Shown one piece after another: positions 1-64,000 of a stretch of DNA of 64,000 bases. This stretch comes from Fidelibacterota bacterium (GTDB lineage: Bacteria; Fidelibacterota; Marinisomatia; SCGC-AAA003-L08; TS1B11): assembly GCA_004124875.1 (NCBI GenBank), contig SCKJ01000003.1, positions 220,654-284,653 on the forward strand, given 5' to 3'. How positions within the stretch are numbered: the stretch's first letter is position 1; every line of letters begins with the position of its first letter. Made by a program: the position numbers and the translations under genes. The notes beneath the pieces are model-generated. The model worked only from the letters and a program-made list of their open reading frames with translations, had not been told where the DNA came from and searched no databases.

Positions 1-2540
1 TGGTAATAAAGCACATTTTTCCTGTTATAAACGTTAATGACATCCAGGTAGACCTCCCACGAGCGGTCATTCCATTGGCGGGTATGGGAGAGGCGGATAT
101 CCAGCCGGTGGTAATCGGGAAAGCGCCTGGAATTTATATTGCTGTCATCGCCGTAATCGGGCACAAATCGGGGAATCCCGCTATCAGGATCGACCATAAT
201 AATGTTGATTAGCTGATCAGGATTGTCGGGGACAGGCACGGTGGCTACCAGTGGTTCTGCCCTCAACGCCGGGGTGTAAGGAAAGCCCGTGCCGTAGCGC
301 CACAGAATGCCCAGGCGCCAGTTGTTATTTTTCCCGAACCGGTAGTTAAAAACGACGTCCAGAGCATGGGGCCGGTCATAGTCAAAGGATGTGCTCCGCG
401 CGATGCCGTTGAAGGTCCTTTCGCGAGTCGTTTTTGCGAAGGTATAGGCTATCCACCCACTCAGGTGGTCATCCGGGGCGAGGGTTCGCCTTTCCACCAA
501 CAGCTCCAGGCCGAGGGACTGTCCCGAGGCATCATTGACCGCTTGCGCCAGGGTGACCAGGGCGCTGTCAGCTCGAACCGAGTAGGCATCGGGATCGGTG
601 GGCCCATCTCCGCCACCCCGGTATACGGCATGCAGCCGATCCTGATAAGCCAGCCGCTGGACGAGGAGCTGCTCGAACTGTTTCGCATAGCCTTCCAGTC
701 TCAGGTTCCAGCCCCTGGTTGAGCTGCGGCTGATTCCCAAAACATAGTGAGTCGCCTGTTCCACTTTGACGCCGTCCAGACTGCCATAGGGCGACAGGCC
801 GGAACCGCGTCCCAAATCAAGGACTTTTTCCTGACCGGGACTCTGCACGTACCGGCCCCAGCTTGCGTTCAGCATCGTGCCGATTTCGCCTAATTTGTAG
901 GATAGATTCAGGCGCGGAGATATGAACCCTTGCTTGACTATCCCGTAATAGTCGTAGCGGACACTCGGCTGCAAAGTCAATGCCTCCGATGGTGTCCAAA
1001 TTTCGTGGAGATAGATATGGCTGCGATTGTAAATCTGAACCTGATCGATGGTATCAGCCACGGCGCCAAGCCAGTTGGGAGCGTCGGAGAGAGCCTCGAG
1101 TATGGCCCGGCCAAAGTCGTTAACCTCCATCGAGAAGTTCAACCGGTTGCTGAGCTGTTCCATTCCGGCGCCGGCCTCAAGCAGGTGTTTCTCGAGTGTT
1201 ACCCGCCACCGGGTGCCGACAGTCTGGCGCACAAACTGGTAGCCTCTCGTGTAAGAAAATTCCATCACATCACCCCCGCCGAAAACCGGAGGCGGCGCGA
1301 ACATACCGCCACTGACAGGATCCTGAGCCTCAAGGCGGCCCGAAAATCCGCTATCGCCGCGATTACGATACCAGTTGCCGTAGAATGTGCCGTTCAGGCG
1401 ACTGCCGGCGGCAAAGCTCCACGAAGCGGCGAAAAGTTCGTTGTTGGCGGTATCCTCACCTTCAGGCGAAACGGTGGAACTATCCGGCGACGTAGAGGAT
1501 GAGTCTTGCTGGCCTATCTCATCCTGATATATAAACTCCGTCTTATCGAGGTTAAGCATGGCAGTGAACTGCAGAACATGACCCGCCAGCGGCCGCAGAA
1601 CCACTTTCGCCTGAACATCTTCAAAATCAGGGAAGGCCACATCGTTAATGATACCGATCCCTTCAGCAAAAGATTCTGCGAACAGGTCAAAGTGCGTCCT
1701 GCGCACGCCGATGATCCAGCCGCCGTTGATAAACGGAGTCTTGCCCTCCAGAGTAAGGTTGGAATTGACCAGATTGAGTCCTATGCTGCCGCCGAATCCC
1801 CCGATGCCACCCTCCTTGATGCTCGCGGATAATACCGATGAGAGGCGATCACCATAAATGGCTGGATATCCTCCAGTAAACAGCGCCACCTCCCCGAGCA
1901 TGTCCGGGTTTAAAGTGCTCGACATGCCGTTGGCTTTGTAGGGGCTGTATAACTCGACGCCGTCCAACAAAATCAGGTTTTGGTCAGGTCCCCCTCCGCG
2001 TACCAGCAACTGATTGGTGTAATCACTGACGGCTATAACACCGGGCAGACTCTGCAGCGCCCTCATGATGTCCTCAAATGCCCCTGGCAAAATCTGCAGC
2101 TGACGCGGTTTGAGCAGGTAGCTGGAGGGCGTGGCCGACCGCCACGGCTGATCTATGCGGCGCACCCCTTCCACGGTGCTGGCCTCTCCCTCAAGCGCCT
2201 CGAGATACAGCAGAATCTCCATCGTGAGGATCTCACCAGCGGGCACGATGAGCGCCTCAGAGTACACTTGATAACCGATTCTTTCTACCTTCAGCTGATA
2301 CCTTCCCGGTAACAGGGGACCGATGTGGAAGGCCCCCGTGCTGTCGCTGGCATCTCCCCAGAAGGTGTCGGACAGGTAGACATTCACGCTGGCGAGAGGT
2401 TGGCGGGACGTGGCGTCCAGCACTCGACCTTCAATATGCCCAGTCCTCTCCTGCGCCCCGAGCGGCATCCAGGCCAGGAGCCAGGCCAGGAGAACTGTCC
2501 TCCTGATGAGTCCTTTTAGTGCAGTAGGCAGATATATCAT
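1..2540 (-). CDS. TonB-dependent outer-membrane receptor, C-terminus beyond the left edge
   Basis: Likely TonB-coupled uptake channel in the outer membrane; substrate unknown. The reverse strand is open from an ATG at 2540 to the edge of the window (about 845 codons, no stop reached). Residues 1-30 form a signal peptide ending PLGAQ. Residues about 33-110 are a carboxypeptidase-regulatory-like domain (GRVLDATSRQPLASVNV). A plug domain follows with LPGVIAVSDYTNQLLVRGGG and LLDGVELYSP, then a long aromatic-rich beta-barrel. The visible end, FINVYNRKN-like, is typical of a late barrel strand, so only a few residues are probably missing. The upstream region contains TACATTGG near 2612-2619, a possible Bacteroidota-type -10. 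No substrate-linked neighbour is visible. Family assignment is secure. Confidence 0.9.
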   Translation of the reverse strand, partial: MIYLPTALKGLIRRTVLLAWLLAWMPLGAQERTGHIEGRVLDATSRQPLASVNVYLSDTFWGDASDSTGAFHIGPLLPGRYQLKVERIGYQVYSEALIVPAGEILTMEILLYLEALEGEASTVEGVRRIDQPWRSATPSSYLLKPRQLQILPGAFEDIMRALQSLPGVIAVSDYTNQLLVRGGGPDQNLILLDGVELYSPYKANGMSSTLNPDMLGEVALFTGGYPAIYGDRLSSVLSASIKEGGIGGFGGSIGLNLVNSNLTLEGKTPFINGGWIIGVRRTHFDLFAESFAEGIGIINDVAFPDFEDVQAKVVLRPLAGHVLQFTAMLNLDKTEFIYQDEIGQQDSSSTSPDSSTVSPEGEDTANNELFAASWSFAAGSRLNGTFYGNWYRNRGDSGFSGRLEAQDPVSGGMFAPPPVFGGGDVMEFSYTRGYQFVRQTVGTRWRVTLEKHLLEAGAGMEQLSNRLNFSMEVNDFGRAILEALSDAPNWLGAVADTIDQVQIYNRSHIYLHEIWTPSEALTLQPSVRYDYYGIVKQGFISPRLNLSYKLGEIGTMLNASWGRYVQSPGQEKVLDLGRGSGLSPYGSLDGVKVEQATHYVLGISRSSTRGWNLRLEGYAKQFEQLLVQRLAYQDRLHAVYRGGGDGPTDPDAYSVRADSALVTLAQAVNDASGQSLGLELLVERRTLAPDDHLSGWIAYTFAKTTRERTFNGIARSTSFDYDRPHALDVVFNYRFGKNNNWRLGILWRYGTGFPYTPALRAEPLVATVPVPDNPDQLINIIMVDPDSGIPRFVPDYGDDSNINSRRFPDYHRLDIRLSHTRQWNDRSWEVYLDVINVYNRKNVLYY

Positions 2541-3248
2541 TGGTCGTGCAACTGTGCTTCGATGTTCGTGAAATCCGTTGATCGCCTTAGAACCAGGGTA
2601 CAGCGTCCAATGTACAAGCATTTATTTTGCTGTCCTAATGGTCTTAGGGATACGGCCCATCTCGATGGAGTATTGCCCTGCTCTGCTCTGATTGCTCCCG
2701 TGGGCTACTGGCCGGGAAAAAAGGGTCGATAATAGAAATGACAATCTCTGGAGCGAAACCGGCGCCTTCATCGCTCACCTCCACCTGCACATAATTGCCG
2801 GAAACCAGGATTCCCCACGGTCATGTCTGCGGTCATGGCAAAGTTGCTGGCAGTCACTACCGGCACAATTATTGGAGGTTGACGTTTACATGCCTGCAGT
2901 GTTAGGTTTGCCGCCGGATCAACCCCGGTTGATCGTGCAGTTGCTGATAATGATTTAAAATAGAGTGAAGCATGAGAGAACAAGCAGCCCGTAGAATAAC
3001 CGATGCCCGACGAAACGGTCATGATCGTCGTCTTGATAGCGCACCGGTAGAGACTGATCGTAGGAACATGGATATACGCCGCGGGACGGTTCGGCGAGCT
3101 GCATCGGACCGCAGGATAGACTAACCGGGTAGAGGTTTACGCCTCCGGTTCAAGGCCATGCGGTTTGCCCGCCGAGGCCAGGGAGACCCTGTCTTCCTCA
3201 TGACAAATAGATCGCCCCTCAACAGGGGTACCGAGAAAGTTTTCTGCC
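2541..3248. other. Intergenic stretch with a decayed kinase fragment
   Basis: About 700 bases with no intact gene I can support. Open frames here are short and lack family motifs. It holds the upstream region of the TonB receptor and a short reverse-strand relic of a histidine-kinase ATPase domain, listed separately. The remainder up to the GNAT gene shows nothing recognisable. Confidence 0.6.
2694..2823 (-). pseudogene. Remnant of a histidine-kinase ATPase domain
   Basis: Reverse-strand translation just after a stop at 2823-2821 reads NYVQVEVSDEGAGFAPEI followed by DPFFPAS. This matches the consecutive G1 (SDxGxG) and F (DPFF) boxes of a HATPase_c domain, with the usual sequence between them. 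The next expected block (TTK..GTGLGL) is absent, and no reading frame joins the fragment to a dimerisation domain. It is therefore a decayed piece of a sensor kinase, not a gene. The intact hybrid kinase at 59819-62113 has the equivalent segment (SIEDQGEGIDPDD, then DPYFTTRSSGSGLG). Confidence 0.6.
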
Positions 3249-3800
3249 ATGCCAACATCGATCGCTCCCCGGCAAATTCTTTCGACTGAGCGCCTCCTCA
3301 TCAGGGAGATGGAACTTTCCGACCTTGCGTTCATCGGCGAGATGCTCAACGATCCCACGGTAATGGCGCATTACCCCCGGAGCATCGTGGCGCAGGGACC
3401 GCACGCATGGCTGGAGAGGCAAATCAGGCGCTACGCGGATGACGGCCACGGCCTCTGGCTTGCTTTACGGGCGGATAATCTGGCCCCCGTTGGTCAGATA
3501 GGACTGACCCTGCAAGACGTGAACGGTGTGGCGGAAGTCGAGGTGGGGTATCTGCTGCACCGGTCCCATTGGGGCTGTGGCTATGCCACCGAAGGCGCCA
3601 GAGCTTGCGTAAAATACGGCATTGAAGAGTTGGGGCGAGATCGAATCGTCGCGCTGATCAGGGCCGAAAACTTACCTTCACAGGCAGTGGCGCGTCGTCT
3701 GGGCCTGGTGCGCGATGGCGAAACCGTGCAGGACGGACTGCCGCATCTAGTCTATGCCACTGCGCTGAGGCGCCCTTCAAACAGACAGCCCACCCTATAA
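3249..3800 (+). CDS. GNAT-family N-acetyltransferase (RimJ/RimL-like)
   Basis: Transfers an acetyl group from acetyl-CoA to an amine; the substrate cannot be told from sequence. The 183-residue protein begins with the usual RimJ/RimL first strand (ILSTERLLIREMELSDL). It carries the acetyl-CoA pyrophosphate loop in HWGCGYATEGARA near residues 112-124 and ends with the ENLPSQAVARRLGL segment typical of motif B. Length fits the family. It stands alone, with long gaps on both sides and no strong ribosome-binding site. It could acetylate a ribosomal protein N-terminus, an amino acid or a small molecule. Confidence 0.85.
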   Translation: MPTSIAPRQILSTERLLIREMELSDLAFIGEMLNDPTVMAHYPRSIVAQGPHAWLERQIRRYADDGHGLWLALRADNLAPVGQIGLTLQDVNGVAEVEVGYLLHRSHWGCGYATEGARACVKYGIEELGRDRIVALIRAENLPSQAVARRLGLVRDGETVQDGLPHLVYATALRRPSNRQPTL

Positions 3801-3911
3801 ATTTCTACCCTCCATTTTCGGCGTCCCGCTGAATAATCAGTTGGGGACATCCACGCCATCGCTTTACAGGTGGCCCAATCTCCCAGGTGAGGGCAACTTA
3901 TTCTGCAATAT

Positions 3912-3945
3912 AAAAAGCCCCCCGGCGTCAGCTGGAGGGCTTTTC
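3912..3945 (-). terminator. Intrinsic terminator after the small ORF
   Basis: In the reverse direction AAAAGCCCTCC pairs with GGGGGGCTTTT around a 10-base loop (about 11 pairs including one T-G), followed by a T-rich tail (TTTTTATATT). The forward direction has a shorter T-run, so it may also stop leftover transcription from the GNAT gene. It lies about 20 bases after the stop codon of the small ORF. Confidence 0.75.
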
Positions 3946-3963
3946 ATTTCAGAATCTGGGCAG

Positions 3964-4026
3964 TTAGCGCGCCGTGGTGCCTGTTGTTGCACCGGCGGAG
4001 GCCACTGCCCAACTTATATTAGACAA
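3964..4026 (-). CDS. Candidate 20-residue small protein with a perfect ribosome-binding site
   Basis: A TTG start at 4026 lies 7 bases after AGGAGG, the optimal spacing. The frame runs 20 codons to TAA at 3966-3964, and a terminator follows. The product begins MSNISWAVAS and is rich in Ala, Thr and Gly with one Trp; there is no membrane segment or Cys. The same bases form a hairpin (GGGCAGT with ACTGCCC outside, GGTGC with GCACC inside), so the transcript could instead act as a structured RNA. No family is recognised. The ribosome site is far stronger than at other genes here, which favours translation. I infer a real small gene but cannot give a function. Confidence 0.45.
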   Translation of the reverse strand: MSNISWAVASAGATTGTTAR

Positions 4027-4027
4027 T

Positions 4028-4042
4028 GGATCACCTCCTTTC
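4028..4042 (-). promoter_or_regulatory. Full-length Shine-Dalgarno complementary to the 16S 3' end
   Basis: Reverse strand GAAAGGAGGTGATCC is complementary over 15 bases to the conserved bacterial 16S rRNA tail (GGATCACCTCCTTTC). It decides the TTG start at 4026. Most other genes in the window have weak or no Shine-Dalgarno, which makes this site exceptional. A chance occurrence upstream of an ORF at ideal spacing and before a terminator seems unlikely. Confidence 0.75.
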
Positions 4043-4232
4043 ACTTGTTAGTGGATGCGTTTCCGTCTGCAATTTAGGGCCGCAAAGACCGGGAGCAACA
4101 TCTATCATTATCGGTGCATAACAGCCGGGGTCGGAGAAGGAGAGATCGCGGACTGATATCACGAGGGCAGAGCCGGGCGGTTACCCGGCCGGACAATCAG
4201 AATGGTCCCGATGGGGTTGAGGTTGGGGCAAC

Positions 4233-4664
4233 CTAGAAAGCGGGACTGTAAGGCTCGATCTCCATGAAATTGGGTCCCAGCCTGAGAATGCGGAATGAGG
4301 CTAAATTGACTACGTCGCCATCCTCATTGAAGATATTGATAATGGAGGGATCATTGGGATTGGTCTGCCAGGTTCCACCGCGCATGTAGTGGGTGTCAAC
4401 GGCCGACAGTTCCAGCCAGGACACTTTTCCATCGGCGCTAAAAATGTATCGCTTCCGATACCAGCTGGCAGGAAATGTCTCTGCCGGCGCGGGCCTCAGA
4501 ATATCGGTGAGCGCACCGTTTTCCTCCTCCTCATATGAGTGATTCCACTCTTGGTAAAGGAACTGGAGGTCGGACTTATGGGTCGGAGTGTCGCCAAAAT
4601 CCTCGCATGCCGTGCCTGTAATGAGCAATAATGCCGCCGCATATTTCGGGCCAGAAATTCTCAT
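4233..4664 (-). CDS. Hypothetical lipoprotein, possibly lipocalin-like
   Basis: Starting at the ATG at 4664 gives about 143 residues with a short hydrophobic signal (AAALLLITGTAC) and a cysteine near residue 20 that could be lipidated, although TAC is a loose lipobox. An in-frame start at 4754 would add 30 residues with no signal features. The mature part has alternating polar/hydrophobic strands (YIFSADGKVSWLELS, GGTWQTNPNDPSIINIFNED) like small lipocalin-type proteins scoring stress or composition. No catalytic motif is seen. It is divergent from the dienelactone hydrolase. Function unknown. Confidence 0.6.
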   Translation of the reverse strand: MRISGPKYAAALLLITGTACEDFGDTPTHKSDLQFLYQEWNHSYEEEENGALTDILRPAPAETFPASWYRKRYIFSADGKVSWLELSAVDTHYMRGGTWQTNPNDPSIINIFNEDGDVVNLASFRILRLGPNFMEIEPYSPAF

Positions 4665-4871
4665 GGGGAGACAATTTATAGGATGGCGATTAAAATTCAA
4701 AGATTTATAGTGAAAATAAAAACGGGTAGTGTCCCAGATCACATTTCGGTTCACTTCAAATCACAGGGGCTGTGGATCGGCCTGTTGACCATAAAGGTTT
4801 GGATTCCGCCCGATGCTGCCATAATATGCGCGGCATCCGCGCGACGGAATGTCTGCACAAGTGAGGGGACA

Positions 4872-5729
4872 TTGGACCAGAACGTCATTGATCTCTACGA
4901 CCAGTACACCCACAGTTCCATGGGACGAATCGAATTTCTGAGGCGTCTGGCGAAACTGGCCGGAGGGGCGGCGGCGGCCAACGCCATGCTGCCGTTTATC
5001 GATGTCGATGAGGCCGGGCCGGGCCAGGTAACGGTGGACGAACCGGGCCTGATTTTGGAGCATACGGCGTTTGCGGGTCCCGATGGCGAGATTATGGCCT
5101 ATACCGCGCGCCCGGCGGACAACAAGCAGCGCGGCGGCGTGGTTGTTGTGCATGAGAACCGTGGACTGAACGCCCATATCGAGGATGTGGCCCGGCGCCT
5201 GGCCAAGGCGGGCTTCATCGCCCTGGCGCCTGACGCCCTTTCGCCGCTGGGGGGAACTCCCGGGGATCGCGACGAGGCGCGCTCCATGATCGGCGGTCTG
5301 GATCGTGCGGCCACGCTGAGGCTGTTCCTTGCCAGCCTGGATATGTTGCGGGACCACGCGCAGGGCAACGGAAAAGTGGGCTGTGTCGGCTTCTGCTGGG
5401 GCGGGGGCATGGTAAATCAACTTGCCGTTAACGACCCCAGGCTCAACGCTGCCGTCTCCTTTTATGGCCGGCAGGCCGATGCTGCCGATGTTCCCAATAT
5501 CAAGGCCAGGCTGATGCTGCACTACGCCGGGCTTGACCGGCGCATCAACGCCGGTATCGATGGCTACCGGGCGGCGCTGGACCAACATAAAATCGATTAC
5601 GATCTATTCATGTACGACGGGGCCAATCACGCTTTTCATAATGACACAGCGCCGACCCGCTACGATGAGGCCGCTGCCAAACTCGCCTGGAAACGGACGC
5701 TTGAACTGTTCGGCAAAACACTGCTGTAG
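4872..5729 (+). CDS. Dienelactone hydrolase family protein
   Basis: An alpha/beta hydrolase that opens lactone or ester bonds. The TTG start at 4872 follows GTGAGGGGAC and gives 285 residues, matching homologues that begin DQNVIDLYDxYTH. An in-frame ATG at 4683 would add 63 unrelated residues overlapping the divergent lipoprotein gene. A Tat-like leader (FLRRLAKLAGGAAAANA) suggests export, though the twin arginine is not in the classic position. The nucleophile is Cys175 in GFCWGGG, with Asp222 (AGLDRRI) and His253 (ANHAF) completing the Cys-Asp-His triad. The zinc protease lies 50 bases downstream and may be co-transcribed. Physiological substrate unknown. Confidence 0.88.
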   Translation: MDQNVIDLYDQYTHSSMGRIEFLRRLAKLAGGAAAANAMLPFIDVDEAGPGQVTVDEPGLILEHTAFAGPDGEIMAYTARPADNKQRGGVVVVHENRGLNAHIEDVARRLAKAGFIALAPDALSPLGGTPGDRDEARSMIGGLDRAATLRLFLASLDMLRDHAQGNGKVGCVGFCWGGGMVNQLAVNDPRLNAAVSFYGRQADAADVPNIKARLMLHYAGLDRRINAGIDGYRAALDQHKIDYDLFMYDGANHAFHNDTAPTRYDEAAAKLAWKRTLELFGKTLL

Positions 5730-5779
5730 AGCCGGGAGTCGGCTGGCCTCTGTCTGCGCTAACTGAGGGAATCCCCACC

Positions 5780-8263
5780 ATGACACGATTGATGACTGCT
5801 TTTCGTTGCGCCTCGCTGATCCTCGCCTTGCCCCTGCCGGCGGAGGAACTACCCAGCATTGGCGGCAAAACCTCCGGTATGCAAAAGCAGTCCGGCTATT
5901 TCACCTTTTACTGGGATGCCGATGAGGGCAAGATATGGCTCCAGATTGACCGCCTCAATGACGAGTTTCTCTATCTGACCAGCCTTGCCACGGGTATGGG
6001 CAGCAACCCTGTGGGCCTCGACAGGGGGCAAATTGGCAGCGCCAAAATTGTCTATTTTGAGCGCGTGGGTCCCAAACTGTTGCTGATAGAGCCCAACCAG
6101 CGTTACCGGGCCATTACGACCGACGCCGCCGAAGCGCGCGCGGTGCGGGAATCCTTTGCGCAGTCCGTTATATGGGCAGCCGAGGTGGCGGCTTCCTCCG
6201 GCAAAAGCGTTCTGGTGGATGCCACCAGCCTGATTCTCAGGGACGCGCACAACGTTATCGGGCGGCTGAAAGCGAGGGACCAGGGGTCATTCAGCCTTGA
6301 CAAGGATCGCAGCGCCGTCTACCTGCCGAGGAGCAAAGCGTTCCCCCGGAACACTGAACTGGAAGTGACGCTCACCTTTGCCAGCGAAGAACCTGGCTCC
6401 CAGGTTCGCGAGACAACGCCGACGCCCGGCTCGCTCACCTTGCGCCAGCACCACTCATTCGTGAAACTTCCCGATGACGGCTACTCCCCGCGAAAGTTCG
6501 ATCCGCGGTCGGGCTACTGGGCCCAAACTTATGCCGATTACGCCGCGCCCCTGGACGCGCCGCTTCAGCAGCGGTTCATCTCACGCCACCGGCTGGTTAA
6601 GAAAAATCCGGCGGCTGAAGTAAGCGAGGCGGTCAAGCCCATTGTCTATTATCTCGACCCCGGCACCCCGGAGCCGGTTCGCTCGGCACTTTTGGATGGC
6701 GCCAGATGGTGGGCCCAGGCGTTCGAGGAGATCGGGTATCGGAATGCTTACCGCGTCGAGATGCTGCCGGTGGATGCCGATCCCCTCGATGTCCGCTACA
6801 ACGTGATTCAGTGGGTGCACCGCTCGACGCGCGGGTGGAGCTACGGCGCGTCCATCACCGATCCGCGCACCGGTGAAATCATCAAGGGACACGTCAGCCT
6901 GGGCTCGCTGCGGGTCAGGCAGGACCGCCTGCTGATCGAAGGCCTCACGCCGTCATTCTCAACGGCCAACTGTGGCCTGCAGCCGGTGATTGAGGCCGCC
7001 TATCTGGCGCAGCTCGATCCCGCCACTGACGCCGTGGAAATCGCTCTGGCCCGCATCCGGCAGCTGGCGGCCCACGAGGTCGGGCACACCCTGGGACTGG
7101 CACACAACTTTATCGCCAGCACCTATGGCGACCGTGCCTCGGTGATGGATTATCCGGCGCCGTTGGCTGTGCTCAGCGGTGGCAAACTTGATATGAGCAA
7201 GGCCTACGGTGTCGGTATTGGCAGCTGGGATGCCCACGCAATCCGCTACGGCTACAGCGACTTCCCCGACGGCAGAGACGAGCAGGCGGCGCTGGAAGCG
7301 ATTGTCAGGGAAGGCCTTGCCGCTCGGCTGCTGTTTATCTCCGACGCCGATGCCCGGCCGGCCGGGGCGGCCCATCCTTACGCCAATTTGTGGGATAACG
7401 GCAGCGATCCCGTCACCGCCCTGGAGCAGATAATGGCTGTGCGCCGGTACGCGCTGGACCGTTTCGGTGTGGACAATCTGCATGACGGCCAGCCGCTGGC
7501 GTTGTTGGAGACCACCCTGGCGCCGCTCTACCTGCACCACCGGTTTCAGATCGAGGCCACCGCCAAAATGCTGGGAGGGGTCAACTACAGTTATGCTGTG
7601 AAGGGCGATGGCCAGCTTACCACGCAACCGATTGACGCCGCTGCGCAGCGAGCCGCCCTGGAGGCACTGCTGAAAACCCTGCAGCCGGGTGTCCTTGATA
7701 TTCCCGAGGCGCTGACGAAAAACTTGACCCCGCTGCCCATTGGCTACAACGACAGGCGCGAGCGGTTCAGGGGGCGCACAGCCGTCACCTTCGATCCCCT
7801 GGGACCGGCGGAAGTCGCCATCCGCATGACGCTTGAGTCGCTGCTGCAACGGCAACGGGCCGCCCGGATGGAGCTGCAGCATCAGCTCGACAGTGACTAT
7901 CCGGGTCTCATTGAGGTGCTGGACCGGCTGCTGGCCGCCACGTGGGGCAAATCTGTCCCCAAGGATGCGCGGCTGGCGGCCCTGCAACGGCTGGCGCAAA
8001 GTATGGTGGTCGATGAGCTCATGGCCCTGGCCACCGGCGCGGAGGCGGCTGTCGACGTGCGGGCCATCGCCGAGCAACAACTGCGCCTGTTGGCCGGACA
8101 GATTTCGAAAATGCGCACGCACCGCCAACCTCAGGCGGAGGCCCACAGGATTCATATCCGCGACCGTATAGCCCGGTTCCAGAAAAGGGATTACGATGCG
8201 GACGACGCGCAAAAACCGCTACCGGCGCCACCCGGCAGCCCCATCGGCAGCCGGAACCGTTAA
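5780..8263 (+). CDS. Exported zinc-dependent metalloprotease (DUF5117/DUF4953)
   Basis: Large secreted protease-like protein of 827 residues, preceded by GAGGGA before the ATG. A short signal peptide (ASLILALPLPAEE) is followed by the DUF5117 region (GYFTFYWDADEGKIWLQI, FLYLTSL). The catalytic DUF4953 domain carries HEVGHTLGLAHN near residues 432-443, an HExxHxxGxxH zinc site of the metzincin type, followed by SVMDYPAP, the expected Met-turn. The family is common in Bacteroidota and related phyla and is annotated only by motif; natural substrates are unknown. The C-terminal 200 residues are helical. Its spacing suggests coupling with the upstream hydrolase. Confidence 0.9.
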   Translation: MTRLMTAFRCASLILALPLPAEELPSIGGKTSGMQKQSGYFTFYWDADEGKIWLQIDRLNDEFLYLTSLATGMGSNPVGLDRGQIGSAKIVYFERVGPKLLLIEPNQRYRAITTDAAEARAVRESFAQSVIWAAEVAASSGKSVLVDATSLILRDAHNVIGRLKARDQGSFSLDKDRSAVYLPRSKAFPRNTELEVTLTFASEEPGSQVRETTPTPGSLTLRQHHSFVKLPDDGYSPRKFDPRSGYWAQTYADYAAPLDAPLQQRFISRHRLVKKNPAAEVSEAVKPIVYYLDPGTPEPVRSALLDGARWWAQAFEEIGYRNAYRVEMLPVDADPLDVRYNVIQWVHRSTRGWSYGASITDPRTGEIIKGHVSLGSLRVRQDRLLIEGLTPSFSTANCGLQPVIEAAYLAQLDPATDAVEIALARIRQLAAHEVGHTLGLAHNFIASTYGDRASVMDYPAPLAVLSGGKLDMSKAYGVGIGSWDAHAIRYGYSDFPDGRDEQAALEAIVREGLAARLLFISDADARPAGAAHPYANLWDNGSDPVTALEQIMAVRRYALDRFGVDNLHDGQPLALLETTLAPLYLHHRFQIEATAKMLGGVNYSYAVKGDGQLTTQPIDAAAQRAALEALLKTLQPGVLDIPEALTKNLTPLPIGYNDRRERFRGRTAVTFDPLGPAEVAIRMTLESLLQRQRAARMELQHQLDSDYPGLIEVLDRLLAATWGKSVPKDARLAALQRLAQSMVVDELMALATGAEAAVDVRAIAEQQLRLLAGQISKMRTHRQPQAEAHRIHIRDRIARFQKRDYDADDAQKPLPAPPGSPIGSRNR

Positions 8264-8311
8264 CTTTTTACAGAATCCCAAGAGAATTGCGCAAAAAATC
8301 GCGGGGGTGAC

Positions 8312-9265
8312 TTGACAGCCAGAAAACCGAAAAGCAAACCGGCAGCGCCACGGACCGCCATCCTGATTCCCTGCTACAACCAGGAGAACAGCATTGGCCA
8401 TGTCGTGGGAGCGTTTCGCGCCGTGTTGCCGGATGCGCACCTCTACGTGTTCGATAGCGGGTCCACCGATTCGTCGTCGAAAGTGGCCCGGGAGGCCGGC
8501 GCCAGCGTCGTCTTTTCCCCGCGCCGTGGCAAAGGTCATATCATGCGGCATATGTTTGAGGTGGTGGAGGCCGACGCCTACGTGCTGGTCGATGGCGACG
8601 AGGCCTATCCCGCGTCCGCCGTGGAGCATATGCTGGCGGAGTTCTGGGCGGAAAAGGCCGATATGGTCATCGGGGTGCGGTTGGAAGACGACAAGACCAA
8701 ATCGTTTCGCCCGCTGCACAAGCTGGGCAACCTGTTCCTCGCCCGGCTGGTATCGGCCTTTTTCTCCACAAGAGTGCACGATGTGCTGTCCGCGTACCGT
8801 ATCCTCTCGCGAGACTTTGTCAAAAGGGTCAACCTGCGCGCCGCCGGTTACGAGGTGGAAACGGAAATGACGGTCCAGTGCCTGGCGCGGGGTTTCAGGC
8901 TCATCGAGGTGCCGGTCTCATTTGGAACAGAGTCTGACGGCGACCGGCCGCGCCGGTACCACGCGCGGGAGGGGACGGCCATTCTCAAGTCACTGCTGTG
9001 GATATTCCGGGCCACCCGGCCGGGATATTTCTTTGGCGTGGCCGCATGGGTGTCGCTGATCGGGGCGCTGGTAGCCGTCTGGTCGCCCACTCGAAGCTAT
9101 CTGGCCGGCACCGAAATTGAAACTTACCGGGTCATCATCGCCACAGGATTGACCGTCATGGCCGTCTTTTTCTTCACCACCGGCGTGGTGCTGTCGCACC
9201 TGAATCAGCAGCATCTGGAGACCCAGAGCTCCCTGCGCACGATATTGAAGGACCGGGGCAAATAG
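8312..9265 (+). CDS. Family-2 glycosyltransferase with C-terminal membrane anchor
   Basis: Transfers a sugar from a nucleotide donor, probably to a polyprenyl phosphate or other lipid at the inner membrane. The TTG start follows GCGGGGGTGAC. The GT-A fold begins AILIPCYNQENSIGHVV, has VFDSGSTD for nucleotide binding and VDGDEAYP carrying the DxD-like metal site near residue 95. Residues about 235-255 and 275-292 are hydrophobic membrane segments, an arrangement like dolichyl-phosphate glucosyl/mannosyl transferases. Length (317) fits. It follows the metalloprotease by 48 bases. The donor sugar cannot be deduced. Confidence 0.87.
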   Translation: MTARKPKSKPAAPRTAILIPCYNQENSIGHVVGAFRAVLPDAHLYVFDSGSTDSSSKVAREAGASVVFSPRRGKGHIMRHMFEVVEADAYVLVDGDEAYPASAVEHMLAEFWAEKADMVIGVRLEDDKTKSFRPLHKLGNLFLARLVSAFFSTRVHDVLSAYRILSRDFVKRVNLRAAGYEVETEMTVQCLARGFRLIEVPVSFGTESDGDRPRRYHAREGTAILKSLLWIFRATRPGYFFGVAAWVSLIGALVAVWSPTRSYLAGTEIETYRVIIATGLTVMAVFFFTTGVVLSHLNQQHLETQSSLRTILKDRGK

Positions 9266-9291
9266 CAGGCGGATAGGGGCGGGTTCGCTTA

Positions 9292-9334
9292 GGTTACTCG
9301 CTCCGGCTTGAACCGATGACCTACGGCTTAGAAG
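9292..9334 (-). pseudogene. Decayed 3' half of a tRNA-Arg(TCT)-like gene, possible old attachment site
   Basis: The reverse strand from 9334 reads CTTCTAAGCCGTAGGTC and then ATCGGTTCAAGCCGG, matching the anticodon loop (TCT), 3' anticodon stem, variable loop and T-arm of common bacterial tRNA-Arg(TCT). The sequence before the anticodon loop is unrelated, and the T-stem has mismatches, so no working tRNA can form. Integrases often recombine in the anticodon loop and leave such 3' halves. It lies exactly where the AT-richer DUF2971/FG-GAP islet begins. No integrase is visible. Confidence 0.45.
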
Positions 9335-9391
9335 CACAACGGCCTATTGACGGGGGCAGGTGCAAAGTGTGCAATAAATGTGCAATCAGCG

Positions 9392-10255
9392 CTAAATATT
9401 TTTCAGGTCTAATAAAAAGCGTCCGGGCGACTTCTCAGCACTCAACAATTGCGTGTGTTTAAGTTTTCGAACGACAAAATTTTGAATAACAGCCCTATTG
9501 TGAGGCTTGATACGGCAGCCCATTACAACCTTTCGAATTGCTTGATGTGGTAATTTCAAAATGACATTATTTTGATCCCAATCGAGGAGCCGAAACTCAT
9601 CCTCGTATTTCCAATGATTCGACTTTGTCATGAGGAGATTTACCATATCATTCTGCCAATGCGAAGACATCATGGAGTCATAAAAATTAATATCTGGATA
9701 TTTAGGCGAATAATCAACGCGCTTAAGTTCAAGTAGACGGGCTTTTTTCATCAATTCCCATTGAACTCGACCTAAGTGTTTTGTATCAAATCCAACACAA
9801 AACCCCTCATGGTCCGATGCATAATGTGCCCACATCAGTAAGTTGTCAGGCTTTGTCGTAAGACTACAAATCCCGAATTTGTTATCACTAATCTTCTCTT
9901 GGTAATCGTTAAACCATTGGCGATGACCATCTGGATCACTATCTATATCATCAAGCCATTTCTTTGCGAGTAATTGCCTTTTTGTACTCGCTAATCCAGG
10001 CGTAATACCTCCAACTACGCCTTCTGCCCACTTTTGTCGAAGCACAGGGTCATTGACTTTATAATTGTAGTGTAGTTTCGAATCAAATGGATCATTGAAA
10101 CTTCTGGGTGAAGCAAGCCAGATTTCAGAGTGCCTCAACAGCCTTAGCGAGTATTTAGCGAACGGCACATATTTGTAAAGAATGTCTGGTGTATCGGTTG
10201 GTTGCAATCCTTGCTTTCTATAGTCTGTCAAGATCGAATGCTCCTGTGTCCGCAA
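9392..10255 (-). CDS. DUF2971 domain protein
   Basis: Cytoplasmic 287-residue protein of unknown biochemical function. It carries the family hallmarks YKYVPFAKYSLRLL near the N-terminus, WLASPRSFNDPFDSKL, and LMWAHYASDHEGFCVGFD in the middle, followed by YEDEFRLL. No signal peptide or membrane segment is seen. Base composition is clearly more AT-rich than the neighbouring metabolic genes, suggesting acquisition by transfer; DUF2971 genes are typical accessory genes. It abuts the tRNA remnant. No partner gene is obvious. Confidence 0.85.
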   Translation of the reverse strand: MRTQEHSILTDYRKQGLQPTDTPDILYKYVPFAKYSLRLLRHSEIWLASPRSFNDPFDSKLHYNYKVNDPVLRQKWAEGVVGGITPGLASTKRQLLAKKWLDDIDSDPDGHRQWFNDYQEKISDNKFGICSLTTKPDNLLMWAHYASDHEGFCVGFDTKHLGRVQWELMKKARLLELKRVDYSPKYPDINFYDSMMSSHWQNDMVNLLMTKSNHWKYEDEFRLLDWDQNNVILKLPHQAIRKVVMGCRIKPHNRAVIQNFVVRKLKHTQLLSAEKSPGRFLLDLKNI

Positions 10256-10514
10256 GATCCTAAATATTTCCGGTCCATCAAATCTGGATAGCCATTGCGG
10301 TTCTCATCTGGTGGATATACCAACTAGTTGCACTACCCCTTTTCTGGTCTCAGAATTATGCCCATCATCCAATTTTAAAATCGCACCTAGAGCAAAACCA
10401 AAATTATCGTATTTCCCGTTCATTCCTGATTTCGCAAATGGGGTCGGCTGCTGCGCCCGCGACCCAGGGAATGGTGGCCTCAGGTATATTACTGCAGTGC
10501 ACACGAGGTCACTT

Positions 10515-11972
10515 TCAATTATTTAATAGCACCGAGACTGTATTGCTGCTCGGAATAGCAACGGCAAGATCAATATCTCCGTCACCGTCTAGGTCAGCGG
10601 CCGAAAGGGAGTAGGAGCCACCCCCTGGCATATAATTCACAGCAGCATCGAAGCCGCCCGTACCGCTGTTGAGAAGGATAGACAGGACTGTGCTCTGCCT
10701 ATTAGCAACTGCCAAGTCAGAATCTCCGTCTCCATCGAGATCTATAGCGACTATTGAATTTGGGTTAAAGCTCGCCTTGAAATTCACGGAAGCGGCGAAA
10801 CCGCCTAAGCCGTCGTTCAGTAATATTGCGTTATCGCTCGACGAAATCGCCACAACCAGATCAACATCCCCATCCCCATCGAGATCTGCATCAGTGATAA
10901 ACACTGGACCATTCCCTGCGCTGTAGTTCACGGCGGTGGCAAAACTTCCCGCGCCGGTGCTAAGTAATATCGAGACGTTGTCACTGGATTGGTTTGCAAC
11001 GGCCAGGTCGATATGACCGTCACCATTAAGGTCAGCAGCTGCAATAGACCGGGGACGATCCCCCACACTGTAATTGACGCGGGTGGCGAAGGTACCGGAG
11101 CCGCTGTTTAGAAGGACAGAGACGTTGTCACTGGATTGGTTTGCAACGGCCAGGTCGATATGACCATCTCCATTCAGATCGGCAGCGATTACTGACGCAG
11201 GGCTATCATCCGCATCGTAATGCAACAGTGTGGTGAAAGAACCTGTGCCATCGTTTAGTAAGACTGAGATCCGGTCGCCGGTCGAATACACAATAACCAA
11301 GTCAACATCACCGTCATTATCCAGATCTGCCGAGGCGATGGACTGGGGATTATTGCCCGCATTGTAATTCACACCTGTGACAAAGGTACCGGTACCGTCG
11401 TTACGTATTACCGAAATATTCCCGCCATCAAAGTTAGCAGTTGCTAGATCCACATCACCATCCCCATCCAGATCTGCGGTGATTATCGATTGGGAGAAGG
11501 CCCCTGCGTCAATGAGAATCGCATTTGCAAACGTACCTGTCCCGCCAAGAACCTCGGTTATAAAATTCCAACTGAAAGAGTTGGTGAGATCTGCAACAAT
11601 GCTAGCCTGGATACCAGTTGTCAACGTGATACTGATTTTTTCACCCACCTTGAATGGTGCAGCTGGCGTAAAAATTGTGGTTGCGCCCGATGTGCTGTAG
11701 GTTCCCGCAACCAATCCTGTCAGACTCCCCCGCACAACCATCGAATTAGCATTAATAGATGTAGCATCCATTTCATGACTGAAAGAGACAGTGATTGGAC
11801 TGGTCAGAGGTACGTTCTGAGCATTTTGAGTGGGACTTTGGGAAATGACTTCAATTACTACTACGGGCGGCGAAGTATCATCCTCGGGGGAGGTGTCCGT
11901 AGGCTGAGTGGCATCAGTGCAACCAATGATCACAATCGACAGACCGATAAGAATTTTTAAAATCGCCTTCAC
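10515..11972 (-). CDS. FG-GAP/VCBS repeat lipoprotein with Ig-like domain
   Basis: Probable surface lipoprotein for adhesion or binding. A GTG start at 11972 behind GGGGAGA gives about 485 residues; an ATG at 12035 would add 21 residues before the signal. The signal ILKILIGLSIVIIGC ends in a good lipobox. A Ser/Thr/Asp/Pro linker leads into an SbsA/Big_5 Ig-like domain (TQNAQNVPLTSPITVSFSH). About seven repeats of roughly 45-50 residues follow, each with ADLDGDGDVDLAVAN-type calcium-binding loops of the FG-GAP/VCBS fold. Two adjacent repeats are nearly identical at DNA level (10,975-11,030 and 11,125-11,175), so the array may vary in copy number. Confidence 0.88.
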   Translation of the reverse strand: MKAILKILIGLSIVIIGCTDATQPTDTSPEDDTSPPVVVIEVISQSPTQNAQNVPLTSPITVSFSHEMDATSINANSMVVRGSLTGLVAGTYSTSGATTIFTPAAPFKVGEKISITLTTGIQASIVADLTNSFSWNFITEVLGGTGTFANAILIDAGAFSQSIITADLDGDGDVDLATANFDGGNISVIRNDGTGTFVTGVNYNAGNNPQSIASADLDNDGDVDLVIVYSTGDRISVLLNDGTGSFTTLLHYDADDSPASVIAADLNGDGHIDLAVANQSSDNVSVLLNSGSGTFATRVNYSVGDRPRSIAAADLNGDGHIDLAVANQSSDNVSILLSTGAGSFATAVNYSAGNGPVFITDADLDGDGDVDLVVAISSSDNAILLNDGLGGFAASVNFKASFNPNSIVAIDLDGDGDSDLAVANRQSTVLSILLNSGTGGFDAAVNYMPGGGSYSLSAADLDGDGDIDLAVAIPSSNTVSVLLNN

Positions 11973-12254
11973 TATTTTCTCCCCTGCATATTGGACATGC
12001 CTATTACACAAGATGTTGGGCGGATCAAAAACCAACCTTTATGCGACCCTCTACCCCTCACTGAAAAACGGGCCAAAACAGCCTTAAACCGGTCTTTTTA
12101 CTCGTCTCGAAATGTAAATCTCAGAACGTCCCCCGCATAGTCGTTTTTGATACAGTTCATTAGTATAAGAACGCCGAAACACCGGGCGAGCCGCCCCTGC
12201 CATCCGGTTTCAGGTTACAAGTTTCAGAATCCTGCCACTTCCAGAGTGAGAGTT

Positions 12255-12342
12255 GTCATTGCGAGGTCCCGAAGGGGCCGTGGCAATCTAAGGGATTGGC
12301 ATCAGGAGATCGCCACACCCGGATTACCGGATTCGCGATGAC
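12255..12342. repeat. MITE-like repeat, copy 1
   Basis: Starts GTCATTGCGAGG and ends TTCGCGATGAC, so the ends are imperfect inverted repeats. The interior contains GGGGCCGTGGCAATCT. This GTCATTGCGAGG...GTGGCAATC element is a widespread small repeat in many uncultured bacteria and carries no coding capacity. It is preceded by GTTTCAGAATCC and CCACTT blocks shared with copy 2. Confidence 0.7.
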
Positions 12343-12404
12343 AGCGGAAGGGATAAGTTTCAGGTTGCAAGTTTCAGAATCCGGCCACTTTCAGAGAGAG
12401 GATT

Positions 12405-12484
12405 GTCATTGCGAGGTCCTGAAGGGGCCGTGGCAATCTCACGGTTGGTCCAGGGGAAGATCGCGTCGCCCAGCTCGCGATGAC
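12405..12484. repeat. MITE-like repeat, copy 2
   Basis: Same unit as 12255-12342: starts GTCATTGCGAGG, contains GGGGCCGTGGCAATCTC and ends GCTCGCGATGAC. The flanking GTTTCAGAATCC block 42 bases upstream is also shared, so the two copies probably arose by a tandem duplication of about 150 bases that has since diverged. Confidence 0.7.
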
Positions 12485-12605
12485 GGGACTCGGGGAGGCA
12501 ATCCCAGTATTCAATCTTCAATCGTCAATTGATAATGCCCGGCAGTGAACGCCTCCCTCCCACCCTTCGAGAACCTCAGGGTGACTGAACTTGCCACTGC
12601 CACTG

Positions 12606-13289
12606 TTACAGCAGCCCCTGTTCCGCGAAGGAGAACAGGTCGTTGCCGCCGACTATCAGGTGGTCGTGGACCTGCACGTCAATGGTCTCGCAAGCCGCCT
12701 TCAGCCGTTTGGTGATGCTGATGTCGTCCTCACTGGGGGAGGGGTTTCCCGAGGGGTGATTGTGCACAAAAATGACGGCGGCGGCATCGTAGGCCAGCAC
12801 CAGCTTGATCACTTCCCGCGAATAGACGGCGCTGGTGGTGAGCGATCCTTCAAAGAGGACTTTCAGATCGATGACCTGATTCCGGCCGTTGAGCAGGATG
12901 ATCAGAAATTGCTCGCGGTTGCGGTTCTTCATGTGGTGCAGCAGATAATCGCGCACCATGCGGGCGGAGGTGGCGTAATCCTTGCCGATGATTTCTTCCC
13001 GCAGATAGCGGTCAGCGACGGCCTGCACCAGCTTGAGGCCGAACAGGTTTTTCTCGCCCACGCCGTTGATGGAGCGCAGCTGGTCATCCGCCGCTTCGAG
13101 GACGCCCCCCAGATTGCCGAAGCGCTTCAGCAGGGCCTTGGCGGTGGGCTTGTGGTCGGGCCGGGGGTCGGCCAGTTTCAGCAGCAGTTCGACCACCTCA
13201 TAATCGAGAAAACCTTCCAGGCCGCTGGTCAGAAAGCGTTCCCGCAAGCGCTGGTAATGTCCCCCTTTGGAATCCGGATTATCGGCCAC
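12606..13289 (-). CDS. radC: RadC-family JAB/MPN domain protein
   Basis: RadC-type protein with a C-terminal JAMM metal site; despite its historical name its biochemical role is unsettled. GTG at 13289 behind GGAG (spacing 5-6) gives 228 residues, the normal RadC length; an upstream ATG at 13397 would add 36 unusual residues overlapping the divergent gene. Residues about 15-100 form the helical UPF0758 N-terminal region with helix-hairpin-helix (SINGVGEKNLFGLKL). The JAMM motif is VHNHPSGNPSPSEDD, with an upstream LNGRNQVIDLK strand. It is divergent from the Pycsar-effector-like gene, 88 bases apart. RadC genes often accompany mobile or defence regions. Confidence 0.9.
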   Translation of the reverse strand: MADNPDSKGGHYQRLRERFLTSGLEGFLDYEVVELLLKLADPRPDHKPTAKALLKRFGNLGGVLEAADDQLRSINGVGEKNLFGLKLVQAVADRYLREEIIGKDYATSARMVRDYLLHHMKNRNREQFLIILLNGRNQVIDLKVLFEGSLTTSAVYSREVIKLVLAYDAAAVIFVHNHPSGNPSPSEDDISITKRLKAACETIDVQVHDHLIVGGNDLFSFAEQGLL

Positions 13290-13377
13290 ATCTACTCCTG
13301 TGTGGATCTGTTGCGAGGAGAAATTGCACAGCTGGTCTAGCTCTTTGCAACCCTCAATGGATATAATAAATTGCGCG

Positions 13378-13914
13378 ATGCCCGAAGACCGTTTCAACCT
13401 TTTATTTCACGTCTGGCAGAGTGAGCAGTCAATTTTGTCTCGCGCCGATCAGAAAGCGTACACCTTGCTATCGGTACTGGGCGTGTTTATGGTGTTTTTC
13501 ATCGCCTATTACCGGCTCATGGAGGTCAATATATTCATCGTCGGCATGTTGACGGTCTACTTTGCCTCGGCGGCGGTCACCATTTATCAACTGATACGGA
13601 CCATCATGCCCCGATTTGACAGCAGCGCGACCATGAAGCATCCCGATGATCCTCCTGATCCCACCTATTTCGGAGGGATTCGGCTTTACGAGTCGGCGGA
13701 CCACTATTTCAATTTCATCCGCTCCCTGGACAGCGGAGACGACCGGTCAATCAAGTTTCTCAGTGCTCAGGTGTATGCCCTGGCTCAAATCAACTGGACA
13801 AAAAACCTCCATTTGCGGCGGGGCATGATGTTTTTCTTCGCCGCCATTTCTGCCGAGCTGCTCATGGTCCTGTCTACTTTTATCAAAATGGGACTCAAAC
13901 AGATCCAGGGCTAG
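13378..13914 (+). CDS. Pycsar effector-like (DUF5706) transmembrane protein
   Basis: 178-residue inner-membrane protein resembling PycTM, the membrane effector that responds to cyclic pyrimidine nucleotides in Pycsar antiphage systems. Seen: an N-terminal helix with SRADQKAYTLLSVLGVF (the conserved ADxKA segment before TM1), TM1 about residues 30-45, TM2 51-71, the family block YFGGIRLYESADHYFNFI, the QVYALAQINWTKNLHLRRG segment, and TM3 about 149-170. Start chosen as the ATG at 13378, directly before the conserved helix; an in-frame ATG at 13267 adds unrelated residues. No pyrimidine cyclase gene is adjacent. QueD follows by 6 bases, suggesting an operon. Family assignment is by motif memory, without a search. 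Confidence 0.65.
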   Translation: MPEDRFNLLFHVWQSEQSILSRADQKAYTLLSVLGVFMVFFIAYYRLMEVNIFIVGMLTVYFASAAVTIYQLIRTIMPRFDSSATMKHPDDPPDPTYFGGIRLYESADHYFNFIRSLDSGDDRSIKFLSAQVYALAQINWTKNLHLRRGMMFFFAAISAELLMVLSTFIKMGLKQIQG

Positions 13915-13920
13915 CTGCTG

Positions 13921-14367
13921 ATGACCCGCACCTCTATATCGCACGGTATCCAAATCATTAAACGCTTTCGCTGGAGCATGGCCCACCGGCTGACCCACGG
14001 CTACAAGGGGCGTTGCGCCTCGCTCCACGGCCATGAATATGAAGTGGGCGTCACCGTTTCCGGAACCATGGATGAGATGGGGCTGGTCGTCGATTTCGGC
14101 GATGTGAAACGCGTATGCGGCGGGTGGATCAAGGAACATTTTGACCATACAACGGCTGTCTATGAGGGCGACAAAGCACTGCTCGATTTCCTGGTTACCG
14201 AGGAGCAGCGGCATTACGTCCTGCCGTTCAACACCACCGCCGAAAACATTGCCATCTACCTGCGGGAGCGATTGCAAGAGGCGCTGGACCAGGCGCTCGA
14301 TAAAGAGCTGAGCATTATCCGTGTGACGCTGATGGAAACCCCCAACAGCTGCGTGGAGACGACCTGA
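13921..14367 (+). CDS. queD: 6-pyruvoyl/6-carboxy-tetrahydropterin synthase family protein
   Basis: Converts dihydroneopterin triphosphate to a tetrahydropterin, in most bacteria 6-carboxytetrahydropterin for queuosine and 7-deazaguanine synthesis. The 148-residue protein has the zinc histidines His22 (SMAHRL), His36 and His38 (CASLHGHEYEV), catalytic Cys32, the DH pair in HFDHTTAV, NTTAENIA for substrate binding and the ETPNSCVE glutamate. It lies between a Pycsar-effector-like gene and a redox protein rather than with queC, queE or queF, which is unusual. A few bases separate it from the upstream gene. QueD versus PTPS function cannot be separated with confidence. Confidence 0.85.
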   Translation: MTRTSISHGIQIIKRFRWSMAHRLTHGYKGRCASLHGHEYEVGVTVSGTMDEMGLVVDFGDVKRVCGGWIKEHFDHTTAVYEGDKALLDFLVTEEQRHYVLPFNTTAENIAIYLRERLQEALDQALDKELSIIRVTLMETPNSCVETT

Positions 14368-14397
14368 GTCGGCCCGGCGATCAGGCTTACCGCACCC

Positions 14398-15273
14398 TTG
14401 TTTCGACTAAAAACGTTTCTGCTGGCCCTCTCCATGATGCAAGGGAGCGCTTTGCGGCACACCCTCTTTCTCGTGGTGGCCACCGGCGCCTGGGTCGCTG
14501 GTCTGGTTTTGGCGGGACTGCCGGTGACGCTGCCGTGGACGCTCGCCGCCGCCGCCGGTCCGGTCCTGACGCTGGGTGGTTACATCGCCGGCATGCTGTG
14601 GCCGTATTGGAGAATCAACTGGATCGTGCGTGCCGGCGTCATCGAAACGGCAGTGGCCGCCATCTGGATCTGGATGGAAGCGCCACCCATCGCCGCGCTG
14701 TTGCTCACCTGGATGCCCCTCGCTGTGGGGACGAACATGCTGCAGTACCACGAGCGCAAGAGCATCTATCGCGCGCCGGGCAAAGGATCCCCTGTAGTCG
14801 GTGATCCCTTCCCCGATTTTGACCTGATTGACCATGCAGGCCGCCAGGTGAACCGGTCCGCAACCTTGGCCGATGGCGCGGTCCTGTTTCTGTTTTACCG
14901 CGGGGACTGGTGACCATTTTGCGTCACTGAGCTGGGGCAGCTGCAGAAGTACTATCAATCGTTTCAGGATCGAGGCGTCCGCATCTTCGCCATATCTGTC
15001 GATTCCCCGGAGCAGAATGCCAAGCTGCGCCGCCGTCTCGGGTCAGGTTTCACCTTTCTCAGCGACTCCGGGCTGGCGCTCATCAACCGCATGGCCATTC
15101 CTTACAAGCGTAGCGCGCGAGGGGAAGGCCCCCTGGCCATTCCGTCCCAGTTTCTGGTGGACCGCTCAGGCGTGATCCGGTGGAAGTATATCAGCGATAC
15201 CTGGCGTCGCCGGCTGCCGGGGAAGAACGTACTGGCGGCAATCACGGACGCCATGCCGGTGGTTGGGAACTAA
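14398..15273 (+). CDS. Membrane-anchored peroxiredoxin-like protein with in-frame UGA (probable selenoprotein)
   Basis: Read through one in-frame TGA at 14911-14913, the frame gives 291 residues ending TAA at 15271-15273. Residues 1-115 hold about four membrane segments. From about 130 an AhpC/TSA-Prx-like domain starts (VVGDPFPDFDLIDHAGRQV). The TGA is codon 172 in FYRGDW-U-PFCVTEL, exactly where homologues have the first Cys of WCPFC; Cys175 is retained. After it come IFAISVDSPEQ, FTFLSDSG and PSQFLVDRSGVIRW, all Prx-fold elements, without any frameshift. A hairpin lies 13 bases after the TGA. The TTG start at 14398 is uncertain; ATG codons at 14434/14437 are alternatives. If not selenocysteine, it is a nonsense mutation or assembly error. 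Confidence 0.75.
14927..14946 (+). promoter_or_regulatory. SECIS-like hairpin just after the UGA
   Basis: CTGAGCTG pairs with CAGCTGCAG around a GGG loop, giving eight base pairs with one bulged G on the 3' side. It begins 13 bases after the TGA at 14911-14913. Bacterial SECIS elements sit within the coding sequence at about this distance and have a short stem with a G-containing small apical loop and a bulged base that SelB recognises. The structure also encodes conserved protein residues, so the fit is suggestive only. Confidence 0.5.
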
Positions 15274-16844
15274 ATCAGGCGCTGGTACTCGCTTAAATCC
15301 AGCTGCCACACTTTTACGCCGCAATACCGGTCGCCCTCGGGGCAGATCGGCTTGGCGCCCGCCATATGACGCGGGGTGCAGGGCGGCAACAGAAACCGTC
15401 CCAGGCGCGGATGGACTTCGCGCACCTGCTGGGCCTCATCGACGCTCGCCCGCCAAATTTCCTCCTGGGCATTGTAGCAGAGCCGCATATGATGTTTGTG
15501 CAGCAGATTCAGCAGGTCGGCCGACTCCGTGAACCGCACGGCCACCGCGTTGGGCAGCAGGTAGTTGGCCTCTTCATCACTGACTCCCATGCGCTTCAGG
15601 CGGCCAATCCCATCCCATGTTCGAGTCATGGTCTCGTCGTAAAGCCGACGCGAGGCCTCGTCTGTCTGAACCAGCGTAGGGGTGATGTAATCGGGATCGC
15701 CGGAAAGCTGCATGGCGAGGGCGGGTCTGCTTCCGGGAGTCATGCGGTGGCGCTGATCCTGGCTGTCGGCCGCGTGGGACAATTTTTTCCTGAACGTGTA
15801 GCCGGGATGGTTGGCCGTCCGGGCCAGTTTATCGTGCGTGGTCAAGTTCAGCGTTTCCCCATAGAGAGCGTTGCGGGTGGGATCAAGCGCCAGCTCGATG
15901 GCTTCATCATCACTCAGCTCGGTGCGCGGCCGCCCCAGCACTTCGCGGACGGAATCGGCCACGACCTGCTCGGCATTGACTTTGTAATCGATGAGGCGGG
16001 ACGTGCGCCCCTCCAGGGAGGCATCGAACTCTGCGGCAAACTGAGGCGCAGGCGCCGCCTCTTCGAGCCACGGAAACAGGGCAAAATCGGAGCGGTTAAG
16101 CGGCTCCTGAAGCACAATTTTGTATTGCGGATCATGCGCCAGCACAGCGTTGACCATGAGCTCCACCACGCGCCGCTGCTCGAGTGGCACGTCCCCCTGC
16201 TGGCAGATGCGCCAGTAACGCAGCAGGGTCACGCCGCTCACGGTATGGTAGAGGTGAGCGAGCGTTGCGATAGGCGCCACGTAGCGGGCCGCTTCCTGGG
16301 TTATTTTCAGGATCGATTTGCGGTGTTCATCCTTCCGGCGGCCGCGAGCGGGGAAGAGGCGAAAATATTCCGCCTCGGCGGTGGGGAACAGGGATTCTCG
16401 CAGAGACCGGTAAGCTGCCAGCTGCATTTCGACTGTTGCAAGATAGACTTCCCGCGCCGCACTGGAGATTTGTGGCATATAGATGGCGTCGGCCTTGAGG
16501 CGCACATAGCGCTGGCTCACCTGCTCGGAATTGTAAAAGGGGTGGCTGTGCAAAAACGACCAGATGAACTGCCGTGAGACGCCGCTGAGGGCAAATTGAA
16601 ACTGGGCATGCTGAAAAGTGGTGTGGTGCCCAGCCTGGTAGATCGACTCTGCGATGGCCCGGTCGCGCCCCTCCGCGGTGAGATCAATGGCGCTGTCAAG
16701 GATAATCCCTTTGCCGCTGTAACAGGTGCGGGCAGTGGCGATGGCATTACTGAAGGGTGTCGAAAACGCCTTGACGAGCTCCACAACCGGCTGGGTGCTG
16801 CCTGCCGATGCAACACTTTTTGACGTTTTTACCGCTTCGGCCAT
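15270..16844 (-). CDS. thyX: Double-domain flavin-dependent thymidylate synthase (ThyX-like)
   Basis: FAD-dependent methylation of dUMP to dTMP is expected of the family. At 524 residues it is about twice canonical ThyX length and contains two ThyX-like halves. The N-half has ATARTCYSG, the helix AGHHTTFQHAQFQFALSGVS and SQRYVR at 110-115, but SHP where RHR should be. The C-half starts near 325 (ARTANHPGYTF), has QRHRMTPGSRP with RHR at 365-367, and ends with HMRLCYNAQEEIWR. The two halves thus hold complementary parts of the signature RHRx7SxR. It overlaps the 3' end of the UGA-containing gene by 4 bases, convergently. No thyA is seen in the window. Confidence 0.85.
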   Translation of the reverse strand: MAEAVKTSKSVASAGSTQPVVELVKAFSTPFSNAIATARTCYSGKGIILDSAIDLTAEGRDRAIAESIYQAGHHTTFQHAQFQFALSGVSRQFIWSFLHSHPFYNSEQVSQRYVRLKADAIYMPQISSAAREVYLATVEMQLAAYRSLRESLFPTAEAEYFRLFPARGRRKDEHRKSILKITQEAARYVAPIATLAHLYHTVSGVTLLRYWRICQQGDVPLEQRRVVELMVNAVLAHDPQYKIVLQEPLNRSDFALFPWLEEAAPAPQFAAEFDASLEGRTSRLIDYKVNAEQVVADSVREVLGRPRTELSDDEAIELALDPTRNALYGETLNLTTHDKLARTANHPGYTFRKKLSHAADSQDQRHRMTPGSRPALAMQLSGDPDYITPTLVQTDEASRRLYDETMTRTWDGIGRLKRMGVSDEEANYLLPNAVAVRFTESADLLNLLHKHHMRLCYNAQEEIWRASVDEAQQVREVHPRLGRFLLPPCTPRHMAGAKPICPEGDRYCGVKVWQLDLSEYQRLI

Positions 16845-16891
16845 AGGCTCATTATTACCAGCTTATCCTGGCGCGGGCCACAGCATAAATC

Positions 16892-17668
16892 CTACGACTC
16901 GTAGATTTGCAAAAATGCGCTAACCACCGCAGGATTGCCTCCGACCAGGCCCGGCCGCGTTGTGACCTCTTCCTTGTTGTAGGTCATGATCTCGCCCCCC
17001 AGATGGCGCAACTCTCCGCCTGCTTCCCTGAGCAGGCAGTCGCCGGCGCAGACGTCCCACTCGTTTTTGGGCCGCAAGGTCGCGAACATATCGTGCTTGC
17101 CGGCGGAGACCAGTCCCAATTTGTAGGCAACGCTGCCGATAGGGACCAGGTCCCGGAATTTGCTTGCGTAGGGCGTCCACAGCCCTTTGCGCGTCTCCGA
17201 GCGGCTGTTGAGGATGTCCATCTCGCTCAAATCGGTTTTGGTGGAGACCTGGGTGGGGACGCCGTTGTAGGTTGTGCCTTGCCCTTCGCTGGCCACGAAC
17301 AGTTCCTTCGACACGGGGTTGAAAAGTACGCCGATAATGGGTCTACCATTTTCAGTCAGTGCCACGCTGACGACAAACTGCGGCACCCCTTCGATAAATT
17401 CCACGGTGCCGTCCAAGGGATCGACCACCCAGACACGCTCTCTGGATAGCCGCTCGTCGGTGTCGGCGGTCTCCTCGGAAAGCCACCCGTAGTCCGGAAA
17501 ATCATCGCGCAACCGCGTCTCCAAGTACGCGTTGGCGGCGTAATCGGCAGTGGTGACAGGGTTGCGGAATCCTTTGTCGTGAATCTCGTAGTCCGCTTGA
17601 AAGTAGGTCATGAGAATTCGGCCCGCCTCCTGTGTGGCATCGATGGCGGTGGCAAGGGGGTCAGGCAT
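16892..17668 (-). CDS. cysQ: Inositol-phosphatase-family 3'(2'),5'-bisphosphate nucleotidase
   Basis: Magnesium-dependent, lithium-sensitive phosphatase that most likely removes the 3' phosphate of PAP/PAPS; inositol monophosphatase is the alternative. The 258-residue protein shows Glu-rich GWLSEETAD near residue 61, the metal site WVVDPLDGTVEF at 80-91, and the second metal motif WDVCAGDCLLREAGG near 204. It begins at an ATG with no obvious ribosome site and lies 47 bases downstream of the ThyX start, so the two on the same strand are probably read together. Family assignment is secure, substrate less so. Confidence 0.87.
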   Translation of the reverse strand: MPDPLATAIDATQEAGRILMTYFQADYEIHDKGFRNPVTTADYAANAYLETRLRDDFPDYGWLSEETADTDERLSRERVWVVDPLDGTVEFIEGVPQFVVSVALTENGRPIIGVLFNPVSKELFVASEGQGTTYNGVPTQVSTKTDLSEMDILNSRSETRKGLWTPYASKFRDLVPIGSVAYKLGLVSAGKHDMFATLRPKNEWDVCAGDCLLREAGGELRHLGGEIMTYNKEEVTTRPGLVGGNPAVVSAFLQIYES

Positions 17669-17808
17669 GGATCAATTTACGACAGGGGCTTGCGCAGCTG
17701 TAATCTCTTATTAACGCGCTTTGGCGATTCCGATGACACCGCTGGCGACACGGCTACCCGCAGCCCCCGTGGGCTGGGAAATTAGGTCGTCAGTCGGGGC
17801 ATTCTTTC

Positions 17809-18765
17809 CTATTTGAAATAAAGCTGGACACGGACTCCCACGGTGTTGCCAACCGACTTGTGGTTGCAGGACTTCATGAGGTCGTAGATACGGTTACCGA
17901 ATTGAAAATCCGAGATCAAAAGCGCGATGGGCTCCTGAGTTTCCACCATCCAGCCGCGATTCCTGGGGGTCACGTCAAGCGTCGCAGAGATATCCCGGGC
18001 AACCCCATTGAGCACGATGCTGCCACTGGCCCGGATGGAATAGGTCTTCCCTTCCCTCCAGGACTTGAAAGAGCGCTTTCCCAAATCAAACTGGTCAAAT
18101 ACGACCACCGCATCGCCTAAATCGCTCTCCATGCTGCGAAAGAAGAGGTTCAGGATCCGATTGTTCCGTCCTGGCACAGCGGTATCTAAGGAGTTGATGT
18201 CGATGAGCATCTCCATCCGTTCCGGCCCCTTTTTGTTCATGGAGATAACCGCCAGATAATCCCGAAAATAGCCCAGTACCTCAGCGCTCTCGTTCTTCGC
18301 AATGCTGAAGGAGATTTCACCCACACCCAAGGTGGAGACCACCCCATCACCCCCTTCTATCAGGGATTCGGCCAGCACCGCCTTCTTTAGAAAATAGATG
18401 GTCTTGGCCGCATAGACATCCTCCAGCGGGATATCCCCCGGTGTGTGGTCGGGATCTGGATGGATGTTGGACGGGTCGTTGTAAAAATGCTCCCGAACCT
18501 CTTGCGTCCCGGCATGATGGACAACGGTCCGGCCGATGACATTGTAGGGTCCATCAACCGTCGGGCGGGTATCTCCCAATACCATCCGCGCTGTTCCAGC
18601 CACATCAGTGGACACGTTCCCCAGGCCACCCACGTGGCGCTCTACCGCTGCGGCCCGGGTAAAGAGGGCGTGAGGTTGCCCGTCACCGGCTTGACGGGCG
18701 AAGCCGCTAAGGGAGAGAATCGTGGTGGCCAATGCCACGGTGATCCAGAATGGGTAGGTGCGCAT
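17809..18765 (-). CDS. Secreted YceI-like protein
   Basis: 318 residues with a clear signal peptide (FWITVALATTILSLSGFARQA). The C-terminal 180 residues resemble YceI lipocalin-like proteins: STLGVGEISFSIAKNES, MLIDINSLDTAVPGRNNRI (compare SLDTGN..RD in YceI), and SGSIVLNGVARDISATLDV (compare ltl.GvTkPv.l.v). YceI proteins bind isoprenoid or other lipids in the periplasm. The N-terminal part (residues 25-140) has no recognised domain. It is divergent from UbiA, a prenyltransferase, which may be coincidence. The assignment rests on these strand motifs only. Confidence 0.55.
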   Translation of the reverse strand: MRTYPFWITVALATTILSLSGFARQAGDGQPHALFTRAAAVERHVGGLGNVSTDVAGTARMVLGDTRPTVDGPYNVIGRTVVHHAGTQEVREHFYNDPSNIHPDPDHTPGDIPLEDVYAAKTIYFLKKAVLAESLIEGGDGVVSTLGVGEISFSIAKNESAEVLGYFRDYLAVISMNKKGPERMEMLIDINSLDTAVPGRNNRILNLFFRSMESDLGDAVVVFDQFDLGKRSFKSWREGKTYSIRASGSIVLNGVARDISATLDVTPRNRGWMVETQEPIALLISDFQFGNRIYDLMKSCNHKSVGNTVGVRVQLYFK

Positions 18766-19015
18766 TATGGCTGTGTCCTTTCGCGCTCAGGCGTGTGGGT
18801 TATATAAGCCGTATTATTGTGGCTGTAAAGAGGTCAGGAGCTGGTACAATCGCCGCTGGCGAGTCCAATCATAACGAACTGGACTATGCGCATGGTGATT
18901 ATTCCTTCAACTGAAATAAGACATTATCGCTGTACCGAAATTACCTCAAGCGCGAGAACAGAACAAGGGTCTCCCCTGCACGGGTGATTGTAATGTAGAT
19001 TCAGAACCGGTTGCC

Positions 19016-19840
19016 ATGAGATCCATCTATTATTACTGGCTGATGCTGCACCCCTACACTTCGATGGCAGTGGCGGTGGTCACGGTGATCCTGGCCGCGC
19101 CCCTTGAGGGAGCCATCCATTACGGCCGCCTGGGGCACATCGGACTGACGATGCTGCTGGTACAGTTTTCAATCGGTCTCAGCAATGACCTGCTGGACGA
19201 GCCGTTCGATGCCATCGCCAAACCGGATAAACCGATTCCCGGTGGCCGGGTCAACCGCCGGGCTGCCATCGCGCTGCTGGCAGTCCTGGTCGCGGTCGGC
19301 TGGGCGCTGGGACTGGCCCTGGGTGGCCTTGCATTTTTAGTCATGATCCTGGGACAAGGCTGCGGCGTGGTCTACAATCTGGGGGTGAAACGGACAGGCT
19401 ACTCCTGGTTGCCACATGCCCTCGCCGCGCCGACATTATTGCTGTGGGTCAGGGTTGTCAATGAGACCGCTTCACCGGCCATCCTTTGGGCCTACCCGCT
19501 GGGATTGCTGCTGGGCCCCGCCCTGAACATAGCCAACCAGCTACCGGGCGCCGAGGAAGCGGCCGTCAGCGGCGAGCATAACCTGGTGCATCAATGGGGA
19601 GTGGTAAAAGCCCGGCGGCTGGCTGCGGCGCTGTTTATGTTGGCGGCGCTATCAATGCCGATGGTGGTGAAAAATCTGGGCAACGACGCCGGTTTGGCGG
19701 AAAAAAGCGCGCAGGTTGGCATCGCCCTCAGTCTGCTTTTCCTGCTGGTGGCCGAAGCGGATCGCAGGATCTATCTCTGGCCGTTGGCCCTGTTGATAGG
19801 GGCCACCTTGGGAGTCGGTTTTCATCTCTCCGTGCCGTAG
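19016..19840 (+). CDS. UbiA-family prenyltransferase
   Basis: Integral inner-membrane enzyme transferring a polyprenyl chain to an aromatic or other acceptor. The 274-residue protein has about eight or nine hydrophobic segments. The first Asp-rich motif is SNDLLDEPFDAIAKPDKP (NDxxDxxxD, near residues 59-76), followed by PIPGGRVN. The second region has VYNLGVKRTGYSWLPHA, matching the YxxxK stretch of the family, but the second DxxxD is not obvious (PGAEEAAVSGEHN at the expected site). It could take part in menaquinone, heme O or lipid biosynthesis. It is convergent with the adenylate-cyclase gene. Confidence 0.85.
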   Translation: MRSIYYYWLMLHPYTSMAVAVVTVILAAPLEGAIHYGRLGHIGLTMLLVQFSIGLSNDLLDEPFDAIAKPDKPIPGGRVNRRAAIALLAVLVAVGWALGLALGGLAFLVMILGQGCGVVYNLGVKRTGYSWLPHALAAPTLLLWVRVVNETASPAILWAYPLGLLLGPALNIANQLPGAEEAAVSGEHNLVHQWGVVKARRLAAALFMLAALSMPMVVKNLGNDAGLAEKSAQVGIALSLLFLLVAEADRRIYLWPLALLIGATLGVGFHLSVP

Positions 19841-19912
19841 ATCAATCACGGGCGCGGCTGCACTGCGGCGCTTCTGCCGGACGAGAAAAAATTTAGGGAA
19901 GAAATTGGTTCG

Positions 19913-21736
19913 CTATTTCGGACTGTCCATTTGGTCGAGCAGCTCCTGAAATCGAGGATGGCCATGCAGAGAGGTCAGATCGCCATCGTTTTCCACCCAT
20001 CCTCTGTTACTAAAACCCGCCAGCAAGACCTTCGAAAGGTAATCGAGCGCTTTTTCGGTGTCTCCTGCCCGGGCGTAGCAACAGGCAACGTTGTATACCG
20101 TTGTTAAATTGTCAGGGTCGATGGCGAGGGCACGCTCGGCAAATTCGAGGCCTCTCTCCCGCTCACCCTGGCCGATCAGCAATGCTGCGCCAAGGTCAAG
20201 TGCACGGATGTCATCCGGGTTTAGCTCCAGGCGTCTCTCGATGATTTTTATTGCCCGCCGCCGGGCCGATTCCATTTGCACAGTGTCGCCCAGCTTATCA
20301 TATACGGCGACGACTAGGCTCAGTGCCTGGAAATCCTGTGGGTTGACCTCTGCGGCCTTTTCAAACAGTTGTGCCGTTCGCTCCATTTTTCCCTGGGCCC
20401 AGCATGTGCGGGCATACAAATAGTATGCCTCGTATAGTTTATCATTCATGCCAATGGCTGTATCAAATTCGCTTTCAGCCAGATCGTATTGCCCATGAAG
20501 GGATGCGGCCCAACCATGAGAGACATGCGCTTCAGCCAGGTTAGGACCCAGTTCCAGGGCTTTCCCGCTGGCCTCGATGGCGGCCTCGACCTTGCTCTCA
20601 GCCGCGCCGAAATAAAGGTAGGACCAGGAATGGCAGTCGGCCAAACCCGCATAGGCCCGGGCAAACTCCGGGTCGATTTCTATGGCGCGCGTGAACATTC
20701 CTATCGCGAATTGCAGGCTCTCCAGGTTCGCCCGGTGGAAAAACTCACGTCCCCTGAGGTAGTAATCGTAGGCTTCGATGTTGTCGGTGGATTGCGTTAC
20801 CAGCTGCTGCTCGCCTCCCAGATTGATTTTCAATGCACTAACGACAGTCAGGGCAATCTCGTCCTGGATGGCGAACACATCCTCAAGTTCCCGGTCATAT
20901 TTCTCAGACCAAAGGTGGAAGCCGTCACTCACATTTATGAGCTGAACTGTTATGCGCAGCTGGTTGCCCGATTTGCGAATGCTGCCTTCCAGCACTTTGT
21001 CGACGCCCAGTTGGTTCCCGATCAAACGGATGTCTTGCTGCTTATTCTTGAAAGCGAATGCCGAGGTCCGGGCTACAACTTTCAGGTGATCGACTCGGGC
21101 CAAGGCGTCAATCAGCTCCTCAGTCATGCCATCGCAGAAATATTCCTGGTCTTTATCAGGGCTCATATCCACAAAGGGCAACACGGCTATAGCTGGGACC
21201 GTCCTATCGGCGCCGGAATCATCCTGGGCCTGAGATGCTGTGGTGAGGACGGTATAGACATCCACCGGTTCGGCAATCCCCTTGAGGTCTTTCCGGCCCA
21301 GGTGACCCGTACGGAGGCCCGATTGATTCCGGATATCCGCGTAGACCCGCTCCGAGACACAGATGCCCCCTGGCTCGGCCAGCGGTTCGATGCGCGAGGC
21401 CACATTCACGCCGTCGCCGAAGACATCCCCACCCCTGAACACCACATCGCCGATATGGATGCCGATACGTAGGGTCAGATCCTGATCATCTGCCAGGGAA
21501 CGCTGAATTTCCACGGCACACTGAACCGCTTCCACGGCGCTGGCGAAGGCAGATAGAGATCCGTCACCGATTTCCTTTAGCCACTCACCGTTGGCGCCCT
21601 CAATGATGGGCTTAAGAATCTCCCTGTTCCGGTCCAGGAGCTCCAGCGCCAGGCCTTCATCCCGGGACATCAGGGCTGTGTACCCAACAATGTCAGTGAA
21701 CATGATGGCGGCGAGGCGGCGTTTAGAGTCGCTCAT
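19913..21736 (-). CDS. Class III adenylate/guanylate cyclase with TolB-like and TPR domains
   Basis: Probable cytoplasmic cAMP-forming signalling protein of 607 residues with no membrane segment. Residues about 5-165 are the catalytic domain: MFTDIVGYTAL (first metal Asp), GEWLKEIGDGS (base-recognising Lys and second metal Asp), LRIGIHIGDVV, and FGDGVNVASRIEPLAEPGGI (transition-state Asn/Arg). A TolB-N-like region follows (TVPAIAVLPFVDMSPDKDQEYFCDGM), then at least six TPRs. Its start overlaps the stop of a short family remnant (ATGA at 21736-21733), so translation may be coupled. It is a paralogue of the gene at 27879-29921 but lacks that protein's membrane segment. Confidence 0.88.
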   Translation of the reverse strand: MSDSKRRLAAIMFTDIVGYTALMSRDEGLALELLDRNREILKPIIEGANGEWLKEIGDGSLSAFASAVEAVQCAVEIQRSLADDQDLTLRIGIHIGDVVFRGGDVFGDGVNVASRIEPLAEPGGICVSERVYADIRNQSGLRTGHLGRKDLKGIAEPVDVYTVLTTASQAQDDSGADRTVPAIAVLPFVDMSPDKDQEYFCDGMTEELIDALARVDHLKVVARTSAFAFKNKQQDIRLIGNQLGVDKVLEGSIRKSGNQLRITVQLINVSDGFHLWSEKYDRELEDVFAIQDEIALTVVSALKINLGGEQQLVTQSTDNIEAYDYYLRGREFFHRANLESLQFAIGMFTRAIEIDPEFARAYAGLADCHSWSYLYFGAAESKVEAAIEASGKALELGPNLAEAHVSHGWAASLHGQYDLAESEFDTAIGMNDKLYEAYYLYARTCWAQGKMERTAQLFEKAAEVNPQDFQALSLVVAVYDKLGDTVQMESARRRAIKIIERRLELNPDDIRALDLGAALLIGQGERERGLEFAERALAIDPDNLTTVYNVACCYARAGDTEKALDYLSKVLLAGFSNRGWVENDGDLTSLHGHPRFQELLDQMDSPK

Positions 21737-21816
21737 GGAACCTGTTTCTCCAGACGGAAGACTTTCCGGCGGCGGAGCTCATTGACGAAGGTAGATAGGC
21801 GTGAATGTGGTGGCAT
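21733..21816 (-). pseudogene. Leader-like remnant of a TolB-TPR family N-terminus
   Basis: A reverse-strand frame opens with ATG at 21816 and encodes 27 codons beginning MPPHSRLSTFVNELRRRKVF before TGA at 21735-21733. The two intact TM-TPR proteins start SRFSAFIVELRQRRVFRV and SRLSDFIAELRRRRVFRV, so this is the same start module, cut off after VFR. Its TGA overlaps the ATG of the cyclase gene. A promoter-like TTATATTC lies 24 bases upstream of its ATG, the same distance as in intact members. It may be a relic or a translated coupling leader. Confidence 0.65.
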
Positions 21817-21926
21817 GGCGTTGGGGCGCTAAACTGCCGGAATATAAGGGTGTCACGCCATGAAATCGACAGCGAGTACAACCTGCCGGGTGAACCGGCC
21901 ACGGTCGCATCTTGCCCCAAGGCAGG

Positions 21927-22829
21927 TCAGGCAGTTGACGGCAGGTCCGTCAGATTGAGGCTGATCTCCCAGAGCCGGGCAGCCAGCTCAGCATCGGCCG
22001 CCGCATTGGAGACTCGCATTTTTCTGCGGTTGGCCCAAAAGCTCCCTGAATCACCAGCCACCTTATCGGATGCGGCCAAGTAAACGACCGTGTCGGCCCC
22101 CTGCTCGTTGGTGCGCAGGAAGCGGCGTATAAACGTCTTCATGATCAGACCCCTGACCCCTTTTAAACTGCGCATCAGGTCGGTTGCCACCACACCGGGA
22201 TGGACAGAGTTGGCCGTCACACCCGCTGAAGCCAGCCGCCGGGCCAGTTCATTGGCCTGCAGGATTTGGGCCAGTTTGCTGCGGCCATAGGCGTCAAGGC
22301 CGGAGTAGCCATCCTCGATGGAGAGATCGTCCAGGTTCAGCCTGCCCTTGTGGTGCAGCGAAGAACTCACGTTGATGATTCGCGCCGGCGCGCTGGCGGT
22401 AAGGATGCCGGTGAGCTCCTGGGTGAGCAGGAAATGCGCCAGGTAGTTGATGCCGAAGTTGGACTCGTGGCCGTCGGCGGTCAACTGGCGCTCGAAGGCC
22501 ATGATCCCGGCATTATTGATGAGGATGTGCAGGGGCCAATCCAGCGCCTTGTACTGCTGGGCCAACTGGCGGACGTTATCCAGAGAGTTGAAATCGCAAG
22601 CCAGCATGGAGACCCTTTCATTGCCGGTCAGCTGCGCGATCTCACCCCGGGCCGTCTCTCCATGGCCGGCGTCACGGCTGACAATAACGACCCGCGCCCC
22701 CAGGGCGGCCAGGCCTACCGCCGTGGCCTTGCCAAGGCCCCGGTTGCCCCCGGTAATGAGGGCGGTTTTTCGCTCAAGCGAGGGGAAATCCTTTTTCCAG
22801 CGCTTTATTATTTTGTCCGTTGCCGTCAT
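21927..22829 (-). CDS. Short-chain dehydrogenase/reductase (retinol-dehydrogenase-like)
   Basis: NAD(P)-dependent oxidoreductase of 300 residues, at the long end of classical SDRs. The Rossmann motif is LITGGNRGLGKATAVG, then ACDFNSLDNV, LINNAGIMAF, the catalytic Ser in INVSSSLH, and Tyr/Lys in DAYGRSKLAQI. VHPGVVATDLM is typical of the retinol-dehydrogenase/WW-oxidoreductase-like subgroup. The substrate is unknown. A TATATTTC element lies about 21 bases before the ATG, like the promoters of its TPR neighbours, and a remnant of a TPR-family start lies immediately upstream. Confidence 0.87.
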   Translation of the reverse strand: MTATDKIIKRWKKDFPSLERKTALITGGNRGLGKATAVGLAALGARVVIVSRDAGHGETARGEIAQLTGNERVSMLACDFNSLDNVRQLAQQYKALDWPLHILINNAGIMAFERQLTADGHESNFGINYLAHFLLTQELTGILTASAPARIINVSSSLHHKGRLNLDDLSIEDGYSGLDAYGRSKLAQILQANELARRLASAGVTANSVHPGVVATDLMRSLKGVRGLIMKTFIRRFLRTNEQGADTVVYLAASDKVAGDSGSFWANRRKMRVSNAAADAELAARLWEISLNLTDLPSTA

Positions 22830-22831
22830 GA

Positions 22832-22912
22832 TCAGTTGATTGGAAGAACCGAAATATAGGGTGCCGCCCGGAAAACTCTCCTGCGGCGGAGCTCGGAAAT
22901 GAAGGCTGAGAG
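22832..22912 (-). pseudogene. Remnant of a TolB-TPR family N-terminus
   Basis: One base after the TAG stop of the TM-TolB-TPR gene (22916-22914) the reverse strand reads LSAFISELRRRRVFR, then diverges (AAPYISV...) to a TGA just before the SDR start codon. This is the family start module seen intact at 24656 and 58765. There is no start codon, so it is a decayed relic of a former neighbouring family member. Confidence 0.65.
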
Positions 22913-22913
22913 G

Positions 22914-24656
22914 CTATTCACTGTATAAATTCTTGACCAGCGCCTCGAACCGGGGGTGGCCCCGCAGAGGATCGTAAGCCGGCTCGACTTTGAGATAAAT
23001 TATCCCAGAGTCCAACAGCCGGAGGCGTTGTTTTTCGATTGAATAAACATGTTCCAGTTGATCCATGGCCCGATCGAGATCGCCCAAAGCTGCGTAAATC
23101 ATGATGACTGCGTAATCATCATACACCGACTTCTCTCCGGACCCGAGAGATTTAAGATCATCAATCAACTGCAAGGCCTGGCCCCGTTGGCCGCGGGCCA
23201 CATGGATGAGACCCTGCAAAAAAGAGGGCACCTGAGCCCAGCCGTCGAATATCTCCGTAATCTCTTCATACCTGCCTGTCTGTAGATAGACCAAACCTTC
23301 AGTTTCCATGAGACCAGGAGTTGCCGGGTCCAATTTCAGCCCCCGGGTTATGACTTCCAGAGCCTGATCGTACCGCCGCTGTGAATATAGAGCTCGTGCC
23401 AAGCTGTGGTGGGAGTGCACTGACACGGGGTCCAGCTGCAACCCCAGCTCCATGTACCCAACGGCCTGGTCTACTTTTCCGGTCCGTAGCAGGAACCAAC
23501 CGTACTCCACATTCGCCTCCCGGCTGTTGGGGGCGATAGCGATAGCTTGTAGGTACGCCTCGCCGGCTTGTTGCCATCTGGCTTGAACTGTCCTGACAAG
23601 ACCCAGGGTAATGTAGGCCAGGGGCAGTTGGGAATCCAGGGAGATGGCGCGATCAATGGATTCCTGCGCCCTGGGTATGGCCTGATCAAAAGGAATATAG
23701 CCTCGTGCCCACTTCCCGATATAGGCAAAGGCCAGATCTGCATATGGGGGCGCGTAATCTGGATCGAGGGCGATGGCTGTCTCCAATAAAGGACTGGCAG
23801 TTTGATTGTCCAGCCGCTCCCACAGGATATGGTGTCCCTGCAGGTAGGCCGTATAGGCCTCCGGGTTCACCTGGCGGGTGGTGGTGAGACGGCCTATTTC
23901 CTCCGGGGTCATGGTAGCCTTGATTTGCTCCGCGATGGCCCGGGCCACGTCGCTGTGGAGAGCCAATATATCCCCCATGTCGCGTTCATAGTTATCGCTC
24001 CAGAGATGGCGCTCTGGCGCAATGCCAATCAATTGGGCCGTGATACGTACACGGCCACCAGCCAACAGCACCGACCCTTCCACCAGGGCATCCACGTCAA
24101 GTTCCCGGGCAATCTGTGAGGCAGTTTTATCGGTCTGTCTGTAGCGCATGGCCGATGTCCGGGAGATCACCCGCAAGGCCCCAATCTTGCTCAATTCGGT
24201 AATCAAGGCCTCATGCATGCCGTCAACGAAATAATCCAGGTTCTTGTCGTTCATCATATTGGTAAGTGGCAGTACGGCGATAGAGCGAATCTGCCCAGGG
24301 CTTCTGCCCTGACCTCCCCAGCGCCCCCAGATGCCGAAGGCAACGGCAATGATGGTGACGGCAACCAGTGCCTTATTGCTGGTGCCCGGCTTGCCGGTGG
24401 AGCGCCCTTCGGTCCGTACAATCCCCTCAGGCGTGATATCGAAGACCCAGGCGAGGATCATCGAGACAGGGAAGCCGATCAACAGTAGGACCACGATAAC
24501 GCGTCCCACCCATTCAGGTGCACCCATCAGATCGAACGTGCCGTCGATGATCTGCACGATGACGAAGGCGATACCGCCGTAGAAGGCCGCCACTCTGAAC
24601 ACCCGGCGCTGTCTGAGCTCGACAATGAAGGCTGAAAATCTGGATTGTGTCGTCAT
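22914..24656 (-). CDS. Membrane TolB-like/TPR signalling protein without cyclase domain
   Basis: 580-residue protein. Residues 1-20 are the basic start module (SRFSAFIVELRQRRVFRV). TM segments follow at about 21-41, 50-72 and 98-113. Next comes the TolB-N-like region beginning IRSIAVLPLTNMMNDKNLDYFVDGMHEALITEL with VISRTSAMRY, then ELDVDALVEGSV and ITAQLIGIAPERHLWSDNYERD, and about eight TPRs to the end. The region from the TolB-like part onward is colinear with the two cyclase proteins, but the catalytic domain is replaced by the membrane module. It probably scaffolds or senses; no enzyme site is seen. A conserved promoter lies upstream at 24680-24711. Confidence 0.85.
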   Translation of the reverse strand: MTTQSRFSAFIVELRQRRVFRVAAFYGGIAFVIVQIIDGTFDLMGAPEWVGRVIVVLLLIGFPVSMILAWVFDITPEGIVRTEGRSTGKPGTSNKALVAVTIIAVAFGIWGRWGGQGRSPGQIRSIAVLPLTNMMNDKNLDYFVDGMHEALITELSKIGALRVISRTSAMRYRQTDKTASQIARELDVDALVEGSVLLAGGRVRITAQLIGIAPERHLWSDNYERDMGDILALHSDVARAIAEQIKATMTPEEIGRLTTTRQVNPEAYTAYLQGHHILWERLDNQTASPLLETAIALDPDYAPPYADLAFAYIGKWARGYIPFDQAIPRAQESIDRAISLDSQLPLAYITLGLVRTVQARWQQAGEAYLQAIAIAPNSREANVEYGWFLLRTGKVDQAVGYMELGLQLDPVSVHSHHSLARALYSQRRYDQALEVITRGLKLDPATPGLMETEGLVYLQTGRYEEITEIFDGWAQVPSFLQGLIHVARGQRGQALQLIDDLKSLGSGEKSVYDDYAVIMIYAALGDLDRAMDQLEHVYSIEKQRLRLLDSGIIYLKVEPAYDPLRGHPRFEALVKNLYSE

Positions 24657-24679
24657 TATGGTGAATCAGGTTACCGTGC

Positions 24680-24711
24680 GAATGTAAGGGAAATTCGGAG
24701 CGATTGCAAAA
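24680..24711 (-). promoter_or_regulatory. Conserved TolB-TPR family promoter, copy 1
   Basis: Reverse strand TTTTGC, 18 bases, TTACATTC, ending 24 bases before the ATG at 24656. The same boxes with the same 18-base gap precede the genes at 29921 and 58765. TACATTCG resembles the Bacteroidota -10 consensus TAnnTTTG and TTTTGC the -33 TTTG. Confidence 0.7.
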
Positions 24712-24869
24712 GCGGGCTGCCTTGCCATCCGCACTGACGATCCTCATTGCTCTTTAGTATCTTTATGCCTAATCTTTAACCGCCCGTGGCGAAGAGAGAC
24801 CTTGCATCGGCAGGGCCGCCAGCCGCACCGGTCTCCACGTTGATGATGAAACCAATCACTGCTCAGCAT

Positions 24870-25727
24870 ATGAACGCCCCATCCAGGCGCTGGATTTTGC
24901 TGTGGCTGATTGCCGCGCTGGCGCTCTCCTGTGGCAGGCCCATAGAGATCAATAATCTTAATGGCAATCAAATAACAGTCCTAGGCCACCGGGGCATGGG
25001 CAAACACTTTCGCTACCCCGGCAACAGTTTTGAATCCATTGAGTATGTCCTGAACCTGGGCGCCGATGGGGCTGAAATTGATGTGCAGATCACCCGTGAC
25101 AGCGTGCTGGTTGTGTTCCATGACAGGCGGCTTGAGGGAAAGACCAACTGCTCCGGGCAGGTGAGCGACTATACCTGGTCCGGCCTCGATAGCTGCCGGT
25201 ACACGGTCCCCTCACCACAGATTTTCCGGGTGATCTCCGTTGACGAGTTGTTCCGTCGGCTGCCTGATGTGAGGCAGTACACTTTCGCCCTGCATTGCAA
25301 GGTTCGGCAGGATCAGGCACTCTCGCCAGATTACTTCCGGCAATTGGTTCACGCCATCCGGCAGGTGGCGGAGAAGTATGGGATGCAAGACAGGCTCCTG
25401 ATTGAGAGCGGCCGCGTTCCGTTTCATCAGCTGCTGCAGATATCCGGGCTGGGAGTCCGCCAGTTCATCAGCAGGTCAAATATTACCGATGGCATTGGGA
25501 TAGCCGGGGAACTCGGCCTGTATGGTATCAGCATTGGTCCCAAATTGAGCCGCCACGGTGCGGCACGGGCACATGCGGCAGGACTGCGCGTCATGACTTG
25601 GACGCCGAAGAACCGGTGGCAGAACCTGTTGGCGATCCGGAAAAATCCAGACTTTATCCAGACGGATGAAGCGGCTCATATGTTAATGCTCTTCGACAAA
25701 TACCGGGAACCGGGCGAAGCGGATTGA
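24870..25727 (+). CDS. Glycerophosphodiester phosphodiesterase family lipoprotein
   Basis: Hydrolyses glycerophosphodiesters to glycerol-3-phosphate and an alcohol. The ATG at 24870 is chosen because it directly precedes a lipoprotein signal (RRWILLWLIAALALSC, lipobox LALSC); an upstream in-frame ATG at 24786 adds 28 residues with no role. The GDPD TIM barrel starts VLGHRGMGKHFR with the HRG catalytic His, followed by GADGAEIDVQITRDSVLVVFHD (metal Glu/Asp and second catalytic His). It ends RVMTWTPKNRWQNLLA and PDFIQTDEA as usual. It overlaps or abuts the downstream sulfatase-family gene, so the two probably work together on glycerophosphate-containing envelope polymers. Confidence 0.87.
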   Translation: MNAPSRRWILLWLIAALALSCGRPIEINNLNGNQITVLGHRGMGKHFRYPGNSFESIEYVLNLGADGAEIDVQITRDSVLVVFHDRRLEGKTNCSGQVSDYTWSGLDSCRYTVPSPQIFRVISVDELFRRLPDVRQYTFALHCKVRQDQALSPDYFRQLVHAIRQVAEKYGMQDRLLIESGRVPFHQLLQISGLGVRQFISRSNITDGIGIAGELGLYGISIGPKLSRHGAARAHAAGLRVMTWTPKNRWQNLLAIRKNPDFIQTDEAAHMLMLFDKYREPGEAD

Positions 25728-25729
25728 CG

Positions 25730-27772
25730 ATGGCAGGACAATCGCGTAACTGGCAACGTTGCATGGACGAATTCGTCCGGCAACTGCAAGTCTACCTGTT
25801 TGCCGTGGCCTACCTGGGACTGTTCAGGATAGTGTTAATCGTCACTTTTCGGGACAGGATGGAAGCGGCCACAACGATAGGAGATGTGCTATCGGCAATG
25901 GCCCACGGTTTCAGGTTCGACTCCGGCATCGCCGGCTATTTCATGATCATCCCCATCCTGGCAAACCTTATGCTGAGCCCGCTTGGCCTGACGCCGGTAG
26001 CCGGCCGTATCCGATGGGCTTTCTCCGGGCTGATGCTGGCCGTTTTGGCTTTGGCATTTGTCATTACAATTCCTTACTTCAGGGAGTACGACAGTCAATT
26101 CGATTACTTCCTGTTCGAACTGCTTTACGATGACCGCTCGGCCGTTTTCGCTACCGTTATTCAGGAATATCACTTTTTCCGCAACCTGATCGCGGTCATG
26201 CTTCTGATCTGGCTCAGCTATGTTCTCCTGCGCCAATGGTTGTCGGCGCCCATGGTTTGGCTGTCGGTACTTCTGGGGCGGCCGCATACCGTGCTCCAGC
26301 GGACCGTCACCATCACGATTTTGATTCTGCTCGCCGCCGGGGCCGCGCGAGGTTCATTCCGGTCTCGGCCTGCAATGCGGAAGTGGTCGCACATCACCTC
26401 TGACGTGTTTTTAAATAAGACCGTGATGAATCCCGCTCGCCACCTCTATTATGCTGTTAAAGATTTCCGGGCGATCAACTCGCGGAAGAGGGGCATTCGG
26501 ACTCTGCTGGGCAATGTTTCGGCCAGGAGCGCTGCCGGCGAGTACTTTGGCGTTGACTTGCCGGCAGACCAGTCGAGTCGCCTGTCGCGTTATCTGCGTC
26601 GCGAAACCGGCGGCAGGCAGGCCCCTGTTCCGGACCACATATTTTTGATTGTGCTGGAAAGCTTTGACGCCTGGCCGCTCATGGAGCAGTACCGTTCGCT
26701 CGGGCTAGCCGAAAACATCCGGGCTCTGGGCGAGCGAGGCCAGCACTATGACCATTTTCTGCCGGCAGGCGGTAACACTATTGCCGCGATATCTACGTTC
26801 CTGACAGGGGTTCCCTATACGGGCGTGAATATCAGCCGTATTGCCGCCACGGGTGAGCCCTTGCTGACGGCCACGCCCGCGATCTTTAAGCGCCTGGGAT
26901 ATACTACCCGGTTCTACTACGGTGGATTTCTGTCATGGCAGAACCTCGGCAATCTGTTCCTGGCACAAGGGATGGATGAAGTCTTTGCGGCGCCCGATGT
27001 GGAGGGGGATGACCATGATTGGGTGTGGGGTGTTGAAGACAGGGAGCTGTTCGACTTTGCCGCCGGCAATATCCCGTCTGGGGAAAGGACCTTCAACATC
27101 ATCCTGACGACCAGCTATCATCCGCCTTTCAATCTGGATCTGGAGGCCGAGGGATTTCCGCTTGCCCGAATCCCGGAGAATATTGACGACCTCTACGACG
27201 GCTCAATCCCCATGGCGGCACTGGGGCATATCTGGTACAGCGACTTGGTGGTGGGTGAATTTGTCCGGGCGGTGGAAGCGGCCTATCCGTCCAGCATGTT
27301 TGCCATCACCGGTGATCATTACAGCCGTCGGTTTCTGAACGCCAATCCCACCATTTACGAGCACTCATCTGTGCCGTTCATCCTCTATGGGCCGCGTATT
27401 GTGCCCGCGCTGGCTGCCAGAAACCCCCTGCCCGGCAGCCACCTCGATATTATCCCTACTTTGGTTGAGTTGATCGCGCCCGCAGGCTTCGAGTACTATA
27501 CTTTCGGAAAGCCACTTTCTGTCCTGATCCCCAATGGCCCGCTGTCCGGCCCAGCGACATTCGGGCTTGGCTACAAGACGGTGGTGACGGAGAACTTCAT
27601 CGCGAATTTCAAATATAATCCTGACCCCCAACTGCTGCCTGGCGCGAGTGGCAGCATTGACCAAGCGTGGTTTGAAACCTTGAAGACCAGGCACGACCAG
27701 CTATTAGGCCTGGGATGGTGGCTCATATTTAATGGTGAGGACTTGACGCCAACCGGGCTGGCGGGCAAATGA
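25730..27772 (+). CDS. LTA-synthase/MdoB-like sulfatase-fold membrane protein
   Basis: Probable phosphoglycerol- or phosphoethanolamine-transferase anchored in the inner membrane with an outward catalytic domain. ATG at 25730 gives about 680 residues; a TTG six bases upstream is possible. Five membrane segments occupy residues 1-200. The alkaline-phosphatase-type domain begins HIFLIVLESFDAWPL near 303, with GGNTIAAISTFLTG at the nucleophile Thr position and FAITGDHYSRRF carrying the metal Asp-His near the end. It starts 2 bases after the GDPD stop, a tight pair. Together they suggest making and recycling a glycerophosphate polymer such as a periplasmic glucan decoration. Polymer identity is unknown. 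Confidence 0.83.
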   Translation: MAGQSRNWQRCMDEFVRQLQVYLFAVAYLGLFRIVLIVTFRDRMEAATTIGDVLSAMAHGFRFDSGIAGYFMIIPILANLMLSPLGLTPVAGRIRWAFSGLMLAVLALAFVITIPYFREYDSQFDYFLFELLYDDRSAVFATVIQEYHFFRNLIAVMLLIWLSYVLLRQWLSAPMVWLSVLLGRPHTVLQRTVTITILILLAAGAARGSFRSRPAMRKWSHITSDVFLNKTVMNPARHLYYAVKDFRAINSRKRGIRTLLGNVSARSAAGEYFGVDLPADQSSRLSRYLRRETGGRQAPVPDHIFLIVLESFDAWPLMEQYRSLGLAENIRALGERGQHYDHFLPAGGNTIAAISTFLTGVPYTGVNISRIAATGEPLLTATPAIFKRLGYTTRFYYGGFLSWQNLGNLFLAQGMDEVFAAPDVEGDDHDWVWGVEDRELFDFAAGNIPSGERTFNIILTTSYHPPFNLDLEAEGFPLARIPENIDDLYDGSIPMAALGHIWYSDLVVGEFVRAVEAAYPSSMFAITGDHYSRRFLNANPTIYEHSSVPFILYGPRIVPALAARNPLPGSHLDIIPTLVELIAPAGFEYYTFGKPLSVLIPNGPLSGPATFGLGYKTVVTENFIANFKYNPDPQLLPGASGSIDQAWFETLKTRHDQLLGLGWWLIFNGEDLTPTGLAGK

Positions 27773-27878
27773 AGGAAATCAGCCCAGACGGATGACGGGT
27801 AGGAACAGGGCCGAGTTGGCCGGGCAGGGCTCGCCGGAGGCGGCTACTCCGAGGCTTGGGAGCAGGGAAGTCTGGAAC

Positions 27879-29921
27879 TCAGGGTTCCAGGCCCATTTTA
27901 TTCAGCAATGCGATGTACCGGGGGTCCTCATGCAAGGATTCCAAGGACCTATTCATCTTAATATGATGGAGTTCATTATCACGCTCCACATAGGCCTTTT
28001 CCAGCCATTCGAAGGCCCCATCCCGGTCTCCCAGCGCTAAGGTTAGCTCTGCAATTCCAACCAGCGTAACATAGTGGACTTCGGATTCTTCCAGCATTCG
28101 GTCAAGTACCCTCCGCGCCGCATCAATTTGACCTGACTTCGCGTAAATGTTGCCAAAGACGACTCCTTCCTTCCCGGGGGTCCCGGCCAGTCTCGCCGCT
28201 ATTCGGAATTCCGCCAAGGCTTCTTCATACTCTCCTTTTGCCCCGTAAATATAACCGAGATACTTGTGCGCAGGGTAGAAGTCCGGGTCCAACTCAAGGG
28301 TTTTCAGGCACACTTCAACGGCCTTGTCATATTGGTGTAATACATAGTAAGTATAGCCCACGTTAACGGCGTTAATGAGGGTCAGGGGATCAAGTTCCTG
28401 AGCTTTTATCATGTGGAAAAGGGCCTCATCAAGACGGCCAACATCCCTTAAATATTCGGAATACCAGCGGTGGGCGGTCGCATAGCTCGGGTTGAGGCTG
28501 AGCGCCCGCTTGTATCCCTCTTCAGCCCCATTCCAGTCCCATTCAAACCGCTGCTTTATCGCCGCGAGGGCGCTGTGGGCTTCGGCCAGATCCTTATCTA
28601 TCGCCAGGGCCGCTTCCGCAGCCCGCTTTGCTTTGGGGTAGGCTTCGGTACCTTTTAGATTTTCCCAGTTCCCGAGGGTGATGTAAGCGTTGGCAATGCC
28701 CGTGTGCGCCAGGGCATAGTCTGGCTCCCTGGCCAGCACCTGCTGAAAATATTGGATGGCCGTAAGCATGTCAGTATTCGTTCGCTTGTTCCAGAAATGG
28801 CGGCCTTTGAGGTAGGCCTCATAGGCTTCCGGGTCGATCTGCTTTTTCACGGTCAGCCGGATTTCTTCCTGGGGGGTCAGCTCCACTTCGATCTCCCTGG
28901 CAATGGCCCGGGCGATATCGGCCTGCAGGGTCAGAATGTCCCGCAGGTCCCGTTCATAGTCCTCCACCCACAGGTGTTTATCGGAGGCGCCGTGAATGAG
29001 CTGGGCGGTGATGCGTACCCGGTCTTCGGCCCGGAGCACCGACCCCTCCACGATGGCATCGACCCCTAGTTCCCGCGCGATCTGCGGCACCCCTTTGTTA
29101 GAGTTCTTGTAACGCATAGTCGATGTCCGGGAGATCACTTTCAGTGCGCTGATACGGGCCAGGTTGCTGATGATCGCTTCGTGCATGCCGTCCACGAAAT
29201 AGTCCTGGTCAGGATCGCCCATCAAGTTGTCCAGCGGCAGCACGGCGATGGAGGTGATCTCACCCGGTTTTACGACTGGCTCGCCCCGGATTGCCAGCCA
29301 CCATACGACCACTACCAGTAACAAGGCCGCCGCGCCGCCGCCTAGCCAGCCCATGTTACCCGGCCTCCGCAGTACCAGCTTGGAGGGCACTTTCGCTGCA
29401 TCCCAGGGCAGTACAATCTTGTAGATTGTTACGGGCTCCTCAATGTTCTTGAGGTTCCGCTCACCCAACTTTTCCAGGGGACAGTCAATCTTGTTGCGTA
29501 CCTGCTCAGTCACCGCTTCAGTTACGCAGATGCCCCCCGGTTCTGCCAATGGTTCAATCCGGGATGCGATGTTCACGCCGTCTCCCAATACATCATCGCC
29601 GTCGAGGACGATATCGCCTATATGGAGGCCGATGCGCAGCATGATGTGGCGCTCAGCAGTGGCCGATGCATTGCGTTCCACCAATAATTTCTGGATATCG
29701 ATGGCACACTTGGTCGCCTCTACAGCACTCGCATACTGCACCAGGAAAGCGTCGCCGATGGTTTTGATTTCGGTGCCATTGTGGCGGATAAACAGGGGCC
29801 GCAACAGCTGGCGGTGCTCCTCCAGCAACTTCAGGGCAAGGGCCTCGTTCTGCTGGGAAAGGGCAGTGTAGCCCACTATATCAGTGAACATGATTGCGGC
29901 CAGTTTGCGTTTTTGTGTCAT
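27879..29921 (-). CDS. Membrane class III adenylate cyclase with TolB-like and TPR domains
   Basis: 680-residue probable cAMP-forming signalling protein. The N-terminal catalytic domain has IMFTDIVGYTAL, GTEIKTIGDAFL, LRIGLHIGDIVL and LGDGVNIASRIEPLAEPGGI, covering both metal Asp residues, the base-recognising Lys and the Asn/Arg pair. One membrane segment lies near 208-228 (AAALLLVVVVWWLAI). It is followed by ITSIAVLPLDNLMGDPDQDYFVDGMHEA, the TolB-N-like region, and about nine TPRs with a clean TPR consensus. The cyclase would be cytoplasmic and the TPR half periplasmic if there is a single crossing. Preceded by the same promoter as two family genes. Confidence 0.9.
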   Translation of the reverse strand: MTQKRKLAAIMFTDIVGYTALSQQNEALALKLLEEHRQLLRPLFIRHNGTEIKTIGDAFLVQYASAVEATKCAIDIQKLLVERNASATAERHIMLRIGLHIGDIVLDGDDVLGDGVNIASRIEPLAEPGGICVTEAVTEQVRNKIDCPLEKLGERNLKNIEEPVTIYKIVLPWDAAKVPSKLVLRRPGNMGWLGGGAAALLLVVVVWWLAIRGEPVVKPGEITSIAVLPLDNLMGDPDQDYFVDGMHEAIISNLARISALKVISRTSTMRYKNSNKGVPQIARELGVDAIVEGSVLRAEDRVRITAQLIHGASDKHLWVEDYERDLRDILTLQADIARAIAREIEVELTPQEEIRLTVKKQIDPEAYEAYLKGRHFWNKRTNTDMLTAIQYFQQVLAREPDYALAHTGIANAYITLGNWENLKGTEAYPKAKRAAEAALAIDKDLAEAHSALAAIKQRFEWDWNGAEEGYKRALSLNPSYATAHRWYSEYLRDVGRLDEALFHMIKAQELDPLTLINAVNVGYTYYVLHQYDKAVEVCLKTLELDPDFYPAHKYLGYIYGAKGEYEEALAEFRIAARLAGTPGKEGVVFGNIYAKSGQIDAARRVLDRMLEESEVHYVTLVGIAELTLALGDRDGAFEWLEKAYVERDNELHHIKMNRSLESLHEDPRYIALLNKMGLEP

Positions 29922-29945
29922 AGCGGCAGTTCAGACGAACGGACA

Positions 29946-29977
29946 GAATGTAAGGGGAAAAGGGCGAAAGTGCAAAA
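29946..29977 (-). promoter_or_regulatory. Conserved TolB-TPR family promoter, copy 2
   Basis: Reverse strand TTTTGC, 18 bases, TTACATTC, ending 25 bases before the ATG at 29921. It is identical in boxes and gap to copies before 24656 and 58765, while the intervening 18 bases differ. Confidence 0.7.
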
Positions 29978-30420
29978 GGTGGGTGCTCATCCTTCGACAG
30001 CCCTTCGACAAGCTCAGGATGACGCCTCAGGATGGCAAGAGGGTGGTCAAAATGTGGATGCTTTGTGCAGTCGCCACTGCAACACGCTCGGCCGCGACAC
30101 TCGCGCGGCTCAGTAGGGACAGGCCGGGCGGTTAGTAGATGCCATATAACGTCGCTGGTGGCGCTGGGCCGGGTTGGCCCGGCAGGACTCGCTGTAAGCG
30201 GCGACTCTGAGGCTTGTTGGTCAGCGGGTCGTGGGTGACGAAGGTGCTGGGCGTGAATGAATATCAAAAGTCCTATCAAATAATATTGTTGTTTTCGGTA
30301 ACCACCCACCATTACACTTCCACAAGCTGTTGACATATCCATTGTGATGAGCTTCGACTGGTTACCTATGCCGTCAGGCGGGGTTTGAGAAAGCTCACCA
30401 TTAATTGAAAGGCGGACAAT
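29978..30420. other. Intergenic region with small dispersed repeats
   Basis: About 440 bases without a gene. Bases 29989-30025 contain CCTTCGACAAGCTCAGGATGAC-type repeat text common in many bacterial genomes. Bases 30063-30080 contain GCAGTCGCCACTGC, related to hairpins near 31011 and 31086. Bases 30165-30220 (GGGCCGGGTTGGCCCGGCAGG and following) resemble 27810-27865 downstream of the LTA-synthase-like gene. No coding potential is convincing. Confidence 0.5.
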
Positions 30421-30918
30421 ATGAAACATCGGATCACTGTGATTCTAAGCATTCTGTTCCTGGCAGGTTGCATGCAGCGGGATACTTCGGCGGAGTGGGA
30501 CCGCATTCTGGATGTCTACGTGGAAGCCTGGAATACGGGCAACCTGGAGCTACTGGATGGTATCATAGACGCGCAGTTTGTGCGGACCGTGGGTTCGACG
30601 ATCTTATCTGATAACATTGATTCATTGAAGATAGTGATGGCCTCGATCCGGGAAACCTATCCGGATTTCTATGTCAATGTCACCGTTGACGAGCGTATCC
30701 ACTCGGGGGATTTGTCAGCAGGTCGATGGTCATGGTCTGGCACACACTCGGGTCTCGGTAACCCCGCCCTGAAAGGTAAGCAGGTCAGCAATACAGGGAT
30801 GAGTTCATACCGGATGAGAGACGGGAAACTGGTTGAAGAATGGGTTGAGACAAACCAACTCAGCTTGATGCTGCAGCTGGGATATACTCTTACGCCCCCT
30901 CCCGGCGCTGACGAATAA
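30421..30918 (+). CDS. SnoaL-like (ester-cyclase family) lipoprotein
   Basis: 165-residue predicted lipoprotein: signal VILSILFLAGC with a good lipobox. The mature part is an NTF2-like fold of the SnoaL/ester-cyclase type, starting with the helix WDRILDVYVEAWNTGNLELLDGIIDAQFVR. It continues with MASIRETYPDFYVNVTVDERIHSGDLSAGRWSWSGTHSG and SSYRMRDGKLVEEWVETNQLSLMLQLG, very typical of that family. Some members are polyketide cyclases, many have no known activity. GGCGG just upstream may aid initiation. It stands alone before tRNA-Asn. Confidence 0.75.
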   Translation: MKHRITVILSILFLAGCMQRDTSAEWDRILDVYVEAWNTGNLELLDGIIDAQFVRTVGSTILSDNIDSLKIVMASIRETYPDFYVNVTVDERIHSGDLSAGRWSWSGTHSGLGNPALKGKQVSNTGMSSYRMRDGKLVEEWVETNQLSLMLQLGYTLTPPPGADE

Positions 30919-30996
30919 TCTGCGCTTGTCACAAGAGTGGTGGACACCGTGTCCGCCGCTACAACGATGCGTGGTGTAAAAGGTAAGGGGCATTAT

Positions 30997-31037
30997 CCGG
31001 GGGCTCGTGACGTCGCCACTGCGACTCCGGCCCCCGG
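30997..31037. repeat. Strong hairpin next to tRNA-Asn
   Basis: CCGGGGGC at 30997-31004 pairs with GCCCCCGG at 31030-31037, with an inner stem GTCGC/GCGAC at 31012-31025. The inner GTCGCCACTGCGAC text recurs in diverged form near 30065 and 31086, so this seems to be a small local repeat family. No T-run follows, so it is not a standard terminator. Confidence 0.5.
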
Positions 31038-31129
31038 AGGATTGGTGTGGTGAGGAATGGGAGGTCAGTGGATGGCTTGTGTGAAGTCGCCACCGCGATG
31101 CCCGTCTATGCTACGTTACGCCGGGCAAG

Positions 31130-31201
31130 CTGGGCCGGGTGGACTCGAACCACCAATCGTCCGGTTAACAGCCGGATGCATTGCCATTATGCTACGGCCC
31201 A
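31130..31201 (-). tRNA. tRNA-Asn (anticodon GTT)
   Basis: A full cloverleaf can be drawn on the reverse strand: 7-base acceptor stem TGGGCCG with CGGCCCA and discriminator G, D-stem GCAT/ATGC, anticodon loop CTGTTAA with GTT at 31169-31167, and T-arm GGTGG-TTCGAGT-CCACC. The 72 bases contain no encoded CCA. It is the only intact tRNA gene I find in the window. Confidence 0.95.
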
Positions 31202-31271
31202 TCAATTTCAGCGCTTCCGCCCTCATTATCTCGGGGGGAGCTGCGCTCACTATAGGCGCAAAATTAATCCG

Positions 31272-33548
31272 TTAGCGAAGGAAGGTTATGGAATACTTGA
31301 GCAGAACCGTCCGCCCGCTGGATAACGGAGGCTGCGGATCGAGGTTGCGGTCGGCGAAAAAATTCTGGTTCAAAACAAAATAAAGATCGGTGCCTTCAGT
31401 GGGGTTGTAGCGCACGCGAAAATTGGCGGCCAGCTGCTGTGTCGCAGTGTTGATCTGCAGGAACAGACGGGTCGAGAGTTGTGCGTCAAAGTTGGCGTTA
31501 AGTCTGGCGCGTAGAAGATGGACGGTGAATTCAGCGTCGGAATCAGGGAAAGTGGCTCGCGTTACCTGGTAGTTGCCCGACACCTTATAGCGCTCGGAGA
31601 TCGTCCAACTTGGATCTATCCCCACAGTCACTTGGAAGCCGTCGTAAAAGGGGCCGACTGAGAAATTGACGCCGGCTCTGAGCAGCGAGCTGATTGGCAT
31701 CTGGTAGGTGGCGCTAAAATCGGCAAAACGATACGATCCTGTGTCCACATAAGTGTCTTCGGGAAGCCAGAGCGTGTCGGCCAGAACTTCGGTAATGGCT
31801 GTGGCCCGGAACCCGAAGTTGTGACCCGACGTGGTTGAGAAATTGAGTCTGGGGCCGATTTCGCTGGATTCAATTTTTCCACTGGTGGCTCCATAAAAAA
31901 TGACGGTGGAAAATGCCGGTTTAACGGTGTAGATGCGGGAGTTTTCCCTGCCCAGCCAGCCGTAGCCCAATTCATTGGCGATGCGCACAAAATCTGTCCG
32001 CGAGTTAAAACCCATAGCCGGGTCATAGTCGGACCCGCTCAGCGAATAGGATGCGGAGTAGAGGAAACCGGTGATTCCCCGGCGCCGCAGGTTGAGCCGC
32101 AGCCGGCCTATATCCAGTGCCGATAAACCGGAGGCCTGGCCGGTCCGGAACGACTGCGACCAGGCGGCTGACAGGTAATCGTCCCCCCATAGCCTGAAAA
32201 TGCCATCGAGTCCCTGGGCGCGGTTATAATCGCCATTCTCATTCAGCCGGTAGGTCAACATCGCCCCCATGTAAGAATATTTATTCAACACCTGCCGGCG
32301 GATTCTGGCCACCGTGAAATTTTCGGCGGGAATTAGTACATCTTTATCATCATCATCGGCAAGCTCTATCTTCTGGGTCTGCATGTTCAGCAGTCCAATG
32401 TCCCAACCTCCGATGCGTCCGACCAACCTTCCTCCGGCGAGAATGGGTACCTGGCCATAGTCGGAAAGGCCGATCCGGCGGCTATGAAACAGCCGGTTGG
32501 GTCCCCCATTGCTGAACTCGAAAATGCTGGCGCGTTCCTGGAAGAAGAGCCGCTTTTCAGGGAAAAAAAGTGTGAAACGGGTAAGGTTGACTTGCACCTC
32601 ATCCGCTTCAACTTGGGCAAAGTCAGTTTTCAGCGTTAAATCGAGCGTCAGATTGCTCGTTAGCCCAACCTTCAGATCGGCCCCGAAGTTGCGCTGCGGG
32701 GAGGATGCATGCAAATAGCCGGTCTCAACATCGTTCAGCTTAACAGTTTCGACATTGCCGCCAAGAAAGTATGGAGTGATATAGAGGGGGCGGCTCGCAA
32801 AAACGTTTTCGAAACTGACATCCTGGGCAATGGACGGTTTAACAAAGCCCCAACTCCATTGTGGGTCATAGGGCGGAAAGGATACAAACTCGTTTTTTTG
32901 TGCCAGGTAGCGCCACGCAATCAGCCCCATGACGACTTGGCCGTCCTTGTCCTGAAACCGCAAGCTGGAGAACGGAATGCGCAGTTCGGCGTACCAGCCT
33001 TTGTCATCGCGAACCGTGGCAGCGTCCCAGAACGTATTCCAGCTGCGGTTCCACGGGGTGCCGTTGGGGGCTTCGGCGTCTCTGGAAATGGAAAGATCGG
33101 TACGGTTTCCAGCCGCGTTCACCCAAAACGACAGGGCGTTTTCATTGTCGTTAAACGTGTCCAGAACAATGCCAAAGCCTTCGTCCGAGGGGCTGGGAAC
33201 ATCCCTTTCGAGAGCTGACGCAATGACTTTGGACATGTCGTCCGAGAAAAATCTCGCCGACGCATAAAAATATTCGCTATCGTAAGCAACTCTGATCTCC
33301 GTCACTTCTGAGGGGGCAGCGCCAAAGTTGGGATAGCTCTCGACCAGTGGCAAAGGTTCTACCCCTGCCCATTCCTCCGCAGTGATCACGCCATCTATGA
33401 CAATGGGTCCGCTGACACGGGTCAGCGGCATGATCGAATCTATCTGCCCGCGCATGGGCACAGGCAATGTCAGGATGCCGAGAACGGCGAGGAGGCCGAT
33501 GAGGGCCAGCCGGGGACGGGGCCTAGAGGGTGGTTGGAAAAACTTCAA
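31272..33548 (-). CDS. DUF5916 family protein with N-terminal carbohydrate-binding-like domain
   Basis: Outer-membrane protein of 758 residues common in Bacteroidota-like phyla, function unknown. The TTG start at 33548 precedes an uncleaved-looking basic N-terminus and a hydrophobic signal (LALIGLLAVLGILTLPVP). Residues about 45-230 are a CBM9-like fold (IVIDGVITAEEWAGVEPL, VAYDSEYFYASARF, GWYAELRIPFSSLRF). Then PEKRLFFQERASIFEF leads into a DUF5916 beta-barrel with alternating aromatic strands, ending KYSITFLR with the terminal aromatic expected for BAM recognition. It may bind glycans or act in uptake. It is the first gene after tRNA-Asn on the reverse strand. Confidence 0.87.
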   Translation of the reverse strand: MKFFQPPSRPRPRLALIGLLAVLGILTLPVPMRGQIDSIMPLTRVSGPIVIDGVITAEEWAGVEPLPLVESYPNFGAAPSEVTEIRVAYDSEYFYASARFFSDDMSKVIASALERDVPSPSDEGFGIVLDTFNDNENALSFWVNAAGNRTDLSISRDAEAPNGTPWNRSWNTFWDAATVRDDKGWYAELRIPFSSLRFQDKDGQVVMGLIAWRYLAQKNEFVSFPPYDPQWSWGFVKPSIAQDVSFENVFASRPLYITPYFLGGNVETVKLNDVETGYLHASSPQRNFGADLKVGLTSNLTLDLTLKTDFAQVEADEVQVNLTRFTLFFPEKRLFFQERASIFEFSNGGPNRLFHSRRIGLSDYGQVPILAGGRLVGRIGGWDIGLLNMQTQKIELADDDDKDVLIPAENFTVARIRRQVLNKYSYMGAMLTYRLNENGDYNRAQGLDGIFRLWGDDYLSAAWSQSFRTGQASGLSALDIGRLRLNLRRRGITGFLYSASYSLSGSDYDPAMGFNSRTDFVRIANELGYGWLGRENSRIYTVKPAFSTVIFYGATSGKIESSEIGPRLNFSTTSGHNFGFRATAITEVLADTLWLPEDTYVDTGSYRFADFSATYQMPISSLLRAGVNFSVGPFYDGFQVTVGIDPSWTISERYKVSGNYQVTRATFPDSDAEFTVHLLRARLNANFDAQLSTRLFLQINTATQQLAANFRVRYNPTEGTDLYFVLNQNFFADRNLDPQPPLSSGRTVLLKYSITFLR

Positions 33549-33571
33549 CTCGCCGGGGAGCCTTGGTCAAT

Positions 33572-34603
33572 CTATTGGAATATTTGCACGAATTCGCCAA
33601 ACAGTTCGGGATGGAAGTGATGGAGCATCTCCTCTTTCATGACTTTCAGCGCTTGAAACGGTGGCAATTTTTTCTTGTAGGCCCGCGTTGAAGTAAGCGC
33701 GTCATACACGTCGGCTATCGTGCATATGCGACCGTAGAGGTGGATTTCGTCGCCTATTTTGCCAAAGGGGTAGCCGGTCCCGTCTTCACGCTCATGATGT
33801 TGCATGACGATGAGGCCACACTCCGTGGTCAGCTGGTCGGCATCGCTGAGCAACTGGTTTCCCCGCGACGGATGGTTGCGCATCACCTCCCATTCGGATT
33901 CCGACAGGGGGGACGGTTTGTTAATGAGCGTGTTGGGCACGTCGCATTTGCCTAAATCGTGGAGAAAAAATCCTGCCCCCAACTCCCTCATATCATGCGA
34001 GGCGTACGACCCCTCGAATATTTTTTTTGCCAGCAATATGGAAAGCATGCCCACATTCACCGAATGGGTATAGGTGTAGTAATCGTGTGACGTAATCTTG
34101 GAGAGGAAGTCCGCCGTTTCATCATCAGCCAGGATATGATCGACGGTTTCGTGGATCATGATTTTTCCAGCGAGAATATTTTCGGCGTTAGGGTTGTCAA
34201 GAATGTTATTCATCATCTTGACCGAATGGTCATACACCGCCTTCGCCTTGGTCTTGGGTGGAATATGGGTGTTCTCAATGGTCGCCCGGAGCTCATCGCC
34301 TATCATGGCCATGGGGTCGAAGTTTTCCGGCGCTTCAATGTCTCCCTGCGGCCGTCCGATATCCACGAGCTTATCGGTCAAGCCCAGGTCCCTGGCCAGA
34401 TCGTGTTTTTCCTCAATACTGCTCTTGCCCATATCGATGGTGACTTCCTGGATTCCGCTGGAAATAATCCGCTTGATCTGCTGATCGGATTTGATCTTGA
34501 AGTTGGGCGTGAGGAACGAATGCTGCAGCCAAGACTTGCCCAGACGAACATACATCCCTACCTGAAGCTCTTTGGTGGGCAATTTTTTCAGATCTTTAGA
34601 CAT
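33572..34603 (-). CDS. HD-GYP domain protein (c-di-GMP phosphodiesterase type), copy A
   Basis: 343-residue soluble protein. An N-terminal DUF3391-like region (ELQVGMYVRLGKSWLQHSFL) precedes an HD-GYP domain, which hydrolyses cyclic di-GMP in characterised members. Metal and catalytic motifs seen: FFLHDLGKCDVP (HD), NHPSRGNQL, HHEREDGTGYPFG (HHExxDGxGYP) and IADVYDALTS. A linker with DHILADDETADFLSKITSHDYYTYTHSVNVG carries additional histidines. A close paralogue follows on the same strand upstream at 34686, so the pair came from tandem duplication. No receiver or sensor domain is fused. Confidence 0.9.
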   Translation of the reverse strand: MSKDLKKLPTKELQVGMYVRLGKSWLQHSFLTPNFKIKSDQQIKRIISSGIQEVTIDMGKSSIEEKHDLARDLGLTDKLVDIGRPQGDIEAPENFDPMAMIGDELRATIENTHIPPKTKAKAVYDHSVKMMNNILDNPNAENILAGKIMIHETVDHILADDETADFLSKITSHDYYTYTHSVNVGMLSILLAKKIFEGSYASHDMRELGAGFFLHDLGKCDVPNTLINKPSPLSESEWEVMRNHPSRGNQLLSDADQLTTECGLIVMQHHEREDGTGYPFGKIGDEIHLYGRICTIADVYDALTSTRAYKKKLPPFQALKVMKEEMLHHFHPELFGEFVQIFQ

Positions 34604-34685
34604 GGCTTGCGTGAAGGCCTATACTTTGATTTGTGGGCAGTGGTGGTCACTGAGTCAGCGGTAAATCAGGCATTGGCCGGAATAC

Positions 34686-35663
34686 TCAATGCCTGACAAA
34701 CAGTTTTACAAAATGTCCAAACATATCCCTGTTAAAATGGCTAATCATCTCGTCTTTCATCACGCGGAGCGCCTCAGCAGGAGGCAGCGATTTTTTGTAT
34801 GATCTTTCGGACGTAAGTGCGTCATACACATCGGCAATGGTGCATAAGCGCGCATAATCGTGGATATGGTGACCTTTGCGTCCATGGGGATAGCCGGATC
34901 CGTCTTCCCGTTCGTGATGTTGAACGACGATAGGCCGGATGGTCTCGCTCAGGTGATCGGTGCTGGCGAGAATCCGTTCGCCGTACGTGGGATGCATGCG
35001 CATCTTCTCCCATTCTATTGCCGTTAACTTACCGGGCTTATTGATCAGGTCCCTGGGCACTTCACATTTGCCCAAATCATGAAGGAAAAATCCGGCGCCC
35101 AGCTCGCGCATATTTTCGTCAGTATCCTTATAAACTTCCTTGGCCAGCAATATGCCATACATCCCAACGTTGACCGAGTGGGTATAAGTGTAAAAATCGT
35201 GTGAGGTAATTTGAGTCAGCGCGCTAGCGGTTTCATCGTCCACCAGGATGTGGTCTACGATATTGGATATCATTTCCTTGCCCTGCAGAATATTGGAGCT
35301 GCTCGGCCGCTCAAGGATCTGGTGCATCATCTTAATGGAATTGTCGTAGACGGCCTTGGCCTTTTTCTCAGGCGGCGCGTTTTCGTCTGCGATGATTTCG
35401 AGCAGTTCTGCGCCGACATTTTTGAGGGGATTAAAATCCCCGTCTCCCGGCATATCTGGTCCTGCGTCATCAAAATCGGCAACATCTATGTCGCTCTTGT
35501 TGGGGTCTACTGCCACCTGTTCAATGCCCTGATCCATGATATTTGCGATCTGTTTTTCGCTCTGGATGAGAAACTGCTCCTCAAGGATTGTATTTGAGCT
35601 GAGACCTTTGCCCAAATTGACATACATGCCAATCTTCAGCTCATTTACACTGACAACTTTCAT
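34686..35663 (-). CDS. HD-GYP domain protein, copy B
   Basis: Paralogue of the gene at 33572, about 325 residues. Start set at the ATG at 35663 (MKVVSVNELKIGMYVNLGKG); a GTG four codons upstream is possible. The HD-GYP hallmarks are intact: FFLHDLGKCEVP, MHPTYGERIL, HHEREDGSGYPHG and IADVYDALTS. The central linker differs from copy A. Both copies are expected to degrade c-di-GMP; having two may tune different outputs. Upstream lies the divergent geranylgeranyl-reductase-like gene. Confidence 0.9.
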   Translation of the reverse strand: MKVVSVNELKIGMYVNLGKGLSSNTILEEQFLIQSEKQIANIMDQGIEQVAVDPNKSDIDVADFDDAGPDMPGDGDFNPLKNVGAELLEIIADENAPPEKKAKAVYDNSIKMMHQILERPSSSNILQGKEMISNIVDHILVDDETASALTQITSHDFYTYTHSVNVGMYGILLAKEVYKDTDENMRELGAGFFLHDLGKCEVPRDLINKPGKLTAIEWEKMRMHPTYGERILASTDHLSETIRPIVVQHHEREDGSGYPHGRKGHHIHDYARLCTIADVYDALTSERSYKKSLPPAEALRVMKDEMISHFNRDMFGHFVKLFVRH

Positions 35664-35888
35664 CCCTATTTGCACTCCCGGTCAATAATGCCCGCATCCA
35701 TCTTTGAATGAACCCCCTCATGGATTAGCGGCCAAAGGTAGGTGCTTTTTAAGAAGAATTCAACTCTTGGTATCGAAATTTTATTTATTAGCGAAAAGCC
35801 CGCTGAGTTTACGAACCTCTGCCCTAGCGCCGTCGTTAGACTGGGTGTAACTTTGCCACTTATCTGAATAGCTGGAAAGATAATTTGA

Positions 35889-37121
35889 ATGTCGGAAAAG
35901 GCACAATTTGATCTCATCATTGTAGGGGCTGGCCCAGCCGGCAGCGCAGCAACGCTCTATGCCGCCAAAATTGGACTGAGGGTTTTATTGCTGGACAAGG
36001 CATCATTTCCCCGGGACAAAGTTTGCGGTGACGCGCTATCAGGAAAAGCGGTCGACGTGCTGAAAGAGTTGGACCTTCTTGAAGCTGTCCGGACTCTGCC
36101 TGGCGCGGCCATCAACCGAATCATTTTCGGCAGTCCGGATGGGTCGGCGCTCAATATTAATCTGGCCGAAAGCGAACTTAATCAGATTCCTGAAGGATTT
36201 GTCATTCGCAGGGCCGTATTTGATCAGTTCATGTTTGACCGGGCGCGGGAGGTTGCCGCTGAGTGCCATGAAAACTTTACGGTGACGGATATTACTATTG
36301 AAGATGACCAGGTCTGTGGAGTTACTGGAACGCCAGGGGATTCCGGGGAGCGCGTCTCCTACCGGGCCCCGATTACCTTCGGTGCGGACGGTTACCGGTC
36401 AATTGTGGCCCGCAAGCTGGGACTCTACCGGCACGACCCGAAACACGTGGTCGTAGCATTACGGCAATATTACCAGGGCATCGAAGGTCTCACTGATCAG
36501 ATTGAGCTCCATTTCATCGACGAAGTCAACCCCGGCTATTTTTGGCTGTTTCCGTTAGAGGATGGGACGGCCAACATTGGGATCGGTATGCTTCACAAGG
36601 CCATAAAGCATCAAAAAGTTGATCTGAAACAGGCGCTGGCAAGGTCCATTGCGTCGCCGAGATTCCGGGAAAGGTTCAGCCACGCTGTCCCCCTCGAAGA
36701 CCCCGTTGGCTGGAACTTGCCTGTGGGCAGCAAACACTACCCTTCGGTAGGGAACGGCTTCATGCTGCTGGGAGATGCGGCAGGCTTGATTGATCCGTTT
36801 ACCGGTGAAGGCATCGGCAACGCCTTATACTCGGCGCGCTATGCGGTGATGGCAGCCTCCGCGGCCCTCACAGCTGGTGATTACAGCAGGGCATCACTGT
36901 TGGAATATGACCGGCAGCTGTGGTCTAAAATCGGCCACGAGTTGCGCGTCTCGACGCGACTGCAAAAAATTGGGCACTGGCCGCGGATACTCAATTTCGT
37001 GATTAAAAAAGCGGAAAAAAATAGAGAGCTGGCCAATTTGATTGCCGGCATGATTGCCAATGAAGTTCCCAGAAACCGCTTGGCCAATCCGCTATTTTAC
37101 CTGCGGTTATTATTTAAATAG
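35889..37121 (+). CDS. Geranylgeranyl-reductase-family FAD-dependent oxidoreductase
   Basis: 410-residue flavoprotein that in characterised members reduces isoprenoid double bonds or acts on related lipid or quinone substrates. FAD binding: LIIVGAGPAGSAATLYA at the N-terminus, DKASFPRDKVCGD with the family's conserved KxCGDALSG, and MLLGDAAGLIDPFTGEGIGNAL near residue 295. The middle has WLFPLEDGTANIGIG. Length and architecture match. A link to the UbiA prenyltransferase at 19016 (isoprenoid chemistry) is only inferred. It stands alone on the forward strand. Confidence 0.87.
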   Translation: MSEKAQFDLIIVGAGPAGSAATLYAAKIGLRVLLLDKASFPRDKVCGDALSGKAVDVLKELDLLEAVRTLPGAAINRIIFGSPDGSALNINLAESELNQIPEGFVIRRAVFDQFMFDRAREVAAECHENFTVTDITIEDDQVCGVTGTPGDSGERVSYRAPITFGADGYRSIVARKLGLYRHDPKHVVVALRQYYQGIEGLTDQIELHFIDEVNPGYFWLFPLEDGTANIGIGMLHKAIKHQKVDLKQALARSIASPRFRERFSHAVPLEDPVGWNLPVGSKHYPSVGNGFMLLGDAAGLIDPFTGEGIGNALYSARYAVMAASAALTAGDYSRASLLEYDRQLWSKIGHELRVSTRLQKIGHWPRILNFVIKKAEKNRELANLIAGMIANEVPRNRLANPLFYLRLLFK

Positions 37122-37520
37122 AGGCGTTGTCCCCATTGTCCTGGGAAACCAGCTGCCAGAAAAGGCGCTGGATTGGGCTAAAATTTGAAGTTGGGGACCA
37201 GAAACTGCACGGAAACTTACCGTTTGATGGATGCGCACCCCTGAGGTAAGTTTTCGCAATCGTCTGAAAAGGTGCTTCCTGTTTGCCGAGGGCGCCCATG
37301 AGTGAGCCGTTGCGGGTTGGCTACCAAACGTGGAACATTAAAAGCGAAAGTAAACGTGTGAGTGGAGCACAAAGCATAGAGGCAGTTCTGACGGCCTTCA
37401 GCTTGCCATCACAAGATAATAATCATGGGCAGACGTATAGAAAAAATCAGGATGACTGAACAAATTTACCAACGAAGCAAGAATTTGGTCCCTGGCGGCA
37501 TGGCAGGCCCTATCTCTCAC
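37122..37520. other. Stretch upstream of the SLBB protein
   Basis: About 400 bases. A 53-codon ORF from 37298 to 37459 has no recognised family. In the frame of the downstream gene, 37452-37514 encodes MTEQIYQRSKNLVPGGMAG, which resembles the N-terminus of class III aminotransferases of the GSA type but is joined to a signal peptide. This may be a rearrangement scar. No clear promoter is seen. Confidence 0.4.
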
Positions 37521-39416
37521 ATGGGATCAAGCGTGCTGAAATTCGGTTTCAAAATATTATTTGTTGCCGGCGTCATGGGTTTGCAGCTGGGAGCGCAATC
37601 GTTGCAAGACTTGGAGAGGTTGCGCCGGGAACTGGATTTGGGCGACTTGACGCCGAAGCAAACTCCTAAAATTGACGAAGATATAGCAAGTGAAGCGGCC
37701 AGGATGGCCGTACTGGAGCAAGCTGAGCATCCGCCATCGAAGGCAGGGTACTTCGGTTACAACTTCTTTAGTGACAGGGCCAGGGTTGAACTCTGGGAAA
37801 ATCTCCCGGCGCCCGCCAAATACATGCTGGGGCCTGGAGATGAAATCGTGATCTCGCTATGGGGCGATACCAGGCTGAGGACAACAAAGTCCATTAGCCG
37901 TAATGGCACCATATTCATAGGCGAGGTCGGGCTGCTCTCACTTACAGGTAAAACGATTTCCGAAGCTCAATCCTACCTTAAATCTAAATTTACCCAGGTA
38001 TACGAAACGTTGCGTGGGTCCAAACCAACAACATTCATGGATGTATCACTTGGTAGACTGAAATTAATTAATGTGACCTTTCTGGGTGAGGTGAAAAACC
38101 CGGGCATTCACGCTGTGCATCCATTTTCTCGAGGCATTACCGGTCTTATTCAGGCGGGGGGTGTGGCCACCTCCGGGAGCCTGCGCGCTATTCAGATCAT
38201 CCGCGACAATAAAATCGCTGCGACGATAGATCTCTATTCCTATTTGCTGAGTGGCTCAACCGAGAGTGATATTCAACTTCAGGATCAGGATATAATCTTT
38301 GTGCCGGTGAGGCATTCGACCATATCAGTTATAGGCAAAGTAAAGCGGCCATTTATATATGAGTCACTGCAGGGGGAAAGTATCGCCGATATGCTCAGTT
38401 ATTGCGGGGGACGGACTCCAGACGCCAGCAACACGATCGAGATTACACGCATTGTCGACAATCTAGAGCGGGATAATGATGATGATGTGTTAAGGATCAT
38501 TTATATTCAGTTGTCCGGCGCAAAAAACACTTTAGTGAAGAATGGTGACATCATCAATGTGCGAGAAATATTGCCCGCTGACAAAGAAGTATATATCTAT
38601 GGCCGGGTCAAAAAGCCCGGGACTTATGGTTTCCAGGCCTCCATGAAGCTAATGGACTTATTGGAACTTGCTGGGGGCATAAATGATGAAAGCTACTGGA
38701 AGTCGGTATATACCGAGCGGGGAGAGCTGATCAGGCGAGATGAGAATTCTGACTATTCAATAACGATTACAATTGATCTGAATGCTTTGCGCGCAGGAGA
38801 TGAAAGCCAAAATCTGGAACTTGAAAATCTCGACCAGATCATCATTCGATCAAACCCCTATTTCGCCCCATCCCGCAATGTCACTGTGCAGGGGGAGGTG
38901 AAAGTGCCGGGTGTTTATGCCATTCGCCGGGACGGTGAAACACTGGAAGAAATTTTTGGAAGGGTGGGTGGCTTTAAACCCAGCGCATTCCAGGAGGGTA
39001 TACGCATGCAGCGCGATGGGATCCGGGTCATTCTTTCAGACTACGGAATACGAGTCGCCGGCGGGGACTCCATCTTTGTGCCTTTCCATCCGGGAGTCGT
39101 GCGTGTCATCGGGGAAGTTTACACGCCGGGACTTATTCACTATAATCCTGATTTAAAGCTCCTCGATTACATTGAGAGCGCTGGCGGCTTTACTCTGGCT
39201 GCAGCCAAAAATCAACTGTCTGTGACTTATGCAAACGGCAACGTGAAGCGGAAGCGGAGATTCTACTCTCCGAAAATTGAAGAAGGGGCAATTATAGAGG
39301 TCCATCAACGTGATGAAACCGAACCGTTTAATTCCACCGAGTTTGCCTCGTCCATCTCATCCATTATCGCGTCAACCGCCACACTAATAATCCTATTTAC
39401 TACGGCATTAAAGTAG
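37521..39416 (+). CDS. Polysaccharide-export protein with SLBB repeats (Wza-like)
   Basis: Outer-membrane or periplasmic export-channel protein for capsule or exopolysaccharide. The ATG at 37521 begins a signal peptide (VLKFGFKILFVAGVMGLQLGAQS); in-frame ATGs at 37425 and 37452 are possible but add aminotransferase-like text. The polysaccharide export domain is YMLGPGDEIVISLWGD with SRNGTIFIGEVGLLSL, near 105-175. Several SLBB/soluble-ligand-binding-beta-grasp repeats follow (VTFLGEVKNPGIHAV, ISVIGKVKRPFIYE, VYIYGRVKKPGTYGF, VTVQGEVKVPGVYAI, VRVIGEVYTPGLI). It ends in a hydrophobic helix (SIIASTATLIILFTTAL). No Wzc kinase or glycosyltransferase cluster is adjacent. Confidence 0.85.
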   Translation: MGSSVLKFGFKILFVAGVMGLQLGAQSLQDLERLRRELDLGDLTPKQTPKIDEDIASEAARMAVLEQAEHPPSKAGYFGYNFFSDRARVELWENLPAPAKYMLGPGDEIVISLWGDTRLRTTKSISRNGTIFIGEVGLLSLTGKTISEAQSYLKSKFTQVYETLRGSKPTTFMDVSLGRLKLINVTFLGEVKNPGIHAVHPFSRGITGLIQAGGVATSGSLRAIQIIRDNKIAATIDLYSYLLSGSTESDIQLQDQDIIFVPVRHSTISVIGKVKRPFIYESLQGESIADMLSYCGGRTPDASNTIEITRIVDNLERDNDDDVLRIIYIQLSGAKNTLVKNGDIINVREILPADKEVYIYGRVKKPGTYGFQASMKLMDLLELAGGINDESYWKSVYTERGELIRRDENSDYSITITIDLNALRAGDESQNLELENLDQIIIRSNPYFAPSRNVTVQGEVKVPGVYAIRRDGETLEEIFGRVGGFKPSAFQEGIRMQRDGIRVILSDYGIRVAGGDSIFVPFHPGVVRVIGEVYTPGLIHYNPDLKLLDYIESAGGFTLAAAKNQLSVTYANGNVKRKRRFYSPKIEEGAIIEVHQRDETEPFNSTEFASSISSIIASTATLIILFTTALK

Positions 39417-39454
39417 TCAAAATAGCGCCCGGGTAGCTATGGAAGAGCCGGCAA

Positions 39455-40210
39455 CTAGCCGGAGAGCACGGCTCCACCATTGACATTCAGTATTTCGCCC
39501 GTGATATGACGGGCCAGATCGCTGGCCAGAAACAGGATGGGCCCGGCAAGGTCCACGGCTGTGGGAATGCGCCGTAGCGGTATCCCCTCTGCCGCCAGGT
39601 TGCGGAACTCACTATCGGCAAAGACGCCGGCATTCATAGGTGTGTCGACCCAGCCCGGCGCCACGGAGTTTACCCTGATGTCGGGCGCCAGCTCCACCGC
39701 CAGCGACTTCGTATAGGCGATGATGCCCCCTTTGCTGGCTGCATAGTGGCTGTGGGAGGCTTCTCCCCGCTGTCCGGCAGTGGAGGAGAGATTGATAATG
39801 TTCCCTCGCGCAGCCTCGCGCATGAAAGGCACAACCGCGTCGGTGTAGTTAAAAACCGACTTCAGGTTGACCGCAATCATGTGGTCCCAGGTCGATTCAT
39901 CGCCGGCGCCCGTCTCAAGAAAATTCCATATCCCCGCGTTGTTGATCAGCACGTCGATTCTGCCAAACGCCTCATGGAGGGCCTGTGCATGGGTAAGCGC
40001 AGTGGCATGCTCGGCTACATTGCCTTGGAGCAGCAGCCCCCTGCGACCCTGCTCCTCAACCTCGCGCAGAACGCTTTTGGCCTCCTCATCATGTGAGCGA
40101 TAGACCAGCCCGACATCGGCCCCCGCCTTGGCAAAAAGCGTGGCGCAAGCCGCTCCAATACCCCGTGAGGCCCCTGTGATAAGGGCCACCTGGTCTGTGA
40201 GATCGATCAT
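39455..40210 (-). CDS. Short-chain dehydrogenase (FabG-like)
   Basis: 251-residue classical SDR, NAD(P)-dependent. It shows LITGASRGIGAACATLF, LINNAGIWNF, INLSSTAGQ with the catalytic Ser, and HYAASKGGIIAYTK with Tyr and Lys. VNSVAPGWVDTPM is present. Its ATG overlaps the TGA of asd by 4 bases, so it is the last gene of the threonine/lysine-branch operon. FabG-type 3-oxoacyl reduction or an unrelated alcohol is possible; the operon position does not decide. Confidence 0.88.
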   Translation of the reverse strand: MIDLTDQVALITGASRGIGAACATLFAKAGADVGLVYRSHDEEAKSVLREVEEQGRRGLLLQGNVAEHATALTHAQALHEAFGRIDVLINNAGIWNFLETGAGDESTWDHMIAVNLKSVFNYTDAVVPFMREAARGNIINLSSTAGQRGEASHSHYAASKGGIIAYTKSLAVELAPDIRVNSVAPGWVDTPMNAGVFADSEFRNLAAEGIPLRRIPTAVDLAGPILFLASDLARHITGEILNVNGGAVLSG

Positions 40211-41259
40211 AAAATTCCCTGGTGTTTAAGCAGCTCGGCATTGAGAATGGCCGCCCCCGCAGCGCCGCGAATGGTGTTATGGGACAACGTGGTAAACATG
40301 AGATCAGTGAGCGCATCCGACCGGAGCCGGCCCACGGTCACCGCCATACCTTGGTCATGGTCCCGATCGAGTTTTGGCTGCGGCCTGTCGGCGTCAACAA
40401 GAACCACCACCGGCCATTGAGGCGCCGAGGGGAGCGCCGCCGTCTGCGGAATACCTTTATACGCGCGCAAAGCTTCGCTGGCCTGGTCCACAGATGGGCG
40501 ATTGGTAAAATTGATAAACACTGACGCCGTGTGGCCGTCGAGGACATCCACCCGGTTGCATTGCGCCGACAGGATGATATGGGCATCCTCAATGCGGTCA
40601 CCGGCAAGGGCGCCCAGCAGCTTGAGCGGCTCGGACTGCAGTTTTTCCTCCTCGCCCGGAATGTAAGGAAGCACATTGTCGCCGATGATTTCCGGCGGCG
40701 GACCGGGATATCCCGCCCCCGACTTGGCCTGCAGGGTCACGACCCGCACGCTTTCAATCCCGAAAGCATCGTGCAGCGGCTTTAAAGGCAGCACCAGCCC
40801 CACGACGGCGCAGTTGGGATTGGTGGCAATGAACCCCGGCCAGCCCCGTTTGGCCTGCTGCGTGGCAATGAGGGCAGTGTGTTCCGGATTGACTTCGGGA
40901 ATCAGCAGGGGCACATCGCTGGTCATGCGGTAAGCGCTGGCGTTGGATATGACGGGGATTCCAGCTTCGGCAAAGAGCGGCTCCATGGTCTCTGCCATCT
41001 GGCTGGGCAGGGCTGAGAAGACCAGATCAAGGTCCTCTGCCGGGGCCGGCGTTTGCACCACCAGCTCGCCGGCATAGGCGGGTTGGGCAACCGGCACTCT
41101 CCAGGTTACGGCCTCATGGTACGGTTTGCCGGCGGACCGCTCCGATGCGTATAGCGCGGACAGCTCGAACCAGGGGTGTCCCTCCAGCAGCTGGATAAAC
41201 CGCTGACCCACCGCGCCGGTAGCGCCAAGGATTCCCACTTTGAGTCTGTCAGTTGTCAT
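40207..41259 (-). CDS. asd: Aspartate-semialdehyde dehydrogenase
   Basis: NADPH reduction of aspartyl phosphate to aspartate semialdehyde, the second step toward threonine, methionine and lysine. ATG at 41259 lies inside the lysC 3' end (11-base overlap) and gives 350 residues; longer in-frame starts extend into lysC. NADP-binding GILGATGAVGQRFIQ, active-site Cys150 in ATNPNCAVVG, and SGAGYPG fit the archaeal/fungal-type ASD. The order lysC-asd in one transcription unit fits the pathway. Confidence in function is high. Confidence 0.92.
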   Translation of the reverse strand: MTTDRLKVGILGATGAVGQRFIQLLEGHPWFELSALYASERSAGKPYHEAVTWRVPVAQPAYAGELVVQTPAPAEDLDLVFSALPSQMAETMEPLFAEAGIPVISNASAYRMTSDVPLLIPEVNPEHTALIATQQAKRGWPGFIATNPNCAVVGLVLPLKPLHDAFGIESVRVVTLQAKSGAGYPGPPPEIIGDNVLPYIPGEEEKLQSEPLKLLGALAGDRIEDAHIILSAQCNRVDVLDGHTASVFINFTNRPSVDQASEALRAYKGIPQTAALPSAPQWPVVVLVDADRPQPKLDRDHDQGMAVTVGRLRSDALTDLMFTTLSHNTIRGAAGAAILNAELLKHQGIL

Positions 41260-42628
41260 TTTCGTCATCAAGTTCGCTATGAATGCAGTCAACTGCCAGC
41301 CGAAGATTGTCCTTTTCCAGCACCATGGAGATGGAATATTCAGACGATCCCTGAGCGATGGCAATCACGTTGATCGCCTGGTGGCCCAGCGCGGAAAATA
41401 TTTTGCCCGCGATGCCGTGCCGGTTGCGCATATTTTCTCCCACGACGGTGATGATGCCCACATCGGAGAGCACCCGGATATGATCGATGCGCCGGTCCCC
41501 CTCCAGCCAGTCGGCCAGGGCCGTCTCCAGAGAGTCAATGGTCTGTGGCACTTCACTGGCCTGCACAACAAAGGTGATGTTATGTTCGGCGGAGCTCTGG
41601 CTGATCATCAGAACGTTGGTGCCCACCTCTTGCACGGCCGAAAATATGGTCGCCGCCACGCCCGGAACACCGATCATGCCGTAGCCGCCCACCGTGATCA
41701 TGGAGACGTCATCGATCGACGTGGTAATCAACGTCCGGCCACGCCGGGCAATGCGCGATGAGATGAGGGTGCCCTCGTTCTCCGGGGCCAGCAGATTTTT
41801 GATCCTGACGGCCACCTCCGTTTCCAGCAGCGGCCACAGGGTGCGGGGATGGATCACCGAAGCGCCAAAATAAGCCACTTCGGCGGCTTCGCGAAAGGAA
41901 ATTTCCGGCAGGACCCTCGCCGATTGATGGTGCCGGGGATCGGCGGTGAGGATGCCGTCAACATCCGTCCATATCCAGACCTCCGATGCCTCCAGACAGG
42001 CGCCCAGGACCGTGGCGGTCAAGTCGGACCCGTTACGGCCGATAGTGGTGGTTTCGCCCGCGGCGTTGGACCCTAAAAATCCGGTGACGACAGGAATGTC
42101 GCCATTATTTAGCAGAGGTGACACTTTTTCGCCGATCAGCCGGCGTGTTACCGTCAGGTCGACCCGGGCGTTGCCCCACTGGCTGCCCGTTCTGATGATG
42201 GTACGGCTATCGACATAGATTCCGCGCAGCTGCCTGGCGCTCAAGCAGTGCGCCACCAGATTCGTCGATAACCGTTCGCCTACTGATAGAATTTCATCGC
42301 GCTCCTGACCCTCCACAGGGCCCCGCGCAGTGGAAAGCGCCTGCAATGTCGTTTCTACATGAACGCCATAATCAGACAGCAATGCTTCCGGGAGGTCAAG
42401 GTCCGCCGCCATGCGAATATGCGTCGCCTGCACCTGTTCGGAAATCGAGACAGCATCTCCGGCCGTGTTGCAAAACTGGGCGAGTAAGTCGGTGATGCGA
42501 CCCAGAGCGGAGGTGACCACCACCAGGGGTCCCTCAAACCGGGCAATCTGCTCGACAGCGCTCAGCAGCCGATCTGCGCTTTCAAGCGAACTACCCCCAA
42601 ATTTGAATACGACCGGCGCCTTATTCAA
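41249..42628 (-). CDS. lysC: Aspartokinase with ACT domains
   Basis: Phosphorylates aspartate in the first committed step. The TTG at 42628 behind GGGAG gives about 459 residues and overlaps the thrB stop; ATG codons at 42655 and 42667 are alternatives. The kinase begins VVFKFGGSSLESAD, followed by TTTIGRNGSDLTATVLGA, the kinase signature near 210. Two ACT domains follow (MITVGGYGMIGVPGVAATIF and IITVVGENMRNRHGIAGKIF), so feedback inhibition by threonine or lysine is expected. It sits between thrB and asd in the same operon. Confidence 0.92.
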   Translation of the reverse strand: MNKAPVVFKFGGSSLESADRLLSAVEQIARFEGPLVVVTSALGRITDLLAQFCNTAGDAVSISEQVQATHIRMAADLDLPEALLSDYGVHVETTLQALSTARGPVEGQERDEILSVGERLSTNLVAHCLSARQLRGIYVDSRTIIRTGSQWGNARVDLTVTRRLIGEKVSPLLNNGDIPVVTGFLGSNAAGETTTIGRNGSDLTATVLGACLEASEVWIWTDVDGILTADPRHHQSARVLPEISFREAAEVAYFGASVIHPRTLWPLLETEVAVRIKNLLAPENEGTLISSRIARRGRTLITTSIDDVSMITVGGYGMIGVPGVAATIFSAVQEVGTNVLMISQSSAEHNITFVVQASEVPQTIDSLETALADWLEGDRRIDHIRVLSDVGIITVVGENMRNRHGIAGKIFSALGHQAINVIAIAQGSSEYSISMVLEKDNLRLAVDCIHSELDDENDN

Positions 42629-43532
42629 TGAGGTCTCCCAAAACTCCTTGATCATCGGGTTGAACAAACAGCACCTGGGCCTCTATGCCCATCTCAGCCA
42701 GCGCCGATTGCACTGCGGCGGATGGGTCGGGGGCGCCCGAAACAAGTCCCGCCACCGTGGTGCCAGCGCCGGAGAGGTATGCGCCTGCCACCTCATCGCG
42801 AGCCGAAAGCAAGTTGAATATGGCGCTCGATTGCGGCAGCGCGTCCAACCGGTAAGGTTGATGCCGGAGGTCCGATTCACTGAACTTCAGTTTGGCGCGG
42901 TCGCCATCGGCCAGGCCCATGATGAGTTGGCCTAAAGCCTGTGCAGTCAACTTGAGGTCTTCATCCGGGACGGTCTCCGGCAGTATTTCCCGCATGTCAT
43001 GGGTCGATTTCATCTGCCGGGGCACCACCAGCAGCAGGCGAATGCCGCTATGCAACGGCAGCGACTCGGCGCTGTACGAGCGATCATCGTAGGAAATCCG
43101 CTGGAGGCTCCCAAAAACTGCCGCCGCCACATTGTCCGGGTGGCCTTCAAGTTCCGCCGCCGCCTGAAAAAGCGCCTCTTTGTCGACTGCTCCGGAGTGG
43201 GAAAGTTGGGCCAGCGTCATGCCCGCGACAATGGCGGCCGCGCTGCCTCCCAGACCACGGGAGAGTGGAATTTCGCTGACGCTGCTGCAGCTCAGTGCGC
43301 TCTCGGGCCAGCCGTGGTGGCGGCACAGCTGAGCGTAAGATTTGGCGATGAGGTTCTCGTTGCAATTATCCAGCAGGTGGGCGCCTTCGCCGCTTAAATC
43401 AAACTGCCACTCCTCGTCAGGAACCCCGGCCACCTTCAGGCGCATATCGAGGGCGATGGCCAGCGTGTCAAATCCGGGACCCAAATTGGCGGAGCTGGCC
43501 GGAACGGAGACCTCATACCTGGCGGTGTTCAT
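42621..43532 (-). CDS. thrB: Homoserine kinase
   Basis: GHMP-family kinase that phosphorylates homoserine, the fourth step to threonine. The 303-residue protein has PASSANLGPGFDTLAIAL at the N-terminus and the ATP-binding PLSRGLGGSAAAIVAGM near residues 88-105. The C-terminus carries GAYLSGAGTTVAGLV. Its 3' end overlaps the lysC start. The gap to thrC is 182 bases, long for an operon, and could hold an internal promoter, but none is obvious. Confidence 0.92.
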   Translation of the reverse strand: MNTARYEVSVPASSANLGPGFDTLAIALDMRLKVAGVPDEEWQFDLSGEGAHLLDNCNENLIAKSYAQLCRHHGWPESALSCSSVSEIPLSRGLGGSAAAIVAGMTLAQLSHSGAVDKEALFQAAAELEGHPDNVAAAVFGSLQRISYDDRSYSAESLPLHSGIRLLLVVPRQMKSTHDMREILPETVPDEDLKLTAQALGQLIMGLADGDRAKLKFSESDLRHQPYRLDALPQSSAIFNLLSARDEVAGAYLSGAGTTVAGLVSGAPDPSAAVQSALAEMGIEAQVLFVQPDDQGVLGDLIE

Positions 43533-43714
43533 GCTGCCTGGCCGACGTGCCGGTTATGCCAATAAGGGGGCTGATCTACCAATTTTGCCGATGGGGTCAA
43601 TGGTTCCTCCCGTGGATCGCTGCTGATCCAGGCCCGCAGCCTGGCTCTATTTCTCGGCGTAAATTTACGAAGATTGCCGGGCATAACCTGATCTGTTGCG
43701 GAACGGGTCAGCGG

Positions 43715-44755
43715 CTACAGCTTGAGCGCCCGGGCAACAGACGGTCCGTCGGCATCAAGCAGCAATGGTTCAGGCGCGGAGGCCAGAGCGCTGTCGGGGT
43801 CTTTCAGTCCGTGGCCGGTAAGAATGCAAACCACCGAATCCTCAGGTGAGAAAAATTGTTTCGCGGCCAATTTCAGAATGCCGGCCACGCCCGCCGCGGA
43901 AGCAGGCTCGCAGAAAACCCCTTCGCGGGAGGCCAACAGCCGGTAGGCGGAGAGGATTTCCTCATCGGTAACGGCCTCGATGAGCCCCCCGGATTCATCC
44001 CGCGCCGTTTCGGCTTCTTTCCAGCTGGCGGGGTTGCCTATGCGAATGGCGCTGGCGACGGTTTCGGGGTTCTCAATGGGATGGCCTGCAACGATGGGGG
44101 CCGCGCCGGCGGCCTGAAAGCCGAGCATGACCGGCAACCTCTGGCTCCTGCCGGCCTCCCTGTAGCGCTGGTAACCTTTCCAGTAGGCGGTAATGTTGCC
44201 GGCGTTGCCCACCGGCATGGCCTGGTAGGCAGGGGCGTCAGACAGGGCGTCGACCACTTCATAGGCCCCGGTGGCCTGCCCCTCTATCCTGAAGGGGTTC
44301 ACAGAGTTGACCAGCTCGAGGCCGTATTCATCCGACAGGAACCTGACCACTTCCAGGGCCTGGTCAAAGTTCCCCCTGACCGTGGCCACCTCCGCCCCGC
44401 AATGGGACACATGGGCCAGTTTCCCCAGCGCCACTTTGCCTTCGGGCAGCACCACAATGCAGCGCAGACCCGCCCGGGCGGCATAGGCAGCAGCAGAAGC
44501 GGCAGTGTTGCCGGTGGAGGCGCAGATGATGGCCGTGGCGCCGGATTCCACCGCCTTGGAGACAGCCAGCGTCATGCCGCGATCCTTAAAGGAACCGGTA
44601 GGGTTGGCGCCTTCGAATTTCAGGAAGACTTTGGCCCCCACAAGCTCCGACAACCTGGGGGCGGGAAGCAGCGGGGTGTCGCCTTCACTCAGCGACACAA
44701 TGGGCGTATCCGGGGTTACCGGGAGATAGGCGGCATATTTCTCGATCAGGGACAC
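43715..44755 (-). CDS. thrC: Threonine synthase
   Basis: PLP enzyme that converts O-phosphohomoserine to threonine. GTG start at 44755 with GAGGG about nine bases upstream; 346 residues, the short thrC type. PLP Lys57 sits in PTGSFKDRGMTLAVS. ICASTGNTAASAAAYAARAG binds the cofactor phosphate, and PASAAGVAG appears near the C-terminus. It is the first gene of thrC-thrB-lysC-asd. The repeat protein at 44854 ends about 98 bases upstream on the same strand. Confidence 0.92.
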   Translation of the reverse strand: MSLIEKYAAYLPVTPDTPIVSLSEGDTPLLPAPRLSELVGAKVFLKFEGANPTGSFKDRGMTLAVSKAVESGATAIICASTGNTAASAAAYAARAGLRCIVVLPEGKVALGKLAHVSHCGAEVATVRGNFDQALEVVRFLSDEYGLELVNSVNPFRIEGQATGAYEVVDALSDAPAYQAMPVGNAGNITAYWKGYQRYREAGRSQRLPVMLGFQAAGAAPIVAGHPIENPETVASAIRIGNPASWKEAETARDESGGLIEAVTDEEILSAYRLLASREGVFCEPASAAGVAGILKLAAKQFFSPEDSVVCILTGHGLKDPDSALASAPEPLLLDADGPSVARALKL

Positions 44756-44853
44756 GGCTTAACCCTCGTCAGTTGATGGATGAAGGTTACCTGTGATAGG
44801 TCCTCCGAACCAAAAGCAAAGTTTGCCCGGATAATATGTCCAGCCAGGGGGAT

Positions 44854-46293
44854 CTATAATCGGTCAAGAAGCAAATCCATCACCTGGCGCCGCGAAGTGG
44901 AGTTGTCAATTTCACGGGCCATATCGAAGGCATACCTGACCATCTCATCAGACAACTCACGGCCTTTTATCAGGTCAGTCATCACCCGGGACTGTTCATG
45001 GGAGGAGGAAATTTGCGCCGCCGCGTCAATGTAGGCAATTATTTCACTGTCACTCAATACGGGTCGGCTGCCTACCTCCCGAAGTACCCTGCGAATTTCA
45101 TAACTCGACGAAATAGTGCTGGCCATATTGATCAGGCCGATCACATGCTCTGCGGTAAGGTCAGACATCCGGGCCAGAGCTATCAACGTTCTGGACTGCT
45201 CATACGAGGAGCTGATTTTGCTGACTGACTGGAGGTAGTTCTCTACAAACTCATTGGATGCCGTGGCCAATGCAGTTAATCCTATCAGCGTCTGGCCCAG
45301 CTCATAAGATGAACTGATGTTGGCGGCGGCAGACGCAATACTCGCGTGGTGTGCCGCTTTGGAACCACTCAGAGCCGACAATGCGGCCAGGGAGCGCTTC
45401 TGTTCATATGAGGACGATATGGAAGTTGTGGCCTGCACTAAATCGTCCATCGCTGCGGGATACTCCGTTAAGTGCGGAGCCACCCCGATGATGGCCCTGG
45501 ATTGTTCATAGCTTGAGGATATGCCACTGATGATGTCGGCGATGGCCCCACCCGTAGCTTCATTCATTTTAATGTTTTCAGCCAAACTTATGAGGGTACG
45601 GGATTTTTCGTATGATGAGGACATACGATCGGACGCTTCAACAAGAGCGAGGGCAAAATCATCGGCGGGCGCGAGCTCGGCGCTCCACTCACGCAAGATG
45701 AGTCCCAGCCAATAACTGCTCTTGACGGTAACTCCGGCTGAAGAGGCCATGGCCACGCGATCCTCCGTGGATATGTCCTGCCTGCCGAAAGCCTTGTAGA
45801 AATTGTACTGGCCCTCACTGCCGGACATGCGCTCCGCCAGCGCCAAAACTTTCCACAGCGGTTCTCCATCGCTCAACATCCTTTTTATCCTGCTATCGAC
45901 TCCGATGCCGGTAAGGTAAAAAGTCTCCAGAATCGCCTCGGTGATCCAATTGCTGGCGTACTGGTCAATCTCGTCGGAGAAACTACCTCTAAAAAAGGTG
46001 CGCGCAATCCGTCCCCGGTCATCAGCCTCAAATACCACTTTGGTGGTTCTCAAAAACACCCGCCGCTCAATGCTCAGGTACCCGCCCGGCGACATGGACT
46101 CTACATCTTTGTTGTCGAAAGTAAAACTGACTTCCCCCAGCACTTTGACTTTGAAATGGGAAAAGGGAGTCACATTGGAATGAATCACAAATCCGTCATT
46201 CTGGCGGACGACATCAACAATGGCTCCGCTCAACAGTGTGGGGACCAGAACGAGAATGGAGGCCAGGAGGCGAGTCAATTTTTGCCGTGACAT
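44854..46293 (-). CDS. Secreted protein with exact 34-residue SSSYE repeats
   Basis: 479 residues from the ATG at 46293 (behind AAAGGA); a start at 46317 adds eight residues. A signal peptide (LASILVLVPTLLSGA) is followed by about 150 residues with no recognised fold. From about residue 191 there are nine repeats spaced exactly 34 residues apart, with core ISSSYEQSRTLIxLA; the first (SSYWLG) and last (DNSTSRR) are degenerate. The repeats are helical and resemble the IDSDYEKRR repeats found in some M56-peptidase-linked and other FCB proteins. No peptidase, lipobox or membrane anchor is seen, so function is unknown. It precedes thrC but need not be related. Confidence 0.75.
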   Translation of the reverse strand: MSRQKLTRLLASILVLVPTLLSGAIVDVVRQNDGFVIHSNVTPFSHFKVKVLGEVSFTFDNKDVESMSPGGYLSIERRVFLRTTKVVFEADDRGRIARTFFRGSFSDEIDQYASNWITEAILETFYLTGIGVDSRIKRMLSDGEPLWKVLALAERMSGSEGQYNFYKAFGRQDISTEDRVAMASSAGVTVKSSYWLGLILREWSAELAPADDFALALVEASDRMSSSYEKSRTLISLAENIKMNEATGGAIADIISGISSSYEQSRAIIGVAPHLTEYPAAMDDLVQATTSISSSYEQKRSLAALSALSGSKAAHHASIASAAANISSSYELGQTLIGLTALATASNEFVENYLQSVSKISSSYEQSRTLIALARMSDLTAEHVIGLINMASTISSSYEIRRVLREVGSRPVLSDSEIIAYIDAAAQISSSHEQSRVMTDLIKGRELSDEMVRYAFDMAREIDNSTSRRQVMDLLLDRL

Positions 46294-46463
46294 GTAAATC
46301 CTTTTCGTTATAGACACAGGTGCTGCGCGACCTGTTAAAAATTTGCTACCTGAATAATAGACGACTCAACTGCCGCTGGTGTTGCAGCGGCCGGTAAAAA
46401 ATGCTATTTGATGGAGAAGTCCGGGGAAGGTGTGGCTGCCGGCCGCGCCAGCAGGTGGGAGCG

Positions 46464-46853
46464 TCAGACGTCGAGCGCCTTGTCCCACAAGAGCTGGCCG
46501 AGATTTTGTGCCGCATCCCTGTTCGTGCGGATGTAGTCGATGAGCGCTCGTTGCGTATTGGACAGATTGTGACTGGCGTCACCGCCCATCGAAGCGTTGC
46601 CCTCATGAGCAATATCGGCGGGTTCCGGTGACACGATCCCGTAGATGAGCCACCACGGATAAACAGCGTGTAGTCTGCAAATTTTGTTGATGACACCGAA
46701 AGATGGCCGCAGCCGCCCTGTCTCATAGCCGCTGATGCTCTGGCGGGTAACTTCGAGCTGTTCTGCAAATTCGATCTGGCCCATATCCGCTTTTTTACGG
46801 ACATCCCTGATGCGCTTGCCCATTCCGGCAGAATAATTTACTTCAGTAGCCAA
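46464..46853 (-). CDS. XRE-family helix-turn-helix regulator
   Basis: 129-residue DNA-binding protein. The HTH lies at about residues 12-65: RIRDVRKKADMGQIEFAEQLEVTRQSISGYETG, the usual Cro/CI helix-turn-helix, followed by a C-terminal helical region (TQRALIDYIRTNRDAAQNL) that may dimerise. No sensing domain is seen. Its target is unknown; it is not adjacent to a toxin partner. A reading frame on the same strand at 46346-46804 overlaps it but has no domain support. Confidence 0.82.
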   Translation of the reverse strand: MATEVNYSAGMGKRIRDVRKKADMGQIEFAEQLEVTRQSISGYETGRLRPSFGVINKICRLHAVYPWWLIYGIVSPEPADIAHEGNASMGGDASHNLSNTQRALIDYIRTNRDAAQNLGQLLWDKALDV

Positions 46854-47068
46854 AACTCTGATTCCAGCTTGTCATTATAGTGGACGGGTCTCCGCGCGGA
46901 GCCGGTTGCTCAGTCAATCAACCGGATGACCCAGTGGTGTAAACACGTGTCTAGACAGGAATTTAAGGCATTAATATACGAAGAGACAACAGAATGGCGG
47001 TCAGGCCATTGAGAAAATGACATGGAGTCCGATTTGGCGCCAGGCGATCACCCCGGCAAGGTGCGTCC

Positions 47069-49525
47069 CTAGAAATCGTCCTCTTGACCCTCGCCGTTGC
47101 CACCAGGCCGCTCACGACTCTCCTTGAAGCGGTTAAAATTGTAGCTGAGCGTAATCCGGCCGGAGGGGGAGCGCCGGGTGCTGAGGCTCGAGTATTCGAA
47201 GCCTGTTCCCGATGTCGTGGTTTCGAATTTCTGAGTCCTGAAGATGTCACCCAACTGGATTGTGATCGACAGCCGCTTGTCCATAAACGACTGCCGGGCG
47301 GAGACGCTCGTCGTGTAAATGCCTTCTCGCTGGCCCTGTGCGGAGACCGACGGGCTGGTGAAGCGGCTGTTGACCTGTATCCGGCTGCTCTGGCCAATGC
47401 GGAATGTCTGGTTAAGACGAACGGACCAGTTATCGCTTGAACGCGAGTAGTCCGTGCCGCCGAAAGCTCCATCGAGCTGGTAATTGAAAACGGTGCCAAT
47501 GAGGCTGACATTCCACCATGGAATCTGGCGCAGATTGATCATGAGTTCGGTACCCAGAGCCTTGCTGTCGCCGACGTTCTCGGGACGGGTCAGCATGACA
47601 TTGGCATCGTAGACAGACCTGATCCGCTCGGTTACGTTCTCTGAGAGCCGGTAGTAGACCTCAACCGACACCAGGTTTCTGCCCATGGGAAGTTGGAGGC
47701 TTAATTCATATGAATTGATGTAGGTCGGCTTGAGACCGGGATTCCCCGAGATCACGTTGTTGGCATCCGACCAGGTAATGAAAGGAGCCAGAAACCAACT
47801 CCGGGGGCGCCTGATGCGCAGACTGTAGCTGCCCAGCATCTGAAGCTGTTCCGTCAGCTGGAAAGAGGTGTGCAGGGAGGGGTAAACATCCCACCGGTCG
47901 ATAGAAAATATTTCCCCCGTGGTAGGAATCTCGATGTTGCGATCGGTGTACTCGCCCCGCAGCCCAATTTGGATACCAGCCTTGGCGCCTTCGCTGGAAA
48001 ACTGCGTATAGAGGGAGTGGATATTGCGGACATAACTGACGGTGCTGGCGAATTGCGGCTGATCAAGATAGACCCCGGCCGTGGCATCGTATTCGCGCAG
48101 AGCTGTTTCGTCACTGCTGGACCCCATTCTGCCCTGATATCCGGCTTCAAATTTCATCCCTTCCGCAATAGGCAGAGTGTAGTCCAGCTGGGCCCGTACC
48201 CGGTTGGAGGGTCCTTTTTCCGTGATTTTCCGTCCCTGCGTTACGGTATTTTCGAGGTCGAGCAGCTCGTTGGTGTTCAGATCATCGCCAAGGCGTGAAC
48301 TTAAGCTGATGCGCGAATTGATTTCGTGCTGGGGCCGGGCAAATTTGTGCTTGTACTCACCATTGAGCGACCAAAACGTTCCGCTGCGATCAGTCAAACT
48401 GGCGCTGATGTAATCCTCAACCAGGCTGCCCGGATTAACGTTTTGGCTGAAGTTGAGATCACTGCCGCGCACATAAGACATCTCTCCGACCCTGAATGAG
48501 ATGGAGGCCATATCATGTTCCGTGAGATCGAGAGCCAACTCTCCCCGCACGTTGAGCCTGTTTATCCTAAAGAGGTTGGACCCGTTTGATATAATGGATA
48601 TGGTGGTGTCGTTAAATGTCGTGGTGTTATTGGCCTCCACCGTTCCGGGAAAACTGCGCAGGTTGTAGTTTGCACCCAGGGAGGCGTTCATTCGTCCCGT
48701 ACGGTAGCCGAGGAGAAAATCGCCGCCACGATTGTCGTACAGGCCGCCACTGGTGTTAAAGATACCGCTGACCCCTTCAATCAACCTTTTCTTGGTAATG
48801 ATATTGATAATCCCCGAGACGCCATCAGGATCGTATTTGGCCGAAGGGTTGGTGATGATTTCAATACTGGCGATAATGTTGGCCGGTGTCTGCTGCAAGG
48901 CATCGTTGGCATCGAGTATCGTAGGACGTCCATCGATGAGGACGGTAAAACTGGAGCTGCCCCGTAGTTCCACATTGCCGTCGATATCAACTGTAATTGA
49001 GGGGACGTTTTCCAGGATATCAACAGCTGAACCGGAGACTGCGGAGTACATGCCGGATACGTCGATGATTTTTTTGTCCAGCCGGTAGGAGACCAGGGGC
49101 CGGTCTTTCACGAGTTCCACGGTCTGGCCCTGCAGCACTCCGGGCCGCAGATTGATCACCCCCAGGTCCAGCACCGGACGGCGGGGCCTGATCATCAGGG
49201 AATCGATCGTCTTTGACTGGTAGCCGATAAATTTGGCCTCCAGAAAATAGCGCCCCGGCCTGAGCTCCGTAAGCAGAAAGAGGCCGTAGGAATCGGTCGT
49301 GGTGCCGGTGACCAGAACAGAGTCACGCAGCCGGAAAAGGGCGACGTTGGCGTACTCCAGCGGGGCGCCGGAATCATAATCGATCAAAGTACCTGAAATC
49401 TTGCCGATAGGTTCACGGCTGAACTCCCGGCCCCGGCCACCAGGCCGTTGACTCCGCTGGCCATAGGCCGGCTCGAAAAAGATTGATACGCTCAGTGCCA
49501 CCAGTACCGCCAATTTCAACTTCAT
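47069..49525 (-). CDS. TonB-dependent receptor-like outer-membrane barrel protein
   Basis: Uptake protein of about 818 residues. ATG at 49525 with GGAG 8 bases before; a GTG nine bases upstream is possible. Signal peptide (LAVLVALSVSIFFEPAYG), then RSQRPGGRGREF and the carboxypeptidase-regulatory domain (GTLIDYDSGAPLEYANVALF, residues about 50-125). The plug region has SVDILENVPSITVDIDGNVELRG and FTVLIDGRPTILDAND near 170-210, then a 14-beta-strand outer-membrane barrel of the PF14905 type. It ends in a Gly-rich, Asp-Asp-Phe tail. The substrate is unknown; no adjacent SusD. Confidence 0.9.
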   Translation of the reverse strand: MKLKLAVLVALSVSIFFEPAYGQRSQRPGGRGREFSREPIGKISGTLIDYDSGAPLEYANVALFRLRDSVLVTGTTTDSYGLFLLTELRPGRYFLEAKFIGYQSKTIDSLMIRPRRPVLDLGVINLRPGVLQGQTVELVKDRPLVSYRLDKKIIDVSGMYSAVSGSAVDILENVPSITVDIDGNVELRGSSSFTVLIDGRPTILDANDALQQTPANIIASIEIITNPSAKYDPDGVSGIINIITKKRLIEGVSGIFNTSGGLYDNRGGDFLLGYRTGRMNASLGANYNLRSFPGTVEANNTTTFNDTTISIISNGSNLFRINRLNVRGELALDLTEHDMASISFRVGEMSYVRGSDLNFSQNVNPGSLVEDYISASLTDRSGTFWSLNGEYKHKFARPQHEINSRISLSSRLGDDLNTNELLDLENTVTQGRKITEKGPSNRVRAQLDYTLPIAEGMKFEAGYQGRMGSSSDETALREYDATAGVYLDQPQFASTVSYVRNIHSLYTQFSSEGAKAGIQIGLRGEYTDRNIEIPTTGEIFSIDRWDVYPSLHTSFQLTEQLQMLGSYSLRIRRPRSWFLAPFITWSDANNVISGNPGLKPTYINSYELSLQLPMGRNLVSVEVYYRLSENVTERIRSVYDANVMLTRPENVGDSKALGTELMINLRQIPWWNVSLIGTVFNYQLDGAFGGTDYSRSSDNWSVRLNQTFRIGQSSRIQVNSRFTSPSVSAQGQREGIYTTSVSARQSFMDKRLSITIQLGDIFRTQKFETTTSGTGFEYSSLSTRRSPSGRITLSYNFNRFKESRERPGGNGEGQEDDF

Positions 49526-49726
49526 ATCACCCACTCCACTTTGTTAGCTCATTACAGGCTGCCCGAACGCGCGTCCCCTGAAGCGACGCGAAAACAACGC
49601 CAGCTTGGCCGATTGGGAACCATGTCCCCTCAGTTTATTGCCACTGCTTCAGCTGGTTTGACGCTCGGATGGCCGGCAGGTTAACGGACTATTTCGGCCT
49701 CGCCGCCAGAGAAATTATTGGCCAGG

Positions 49727-50194
49727 CTATCTCACCGGACGGCTGGCCGATTGCGTGTGCACCACTCTCCAGGCGCCATCCACGAGCCGGAACAGGTATG
49801 TGCCGTGGCCCGTGTTATGGATGTCGCGGCCATCCGAAGTGGTGAGTTTGACTTCGGTATCGACCACTGCCCAGGCGAAACTCCCTTCGAAGTGCGTCTG
49901 GATGTCCGAAAATCCGAGGGTCAGCCCCATCTCGGATTCGGGCTCGACATGATTTTCAACTAAGTCCTTGAGGCCAAGGTTTTGCCCCCCGCCTTCAAAA
50001 TAGCGGGCGCCGTCCCAGTCCAGAAAATGGGTGTAGAACACCTCGCCATCGCCCTGTTCCCAGCCGGCCCGGATATCCTCGATAATGGCTTCCAGCAGTG
50101 CCGGATCATGATATTGCGCGTACGATTCGCTGCCGCCACAGCCGCCGAACAACAGCAAACCCATCATCGCTGGTCCAATCGTTTTGTTACTCAT
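49727..50194 (-). CDS. SnoaL/DUF4440-like lipoprotein
   Basis: About 155 residues from the ATG at 50194, which has GGGAGGGA upstream; an in-frame start at 50242 is less likely. Signal GLLLFGGCGG has a plausible lipobox. The mature part is an NTF2-like fold: ALLEAIIEDIRAGWEQGDGEVFYTHF, LEDHVEPESEMGL-like helix, and FAWAVVDTEVKLTTSDGRDIHNTGHGTYLFRLVDGAWRVVHTQSA, the last part being typical of DUF4440/SnoaL-3 proteins. A second NTF2-like lipoprotein is at 30421. Function unknown. Confidence 0.72.
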   Translation of the reverse strand: MSNKTIGPAMMGLLLFGGCGGSESYAQYHDPALLEAIIEDIRAGWEQGDGEVFYTHFLDWDGARYFEGGGQNLGLKDLVENHVEPESEMGLTLGFSDIQTHFEGSFAWAVVDTEVKLTTSDGRDIHNTGHGTYLFRLVDGAWRVVHTQSASRPVR

Positions 50195-50306
50195 GGTGGC
50201 AGTCCCTCCCGCTGACTTGTTTAATGGATACAAAGGTGACAAGAGCCGAATTTACAGGGGTTACAACCTGCGTACGGGGATCAATTGCCGTGGCTGCCCG
50301 TCAACC

Positions 50307-51104
50307 TCAGACTAACTTTCCAAGTTTATCTGCCGAAGCGATAATGCCTTTTATAATGGCGGAACTGAGCCCTTCGTGCTCCATCTTGTTCAGCCCACTG
50401 ATGGTGGCGCCACGAGGGGTCGTAACGCGGTCAATGGCCGACTCGGGATGACCCTCCATCTGCAGCATCAACGAAGCAGCGCCCCGCGCGGCCTGGGCAG
50501 CAATCTGCAACGCCTCCTCCGGGTGGAAGCCAATCTCAATGCCCCCTTGGGACATGGCCCGGATACAACGCAGGAAAAAGGCGACTCCGCAGGCCCCAAG
50601 CGCGGTGGCGGGCACCATCAATTCTTCATCAATCTCCAGCGTGGCGCCCATACCGCCGAACAACTTTGCGGCCAGCGCCAGGGCGGAACTGTCCTGAACG
50701 CGAGCCGCCAGGCAAGTGATCGACTCGCCAATTTCGATGGCAATGTTGGGCATTGCGCGGACGACAGGCAGGCCGCTGCCAAGCTTGGCGGACAGGTCGG
50801 CGATGGTCATACCGGAGACGACAGACAGGACCATCTTGCCGGCAGTCAGGGCATCGGCCGCAACATCCAGAATCTCCATCACCTGTTGAGGTTGAACAGT
50901 GAGAATGACTATCTCTGCGCTTTGTATGGCCGCACTGTTGTCAGAAGTGATGTTGTAACCCTCACTCGCGAAGTGCGCCAGCTGATCGGTCTGCCGGCGG
51001 GTAACTGTCAGTTGGCCAGGCGTTGCCGAGCCCGACCGCACCAGCCCCTTGGCGATTGCGCCGCCGATATTTCCGCATCCAATGATGGCAATTTTATCGT
51101 CCAT
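50307..51104 (-). CDS. proC: Pyrroline-5-carboxylate reductase
   Basis: NAD(P)H reduction of pyrroline-5-carboxylate to proline, the last step of proline synthesis. The 265-residue protein has AIIGCGNIGGAIAKGLV, then VILTVQPQQVMEIL, VRAMPNIAIEIGESIT and the C-terminal VTTPRGATISGLNKMEHEG, the proC signature. It is the third gene of proB-proA-proC, about 64 bases after proA. Function is secure. Confidence 0.93.
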   Translation of the reverse strand: MDDKIAIIGCGNIGGAIAKGLVRSGSATPGQLTVTRRQTDQLAHFASEGYNITSDNSAAIQSAEIVILTVQPQQVMEILDVAADALTAGKMVLSVVSGMTIADLSAKLGSGLPVVRAMPNIAIEIGESITCLAARVQDSSALALAAKLFGGMGATLEIDEELMVPATALGACGVAFFLRCIRAMSQGGIEIGFHPEEALQIAAQAARGAASLMLQMEGHPESAIDRVTTPRGATISGLNKMEHEGLSSAIIKGIIASADKLGKLV

Positions 51105-51168
51105 GGGTCGCTCTCCTTAGACGGTTATCGATGTTTACGGGCCTGCTGCGGATAGCCGCATAAGCCCG

Positions 51169-52428
51169 TCACTCCCGCACCTGTCCATTACCGAAGGCGA
51201 TATGCTTTTTGATCGTCAGGTGCTCTATGCCCATGGGGCCAAAAGCGTGGAGCTTGCTGGTTGAAATGCCGATCTCAGCGCCCATGCCGAGCTGCCCGCC
51301 GTCATTGAAGCGGGTAGAGGCGTTGACCAGCACCAGCGAGCTGTGCACTTCGCCGATAAAGCGCAGCCCGGCGCTCTCGTCCTCAGTGACAATGGTCTCC
51401 GTGTGGTCCGAGCCGTACTGCCTGATGTGGGCCACAGCCTGCGCGTAGTCTTCTACTACTTTCACGGCGAGAATCATGGCGAGGTATTCTTCACCCCAAT
51501 CGGCCTCGGTTGCTGCTGTCATGCCCTCTGGCACGATTTCGAGCGATTGGGCACAGCCGCGCAGCTTAAGCCCGGCATCGCGCGCCAGGGAGGCAAATCG
51601 CGGCAGAAAATCATCGGCCACATCGGCATGGACCAGCAGCGTTTCGGCGGCGTTGCAGACACCCGGCCGGTGGACCTTGCTGTTCATGGCAATGTCCAGT
51701 CCCATGGCCAGATCGGCGTCCTTGTCGATATAGACATGGCAGACCCCCTTGTAGTGTTTCAAAACGGGCACCCGGGCATTGTCGTTGACGTAGCGGATGA
51801 GACTTTCGCCGCCCCGCGGAATGAGCAGGTCGATGGTCCCTTCCAGCTTGAGCAGTTGCTCGACCACTTCCCGGTCCGTGATGTTGATGACCTGCACGGC
51901 TCCCGGCGGACAGTTGTGGTGAGCCAGGGCCGCGTCGATCACTTTCGCCAGCGCAAGATTGGTGTTGAGGGCCTCCTTGCCCCCCCGCAGGATGACGGCG
52001 TTCCCGCTTTTCAGGCAGAGCGCTGCCGCATCGATGGTCACATTGGGGCGCGACTCATAGATAAAGGCGATGACGCCCAGGGGAATAGACATCTGGCCTA
52101 CCCGCAGCCCGTTGGGCCGGACAGTCATTTCACCCATCTTGCCCACGGGATCAGGCAGAGCCGATATCTCGTCCACGGCGCGGGCCAGAGCCGAGATACC
52201 ATCGGGCGTGAGGGTCAACCGGTCCATCATGGCGGCGGACAGTCCAGCCTTCGCGGCCTGATCGGTATCCAGCTTGTTGGCTGCGGAGATGGCCGCCGTT
52301 TCATCACGAAGCAGCTGTGCCAAGGTGGCAAGAATGGCATTTTTGGCCGCACTGGATGCCGATCCGATGTAGACGGTTGCAGCGGTTGCCGTCTGCCCCA
52401 GATGTTTTACATATTCGGTAACATTCAT
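51169..52428 (-). CDS. proA: Gamma-glutamyl phosphate reductase
   Basis: NADPH reduction of gamma-glutamyl phosphate to glutamate semialdehyde. 419 residues of the aldehyde-dehydrogenase fold, with IPLGVIAFIYESRPNVTIDAA, LCLKSGNAVILRGGKEA and the active Cys in VHRPGVCNAAETLLVH, which is the proA family signature. It starts in the TAATG overlap with proB (52428), so the two are translationally coupled. Confidence 0.94.
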   Translation of the reverse strand: MNVTEYVKHLGQTATAATVYIGSASSAAKNAILATLAQLLRDETAAISAANKLDTDQAAKAGLSAAMMDRLTLTPDGISALARAVDEISALPDPVGKMGEMTVRPNGLRVGQMSIPLGVIAFIYESRPNVTIDAAALCLKSGNAVILRGGKEALNTNLALAKVIDAALAHHNCPPGAVQVINITDREVVEQLLKLEGTIDLLIPRGGESLIRYVNDNARVPVLKHYKGVCHVYIDKDADLAMGLDIAMNSKVHRPGVCNAAETLLVHADVADDFLPRFASLARDAGLKLRGCAQSLEIVPEGMTAATEADWGEEYLAMILAVKVVEDYAQAVAHIRQYGSDHTETIVTEDESAGLRFIGEVHSSLVLVNASTRFNDGGQLGMGAEIGISTSKLHAFGPMGIEHLTIKKHIAFGNGQVRE

Positions 52429-53570
52429 TATGATTCCTCGGCTTTTTGGGGCAGTAGCACCAACTGCTCCCGGTGCACAACCTCGTTGAAAAAGTTGCTG
52501 CCCAATGTTTTGGCACTCTCATCGGAGGATAGCCCGGCGATGGCATTTAAGTCCTGCCACCCGTAATTGGTGATGCCGCGGGCAATAATCGCTCCCTTTA
52601 TCGTTGAAATGACAACAGGGTCCTGGGCGTCGAATTCGCCTTCAATACCGGTCACACCCGAGCTGAGCAGACTGGCCTTATGCCCCATGATAGCCCGCCT
52701 GGCGCCTTCGTCAATAATGATGGTCCCCTTCGTGTTCGCAGAATAGGCAATCCAGCGCTTCTTGAGCGGCATCCGCTTCGCCTCGGGGTAAAACAGCGTG
52801 CCTACCGGCTGCCCCTCAAATATTTTGTTGAGAATGCCGGGTGATGTGCCGTTGGCCAGCACCACGGGCACGCCCACATGATTGGTGGTCCTGATAGCCT
52901 GGAGCTTGGCGCGCATCCCGCCCGTGGAGAGCAGTTGCCCCTTGGCATGGGCATCGCTAATCATTTTGTCCGTGATGGCCGCGACCTCCGGAATGATCGA
53001 GCTGGAGGCATCGTTGGGATGACCATCGTACAGACCATCCACTGTGCTGAGGATGACCAGCAGATTGGCATCCAGCATACTGGCAACCTGGGCCGCCAGA
53101 GAGTCATTATCCCCGAAAGACATGTCCTCCGTGTAGATGGTGTCGTTTTCGTTCAGGATGGGCAGCACGCCCAATTTAAACAGTCCCTGAATGGTCTCCT
53201 TGATATTGAGGTAGCGGTGATGGTGCTGAAAGTCCTCCAGGTTGATCAGTATCTGGGCAATGGGTTGATCCAGTTTGCTGAAAATTTTTGCATACTCCGA
53301 GATAAGGTCCACCTGGCCAATGGCGGCCAACGACTGCTTGAGATGCCGGGGATAAAAACTGAGCTGCAGATTGAGCATGCTCTTGCCCATCAGCACGGCG
53401 CCGCTGGTGATCAGCAGCAGCTCGTTGCCTGCATGGACCAGCGCCATGATCTGCTCAGCGAGCCGCTCCACTCGTTCGGCAGTAAAGGCGCCATTTTTGG
53501 TGAGCACATGGCTGCCAATTTTTATGACAATGCGTTGGCGGGCCGGTTTTTCTAAGCTGTTTCTCATCAT
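52428..53570 (-). CDS. proB: Glutamate 5-kinase
   Basis: Phosphorylates glutamate, the feedback-regulated first step of proline synthesis. 380 residues including an amino-acid-kinase domain (RIVIKIGSHVLTKNGAF, LLITSGAVLMGKSML, LNENDTI, STGGMRAKLQA) and a C-terminal PUA domain from about 280 (KGTIIIDEGARRAIMGHKASLL). It is preceded by an unusual 200-base leader with an intrinsic terminator ending about 10 bases before the ATG; see 53582. Confidence 0.93.
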   Translation of the reverse strand: MMRNSLEKPARQRIVIKIGSHVLTKNGAFTAERVERLAEQIMALVHAGNELLLITSGAVLMGKSMLNLQLSFYPRHLKQSLAAIGQVDLISEYAKIFSKLDQPIAQILINLEDFQHHHRYLNIKETIQGLFKLGVLPILNENDTIYTEDMSFGDNDSLAAQVASMLDANLLVILSTVDGLYDGHPNDASSSIIPEVAAITDKMISDAHAKGQLLSTGGMRAKLQAIRTTNHVGVPVVLANGTSPGILNKIFEGQPVGTLFYPEAKRMPLKKRWIAYSANTKGTIIIDEGARRAIMGHKASLLSSGVTGIEGEFDAQDPVVISTIKGAIIARGITNYGWQDLNAIAGLSSDESAKTLGSNFFNEVVHREQLVLLPQKAEES

Positions 53571-53581
53571 CGCCTGTAAAT

Positions 53582-53614
53582 AAAAAACCCCGGATCAGTG
53601 TGCCCGGGGCTTTT
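53582..53614 (-). terminator. Intrinsic terminator directly before proB
   Basis: Reverse strand CCGGGG pairs CCCCGG: stem 53604-53609 with 53588-53593 around a 10-base loop, preceded by AAAAG and followed by TTTTTT (53587-53582). The T-run ends about 12 bases before the proB ATG at 53570. It may end transcription from the porin gene 170 bases upstream, or act as an attenuator for proBAC. No known riboswitch or T-box sequence was recognised in the leader. Confidence 0.75.
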
Positions 53615-53780
53615 GGAATGTTTTAACCTGTCTTGAACGACTAGCCGGAACTTTCCCCCTGGCACCCACATGGGCGGGCGCGAAACGGTCGTCGGTTATG
53701 GCGTTGAACAGTAGTCATAAGCGGCCCAAAGGTACTTCCCCACCATCCGAGGGGCAAAGGGTATGTTGATCTGCCCGCTA

Positions 53781-54656
53781 CTAAAAGGTAAATGTCATTT
53801 CCAGCGCCGCTTGGGATAAGGGCTCAAGATCTATATCCGTACCTGCGCGGTATTCGAACAGGATCAAGGCGCCCTCCGCAATACTGAACGAGGGCGAGAT
53901 CGTAGTCGTGCCTGCCTTGCCCAGCTGATCCTGGCGGAAAGTGACGCCAAACCTTCCAGGTGTCCAATTCACCATAAGCAGATAGCCCAGCTCCCCGGGC
54001 CCGTACCCTCCCTGGTTGACCTCGAGTCCTATCGTGACCTTTTCCATGCGAGTAATGGTGGCGTCAAAATCGATAATATTCTCGCCATCTCCCTTGAAGA
54101 TAGCAGAAAGTCCGGCCTCCACGCCAGCTATCCCTTTGTAGCCCAATCTGCCACCCAAAATGGGGTTATCCCCCAGGTTTGGGCCAATATCGTCGCTGTT
54201 AACCACGTATCCGATGAATTGAATATCCTGGGTGAAATCCCTGCTGTAGCTTATTCCCGTCAGGTTTAACGGCAGCGCATAGTCAAATACCAGCGAGTGT
54301 GAAAACTGGTACATGTCAGGTGCATCGATCATTTCAAATCCGATGGGAGCGTTAAACTTGCCAAATGAGATTCCCCAGAATGAGACATAAGCCTGCTCGA
54401 GTTCAGCCGAATCGATCAGGATATCCACATCGACCCGGAGTGATATCCCTTCATCTATCTGTTTCTCAAGGTCTATCTCCGCAACATCAAGGCTGAATCG
54501 AGGATTGATCGGTGAGGTTGTAGGGATCGCGATACTGCCATCAACAAAGCCCGAAATTGTCACGGTCTGGCCACCAAGCGGCGATAAAAAAACCGATGAA
54601 GCCAACAAGGCTCTCCCCGAAGCGCAAAAACCTGATTTTATGTTGTCCCAATACAT
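53781..54656 (-). CDS. Outer-membrane porin-like barrel (BBP2/OmpL-type)
   Basis: 291 residues. Signal (SGRALLASSVFLSPLGGQT) followed by FVDGSIAIPTTSPIN and a run of amphipathic strands: FSLDVAEIDLEKQIDE, EQAYVSFWGISFGKFNAPIGFEMIDAP, SLVFDYALPLNLTGISYSRDF. It ends ALEMTFTF, an aromatic-ended last strand. The pattern EQAYVSF..GKFNAPIGFE is typical of the BBP2 putative porin family, which often sits by amt and glnB. It is 62 bases downstream of glnB on the same strand, so it may admit ammonium or another nitrogen source. The role is inferred from position. Confidence 0.75.
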   Translation of the reverse strand: MYWDNIKSGFCASGRALLASSVFLSPLGGQTVTISGFVDGSIAIPTTSPINPRFSLDVAEIDLEKQIDEGISLRVDVDILIDSAELEQAYVSFWGISFGKFNAPIGFEMIDAPDMYQFSHSLVFDYALPLNLTGISYSRDFTQDIQFIGYVVNSDDIGPNLGDNPILGGRLGYKGIAGVEAGLSAIFKGDGENIIDFDATITRMEKVTIGLEVNQGGYGPGELGYLLMVNWTPGRFGVTFRQDQLGKAGTTTISPSFSIAEGALILFEYRAGTDIDLEPLSQAALEMTFTF

Positions 54657-54718
54657 GCCTGAAAAACCTCCTCTTTTGTTTGAGTTAACTGAGGATGAAA
54701 CGTTCTGATCGCAGCCGT

Positions 54719-55063
54719 TCAGCCAATTGCCGCTTCTCCCCTTTCACCTGTTCGAATCCTGATACATTCCTCAATTGGCAATATGAAAATCTTGCCCCTG
54801 CCGACGTCCCCTGCCCCTCTGGCAACTTCCGATATGGCATCGACTGCCACATCGACAAATTCGTCTGTAACGGCGATTTCCAGGCGCACCTTCTTGAGCA
54901 GCTTAATGTCATGAGCAATGCCTCGATAGACCTCATTAATAGGGATTTCCATCCCTTGGCCCAAGGCATTCGATACCGTGAATTTGTAGATTTTATTCTG
55001 CACGAGAGCCTCTTTGATGGATGGCAGCTCTTCAGGCTGAATGATCGCGATAATAAGTTTCAT
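54719..55063 (-). CDS. glnB: Nitrogen regulatory protein P-II
   Basis: Small trimeric signal protein that reads ATP/ADP and 2-oxoglutarate and controls the ammonium channel. 114 residues with MKLIIAIIQPEELPSIKEAL, T-loop GQGMEIPINEVYRG, LLKKVRLEIAVTDEFVD and the C-terminal GRGKIFILPIEECIRIRTGERG. Tyr46 is kept but residue 51, the usual uridylylation site, is His. The GlnD-type switch is therefore probably absent and control is by ligand only. It has a strong AGGAG site and follows amtB by 15 bases. Confidence 0.93.
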   Translation of the reverse strand: MKLIIAIIQPEELPSIKEALVQNKIYKFTVSNALGQGMEIPINEVYRGIAHDIKLLKKVRLEIAVTDEFVDVAVDAISEVARGAGDVGRGKIFILPIEECIRIRTGERGEAAIG

Positions 55064-55078
55064 TGCTCTGTTCTCCTT

Positions 55079-56431
55079 CTACTCTGCGGTGAAGATTTGG
55101 AACCCGGCATAAGACTCCATTCCATGTTCTCCGATATCCAATCCGAGGATCTCTTCTTCCTCGCTCACCCTCAACCCCACCGTGTGTTTGAGCGCGAGAA
55201 ATAGCAACATGCCCAGACCGAAGGCCCACACAAACGCGGCGCCGACGCCGATAAACTGACTGATCAGCTGATTGACACCCCCTCCGTAGAAGAGGCCGGT
55301 GTTGGAAGTTCCAATGTTCAGGACCGCCTCGGCGTTAAACAGCCCGCAGGCGAGCGTGCCCCAAACTCCGGCCACGGCATGTACGCTGACGGCCCCCACA
55401 GGATCGTCTATTTTGAAAATACGGTCAAGCGTCCATACGCTCAACACGACCAGCACTCCACCGATAAAACCTATCCATAAAGCGCCGGCCGGGGTAACCG
55501 TAAAGCACCCTGCGGTAATGGATACCAGTCCGCCCAAGGCGCCGTTGAGGCTCATGGTCAGATCAGGCTTTCCAAAGAATATCCAGGCCGTAGCAGTTGC
55601 TGAAATCGCCCCCATTGCCGCGGCCAGATTGGTCGTAACGGCCAACCGGCCAATAGAACCGTCACCTATGGTGGTGCTTCCAGCATTAAACCCGAACCAT
55701 CCAAACCACAGAATGAATACTCCCAGCGCCGCCAGGGGGATGTTGTGGCCGGGAATAGCGTTGGGTGATCCATCGCGGCGGTACTTGCCAATCCGCGGAC
55801 CCAGGACGATGGCTCCGGCCAGGGCAATCCATCCGCCAATGGAGTGAACGACTGTCGACCCGGCGAAGTCGGTGAACGGGCCGGTCGAGAGATTTTCAAG
55901 CCAGCCACCTCCTTCCAGCAACCCACCCCATGCCCAGGCGCCGAAAATCGGATAGATGAAGGCTGTAACGAAGACACTGTAGATCAAATATGACTTGAAT
56001 TGGGTCCGCTCAGCCATGGCTCCGGAAACAATGGTAGCAGCCGTAGCGGCAAACACGGTTTGAAAGAGCAGAAAAGTAAATTCCCAATCATTGCCCGTGA
56101 CGCCGCTAAGTCCGAAAAGGGTTGTGCCGAAAAAGCCGTTGGAAACCCCGAACATAAGCCCAAATCCCAACAGGAAGTAGGCCACCGAGCCGACAGAGAA
56201 GTCCATCACATTTTTCATGAGGATATTGACTGCGTTCTTCGCGCGCGTCATACCGGTTTCCAGCAGGGCAAAGCCGGCCTGCATGAAAAAAACCAGAAAT
56301 GCCGCCAGGATCGTCCAGACCACATTCAGGTTGGCCTGAACGTCTTCAGGTGTCATGGGTTCGCTCTCTCCCGCAGCGAGAGAGATGGCGGGGAGAACCA
56401 AGGGGCTAAACAGCGCCGCAATCTTAAGCAT
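55079..56431 (-). CDS. amtB: Ammonium transporter
   Basis: Inner-membrane ammonium/ammonia channel of 450 residues. A signal-like N-terminus (FSPLVLPAISLAAG) is followed by 11 membrane segments. Family sequence: FFMQAGFALLETGMTRAKNAVNI, VHSIGGWIALAGAIVLGPRIGK (twin-His region) and VSVHAVAGVWGTLACGLF. AAGGAG precedes the ATG. Transcribed first in the amtB-glnB-porin order. PII would plug the channel at high nitrogen. Confidence 0.95.
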   Translation of the reverse strand: MLKIAALFSPLVLPAISLAAGESEPMTPEDVQANLNVVWTILAAFLVFFMQAGFALLETGMTRAKNAVNILMKNVMDFSVGSVAYFLLGFGLMFGVSNGFFGTTLFGLSGVTGNDWEFTFLLFQTVFAATAATIVSGAMAERTQFKSYLIYSVFVTAFIYPIFGAWAWGGLLEGGGWLENLSTGPFTDFAGSTVVHSIGGWIALAGAIVLGPRIGKYRRDGSPNAIPGHNIPLAALGVFILWFGWFGFNAGSTTIGDGSIGRLAVTTNLAAAMGAISATATAWIFFGKPDLTMSLNGALGGLVSITAGCFTVTPAGALWIGFIGGVLVVLSVWTLDRIFKIDDPVGAVSVHAVAGVWGTLACGLFNAEAVLNIGTSNTGLFYGGGVNQLISQFIGVGAAFVWAFGLGMLLFLALKHTVGLRVSEEEEILGLDIGEHGMESYAGFQIFTAE

Positions 56432-56814
56432 ATGGGCTCCTTTACTCTATCCAGTGGTGAAAATTCAAACTCAAAAATACAAACATTATCTGTATATGAC
56501 CTAATAATTTATTGTCTAGAAATCATATGTCCTAAATAAATACTGTTATATTATCGGTATACCTAAATAATAATTTATCGAATGATGCTACCTGATGGTG
56601 CTTTCGCACGCTGTAAGATGGGGCGTAAAATGGGATCATACGCCGGTTCTGTACCGCCATCGAGCGGCGCGTATGGCCCGCCTTGATGGCGTATTGAACG
56701 AGGTGGGCTTCGCCTGTGAGGTGCAGAAAAACAGCGGCTTCAGGAAAAAAGTCGTCTGCTGGCACTGGCCATTAAGGCCCGGGCTTCAGCAACCCGGCAA
56801 ACATCCAGCCAGCC
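56432..56814. other. AT-rich upstream region of amtB and unassigned sequence
   Basis: About 380 bases. The part next to amtB (56440-56600) is markedly AT-rich and is likely its promoter region, but I cannot fix a nitrogen-type (sigma-54) GG/GC site. Bases 56600-56800 contain a forward open frame reading about 110 codons; it lacks any recognised family and overlaps the remnant at 56815, so I do not call it. Confidence 0.5.
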
Positions 56815-56919
56815 TCAAGGCTGCGTGTAGACCGGGACGAAATCTTCAGGGAAGACGCCGTAGAAGGCCGCCACACGGAACACCCGCCGGCGGCGAAGCT
56901 CGGCGATTAAGGCTGAGAG
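56815..56919 (-). pseudogene. Remnant of a TolB-TPR family N-terminus
   Basis: Thirteen bases after the stop of the family gene at 56933, the reverse strand reads LSALIAELRRRRVFRVAAFY, then drifts (GVFPEDFVPV) to a TGA at 56815. It is nearly identical to the start module of the intact member beginning at 58765. It is on the same strand and at the same relative place as the remnant beside 22914. Confidence 0.7.
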
Positions 56920-56932
56920 GGGGGGGAGGGCA

Positions 56933-58765
56933 TTAGCGGCTTGGATAATTCATTTTTTCGAGAAGACGCTGAAACCGGCGATGATCGCGCAAGCCTTCAT
57001 ACTCGATACCTAGCGGCTCGAAGGCAATTCTGGTATCGTGCTCTCTCAGCCCCCGCTCCAGCCAATTCAATGCTTTCTCATTTTGCCCCAACCATGCATA
57101 TAGCCGCGCGAATCGGGTGGGATGAACGTAACCTGCTAATGAATCTGCAATAGCCCATTCCAACTGCGTAAGCCAATAACCTTCCTTCCCACTCTCCCTT
57201 ACTCTCAATACCAGTTCCGCCCGCTTCGCTGAATCCTGATAGGTTCCGGCGGCCTCTTGGATCATTCCGCTTTCCTGGTAGGCCGCTCGCAAAACAACAA
57301 ACGCCCGGATAAAATCAGGATCGGTATCCAACACACCCCTGCATATTTCGATGGCGCGTTCAAATTGACGGGCACTGATGTATTGCTCTGCCCATGCCGT
57401 CTTCTTGCCAAGCTCTAATGGATTTCTACGTACGTCCTCTTCGCCATGGGAGATAGCTTTATCGTACTGCCCAAGTGCCGAATGAAAAAATTTATCCCCG
57501 AGATAGTTCCCCAATTCCTCGGCCTTATCAAAATAGCGCCGGGCCAGGGCCCAATCTAGATCATAGAGAAATGCCACCCATCCCAACATTATGTGCCCCC
57601 GAATATTATCCGGGTCCAGCTCAATGGCCTTGGTGGCATATTCCCTTACAAGGGGAAAACCATCAATGGAGCGGATATGGTCTAGCGACTGGGAAAGCGT
57701 AAAATACGCACCTGCCAGTGCGGCGTAGGCATCTGCATAGGTACTATCAATGCTGATGGCCCTGAGATAATCGTCCTTAGCCTCTTCATTTGCTTTAATG
57801 GTGAATTTTTGTTTCTTGTAATGCCCCATATACAAAGCATCTACGGCATCCGGATGGACCACCGACACCGGCGCTGCAGGCCCACCCTCCTCTGGAGAGA
57901 AGGTTACCTTAATCTCAGCCGCAATGGCCTTGGCCACCTCATCGTGCAGTTCCAATATATCGCGCAGGTCACTTTCATAACTGTCCGTCCACAGGTTGCG
58001 CTCCGGCCGGGTGGCCACCAGCATGACCACAATGCCTACCCTGTCTCCAGCTCGAAAAACCGAGCCCTCGATGACGGCATCGACGTTCAACTCGGCGGCT
58101 ATTTCCGGAATAGGTTTGAGGTTGGCTTTGTAACTCATGGTGGAGGTTCGTCCAATGACCCGCAGGGCACTGATCTTTGATAGTTCTGCTGTCAATGCCT
58201 CCTGCATACCGTCAACGAAGTAGTCCTGCTCCGGGTCACCGCTGAGATTATCCAGCGGCAGCACGGCAATAGTCCGGATAAGACTCGTTCTGTCCCGGCC
58301 ATCCCCGCCCCAGCGCCCCCAGATGCCGAAGGCAAAGGCAATGAGGAATTCAATCACCAGCATGATCGCCAGAGCCCGGTTGCTGATTACGAGACGGCCG
58401 AAAGCCCACGCCAAGCCCATGGCCACGGGGAAGCCGAGGCCCAGCAGGATGATCAGTAGTCGGCTGACCCAAGGCGGGATACCCATGACCTCGAAGCTGC
58501 CGTCAATGATCTGGATGATGATGAAGGCGATGCCCGCATATACCACGGCTACCCGGATCACCCGGCGCAGCCTGCCCTCGGCGATAAAAAGGAGTAGAAT
58601 GATGACCAAGCTGCTGACCCAAGCGGGGATGTGAAAAAGCTCAAAGGTGGCGCCCACGGCGTGGAACAGGACGAAGGCGACCCCGGCGTACACCGCCGCC
58701 ACACGGAAGACCCGCCTGCGGCGGAGCTCGGCGATGAAGTCTGATAGTCTGGACGGTTGGCTCAT
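56933..58765 (-). CDS. Membrane TolB-like/TPR protein with duplicated N-terminal module
   Basis: 610 residues, no cyclase domain. The start module SRLSDFIAELRRRRVFRV with membrane segments at about 21-55 is followed by a second partial copy from near residue 64 (LRRVIRVAVVYAGIAFIIIQIIDGSFEVMG), so the membrane entry is doubled. The TolB-N-like region starts IRTIAVLPLDNLSGDPEQDYFVDGMQEALTAEL, with ERNLWTDSYESDL. TPRs fill the rest. It is the closest to the 22914 protein. Its remnant copy lies directly downstream. Promoter at 58789-58820. Confidence 0.87.
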   Translation of the reverse strand: MSQPSRLSDFIAELRRRRVFRVAAVYAGVAFVLFHAVGATFELFHIPAWVSSLVIILLLFIAEGRLRRVIRVAVVYAGIAFIIIQIIDGSFEVMGIPPWVSRLLIILLGLGFPVAMGLAWAFGRLVISNRALAIMLVIEFLIAFAFGIWGRWGGDGRDRTSLIRTIAVLPLDNLSGDPEQDYFVDGMQEALTAELSKISALRVIGRTSTMSYKANLKPIPEIAAELNVDAVIEGSVFRAGDRVGIVVMLVATRPERNLWTDSYESDLRDILELHDEVAKAIAAEIKVTFSPEEGGPAAPVSVVHPDAVDALYMGHYKKQKFTIKANEEAKDDYLRAISIDSTYADAYAALAGAYFTLSQSLDHIRSIDGFPLVREYATKAIELDPDNIRGHIMLGWVAFLYDLDWALARRYFDKAEELGNYLGDKFFHSALGQYDKAISHGEEDVRRNPLELGKKTAWAEQYISARQFERAIEICRGVLDTDPDFIRAFVVLRAAYQESGMIQEAAGTYQDSAKRAELVLRVRESGKEGYWLTQLEWAIADSLAGYVHPTRFARLYAWLGQNEKALNWLERGLREHDTRIAFEPLGIEYEGLRDHRRFQRLLEKMNYPSR

Positions 58766-58788
58766 CGTGATAATTCAGTTCACTGGCC

Positions 58789-58820
58789 GAATGTAAGGGG
58801 GAATCGACGGGATAGCAAAA
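58789..58820 (-). promoter_or_regulatory. Conserved TolB-TPR family promoter, copy 3
   Basis: Reverse strand TTTTGC, 18 bases, TTACATTC, ending 24 bases before the ATG at 58765. Same boxes and gap as before 24656 and 29921. Confidence 0.7.
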
Positions 58821-58927
58821 GCCCTGCTACTCCCGCCACTCCGGGACCGCCGGTGATAGATGCCCGTATTTCGTTTGACCCCAAGCCTCGCAGTGGCCTA
58901 ATATCCGCGAATACTCTTTACAGACGG

Positions 58928-59419
58928 ATGAGCGAAAACGGGGCCGCTGCAACCATGATCTGGAAAAAATGGGAAAAGTATTACGATGAAGGTCTGCTGG
59001 TGATGCGGCTCACGTTGGGACTGGGATTCATCTATTTCCACGGCTGGAGCAAGCTCATGGGCGGTCCCGAACGGTGGGAGCGGCTGGGCGGCGCCGTGTC
59101 CAACATCGGCATCGACTTTGGCCACACGTTTTTTGGCTTCATGGCCGCTTTCAGCGAAACCGTCGCCGCCCTGTGCATCGCGCTGGGGCTGTTCTTTCAG
59201 CCGATGCTGGCGTTGCTCAGCTTCACCATGATTCTGGCGGTACTCTCGCACGTGGCCAGTGGCAAGGGGAATCCCGGGAACGCGTTCAAGTTCGCCGGCG
59301 TCAGCCTGGGGCTTATCTTTACCGGTCCCGGCAAGTATAGCCTGGACGCCTGGCTTCAGCGCTGGCTGGAGGCCCGCCGGGGAGATTCCGATCAGTCCAA
59401 TGGAGCGGAGGAGAAGTAG
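58928..59419 (+). CDS. DoxX family membrane protein
   Basis: 164 residues from ATG at 58928 (another start at 58955 is possible; the longer frame from 58757 overlaps the divergent promoter and is unlikely). Four membrane segments, with EGLLVMRLTLGLGFIYFHGWSKLMGG, FFGFMAAFSETVAALCIALGLF and AVLSHVASGKGN. The GWSKL and FxExxxA pattern is the DoxX family. Members have been linked to redox complexes with thioredoxin-like partners, but this one stands alone. Role unknown. Confidence 0.87.
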   Translation: MSENGAAATMIWKKWEKYYDEGLLVMRLTLGLGFIYFHGWSKLMGGPERWERLGGAVSNIGIDFGHTFFGFMAAFSETVAALCIALGLFFQPMLALLSFTMILAVLSHVASGKGNPGNAFKFAGVSLGLIFTGPGKYSLDAWLQRWLEARRGDSDQSNGAEEK

Positions 59420-59818
59420 CCGGAGGAGCCTTTGCAAGAGGGCAGCGGCAGAAGCAGTAGCAGTAATCCGACGTCCGGCTTGAAATCAGAACCTTGAAAC
59501 CAGTCAGCTGGCGGATCGAAGGCGCTTCCTAGCTGCGGGCTCCGCCGGACGAACGGCTGCCATACGTCCCGGTCCAGCTCAAATATCACGGCCATTCAAA
59601 TCTGGCATGGCAATAATCGCTCCAGTAGCGAAGTTGGCAATGTGTGCGTAAATTTATCAGGCCTGCAGTCGGAAGTGCCGCTGCCTGCACGGCAGATTTC
59701 GAGTGCGGGACAGCCGTCGCTTGTGGGGTGAGAAAGGACATAGACCGCTATTTACGGAGGCGGTGCGCGCTGAAAGCGGCCATCGCTCCGGTAAGTGCTA
59801 TCATTTTAAATAATCCCC
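59420..59818. other. Intergenic region before the histidine kinase
   Basis: About 400 bases. No gene is seen. It includes short purine-rich text (GCGGCAGAAGCAGTAGCAG near 59440) and no identifiable promoter or riboswitch. Confidence 0.5.
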
Positions 59819-62113
59819 ATGTTATACATCAACATCATCAGCCTTGCGTTTCTTGCCGCGGTAATCATTTTTATGGTCCGCCTGGGGGGTAGCCAGGGAC
59901 TGCGCCGCGACGCGGGGTGGAATATTATTCATGCCGGCGTCATTACAATGCTGCTGGTTAATATCCTCGATTTTACCCGCCACCTATCAGCCTTGAAGCC
60001 CGGTTTTCCCATGCTGTCTGAAGGCATTTCCGACATAATTATCACGGCAGGTTACGTTGGGGGGTTTATTTTGGTGATCGTCGGCGGCGCACAGTGGTTG
60101 CCGGTGCTCATTGAGCGGCAGAAAGAGATGGCGGTGCATGCCATCAGTCAAAAGATAGCCCTTACCGAAGACAAATACCGCAAGCTATTCCAGGAATCGT
60201 ACAATGCCATCTTTATCCACGATTTCAGCGGTCAAATTTTCGATGCCAACCACGGCGCGGAGCAACTCACAGGTTATAGCATGGCCGAGTTGCTGGGGAT
60301 GACCATTCAGCAGCTTCATCCGGACCCCGAAGCCAAAGCGGTCGAAAAAGATCTCCGGCGAGCGAACACCCGGAATAAGATTTTGGTGGAAACCCGGTTC
60401 AAACGGAAATCGGGGGAGATCATTGACGTTGAGATCAGCGGCATCGTTATTGGCGGTGACGCCGCTAAGGGCTTGGTACAAGGCGTGGTCCGGGACATCA
60501 CGGCCCAGAAAGCGTCGCGCCTGGCCCTGAAAGCTTCGCACAGTCAACTTGAGCATGAGGTGGTTGTACGGTCTGCCCAGTTGGCTGAGGAGCAGGAGCG
60601 GCTCGCCACCACTTTGCGGGCCATCAGCGATTCCGTCTTTTCCCTGGGCCTGGACGGGCGTATCCTCTATATGAATAGAGCTGCGGCGGACCTGACGGGT
60701 TGGGATGTCACCGATGCCCTGGGCCGGCCTATCGGAGAGGTGGTCTCGCTGCTTGAGGACAAGGGTGAAGAGCCGTTTCCCTTTTCCATGGGGGAGGCCC
60801 TGCGGCAGGCGGCCGAAGCCACTCCCGTTCCAATCTCCTCCCTGCTGATGGGGAAGGGCGGCGAGCAGCGCCATATCCGCTATATTGTGACGCCAATTCG
60901 TGATGCGCATAGATCCGTGAATGGCGTCGTGCTGGTCATTGGTGACACCACAGAACTGGAGCGGGCGGAATCGGAGCGCCTCAGGACCCAAAAACTCGAA
61001 TCGCTGGGGATACTGGCAGGTGGACTGGCGCACGATTTTAACAATTTCCTCATGGGAATCATGCTCAACATCGCCAACGCCAGGCTACTGGCTCATGACG
61101 AGCAGATTATCGGACACCTGTCCCTTGCTGAAACCTCCGTTGAAAAAGCCAAAGGGATAACCCAGCAGCTGCTAACCTTTGCCGAAGGTGGCGCGCCTAT
61201 CAAGAGCAGCACTCCCATCTCGCCCCTTATCAAGGAGAATGTCAATTTCGCGCTGCATGGCACTGATATTCTCAGCGAATTCTCAGTGGAATCACAGATG
61301 GGCGCTGTGTATATCGATAGCGGACAGATAACGCAGGTCATCAATAACCTCGTGATCAACGCAGTGCATGCGATGCCCAAAGGTGGCACGCTCTTCGTGC
61401 GGGCGAAGACCTTGGAGTTTACTGCCCCCCCGATCCCTGCAGACCTTGCACCGGGTAAATATGCGGCCATTTCGATAGAGGATCAGGGTGAAGGCATTGA
61501 TCCCGACGATATCGAGTACATTTTTGATCCTTATTTCACGACCCGCAGCTCGGGGAGCGGACTGGGATTGGCGTCATGCTACAGCATCCTCCGGCAGCAT
61601 AAGGGTGGAATAACAGTTCAGTCGGCGAAAGACGCTGGCAGCACCTTTACCTTTTATCTCCCGATCGTGGATGGCTCTGACGAGTCAGTTCATGCGGCCA
61701 ACGACGGGATTCATACAGGTGCGGGAAAAATTCTGGTAGTGGATGATGATGAAATGATCAGGGTATCTCTGCAGACGCTCCTGGAAATAATGGGTTACAC
61801 GGTCGAGACCGTGGCCAACGGCGATGAGGCTGAGAATGTTTTCACCAGGGCCCATTGCGCAGAGAAGCCTTTTGATCTGGCCATACTCGACCTCACCATT
61901 CCCGGCGGCAGAGGGGGTGTTGAAACGTTCGAGGCGCTGCGGAAAATTGATTCCGCCATCATCGGCATTGTCACCAGTGGATACGCCACCAATCCGGTCA
62001 TGGCGAACCATGCCGACTTCGGTTTTAAGGGGGTGCTGCCCAAGCCGTTCAGGCCGGAGGACTTGAGCGCCGTGCTGAAGAACGTTACCGCTGATGGCAA
62101 GATGCAAAAGTAG
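59819..62113 (+). CDS. Hybrid sensor histidine kinase with two PAS domains and a receiver
   Basis: Membrane-associated two-component sensor of 764 residues. N-terminal membrane segments at about 2-20, 37-53 and 75-92. PAS1 from about 120 (KYRKLFQESYNAIFIHDFSGQI, LTGYSMAELLGMTI). PAS2 from about 261 (TLRAISDSVFSLGLDGRILYMNRAA, DLTGWDV). Dimerisation helix with phospho-His near 405 (GGLAHDFNNFLMGI, the NtrB-like HDFNN type). ATPase boxes are QVINNLVINAVHAM, IEDQGEGIDPDD, DPYFTTRSSGSGLG. A C-terminal receiver starts ILVVDDDEMIRVS, with phospho-Asp near 690 (AILDLTIPGG) and LPKPFRPEDL. No dedicated response regulator is adjacent. Followed by a terminator. Confidence 0.92.
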   Translation: MLYINIISLAFLAAVIIFMVRLGGSQGLRRDAGWNIIHAGVITMLLVNILDFTRHLSALKPGFPMLSEGISDIIITAGYVGGFILVIVGGAQWLPVLIERQKEMAVHAISQKIALTEDKYRKLFQESYNAIFIHDFSGQIFDANHGAEQLTGYSMAELLGMTIQQLHPDPEAKAVEKDLRRANTRNKILVETRFKRKSGEIIDVEISGIVIGGDAAKGLVQGVVRDITAQKASRLALKASHSQLEHEVVVRSAQLAEEQERLATTLRAISDSVFSLGLDGRILYMNRAAADLTGWDVTDALGRPIGEVVSLLEDKGEEPFPFSMGEALRQAAEATPVPISSLLMGKGGEQRHIRYIVTPIRDAHRSVNGVVLVIGDTTELERAESERLRTQKLESLGILAGGLAHDFNNFLMGIMLNIANARLLAHDEQIIGHLSLAETSVEKAKGITQQLLTFAEGGAPIKSSTPISPLIKENVNFALHGTDILSEFSVESQMGAVYIDSGQITQVINNLVINAVHAMPKGGTLFVRAKTLEFTAPPIPADLAPGKYAAISIEDQGEGIDPDDIEYIFDPYFTTRSSGSGLGLASCYSILRQHKGGITVQSAKDAGSTFTFYLPIVDGSDESVHAANDGIHTGAGKILVVDDDEMIRVSLQTLLEIMGYTVETVANGDEAENVFTRAHCAEKPFDLAILDLTIPGGRGGVETFEALRKIDSAIIGIVTSGYATNPVMANHADFGFKGVLPKPFRPEDLSAVLKNVTADGKMQK

Positions 62114-62246
62114 GGCAGGCTGCGTCCGGTCCCCTTGCTAGCGGCTGACGAAGATTCCCAACAACTTGCGGGCGGAATATGGCTTGGCCCATCTATGCTG
62201 AGACTGCGCCGGACCGGCCGTGATTTCAGATACATCCATCGCGTAG

Positions 62247-62271
62247 TCCCGCATTTTTGCGGGAGTTTTTT
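62247..62271 (+). terminator. Intrinsic terminator after the hybrid kinase
   Basis: TCCCGCA pairs with TGCGGGA around a short T-rich loop and is followed by GTTTTTT. It lies about 130 bases after the kinase stop and before the epimerase gene, separating the two transcripts. Confidence 0.8.
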
Positions 62272-62341
62272 CGGATTCCCCCGAGGGAGGCGCAGTAACT
62301 TCGCGGCCACGGCGCCAAGCATAAAAAAATTGAAAAGATAG

Positions 62342-63301
62342 ATGAAAATTTTGATCGTTGGAGGAGCAGGTTACATCGGCTCCAAATTGATCCCTCAGCT
62401 ACTCAACCGGGGGTACGAGGTTGATGTAGTCGATCTATTGTGGTTCGGCAACTACCTGCCTGAAGCGGCGCCGGTAAAGCAGATCGATGTATTTGACCTC
62501 CGGGAGGATGACCTCAAGGGCTATGAACAGGTGATTTTTCTAGCCGGTTTATCGAACGATCCCATGGCAGAATTTTCGCCGGGCATGAATTTCATCTGCA
62601 ATGCTGCCGGTCCGGCCTATTTGGGCTATCTGTCGAAACGTGCCGGAGTGAAGCGCTACATCTTCGCTGGCTCATGCAGCGTTTACGGCTACACGGTGGA
62701 CGAGCTCTATTCGGAAGAGTCGCCTGTCCATTCCGACTATCCTTACGGCATATCCAAACTCCAGGGCGAACAGGCCAGTATGCAGCTGCGCAGTGACGAT
62801 TTTTCCGTCATCACGTTCCGCCAGGGGACAGTTAGCGGGTACAGTCCCCGTATGCGTCTGGATCTGGTGGTCAATACCATGTTCAAGACGGCCGTTCAAA
62901 GCGGAAAAATCACCGTTAACAATCCGGCCATTTGGCGGCCCATTCTCAGTATTGAGGATGCGGCCAACGCTTATATCCGGGCCATTGAAGCGAGTTATGA
63001 GATTTCGGGGACATTCAACATCTCATCGGGAAACTATACGGTGGGCGAGATCAGCGACATTGTGAAAGCGACCGTTGAAAAGCAGATGGAGACGCACATT
63101 GAGGTGGAGATAAACCACATTTCGGACTACCGCAATTACAAAGTCACCCATGACAAGGCGGTAAAAATCCTCAGCTTCAAGCCGAAGCACGATGTGGAGT
63201 CGATTGTGCAGGACCTCATCTCCAACCGGGAGCGGTTTGCTGATTTTGACAACGAGAATTATTACAATATCAAGACATTCCGGAAACTGAAACTGGCCTG
63301 A
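62342..63301 (+). CDS. NAD-dependent nucleotide-sugar epimerase/dehydratase
   Basis: 319-residue extended SDR. NAD-binding ILIVGGAGYIGSKLIPQL, VFLAGLSNDP, catalytic Ser in FAGSCSVYGY and YPYGISKLQGE (YxxxK) at the expected places, RPILSIEDAANAYIRAIE typical of NAD-dependent sugar epimerases such as GalE/WcaG-like enzymes. The substrate, probably a UDP- or GDP-sugar, is not clear. Likely envelope polysaccharide biosynthesis. It starts with an ATG preceded by GAAAAGATAG. Downstream there is no clear sugar gene cluster in the window. Confidence 0.88.
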   Translation: MKILIVGGAGYIGSKLIPQLLNRGYEVDVVDLLWFGNYLPEAAPVKQIDVFDLREDDLKGYEQVIFLAGLSNDPMAEFSPGMNFICNAAGPAYLGYLSKRAGVKRYIFAGSCSVYGYTVDELYSEESPVHSDYPYGISKLQGEQASMQLRSDDFSVITFRQGTVSGYSPRMRLDLVVNTMFKTAVQSGKITVNNPAIWRPILSIEDAANAYIRAIEASYEISGTFNISSGNYTVGEISDIVKATVEKQMETHIEVEINHISDYRNYKVTHDKAVKILSFKPKHDVESIVQDLISNRERFADFDNENYYNIKTFRKLKLA

Positions 63302-63890
63302 TGGATGTCCCGGGCGCGGAAATCACCCGTGCACCGGCTATATTTTGCCAGGGAATGCCCTGCATCCCTGATCGAAATCCGACCTGCGGTTGTCGAATGA
63401 TGCCGGCAGAAAATTTCGTTTGGATGCCCCGGATTTCAACGCCATCAACAAGTGACGATGAGGCGGACCTCCCGGAGCTGCTGAACTACCCGCATTCTGA
63501 TCTAGATTTTTAATCCTTATAAACCTATATAGAATAACATTTTAGAGTGCTTATACATTTTCTTGGCGTCGTGATTTGGAGATTCCAGAAGCGCTCCCGA
63601 CCTTCTCATGCTGCCGGCGAGACTGATGCCATTCTACGTTGAAAAAGACCGGCCAACCGCAAACTTTTATCGGAAAGCGTGATCTAGCCGACTTCTGCTG
63701 CTGTTCTGCGGCTTTCTGATGGGGCAGAAAATCTGCCAATCCCCTTCGCTAGGACACGCAATTATATCTCAAGAGCATCCTCATTTTGCCGATACGGATG
63801 AAGTGGGTGCGCTCCCCCCGCGGACGAAAATTCCACTTGGTCCATCGATTCCCGAAAATATCATGGAAGAGCGCATCCAATCGTTGGTAG
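63302..63890. other. Gene-poor stretch after the epimerase
   Basis: About 590 bases. A forward frame from 63301 to 63513 of 70 codons starts in the epimerase stop but has no recognised family, several Cys and Pro residues, and no ribosome site; I do not call it. Bases 63510-63600 are AT-rich and may hold the promoter of the next gene. Nothing else is recognised. Confidence 0.5.
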
Positions 63891-64000
63891 ATGAAGATGC
63901 GCGATACTGTCAATATTACCCTCTCCAGACTGTGCCTCGGTGCCGTGCTGTTGGCATGCCCTGCGTTGATTTTAGCCCAGGCTGTTACATTTAGTGCTGC
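63891..64000 (+). CDS. Start of a secreted protein, cut by the right edge
   Basis: A frame opening ATG-AAG-ATG at 63891 reads MKMRDTVNIT then LSRLCLGAVLLACPALILAQ and runs off the end. This is a clear Sec signal peptide with basic start, hydrophobic core and ALILAQA cleavage site; the cysteine in LLACP could alternatively be a lipobox. Another frame starting at 63864 overlaps it and ends before the edge without features. Product unknown because only about 36 residues are visible. Confidence 0.6.
   Translation, partial: MKMRDTVNITLSRLCLGAVLLACPALILAQAVTFSA

Follow-up and report, generated by a model that had tools for sequence, protein, structure and literature searches.

A small RNA-like element with a complete 16S-tail complement and a drifting mini-ORF appears distantly related to the CC2171 sRNA

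The window analyzed here is a 64,000-nt stretch of contig SCKJ01000003.1 from a Fidelibacterota bacterium, whose phylum we refer to as Marinisomatota, and it carries a compact element on its reverse strand. An A/C-rich leader, TAACAAGT (4043–4050, –), where the RF01867-like match described below (4050–3915) begins, runs into an extended Shine-Dalgarno (SD) sequence, GAAAGGAGGTGATCC (4042–4028, –). These 15 bases are the exact complement of the 16S rRNA 3′ end, read in a same-genus genome (G001, locus L075), confirming the complementarity that the first-pass annotation of this DNA had pointed out. Also as described there, a TTG (4026–4024, –) lies seven bases past AGGAGG, with one A between GAAAGGAGGTGATCC and the TTG, and opens a mini-ORF of 20 codons (3964–4026, –; peptide MSNISWAVASAGATTGTTAR) that ends in TAA (3966–3964, –). 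Within the mini-ORF, a CCTCC (3997–4001, –), placed 25 nt past the first base of the start codon, is able to pair with the GGAGG of the SD, and a hairpin spans the second half of the ORF (3957–4011, –), with an outer helix formed by 4011–4004 and 3964–3957 and an inner helix formed by 3997–3989 and 3980–3970 (both –). The last feature is a G+C-rich, terminator-like hairpin followed by a T-run (3912–3944, –). This hairpin is clear in the single-sequence fold of the element RNA (151 nt, −64.4 kcal/mol, z −5.3), and family relatives have it too, which supports the intrinsic terminator proposed earlier, but our pattern scanner reported neither a terminator nor a sigma-70-like promoter on the element; we think that an A·C mismatch in the stem caused the terminator to be missed. 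The first gene downstream of the element, of the GNAT family (3249–3800, +), is convergent. On the other side, 4872–5729 (+) encodes a protein of the dienelactone hydrolase family whose N-terminus gives a YqhI-like match, and next to it, at 4233–4754 (–), is a 173-aa ORF without a Pfam match.

The window holds a single exact copy of the 14-mer AAAGGAGGTGATCC, against an estimated expectation of ~0.0005; with up to three mismatches there are 6 matches compared with 5.9 by chance, so only the exact match is notable. Pairing of the element SD with the 16S tail is predicted at −28.5 kcal/mol. At the first starts of 38 large ORFs in the window, the median is −5.0 kcal/mol, the same as for random 20-mers (−5.0), with 9 of the 38 reaching −8 (random 17%) and 3 reaching −12 (random 2%). 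When the best start within the first 40 codons is taken, 18 of the 38 reach −8 and 7 reach −12, compared with 47% and 8% of random starts. The ordinary genes of the window show little overall SD signal and few strong SDs, none of them near −28, bearing out the earlier remark that few genes here have a strong SD. Given the little SD signal of this genome, hardly any RNA besides that of the element would exploit the 16S tail fully. A strong SD, rare among the window ORFs, precedes the ORF at 53784–54656 (–), which has AAAGAGGAGGTTTTTCAGGC before its ATG (−16.2 kcal/mol).

Among 171 genomes of the window's class, an SD-plus-TTG pattern was found in 33 (3 with the reversed control), one of which, G041 (L032), looks like a chance match because nothing past its TTG resembles the other loci. 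A covariance model, R1, built from 19 sequences and holding only 6 base pairs, is therefore mostly a sequence model; it identified a single locus per genome in 40 of the 171 genomes (E ≤ 0.01), its training sequences being counted among the matches. Four of the 11 genomes of the window's family had no R1 match (completeness 96, 82, 70 and 67%), and blastn against 60 relatives returned few family matches, the remainder being mostly noise. For class-wide motif and ORF statistics we used 39 of the 40 model loci (37 distinct sequences), finding CCTCC 25 nt past the first base of the start codon in all 37, ORFs of 14–16 codons with the window's 20 as the exception, and TAA, TAG and TGA stops in 30, 5 and 2 sequences, respectively. 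The window copy is without the stop that is present after codon 14 in its six family relatives. Variants of the SD in the class are all A-to-G changes, within a search that permitted just A or G at two sites and left the first three sites free; such changes can preserve G·U pairing with 16S, and the predicted pairing with the tail stays between −21.8 and −28.5 kcal/mol. In the same order, families f2 and f3 (L049–L058, L013) carry a divergent form with GGAGGTAATC, 16–18 codons and apparently more hairpins; their peptides include MNTMYLSNGYSLGVIL or MDIDKRSHNCTSGGLF, and two genomes (G040 and G036) have two matches each.

Because the 15-mer is identical to the antisense strand of the 16S end, it might have arisen by chance or be the remnant of a 16S gene in antisense orientation. 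Outside the 15-mer, however, no resemblance to 16S was seen, and TTGTCTA and CCTCC, which lie past it, are conserved in the model matches of 40 of the 171 genomes. Because conserved sequence continues beyond the 15 bases in this way, we reject this origin and give it a negligible probability.

Similar elements are found beyond the phylum. A stricter 21-base pattern returned 72 stretches in named genomes, where by our estimate about one is expected by chance, and these span Alphaproteobacteria, Gemmatimonadota, Nitrospinota, Neomarinimicrobiota, Eisenbacteria, a Myxococcales bacterium and others; at least two of them (L116 and L125) look like chance. An SD+NTG pattern, in which the first base of the start codon was left free, matched 94 of 385 genomes in Alphaproteobacteria (reversed control, 2 genomes), 35 of 200 in Gemmatimonadota (1), 23 of 60 in Nitrospinota (1) and 16 of 112 in Myxococcota (2), some of the matches being ordinary genes, as with five ORFs of more than 50 codons in the fetched set. 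Matching genomes mostly have one match, and a few have two or three. An AAC lies no more than 14 nt upstream in 95 of 109 non-redundant sequences, compared with 27 in shuffles. A phage origin was considered and set aside, a TTGTCT-containing pattern having given no match in viral contigs.

Comparison of the gene neighbors of 35 and 72 loci revealed no family recurring across phyla, and the next gene in the window is convergent, both of which argue against a cis-acting leader or attenuator of a neighboring gene. The ORF does have the size of a leader peptide and is combined with a hairpin and a terminator, weak matches to Rfam amino-acid leaders occur at a single locus (L033), and 20 Rhodobiaceae/PS1-type loci (e.g., L150, L121 and L134) share a same-strand gene 126–213 nt downstream, judged by eye to encode a sugar-kinase-like protein. 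Because of this common gene, the element may not stand alone at those 20 loci, and co-transcription is possible there; as a general account, we consider attenuation very improbable.

The hairpin across the second half of the ORF is well supported in the window's family, where 88.7% of cells are paired over seven sequences and 8 of 19 pairs have changed on both sides, compared with 3.4 in shuffles (0 of 500 reach the observed value) and 2–3 in slid controls; in the other 17 class sequences it says little because the outer helix is nearly invariant. The first-pass annotation had looked to close relatives for conservation of the peptide or of the structure, and the structure is both conserved and covarying. 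A different fold was obtained from the window RNA by itself, whose minimum free energy structure pairs GGAGG of the SD with CCUCC and does not contain the ORF hairpin, and RNAalifold on a gappy 19-sequence alignment kept only this SD:CCUCC pairing. Because the two folds use overlapping bases, we propose that the element may switch between them. SD-complementary segments downstream of the SD beat dinucleotide shuffles at p < 0.05 in 27 of the 109 non-redundant sequences and at p < 0.5 in 89, and we give the combined p-value no weight because the sequences are related. Most Gemmatimonadota members and several f3 members have no CCUCC, so no single motif accounts for masking throughout; with 27 sequences below p = 0.05, universal CCUCC masking found partial support and was not retained. 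Masking of the SD is convincing in the class and plausible in the GATCGCC-bearing Gemmatimonadota types and the GCCTC-bearing alphaproteobacterial members.

To describe the start and stop signals, we used 94 distinct loci from 98 fetched alphaproteobacterial and Gemmatimonadota pattern matches. Start codons, whose first base was free in the pattern, are ATG in 38, GTG in 31, TTG in 25 and CTG in none; 80 of the 94 have TCN (serine) as codon 2; and the stops are TGA in 47, TAA in 26 and TAG in 21, with the stop position kept within a few codons inside lineages. Among Gemmatimonadota-type elements, 22 distinct ORFs selected by peptide motif and a length of 20 codons (other members have 17 or 21) end in TGA (8), TAA (7) or TAG (7). 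As in a small-protein gene, start and stop are conserved here and the SD is properly spaced; together with the conserved serine 2, this would fit a gene for a highly expressed peptide of 14–36 residues. The peptides, however, are unrelated between lineages. Using Nei-Gojobori counts on sequence pairs of 70–98.5% identity, we obtained N/S of 1.35 for the class (34 distinct ORFs, 175 pairs, class loci alone), with 1.19 and 0.62 in the shifted frames, and 1.07 for the Gemmatimonadota type (22 sequences, 108 pairs). Smaller groups gave 0.99 (MSHC-type Alphaproteobacteria, only 3 pairs), 0.75 (the window's family alone, 8 pairs), 0.69 (the alphaproteobacterial EQP group, 20 pairs) and 0.51 (family f3, 4 pairs), on a measure that is coarse because shifted frames scatter from 0.35 to 3.6. 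Purifying selection on the peptide was not seen in the class, though N/S is below one in the window's family; the two well-sampled groups, the class and the Gemmatimonadota type, argue against a peptide function, and the small groups leave room for weak peptide constraint in some lineages. We regard a small-protein gene as distinctly improbable, and the suggestion that the ORF encodes a highly expressed small protein finds no support, with peptides that vary by lineage and an N/S of 1.35 in the class, despite the kept start, serine and stop. The start and stop signals persist in several phyla and the peptide drifts, which suggests that ribosome loading matters and the protein does not. What the data show looks like selection for a ribosome that docks with its whole 16S tail, starts and soon stops, with little regard to the peptide made.

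At gathering scores, Rfam identified one tRNA in the window and nothing else; a 92-nt tRNA-Glu(ttc) called by ARAGORN at 12571–12662 (–) scores below the Rfam tRNA gathering score and may be a false call or an unusual tRNA. In E-value mode, the element matched RF01867, the Caulobacter sRNA CC2171, at 42.8 bits, short of the gathering score of 75, over the full length of the model (1–159 of 159; E 1.3e-7) and as the sole match in the 3.0-Mb genome. CC2171 was reportedly first described by Landt et al. in 2008. The RF01867 consensus opens with cAAcaAucGAAAGGAGGUGAUCCAGUGUCUCAU, that is, with a leader, 16S complement, start codon and serine codon as in the window element, which aligns with its 5′ block AACAA..GAAAGGAGGUGAUCCANUGUCU, and both close in a terminator-like hairpin. 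They differ in the middle of the RNA, where the central consensus pairs give way in the window to many non-standard pairs and deletions and a separate covarying hairpin is found in the window's family. They differ also in description: Rfam gives RF01867 the type 'Gene; sRNA', and the match output marks no ORF, whereas the window element has a mini-ORF.

Across the class, 23 of 171 genomes matched RF01867 at E ≤ 0.1, with none over the cut-off. Four of 14 control genomes matched, and the one over the cut-off is taken to be Caulobacter, the top entry of the list; the weaker control matches, in Synechococcus, Deinobacterium and Thermotoga, are perhaps chance. Seven of 20 alphaproteobacterial loci exceeded 75 bits, 4 of 6 Nitrospinota loci matched (best 41.1 bits, E 2.5e-5) and so did the one Eisenbacteria locus searched (28 bits, E 0.04); matches at 2 of 5 Gemmatimonadota-type loci (26 bits, E above 0.1) are at chance level, and none of 6 Myxococcota loci matched. 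Judged by these alignments, the window element appears to be a distant relative of the CC2171 sRNA. Common descent of the alphaproteobacterial and Marinisomatota forms is well supported and is likely to extend to the Nitrospinota form; for the forms of the remaining phyla, convergence on a perfect SD is possible.

The consensus of another catalogued sRNA, Ms_IGR-5 of Actinobacteria (RF02471), opens with ACACAaGGAAGGAgGugGuCc, also an extended SD. The Eisenbacteria element (L181, 1370–1525, –) matched this family at 34.9 bits (whole-genome E 4.3e-6), and a further match was found at L354 (1495–1745, +), the match being strong only for L181. Of 16 genomes searched, the Eisenbacteria genome was the one that matched RF02471 at its element, none of the 16 passed the 45-bit cut-off, and the best match in the window genome (14.6 bits) lies at another place than the element. 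With a convincing match in the Eisenbacteria element only, Ms_IGR-5 was rejected as a general member, and its resemblance to the element is no more than a lead.

In the open-licence literature, we found no description of a perfect-SD mini-ORF class and no stated function for CC2171; since this literature alone was covered, absence from print is weak evidence. CC2171 goes unmentioned in passages from a paper on the Caulobacter transcriptome (PMC4117421) and from one on Sinorhizobium small proteins (PMC10117765), and a passage of a further paper lists the sRNA MH_s33 of Mesorhizobium huakuii under RF01867 (PMC5596092). Passages on Flavobacterium johnsoniae describe autoregulation of bS21 through rpsU by ribosomes with a free anti-SD and report that ribosomes without bS21 favor a strong-SD mRNA (PMC9976891). 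As portrayed there, rpsU resembles the element in being a single exceptionally strong-SD mRNA in a genome that hardly uses SDs. It differs in that it encodes bS21, whereas here the rpsU SD is weak (−4.9 kcal/mol) and the strong SD precedes an ORF whose peptide is unconstrained. Autoregulation of the bS21 type in cis was rejected for the window element, rpsU being located elsewhere and having that weak SD.

Rfam's filing of the relative as an sRNA and the element's own terminator-like hairpin would suit a conventional trans-acting sRNA with a C-rich CCUCC anti-SD seed, in which translation of the mini-ORF would just gate exposure of the seed or protect the RNA from decay. CCUCC is invariant in the class and lies partly in an internal loop of the covarying family f1 hairpin, as would befit such a seed. 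However, it is not common to all lineages that have the SD and the ORF, the window genome has few strong-SD genes to serve as targets, and the most conserved part of the element is the 16S complement and not CCUCC. We consider a trans-acting sRNA of this kind unlikely, if still credible.

Our preferred reading, held tentatively and at a little under even probability, is a mini-mRNA-like sRNA that captures ribosomes through full pairing with the 16S tail, makes a throwaway peptide and titrates or senses ribosomes. On sequence grounds, the element has a defined anatomy, a conserved start, stop, 16S complement and hairpin, and seemingly no peptide constraint in the class. It would be a gene for a small RNA, ending in a terminator of its own, and would act as a mini-mRNA that yields no meaningful protein. 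The leader and the 15-base complement would capture 30S subunits more tightly than do the ordinary mRNAs of this SD-poor genome, and the ribosome would begin at UUG, read 14–20 codons into the hairpin and halt there. The CCUCC of the ORF and the 16S tail would compete for the ribosome-binding site, producing masked and ribosome-loaded states. Loading would then be the function itself, in that it may tie up, or report on, subunits with a free 3′ tail. Transcription at this locus, actual translation, switching and a downstream effect are what we infer in this model. The first-pass annotation had offered an RNA that titrates ribosomes through its anti-16S complement; the conservation pattern fits engagement of ribosomes, and titration would be one possible consequence.

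More speculatively, CC2171 and the uncatalogued elements of Marinisomatota, Gemmatimonadota, Nitrospinota, Myxococcota and Eisenbacteria, possibly with Ms_IGR-5, could constitute one broad, usually single-copy class that gauges or buffers ribosomes with a free 16S tail via a peptide-indifferent, self-masking mini-ORF, an idea that we think possible but doubtful. A catalogued sRNA would then appear as the visible part of a wider class. The most conserved features of such a class would be those of translation initiation and termination, with the peptide drifting, which points to translation itself as the signal. If true, the class would provide a handle, separable by genetics, on free 30S subunits or anti-SD access.

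Other RNA genes and elements lie close to two of the loci. The Eisenbacteria element (L181, 1370–1527, –) is directly upstream of a same-strand FMN riboswitch (1189–1329, –), and at an alphaproteobacterial locus (L282) a CC2171-like RNA (299–443, –) is located ~100 bases upstream of a same-strand small SRP RNA gene (104–200, –).

Follow-up and report, generated by a model that had tools for sequence, protein, structure and literature searches.

The question raised by this locus is whether a TGA triplet that interrupts an otherwise open frame is read as selenocysteine and, if it is, what kind of protein results and whether its neighbours are its partners. A reading of the sequence alone had proposed a probable selenoprotein, with a peroxiredoxin-like UxxC domain fused to about four membrane segments, in an operon with QueD and a Pycsar-like gene. 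The stretch of DNA analysed, called here the window (64,000 nucleotides, G000:C12:220654-284653), belongs to a genome of 3.02 Mb that is 94% complete. Coordinates of the features are collected in Table 1.

Table 1. Position of the features discussed, and the evidence on which each was called.
Feature	Position in the window	Strand	Basis
PycTM-domain membrane protein, 178 aa, upstream neighbour	13378..13914	+	Pfam/PADLOC domain match
QueD/PTPS family protein, upstream neighbour, ends 30 bp before the selenocysteine (Sec) gene	13921..14367	+	conserved neighbour
Predicted Prx-like membrane protein with Sec, 291 aa when the UGA is translated	14398..15273	+	frame, Pfam, orthologue
N-terminal membrane domain (predicted), residues 1-125, no Cys, no Pfam match	14398..14772	+	two genomes only
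Prx-like / thioredoxin-fold domain, residues 126-291, with U172, C175 and P249	14773..15270	+	PF00578, PDB sequence and fold matches, alignment
UGA codon for predicted Sec172, first residue of UxxC (W-U-P-F-C)	14911..14913	+	same codon TGA, TGC or TGT in homologues
Putative bacterial SECIS hairpin CUGAGCUG-GGG-CAGCUGCAG, apical loop 14935-14937	14927..14946	+	folding, conservation, published model
ThyX-domain protein, convergent; stop overlapping that of the Sec gene	15270..16844	-	domain match

The in-frame TGA, its homologues and the sel genes

Translation confirmed that this TGA is the sole in-frame stop between a TTG start at 14398 (with ATG 14434 as an alternative) and the terminal TAA at 15271-15273. 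As the sequence-only reading had it, the codon falls at the first Cys of a WCPFC redox motif and the second Cys is retained: the active site translates as FLFYRGDW-U-PFCVTELGQLQ, in which U is residue 172 and the second Cys residue 175. Prx-fold sequence on both sides of the TGA was borne out by a match to Pfam AhpC-TSA (PF00578) that spans residues 134-262, with 91.4 bits against a cut-off of 26. When the window was scanned for read-through candidates (a TGA between two open stretches of at least 60 codons, in a plausible coding place), the TGA at 14911 alone had a compact SECIS-like hairpin. A second candidate, the TGA at 46368, was rejected, its hairpin lying 36 nt away and coding across the TGA being unsupported.

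All the sel genes looked for were present in the source genome with scores over the curated cut-offs: a tRNA-Sec with anticodon UCA (61.8 bits), selB (316 bits) and selA (496 bits), which adjoin each other on contig 1, and selD (369 bits). The selD gene (L018, G000:C12:165488-166420) itself appears to be a selenoprotein gene, with one in-frame TGA of its own and, after it, a hairpin recognised by eye (AAGCTCG-GTCCCAA-CGAGCTT). A tRNA-Sec scored over the cut-off in 18 of the 21 genomes tested. It was not found in the assemblies of G001, G223 and G225, all three of which have selA, and the simplest reading is a gap in incomplete assemblies; in G001 (about 92% complete) only other tRNAs were found. 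Since carriers of Cys forms have tRNA-Sec too, its presence does not separate Sec from Cys carriers. Second tRNA-Sec-like matches, just over the cut-off and beside the main tRNA-Sec, were seen at G002:C1:767661-767747 (49.8 bits) and G007:C252:5165-5250 (51.2 bits), and may be tRNA-Ser. Within the window Rfam matched tRNA-Asn alone. A 92-nt tRNA-Glu called by ARAGORN at 12571-12662 overlaps the radC frame, has no Rfam match and is probably false.

An orthologue of 287 aa, 61% identical and with TGA at the same codon, was found in G001, a genome of the same genus (SCKI01000004.1, Candidatus Neomarinimicrobiota bacterium TS1B11; this is the phylum named Fidelibacterota in the taxonomy used). Its gene (L026:4998-5861) begins with ATG at the place equivalent to the start of the window gene. 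Identity reaches 65.8% after the TGA, higher than in the parts before it, and the alignment has no gaps between the TGA and a point close to the C-terminus, and no frameshift after the TGA. Substitution rates over this part (dN 0.30, dS 0.90, dN/dS about 0.33) indicate that selection after the TGA is purifying; neither this identity nor this ratio is what a pseudogene or a miscalled base predicts. The TS1B11 orthologue was also the only one returned by a scan of the genomes of 84,980 species with close-relative patterns, a method that reaches close relatives only.

A profile of the two proteins, run against 245 genomes of the phylum, returned 17 further Prx-like domains. At the codon homologous to 172, TGA was found in 11 of them (L030-L033, L036-L041 and L044, from ten genomes, all with tRNA-Sec or selA) and TGC or TGT in the six others. 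For one of the latter, L035, the TAG listed by the profile search lies outside the active site, which has TGT. The Cys forms include L042, a paralogue in the window's own genome that uses TGC, and L043 in G001. These proteins (L030-L044) share with the window protein the homologous domain, the W-(U/C)-P-x-C motif and, in the Sec forms, a SECIS at the same place; they differ from it in that all 17 are single-domain, most with an export signal (signal-peptide or lipoprotein-like N-termini), and are 25-30% identical to it. Sec and Cys forms are mixed in the tree (L036, a Sec form, stands beside the Cys forms L042 and L043), and the two membrane-fused proteins make up a branch of their own, whose position is uncertain because of long branches. 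Exported selenoproteins of the Prx-like type, with the motif WUPYC or WUPPC, appear as a group (loci L030-L041 and L044) in one Fidelibacterota family and in relatives of the window's family.

The hairpin downstream of the TGA

The hairpin noted by the sequence-only reading does begin where that reading put it: in CUG.AGCUG-GGG-CAGCU.GCAG, the stem starts after 13 intervening bases. The apical loop starts 22 nt after the UGA, in the window gene as in the TGA genes at large. The window has 2285 TGA triplets, both strands counted, of which that at 14911 is the only one with a perfect 5-bp stem and a 3-nt G-loop at exactly this distance. The published description of bSECIS elements (PMC13188914) gives a loop of 3-9 nt that has G in its first two positions, a stem of 4-16 bp, a spacing of 16-37 nt and an MFE of -7.5 or lower. 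In the window hairpin the loop is GGG (3 nt, G first), the stem has five perfect pairs and three more after a bulge, the spacing is 21 nt, and the MFE is -8.2 to -8.6 kcal/mol with flanking bases; the bare 20-nt element gives -7.1, just short of the limit, so that all the published constraints hold when flanking bases are included. Compared with shuffles, the folding energy of the TGA region is not unusual, and support for the hairpin therefore comes from position and conservation and not from stability.

The consensus of the hairpin in TGA genes is (A/G)CAG(U/C)UG - GGN - CA(A/G)CUG(U/C), of which the window gene and its orthologue have a small variant, the lower three pairs being shifted by a one-base bulge. 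Pairing was found in 92.2% of the cells in 11 distinct TGA sequences, against 54.8% in the six Cys sequences; judged from this alignment, the Cys genes have an eroded hairpin. At column pair 22/30, six of the distinct TGA sequences have U-A and the other five C-G, both changes being synonymous (Leu TTG/CTG, Gln CAA/CAG). Much of this covariation follows two lineages of different base composition, but both sides of the pair have also changed in L041, which sits within the AT-rich lineage, and in L044, which sits within the family of the window. The pair adjoining the loop is broken in L044, alone among the 13 TGA genes. The residues encoded at the hairpin are LGQL in all TGA genes, as against LQQL, LSQL, LAEL, LSEL, LASL or LRHL in Cys genes, as expected from a constraint on the RNA.

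A Prx-like UxxC domain behind a membrane domain

In alignments with PDB sequences, and with the catalytic residues of Prx as generally assigned, Sec172 lines up with the Prx Thr and with the first of the two Cys in ResA, Cys175 with the peroxidatic Cys, and Pro249 with the catalytic Arg of Prx and, in ResA, with a Pro. This Pro is invariant in 19 aligned sequences. The structure model of the Prx-like domain has a pLDDT mostly above 90, and Foldseek matched it to Bcp4, AhpE and PrxQ with target TM-scores mostly of 0.8-0.88 (a first prediction, made from two sequences, had a mean pLDDT of 59.9 and was left out of the fold search). The signature of peroxiredoxins proper, PxxxTxxC(U) with a catalytic Arg, is absent, as the Thr position is Sec172 and the Arg position Pro249; in place of TxxU or TxxC the protein has UxxC, U172-P-F-C175. 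It scored below the cut-offs for the SelL-related redox proteins (NF040769, 37.4 bits against an NCBIfam cut-off of 120) and for AhpC-TSA_2 (PF13911, 14.7 bits against 27).

On these comparisons the catalytic domain is better called a UxxC Prx-like thiol:disulfide oxidoreductase than a true peroxiredoxin. Of the earlier label "peroxiredoxin-like", the fold and the UxxC motif stand, and the peroxiredoxin name does not, given the replacement of the Prx Thr and Arg by Sec and Pro. With the ResA/TlpA thiol-disulfide oxidoreductases, which are periplasmic, have one anchor helix and carry Cys in place of Sec, the window protein shares the CxxC geometry and the cis-Pro position. That UxxC peroxiredoxin-like selenoproteins are known in bacteria, as had been claimed, is correct: a family with distant Prx homology and a thioredoxin-like UXXC active site was described in the Sargasso Sea survey (PMC1088965), and Prx-like thiol:disulfide oxidoreductase selenoproteins are listed in a 2026 review (PMC13188914). 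The active site of the window protein matches this family, and its catalytic class is therefore ordinary. Shared with these proteins (the "Prx-like 1" of ocean surveys, with UxxC or UxxU) are the Sec-first UxxC, PF00578, the downstream bSECIS and the existence of Cys homologues (PMC1088965, PMC2398784, PMC13188914); the difference is that the domain sits here behind a Cys-free membrane domain of about four predicted helices. A likeness to cd02970, by annotation and not by the cd02970 model, comes from plasmid-borne relatives with YRGAWCPYC annotated "peroxiredoxin-like family protein"; these are Cys proteins of about 217 aa without the membrane domain, and the Sec subfamily listed for cd02970 is UxxS (PMC13188914). 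Iodothyronine deiodinases, as presented in PMC9141512, are likewise membrane-anchored thioredoxin-fold selenoproteins, but have a different active site and belong to a different family (PF00837), for which the window protein has no Pfam match.

About four membrane helices are predicted in the N-terminal domain, at roughly residues 18-38, 44-70, 74-94 and 97-120. Three strong hydropathy peaks were called in the window protein, and the pLDDT of this part of the model is about 50-75; because of this low confidence, helix number and sidedness have to be read as predictions. Positive charges (R3 K5 R20 / R72 R78 / R120 K121 R125 K129) lie to one and the same side of the helices: both orthologues have them at the N-terminus, in the loop that joins helices 2 and 3 and past the end of helix 4, and not in the other loops, so that by the positive-inside rule both ends would be cytoplasmic. 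No redox Cys pair of the VKOR or DsbD/CcdA type was found in this domain, residues 1-171 having no Cys at all, and a Pfam search with E up to 5 returned nothing. Searches with the membrane domain found it in two genomes of one genus only among the 245 genomes of the phylum, and gave no convincing match elsewhere among 392 relatives. Three matches with E of 0.003-0.006 cover 43-67 positions and were taken as chance, and plasmid records matching into residues 70-130 were discarded as fusion relatives, the proteins being of an ordinary kind, about 217 aa long. Such a membrane domain is not among the fusions listed in PMC2398784. In the literature searched, chiefly the main texts of open papers, we found no description of a membrane-fused Prx-like selenoprotein, nor of selenoproteins as a theme in this phylum. 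The fusion, which the sequence-only reading had called an undescribed architecture, thus appears new and is so far limited to one genus.

Weighing the readings of the locus

Homologues with TGA or Cys at the same codon, an orthologue under purifying selection, a covarying SECIS and the sel genes together lead us to the view that this gene very probably encodes a selenoprotein, an integral membrane protein with a Prx-like UxxC thioredoxin-fold domain. Comparison supports the UGA with its hairpin, the sel genes, conservation and purifying selection past the UGA, and the fold. The UGA would be read as selenocysteine by SelB and tRNA-Sec with the hairpin as guide. Sec172 would then be the nucleophile that attacks a disulfide, a sulfenic acid or a peroxide, Cys175 would resolve it as a selenenylsulfide, and a thioredoxin-like reductant would reduce the latter. 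The membrane domain would be a Cys-free anchor holding the redox domain on the cytoplasmic face, so that the substrates of the enzyme may be peroxides, or membrane proteins that have been oxidised, on the inside of the inner membrane. That this domain is instead a new redox partner module (quinone-linked, for example), making the protein a self-contained membrane-to-thiol electron relay using selenium, is a speculation to which we give little credit.

A nonsense mutation or a miscalled TGC or TGT, leaving a broken or a Cys-containing frame, would be a single base away, and L042 does use TGC in the same genome; the recurrence of the TGA, at dS about 1 and without a later frameshift, in a genome that was assembled independently, its presence in 11 more loci, and the conserved SECIS make a pseudogene or an error scarcely tenable. 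Granting that the UGA is decoded, an odd helix number or an inverted domain would place the redox domain in the periplasm, as a TlpA/ResA-like envelope disulfide reductase. The exported cousins in the phylum, the ResA-like UxxC with cis-Pro and the count of only three strong hydropathy peaks speak for this arrangement, which we consider unlikely, given the charge pattern of both orthologues and the lack of any DsbD/CcdA-type reductant gene seen next to the Sec gene. A true Sec peroxiredoxin, whose peroxidatic residue would be U172 or C175, is a rather improbable reading of this protein: its closest folds are 1-Cys and PrxQ-type peroxiredoxins and C175 aligns with the peroxidatic Cys, but Sec occupies the conserved Thr of TxxC, the Arg position is the invariant Pro249, and known Sec peroxiredoxins are TxxU (PMC1088965, PMC13188914).

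That the Sec gene acts together with QueD and the PycTM-like gene in a shared pathway, such as defence against phages or a redox step on pterins, would fit the common strand, the 30 bp to QueD and the gene order RadC / PycTM-like / QueD / Sec gene / ThyX / inositol monophosphatase, common to the window and G001 (which has extra genes before thyX). The PycTM domain is real (PADLOC PycTM models match with E 2.5e-15). However, no PycC cyclase was found in the cluster, and five further genomes of the family have a QueD-like protein (63-68% identity) with PycTM-like and RadC genes upstream, but lack the Sec gene. In G010, about 100 bp separate QueD from thyX, the next gene; an SDR-like gene lies between the two in G003, and other genes follow QueD in G007, G009 and G002. 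We regard the shared pathway as very unlikely. As the QueD and PycTM-like pair occurs without it, the Sec gene is most simply seen as a later addition beside QueD, and its closeness to QueD may reflect translational coupling or nothing more than chance. The operon partnership put forward by the sequence-only reading is thus doubtful, its "Pycsar-like" label, with a PycTM domain and no cyclase, is weak, and the claim that its partners are QueD and a defence-like gene is best dropped. Nearby, one protein alone (19913-21736) looks like a cyclase, and it was rejected: its match to PycC is weak (27.6 bits), and it belongs to the TPR proteins. The block of divergent RadC, PycTM-domain and QueD-like genes (12606-14367) is conserved in seven genomes of the family.

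Gene callers unaware of selenocysteine would stop this protein at residue 171. Read through, it would give a class of redox selenoproteins that is common in bacteria a membrane-integrated architecture. The family also offers a clear natural experiment within one phylum, the same active site being encoded either by TGA with a covarying SECIS or by TGC or TGT with a decayed hairpin, even within one genome.
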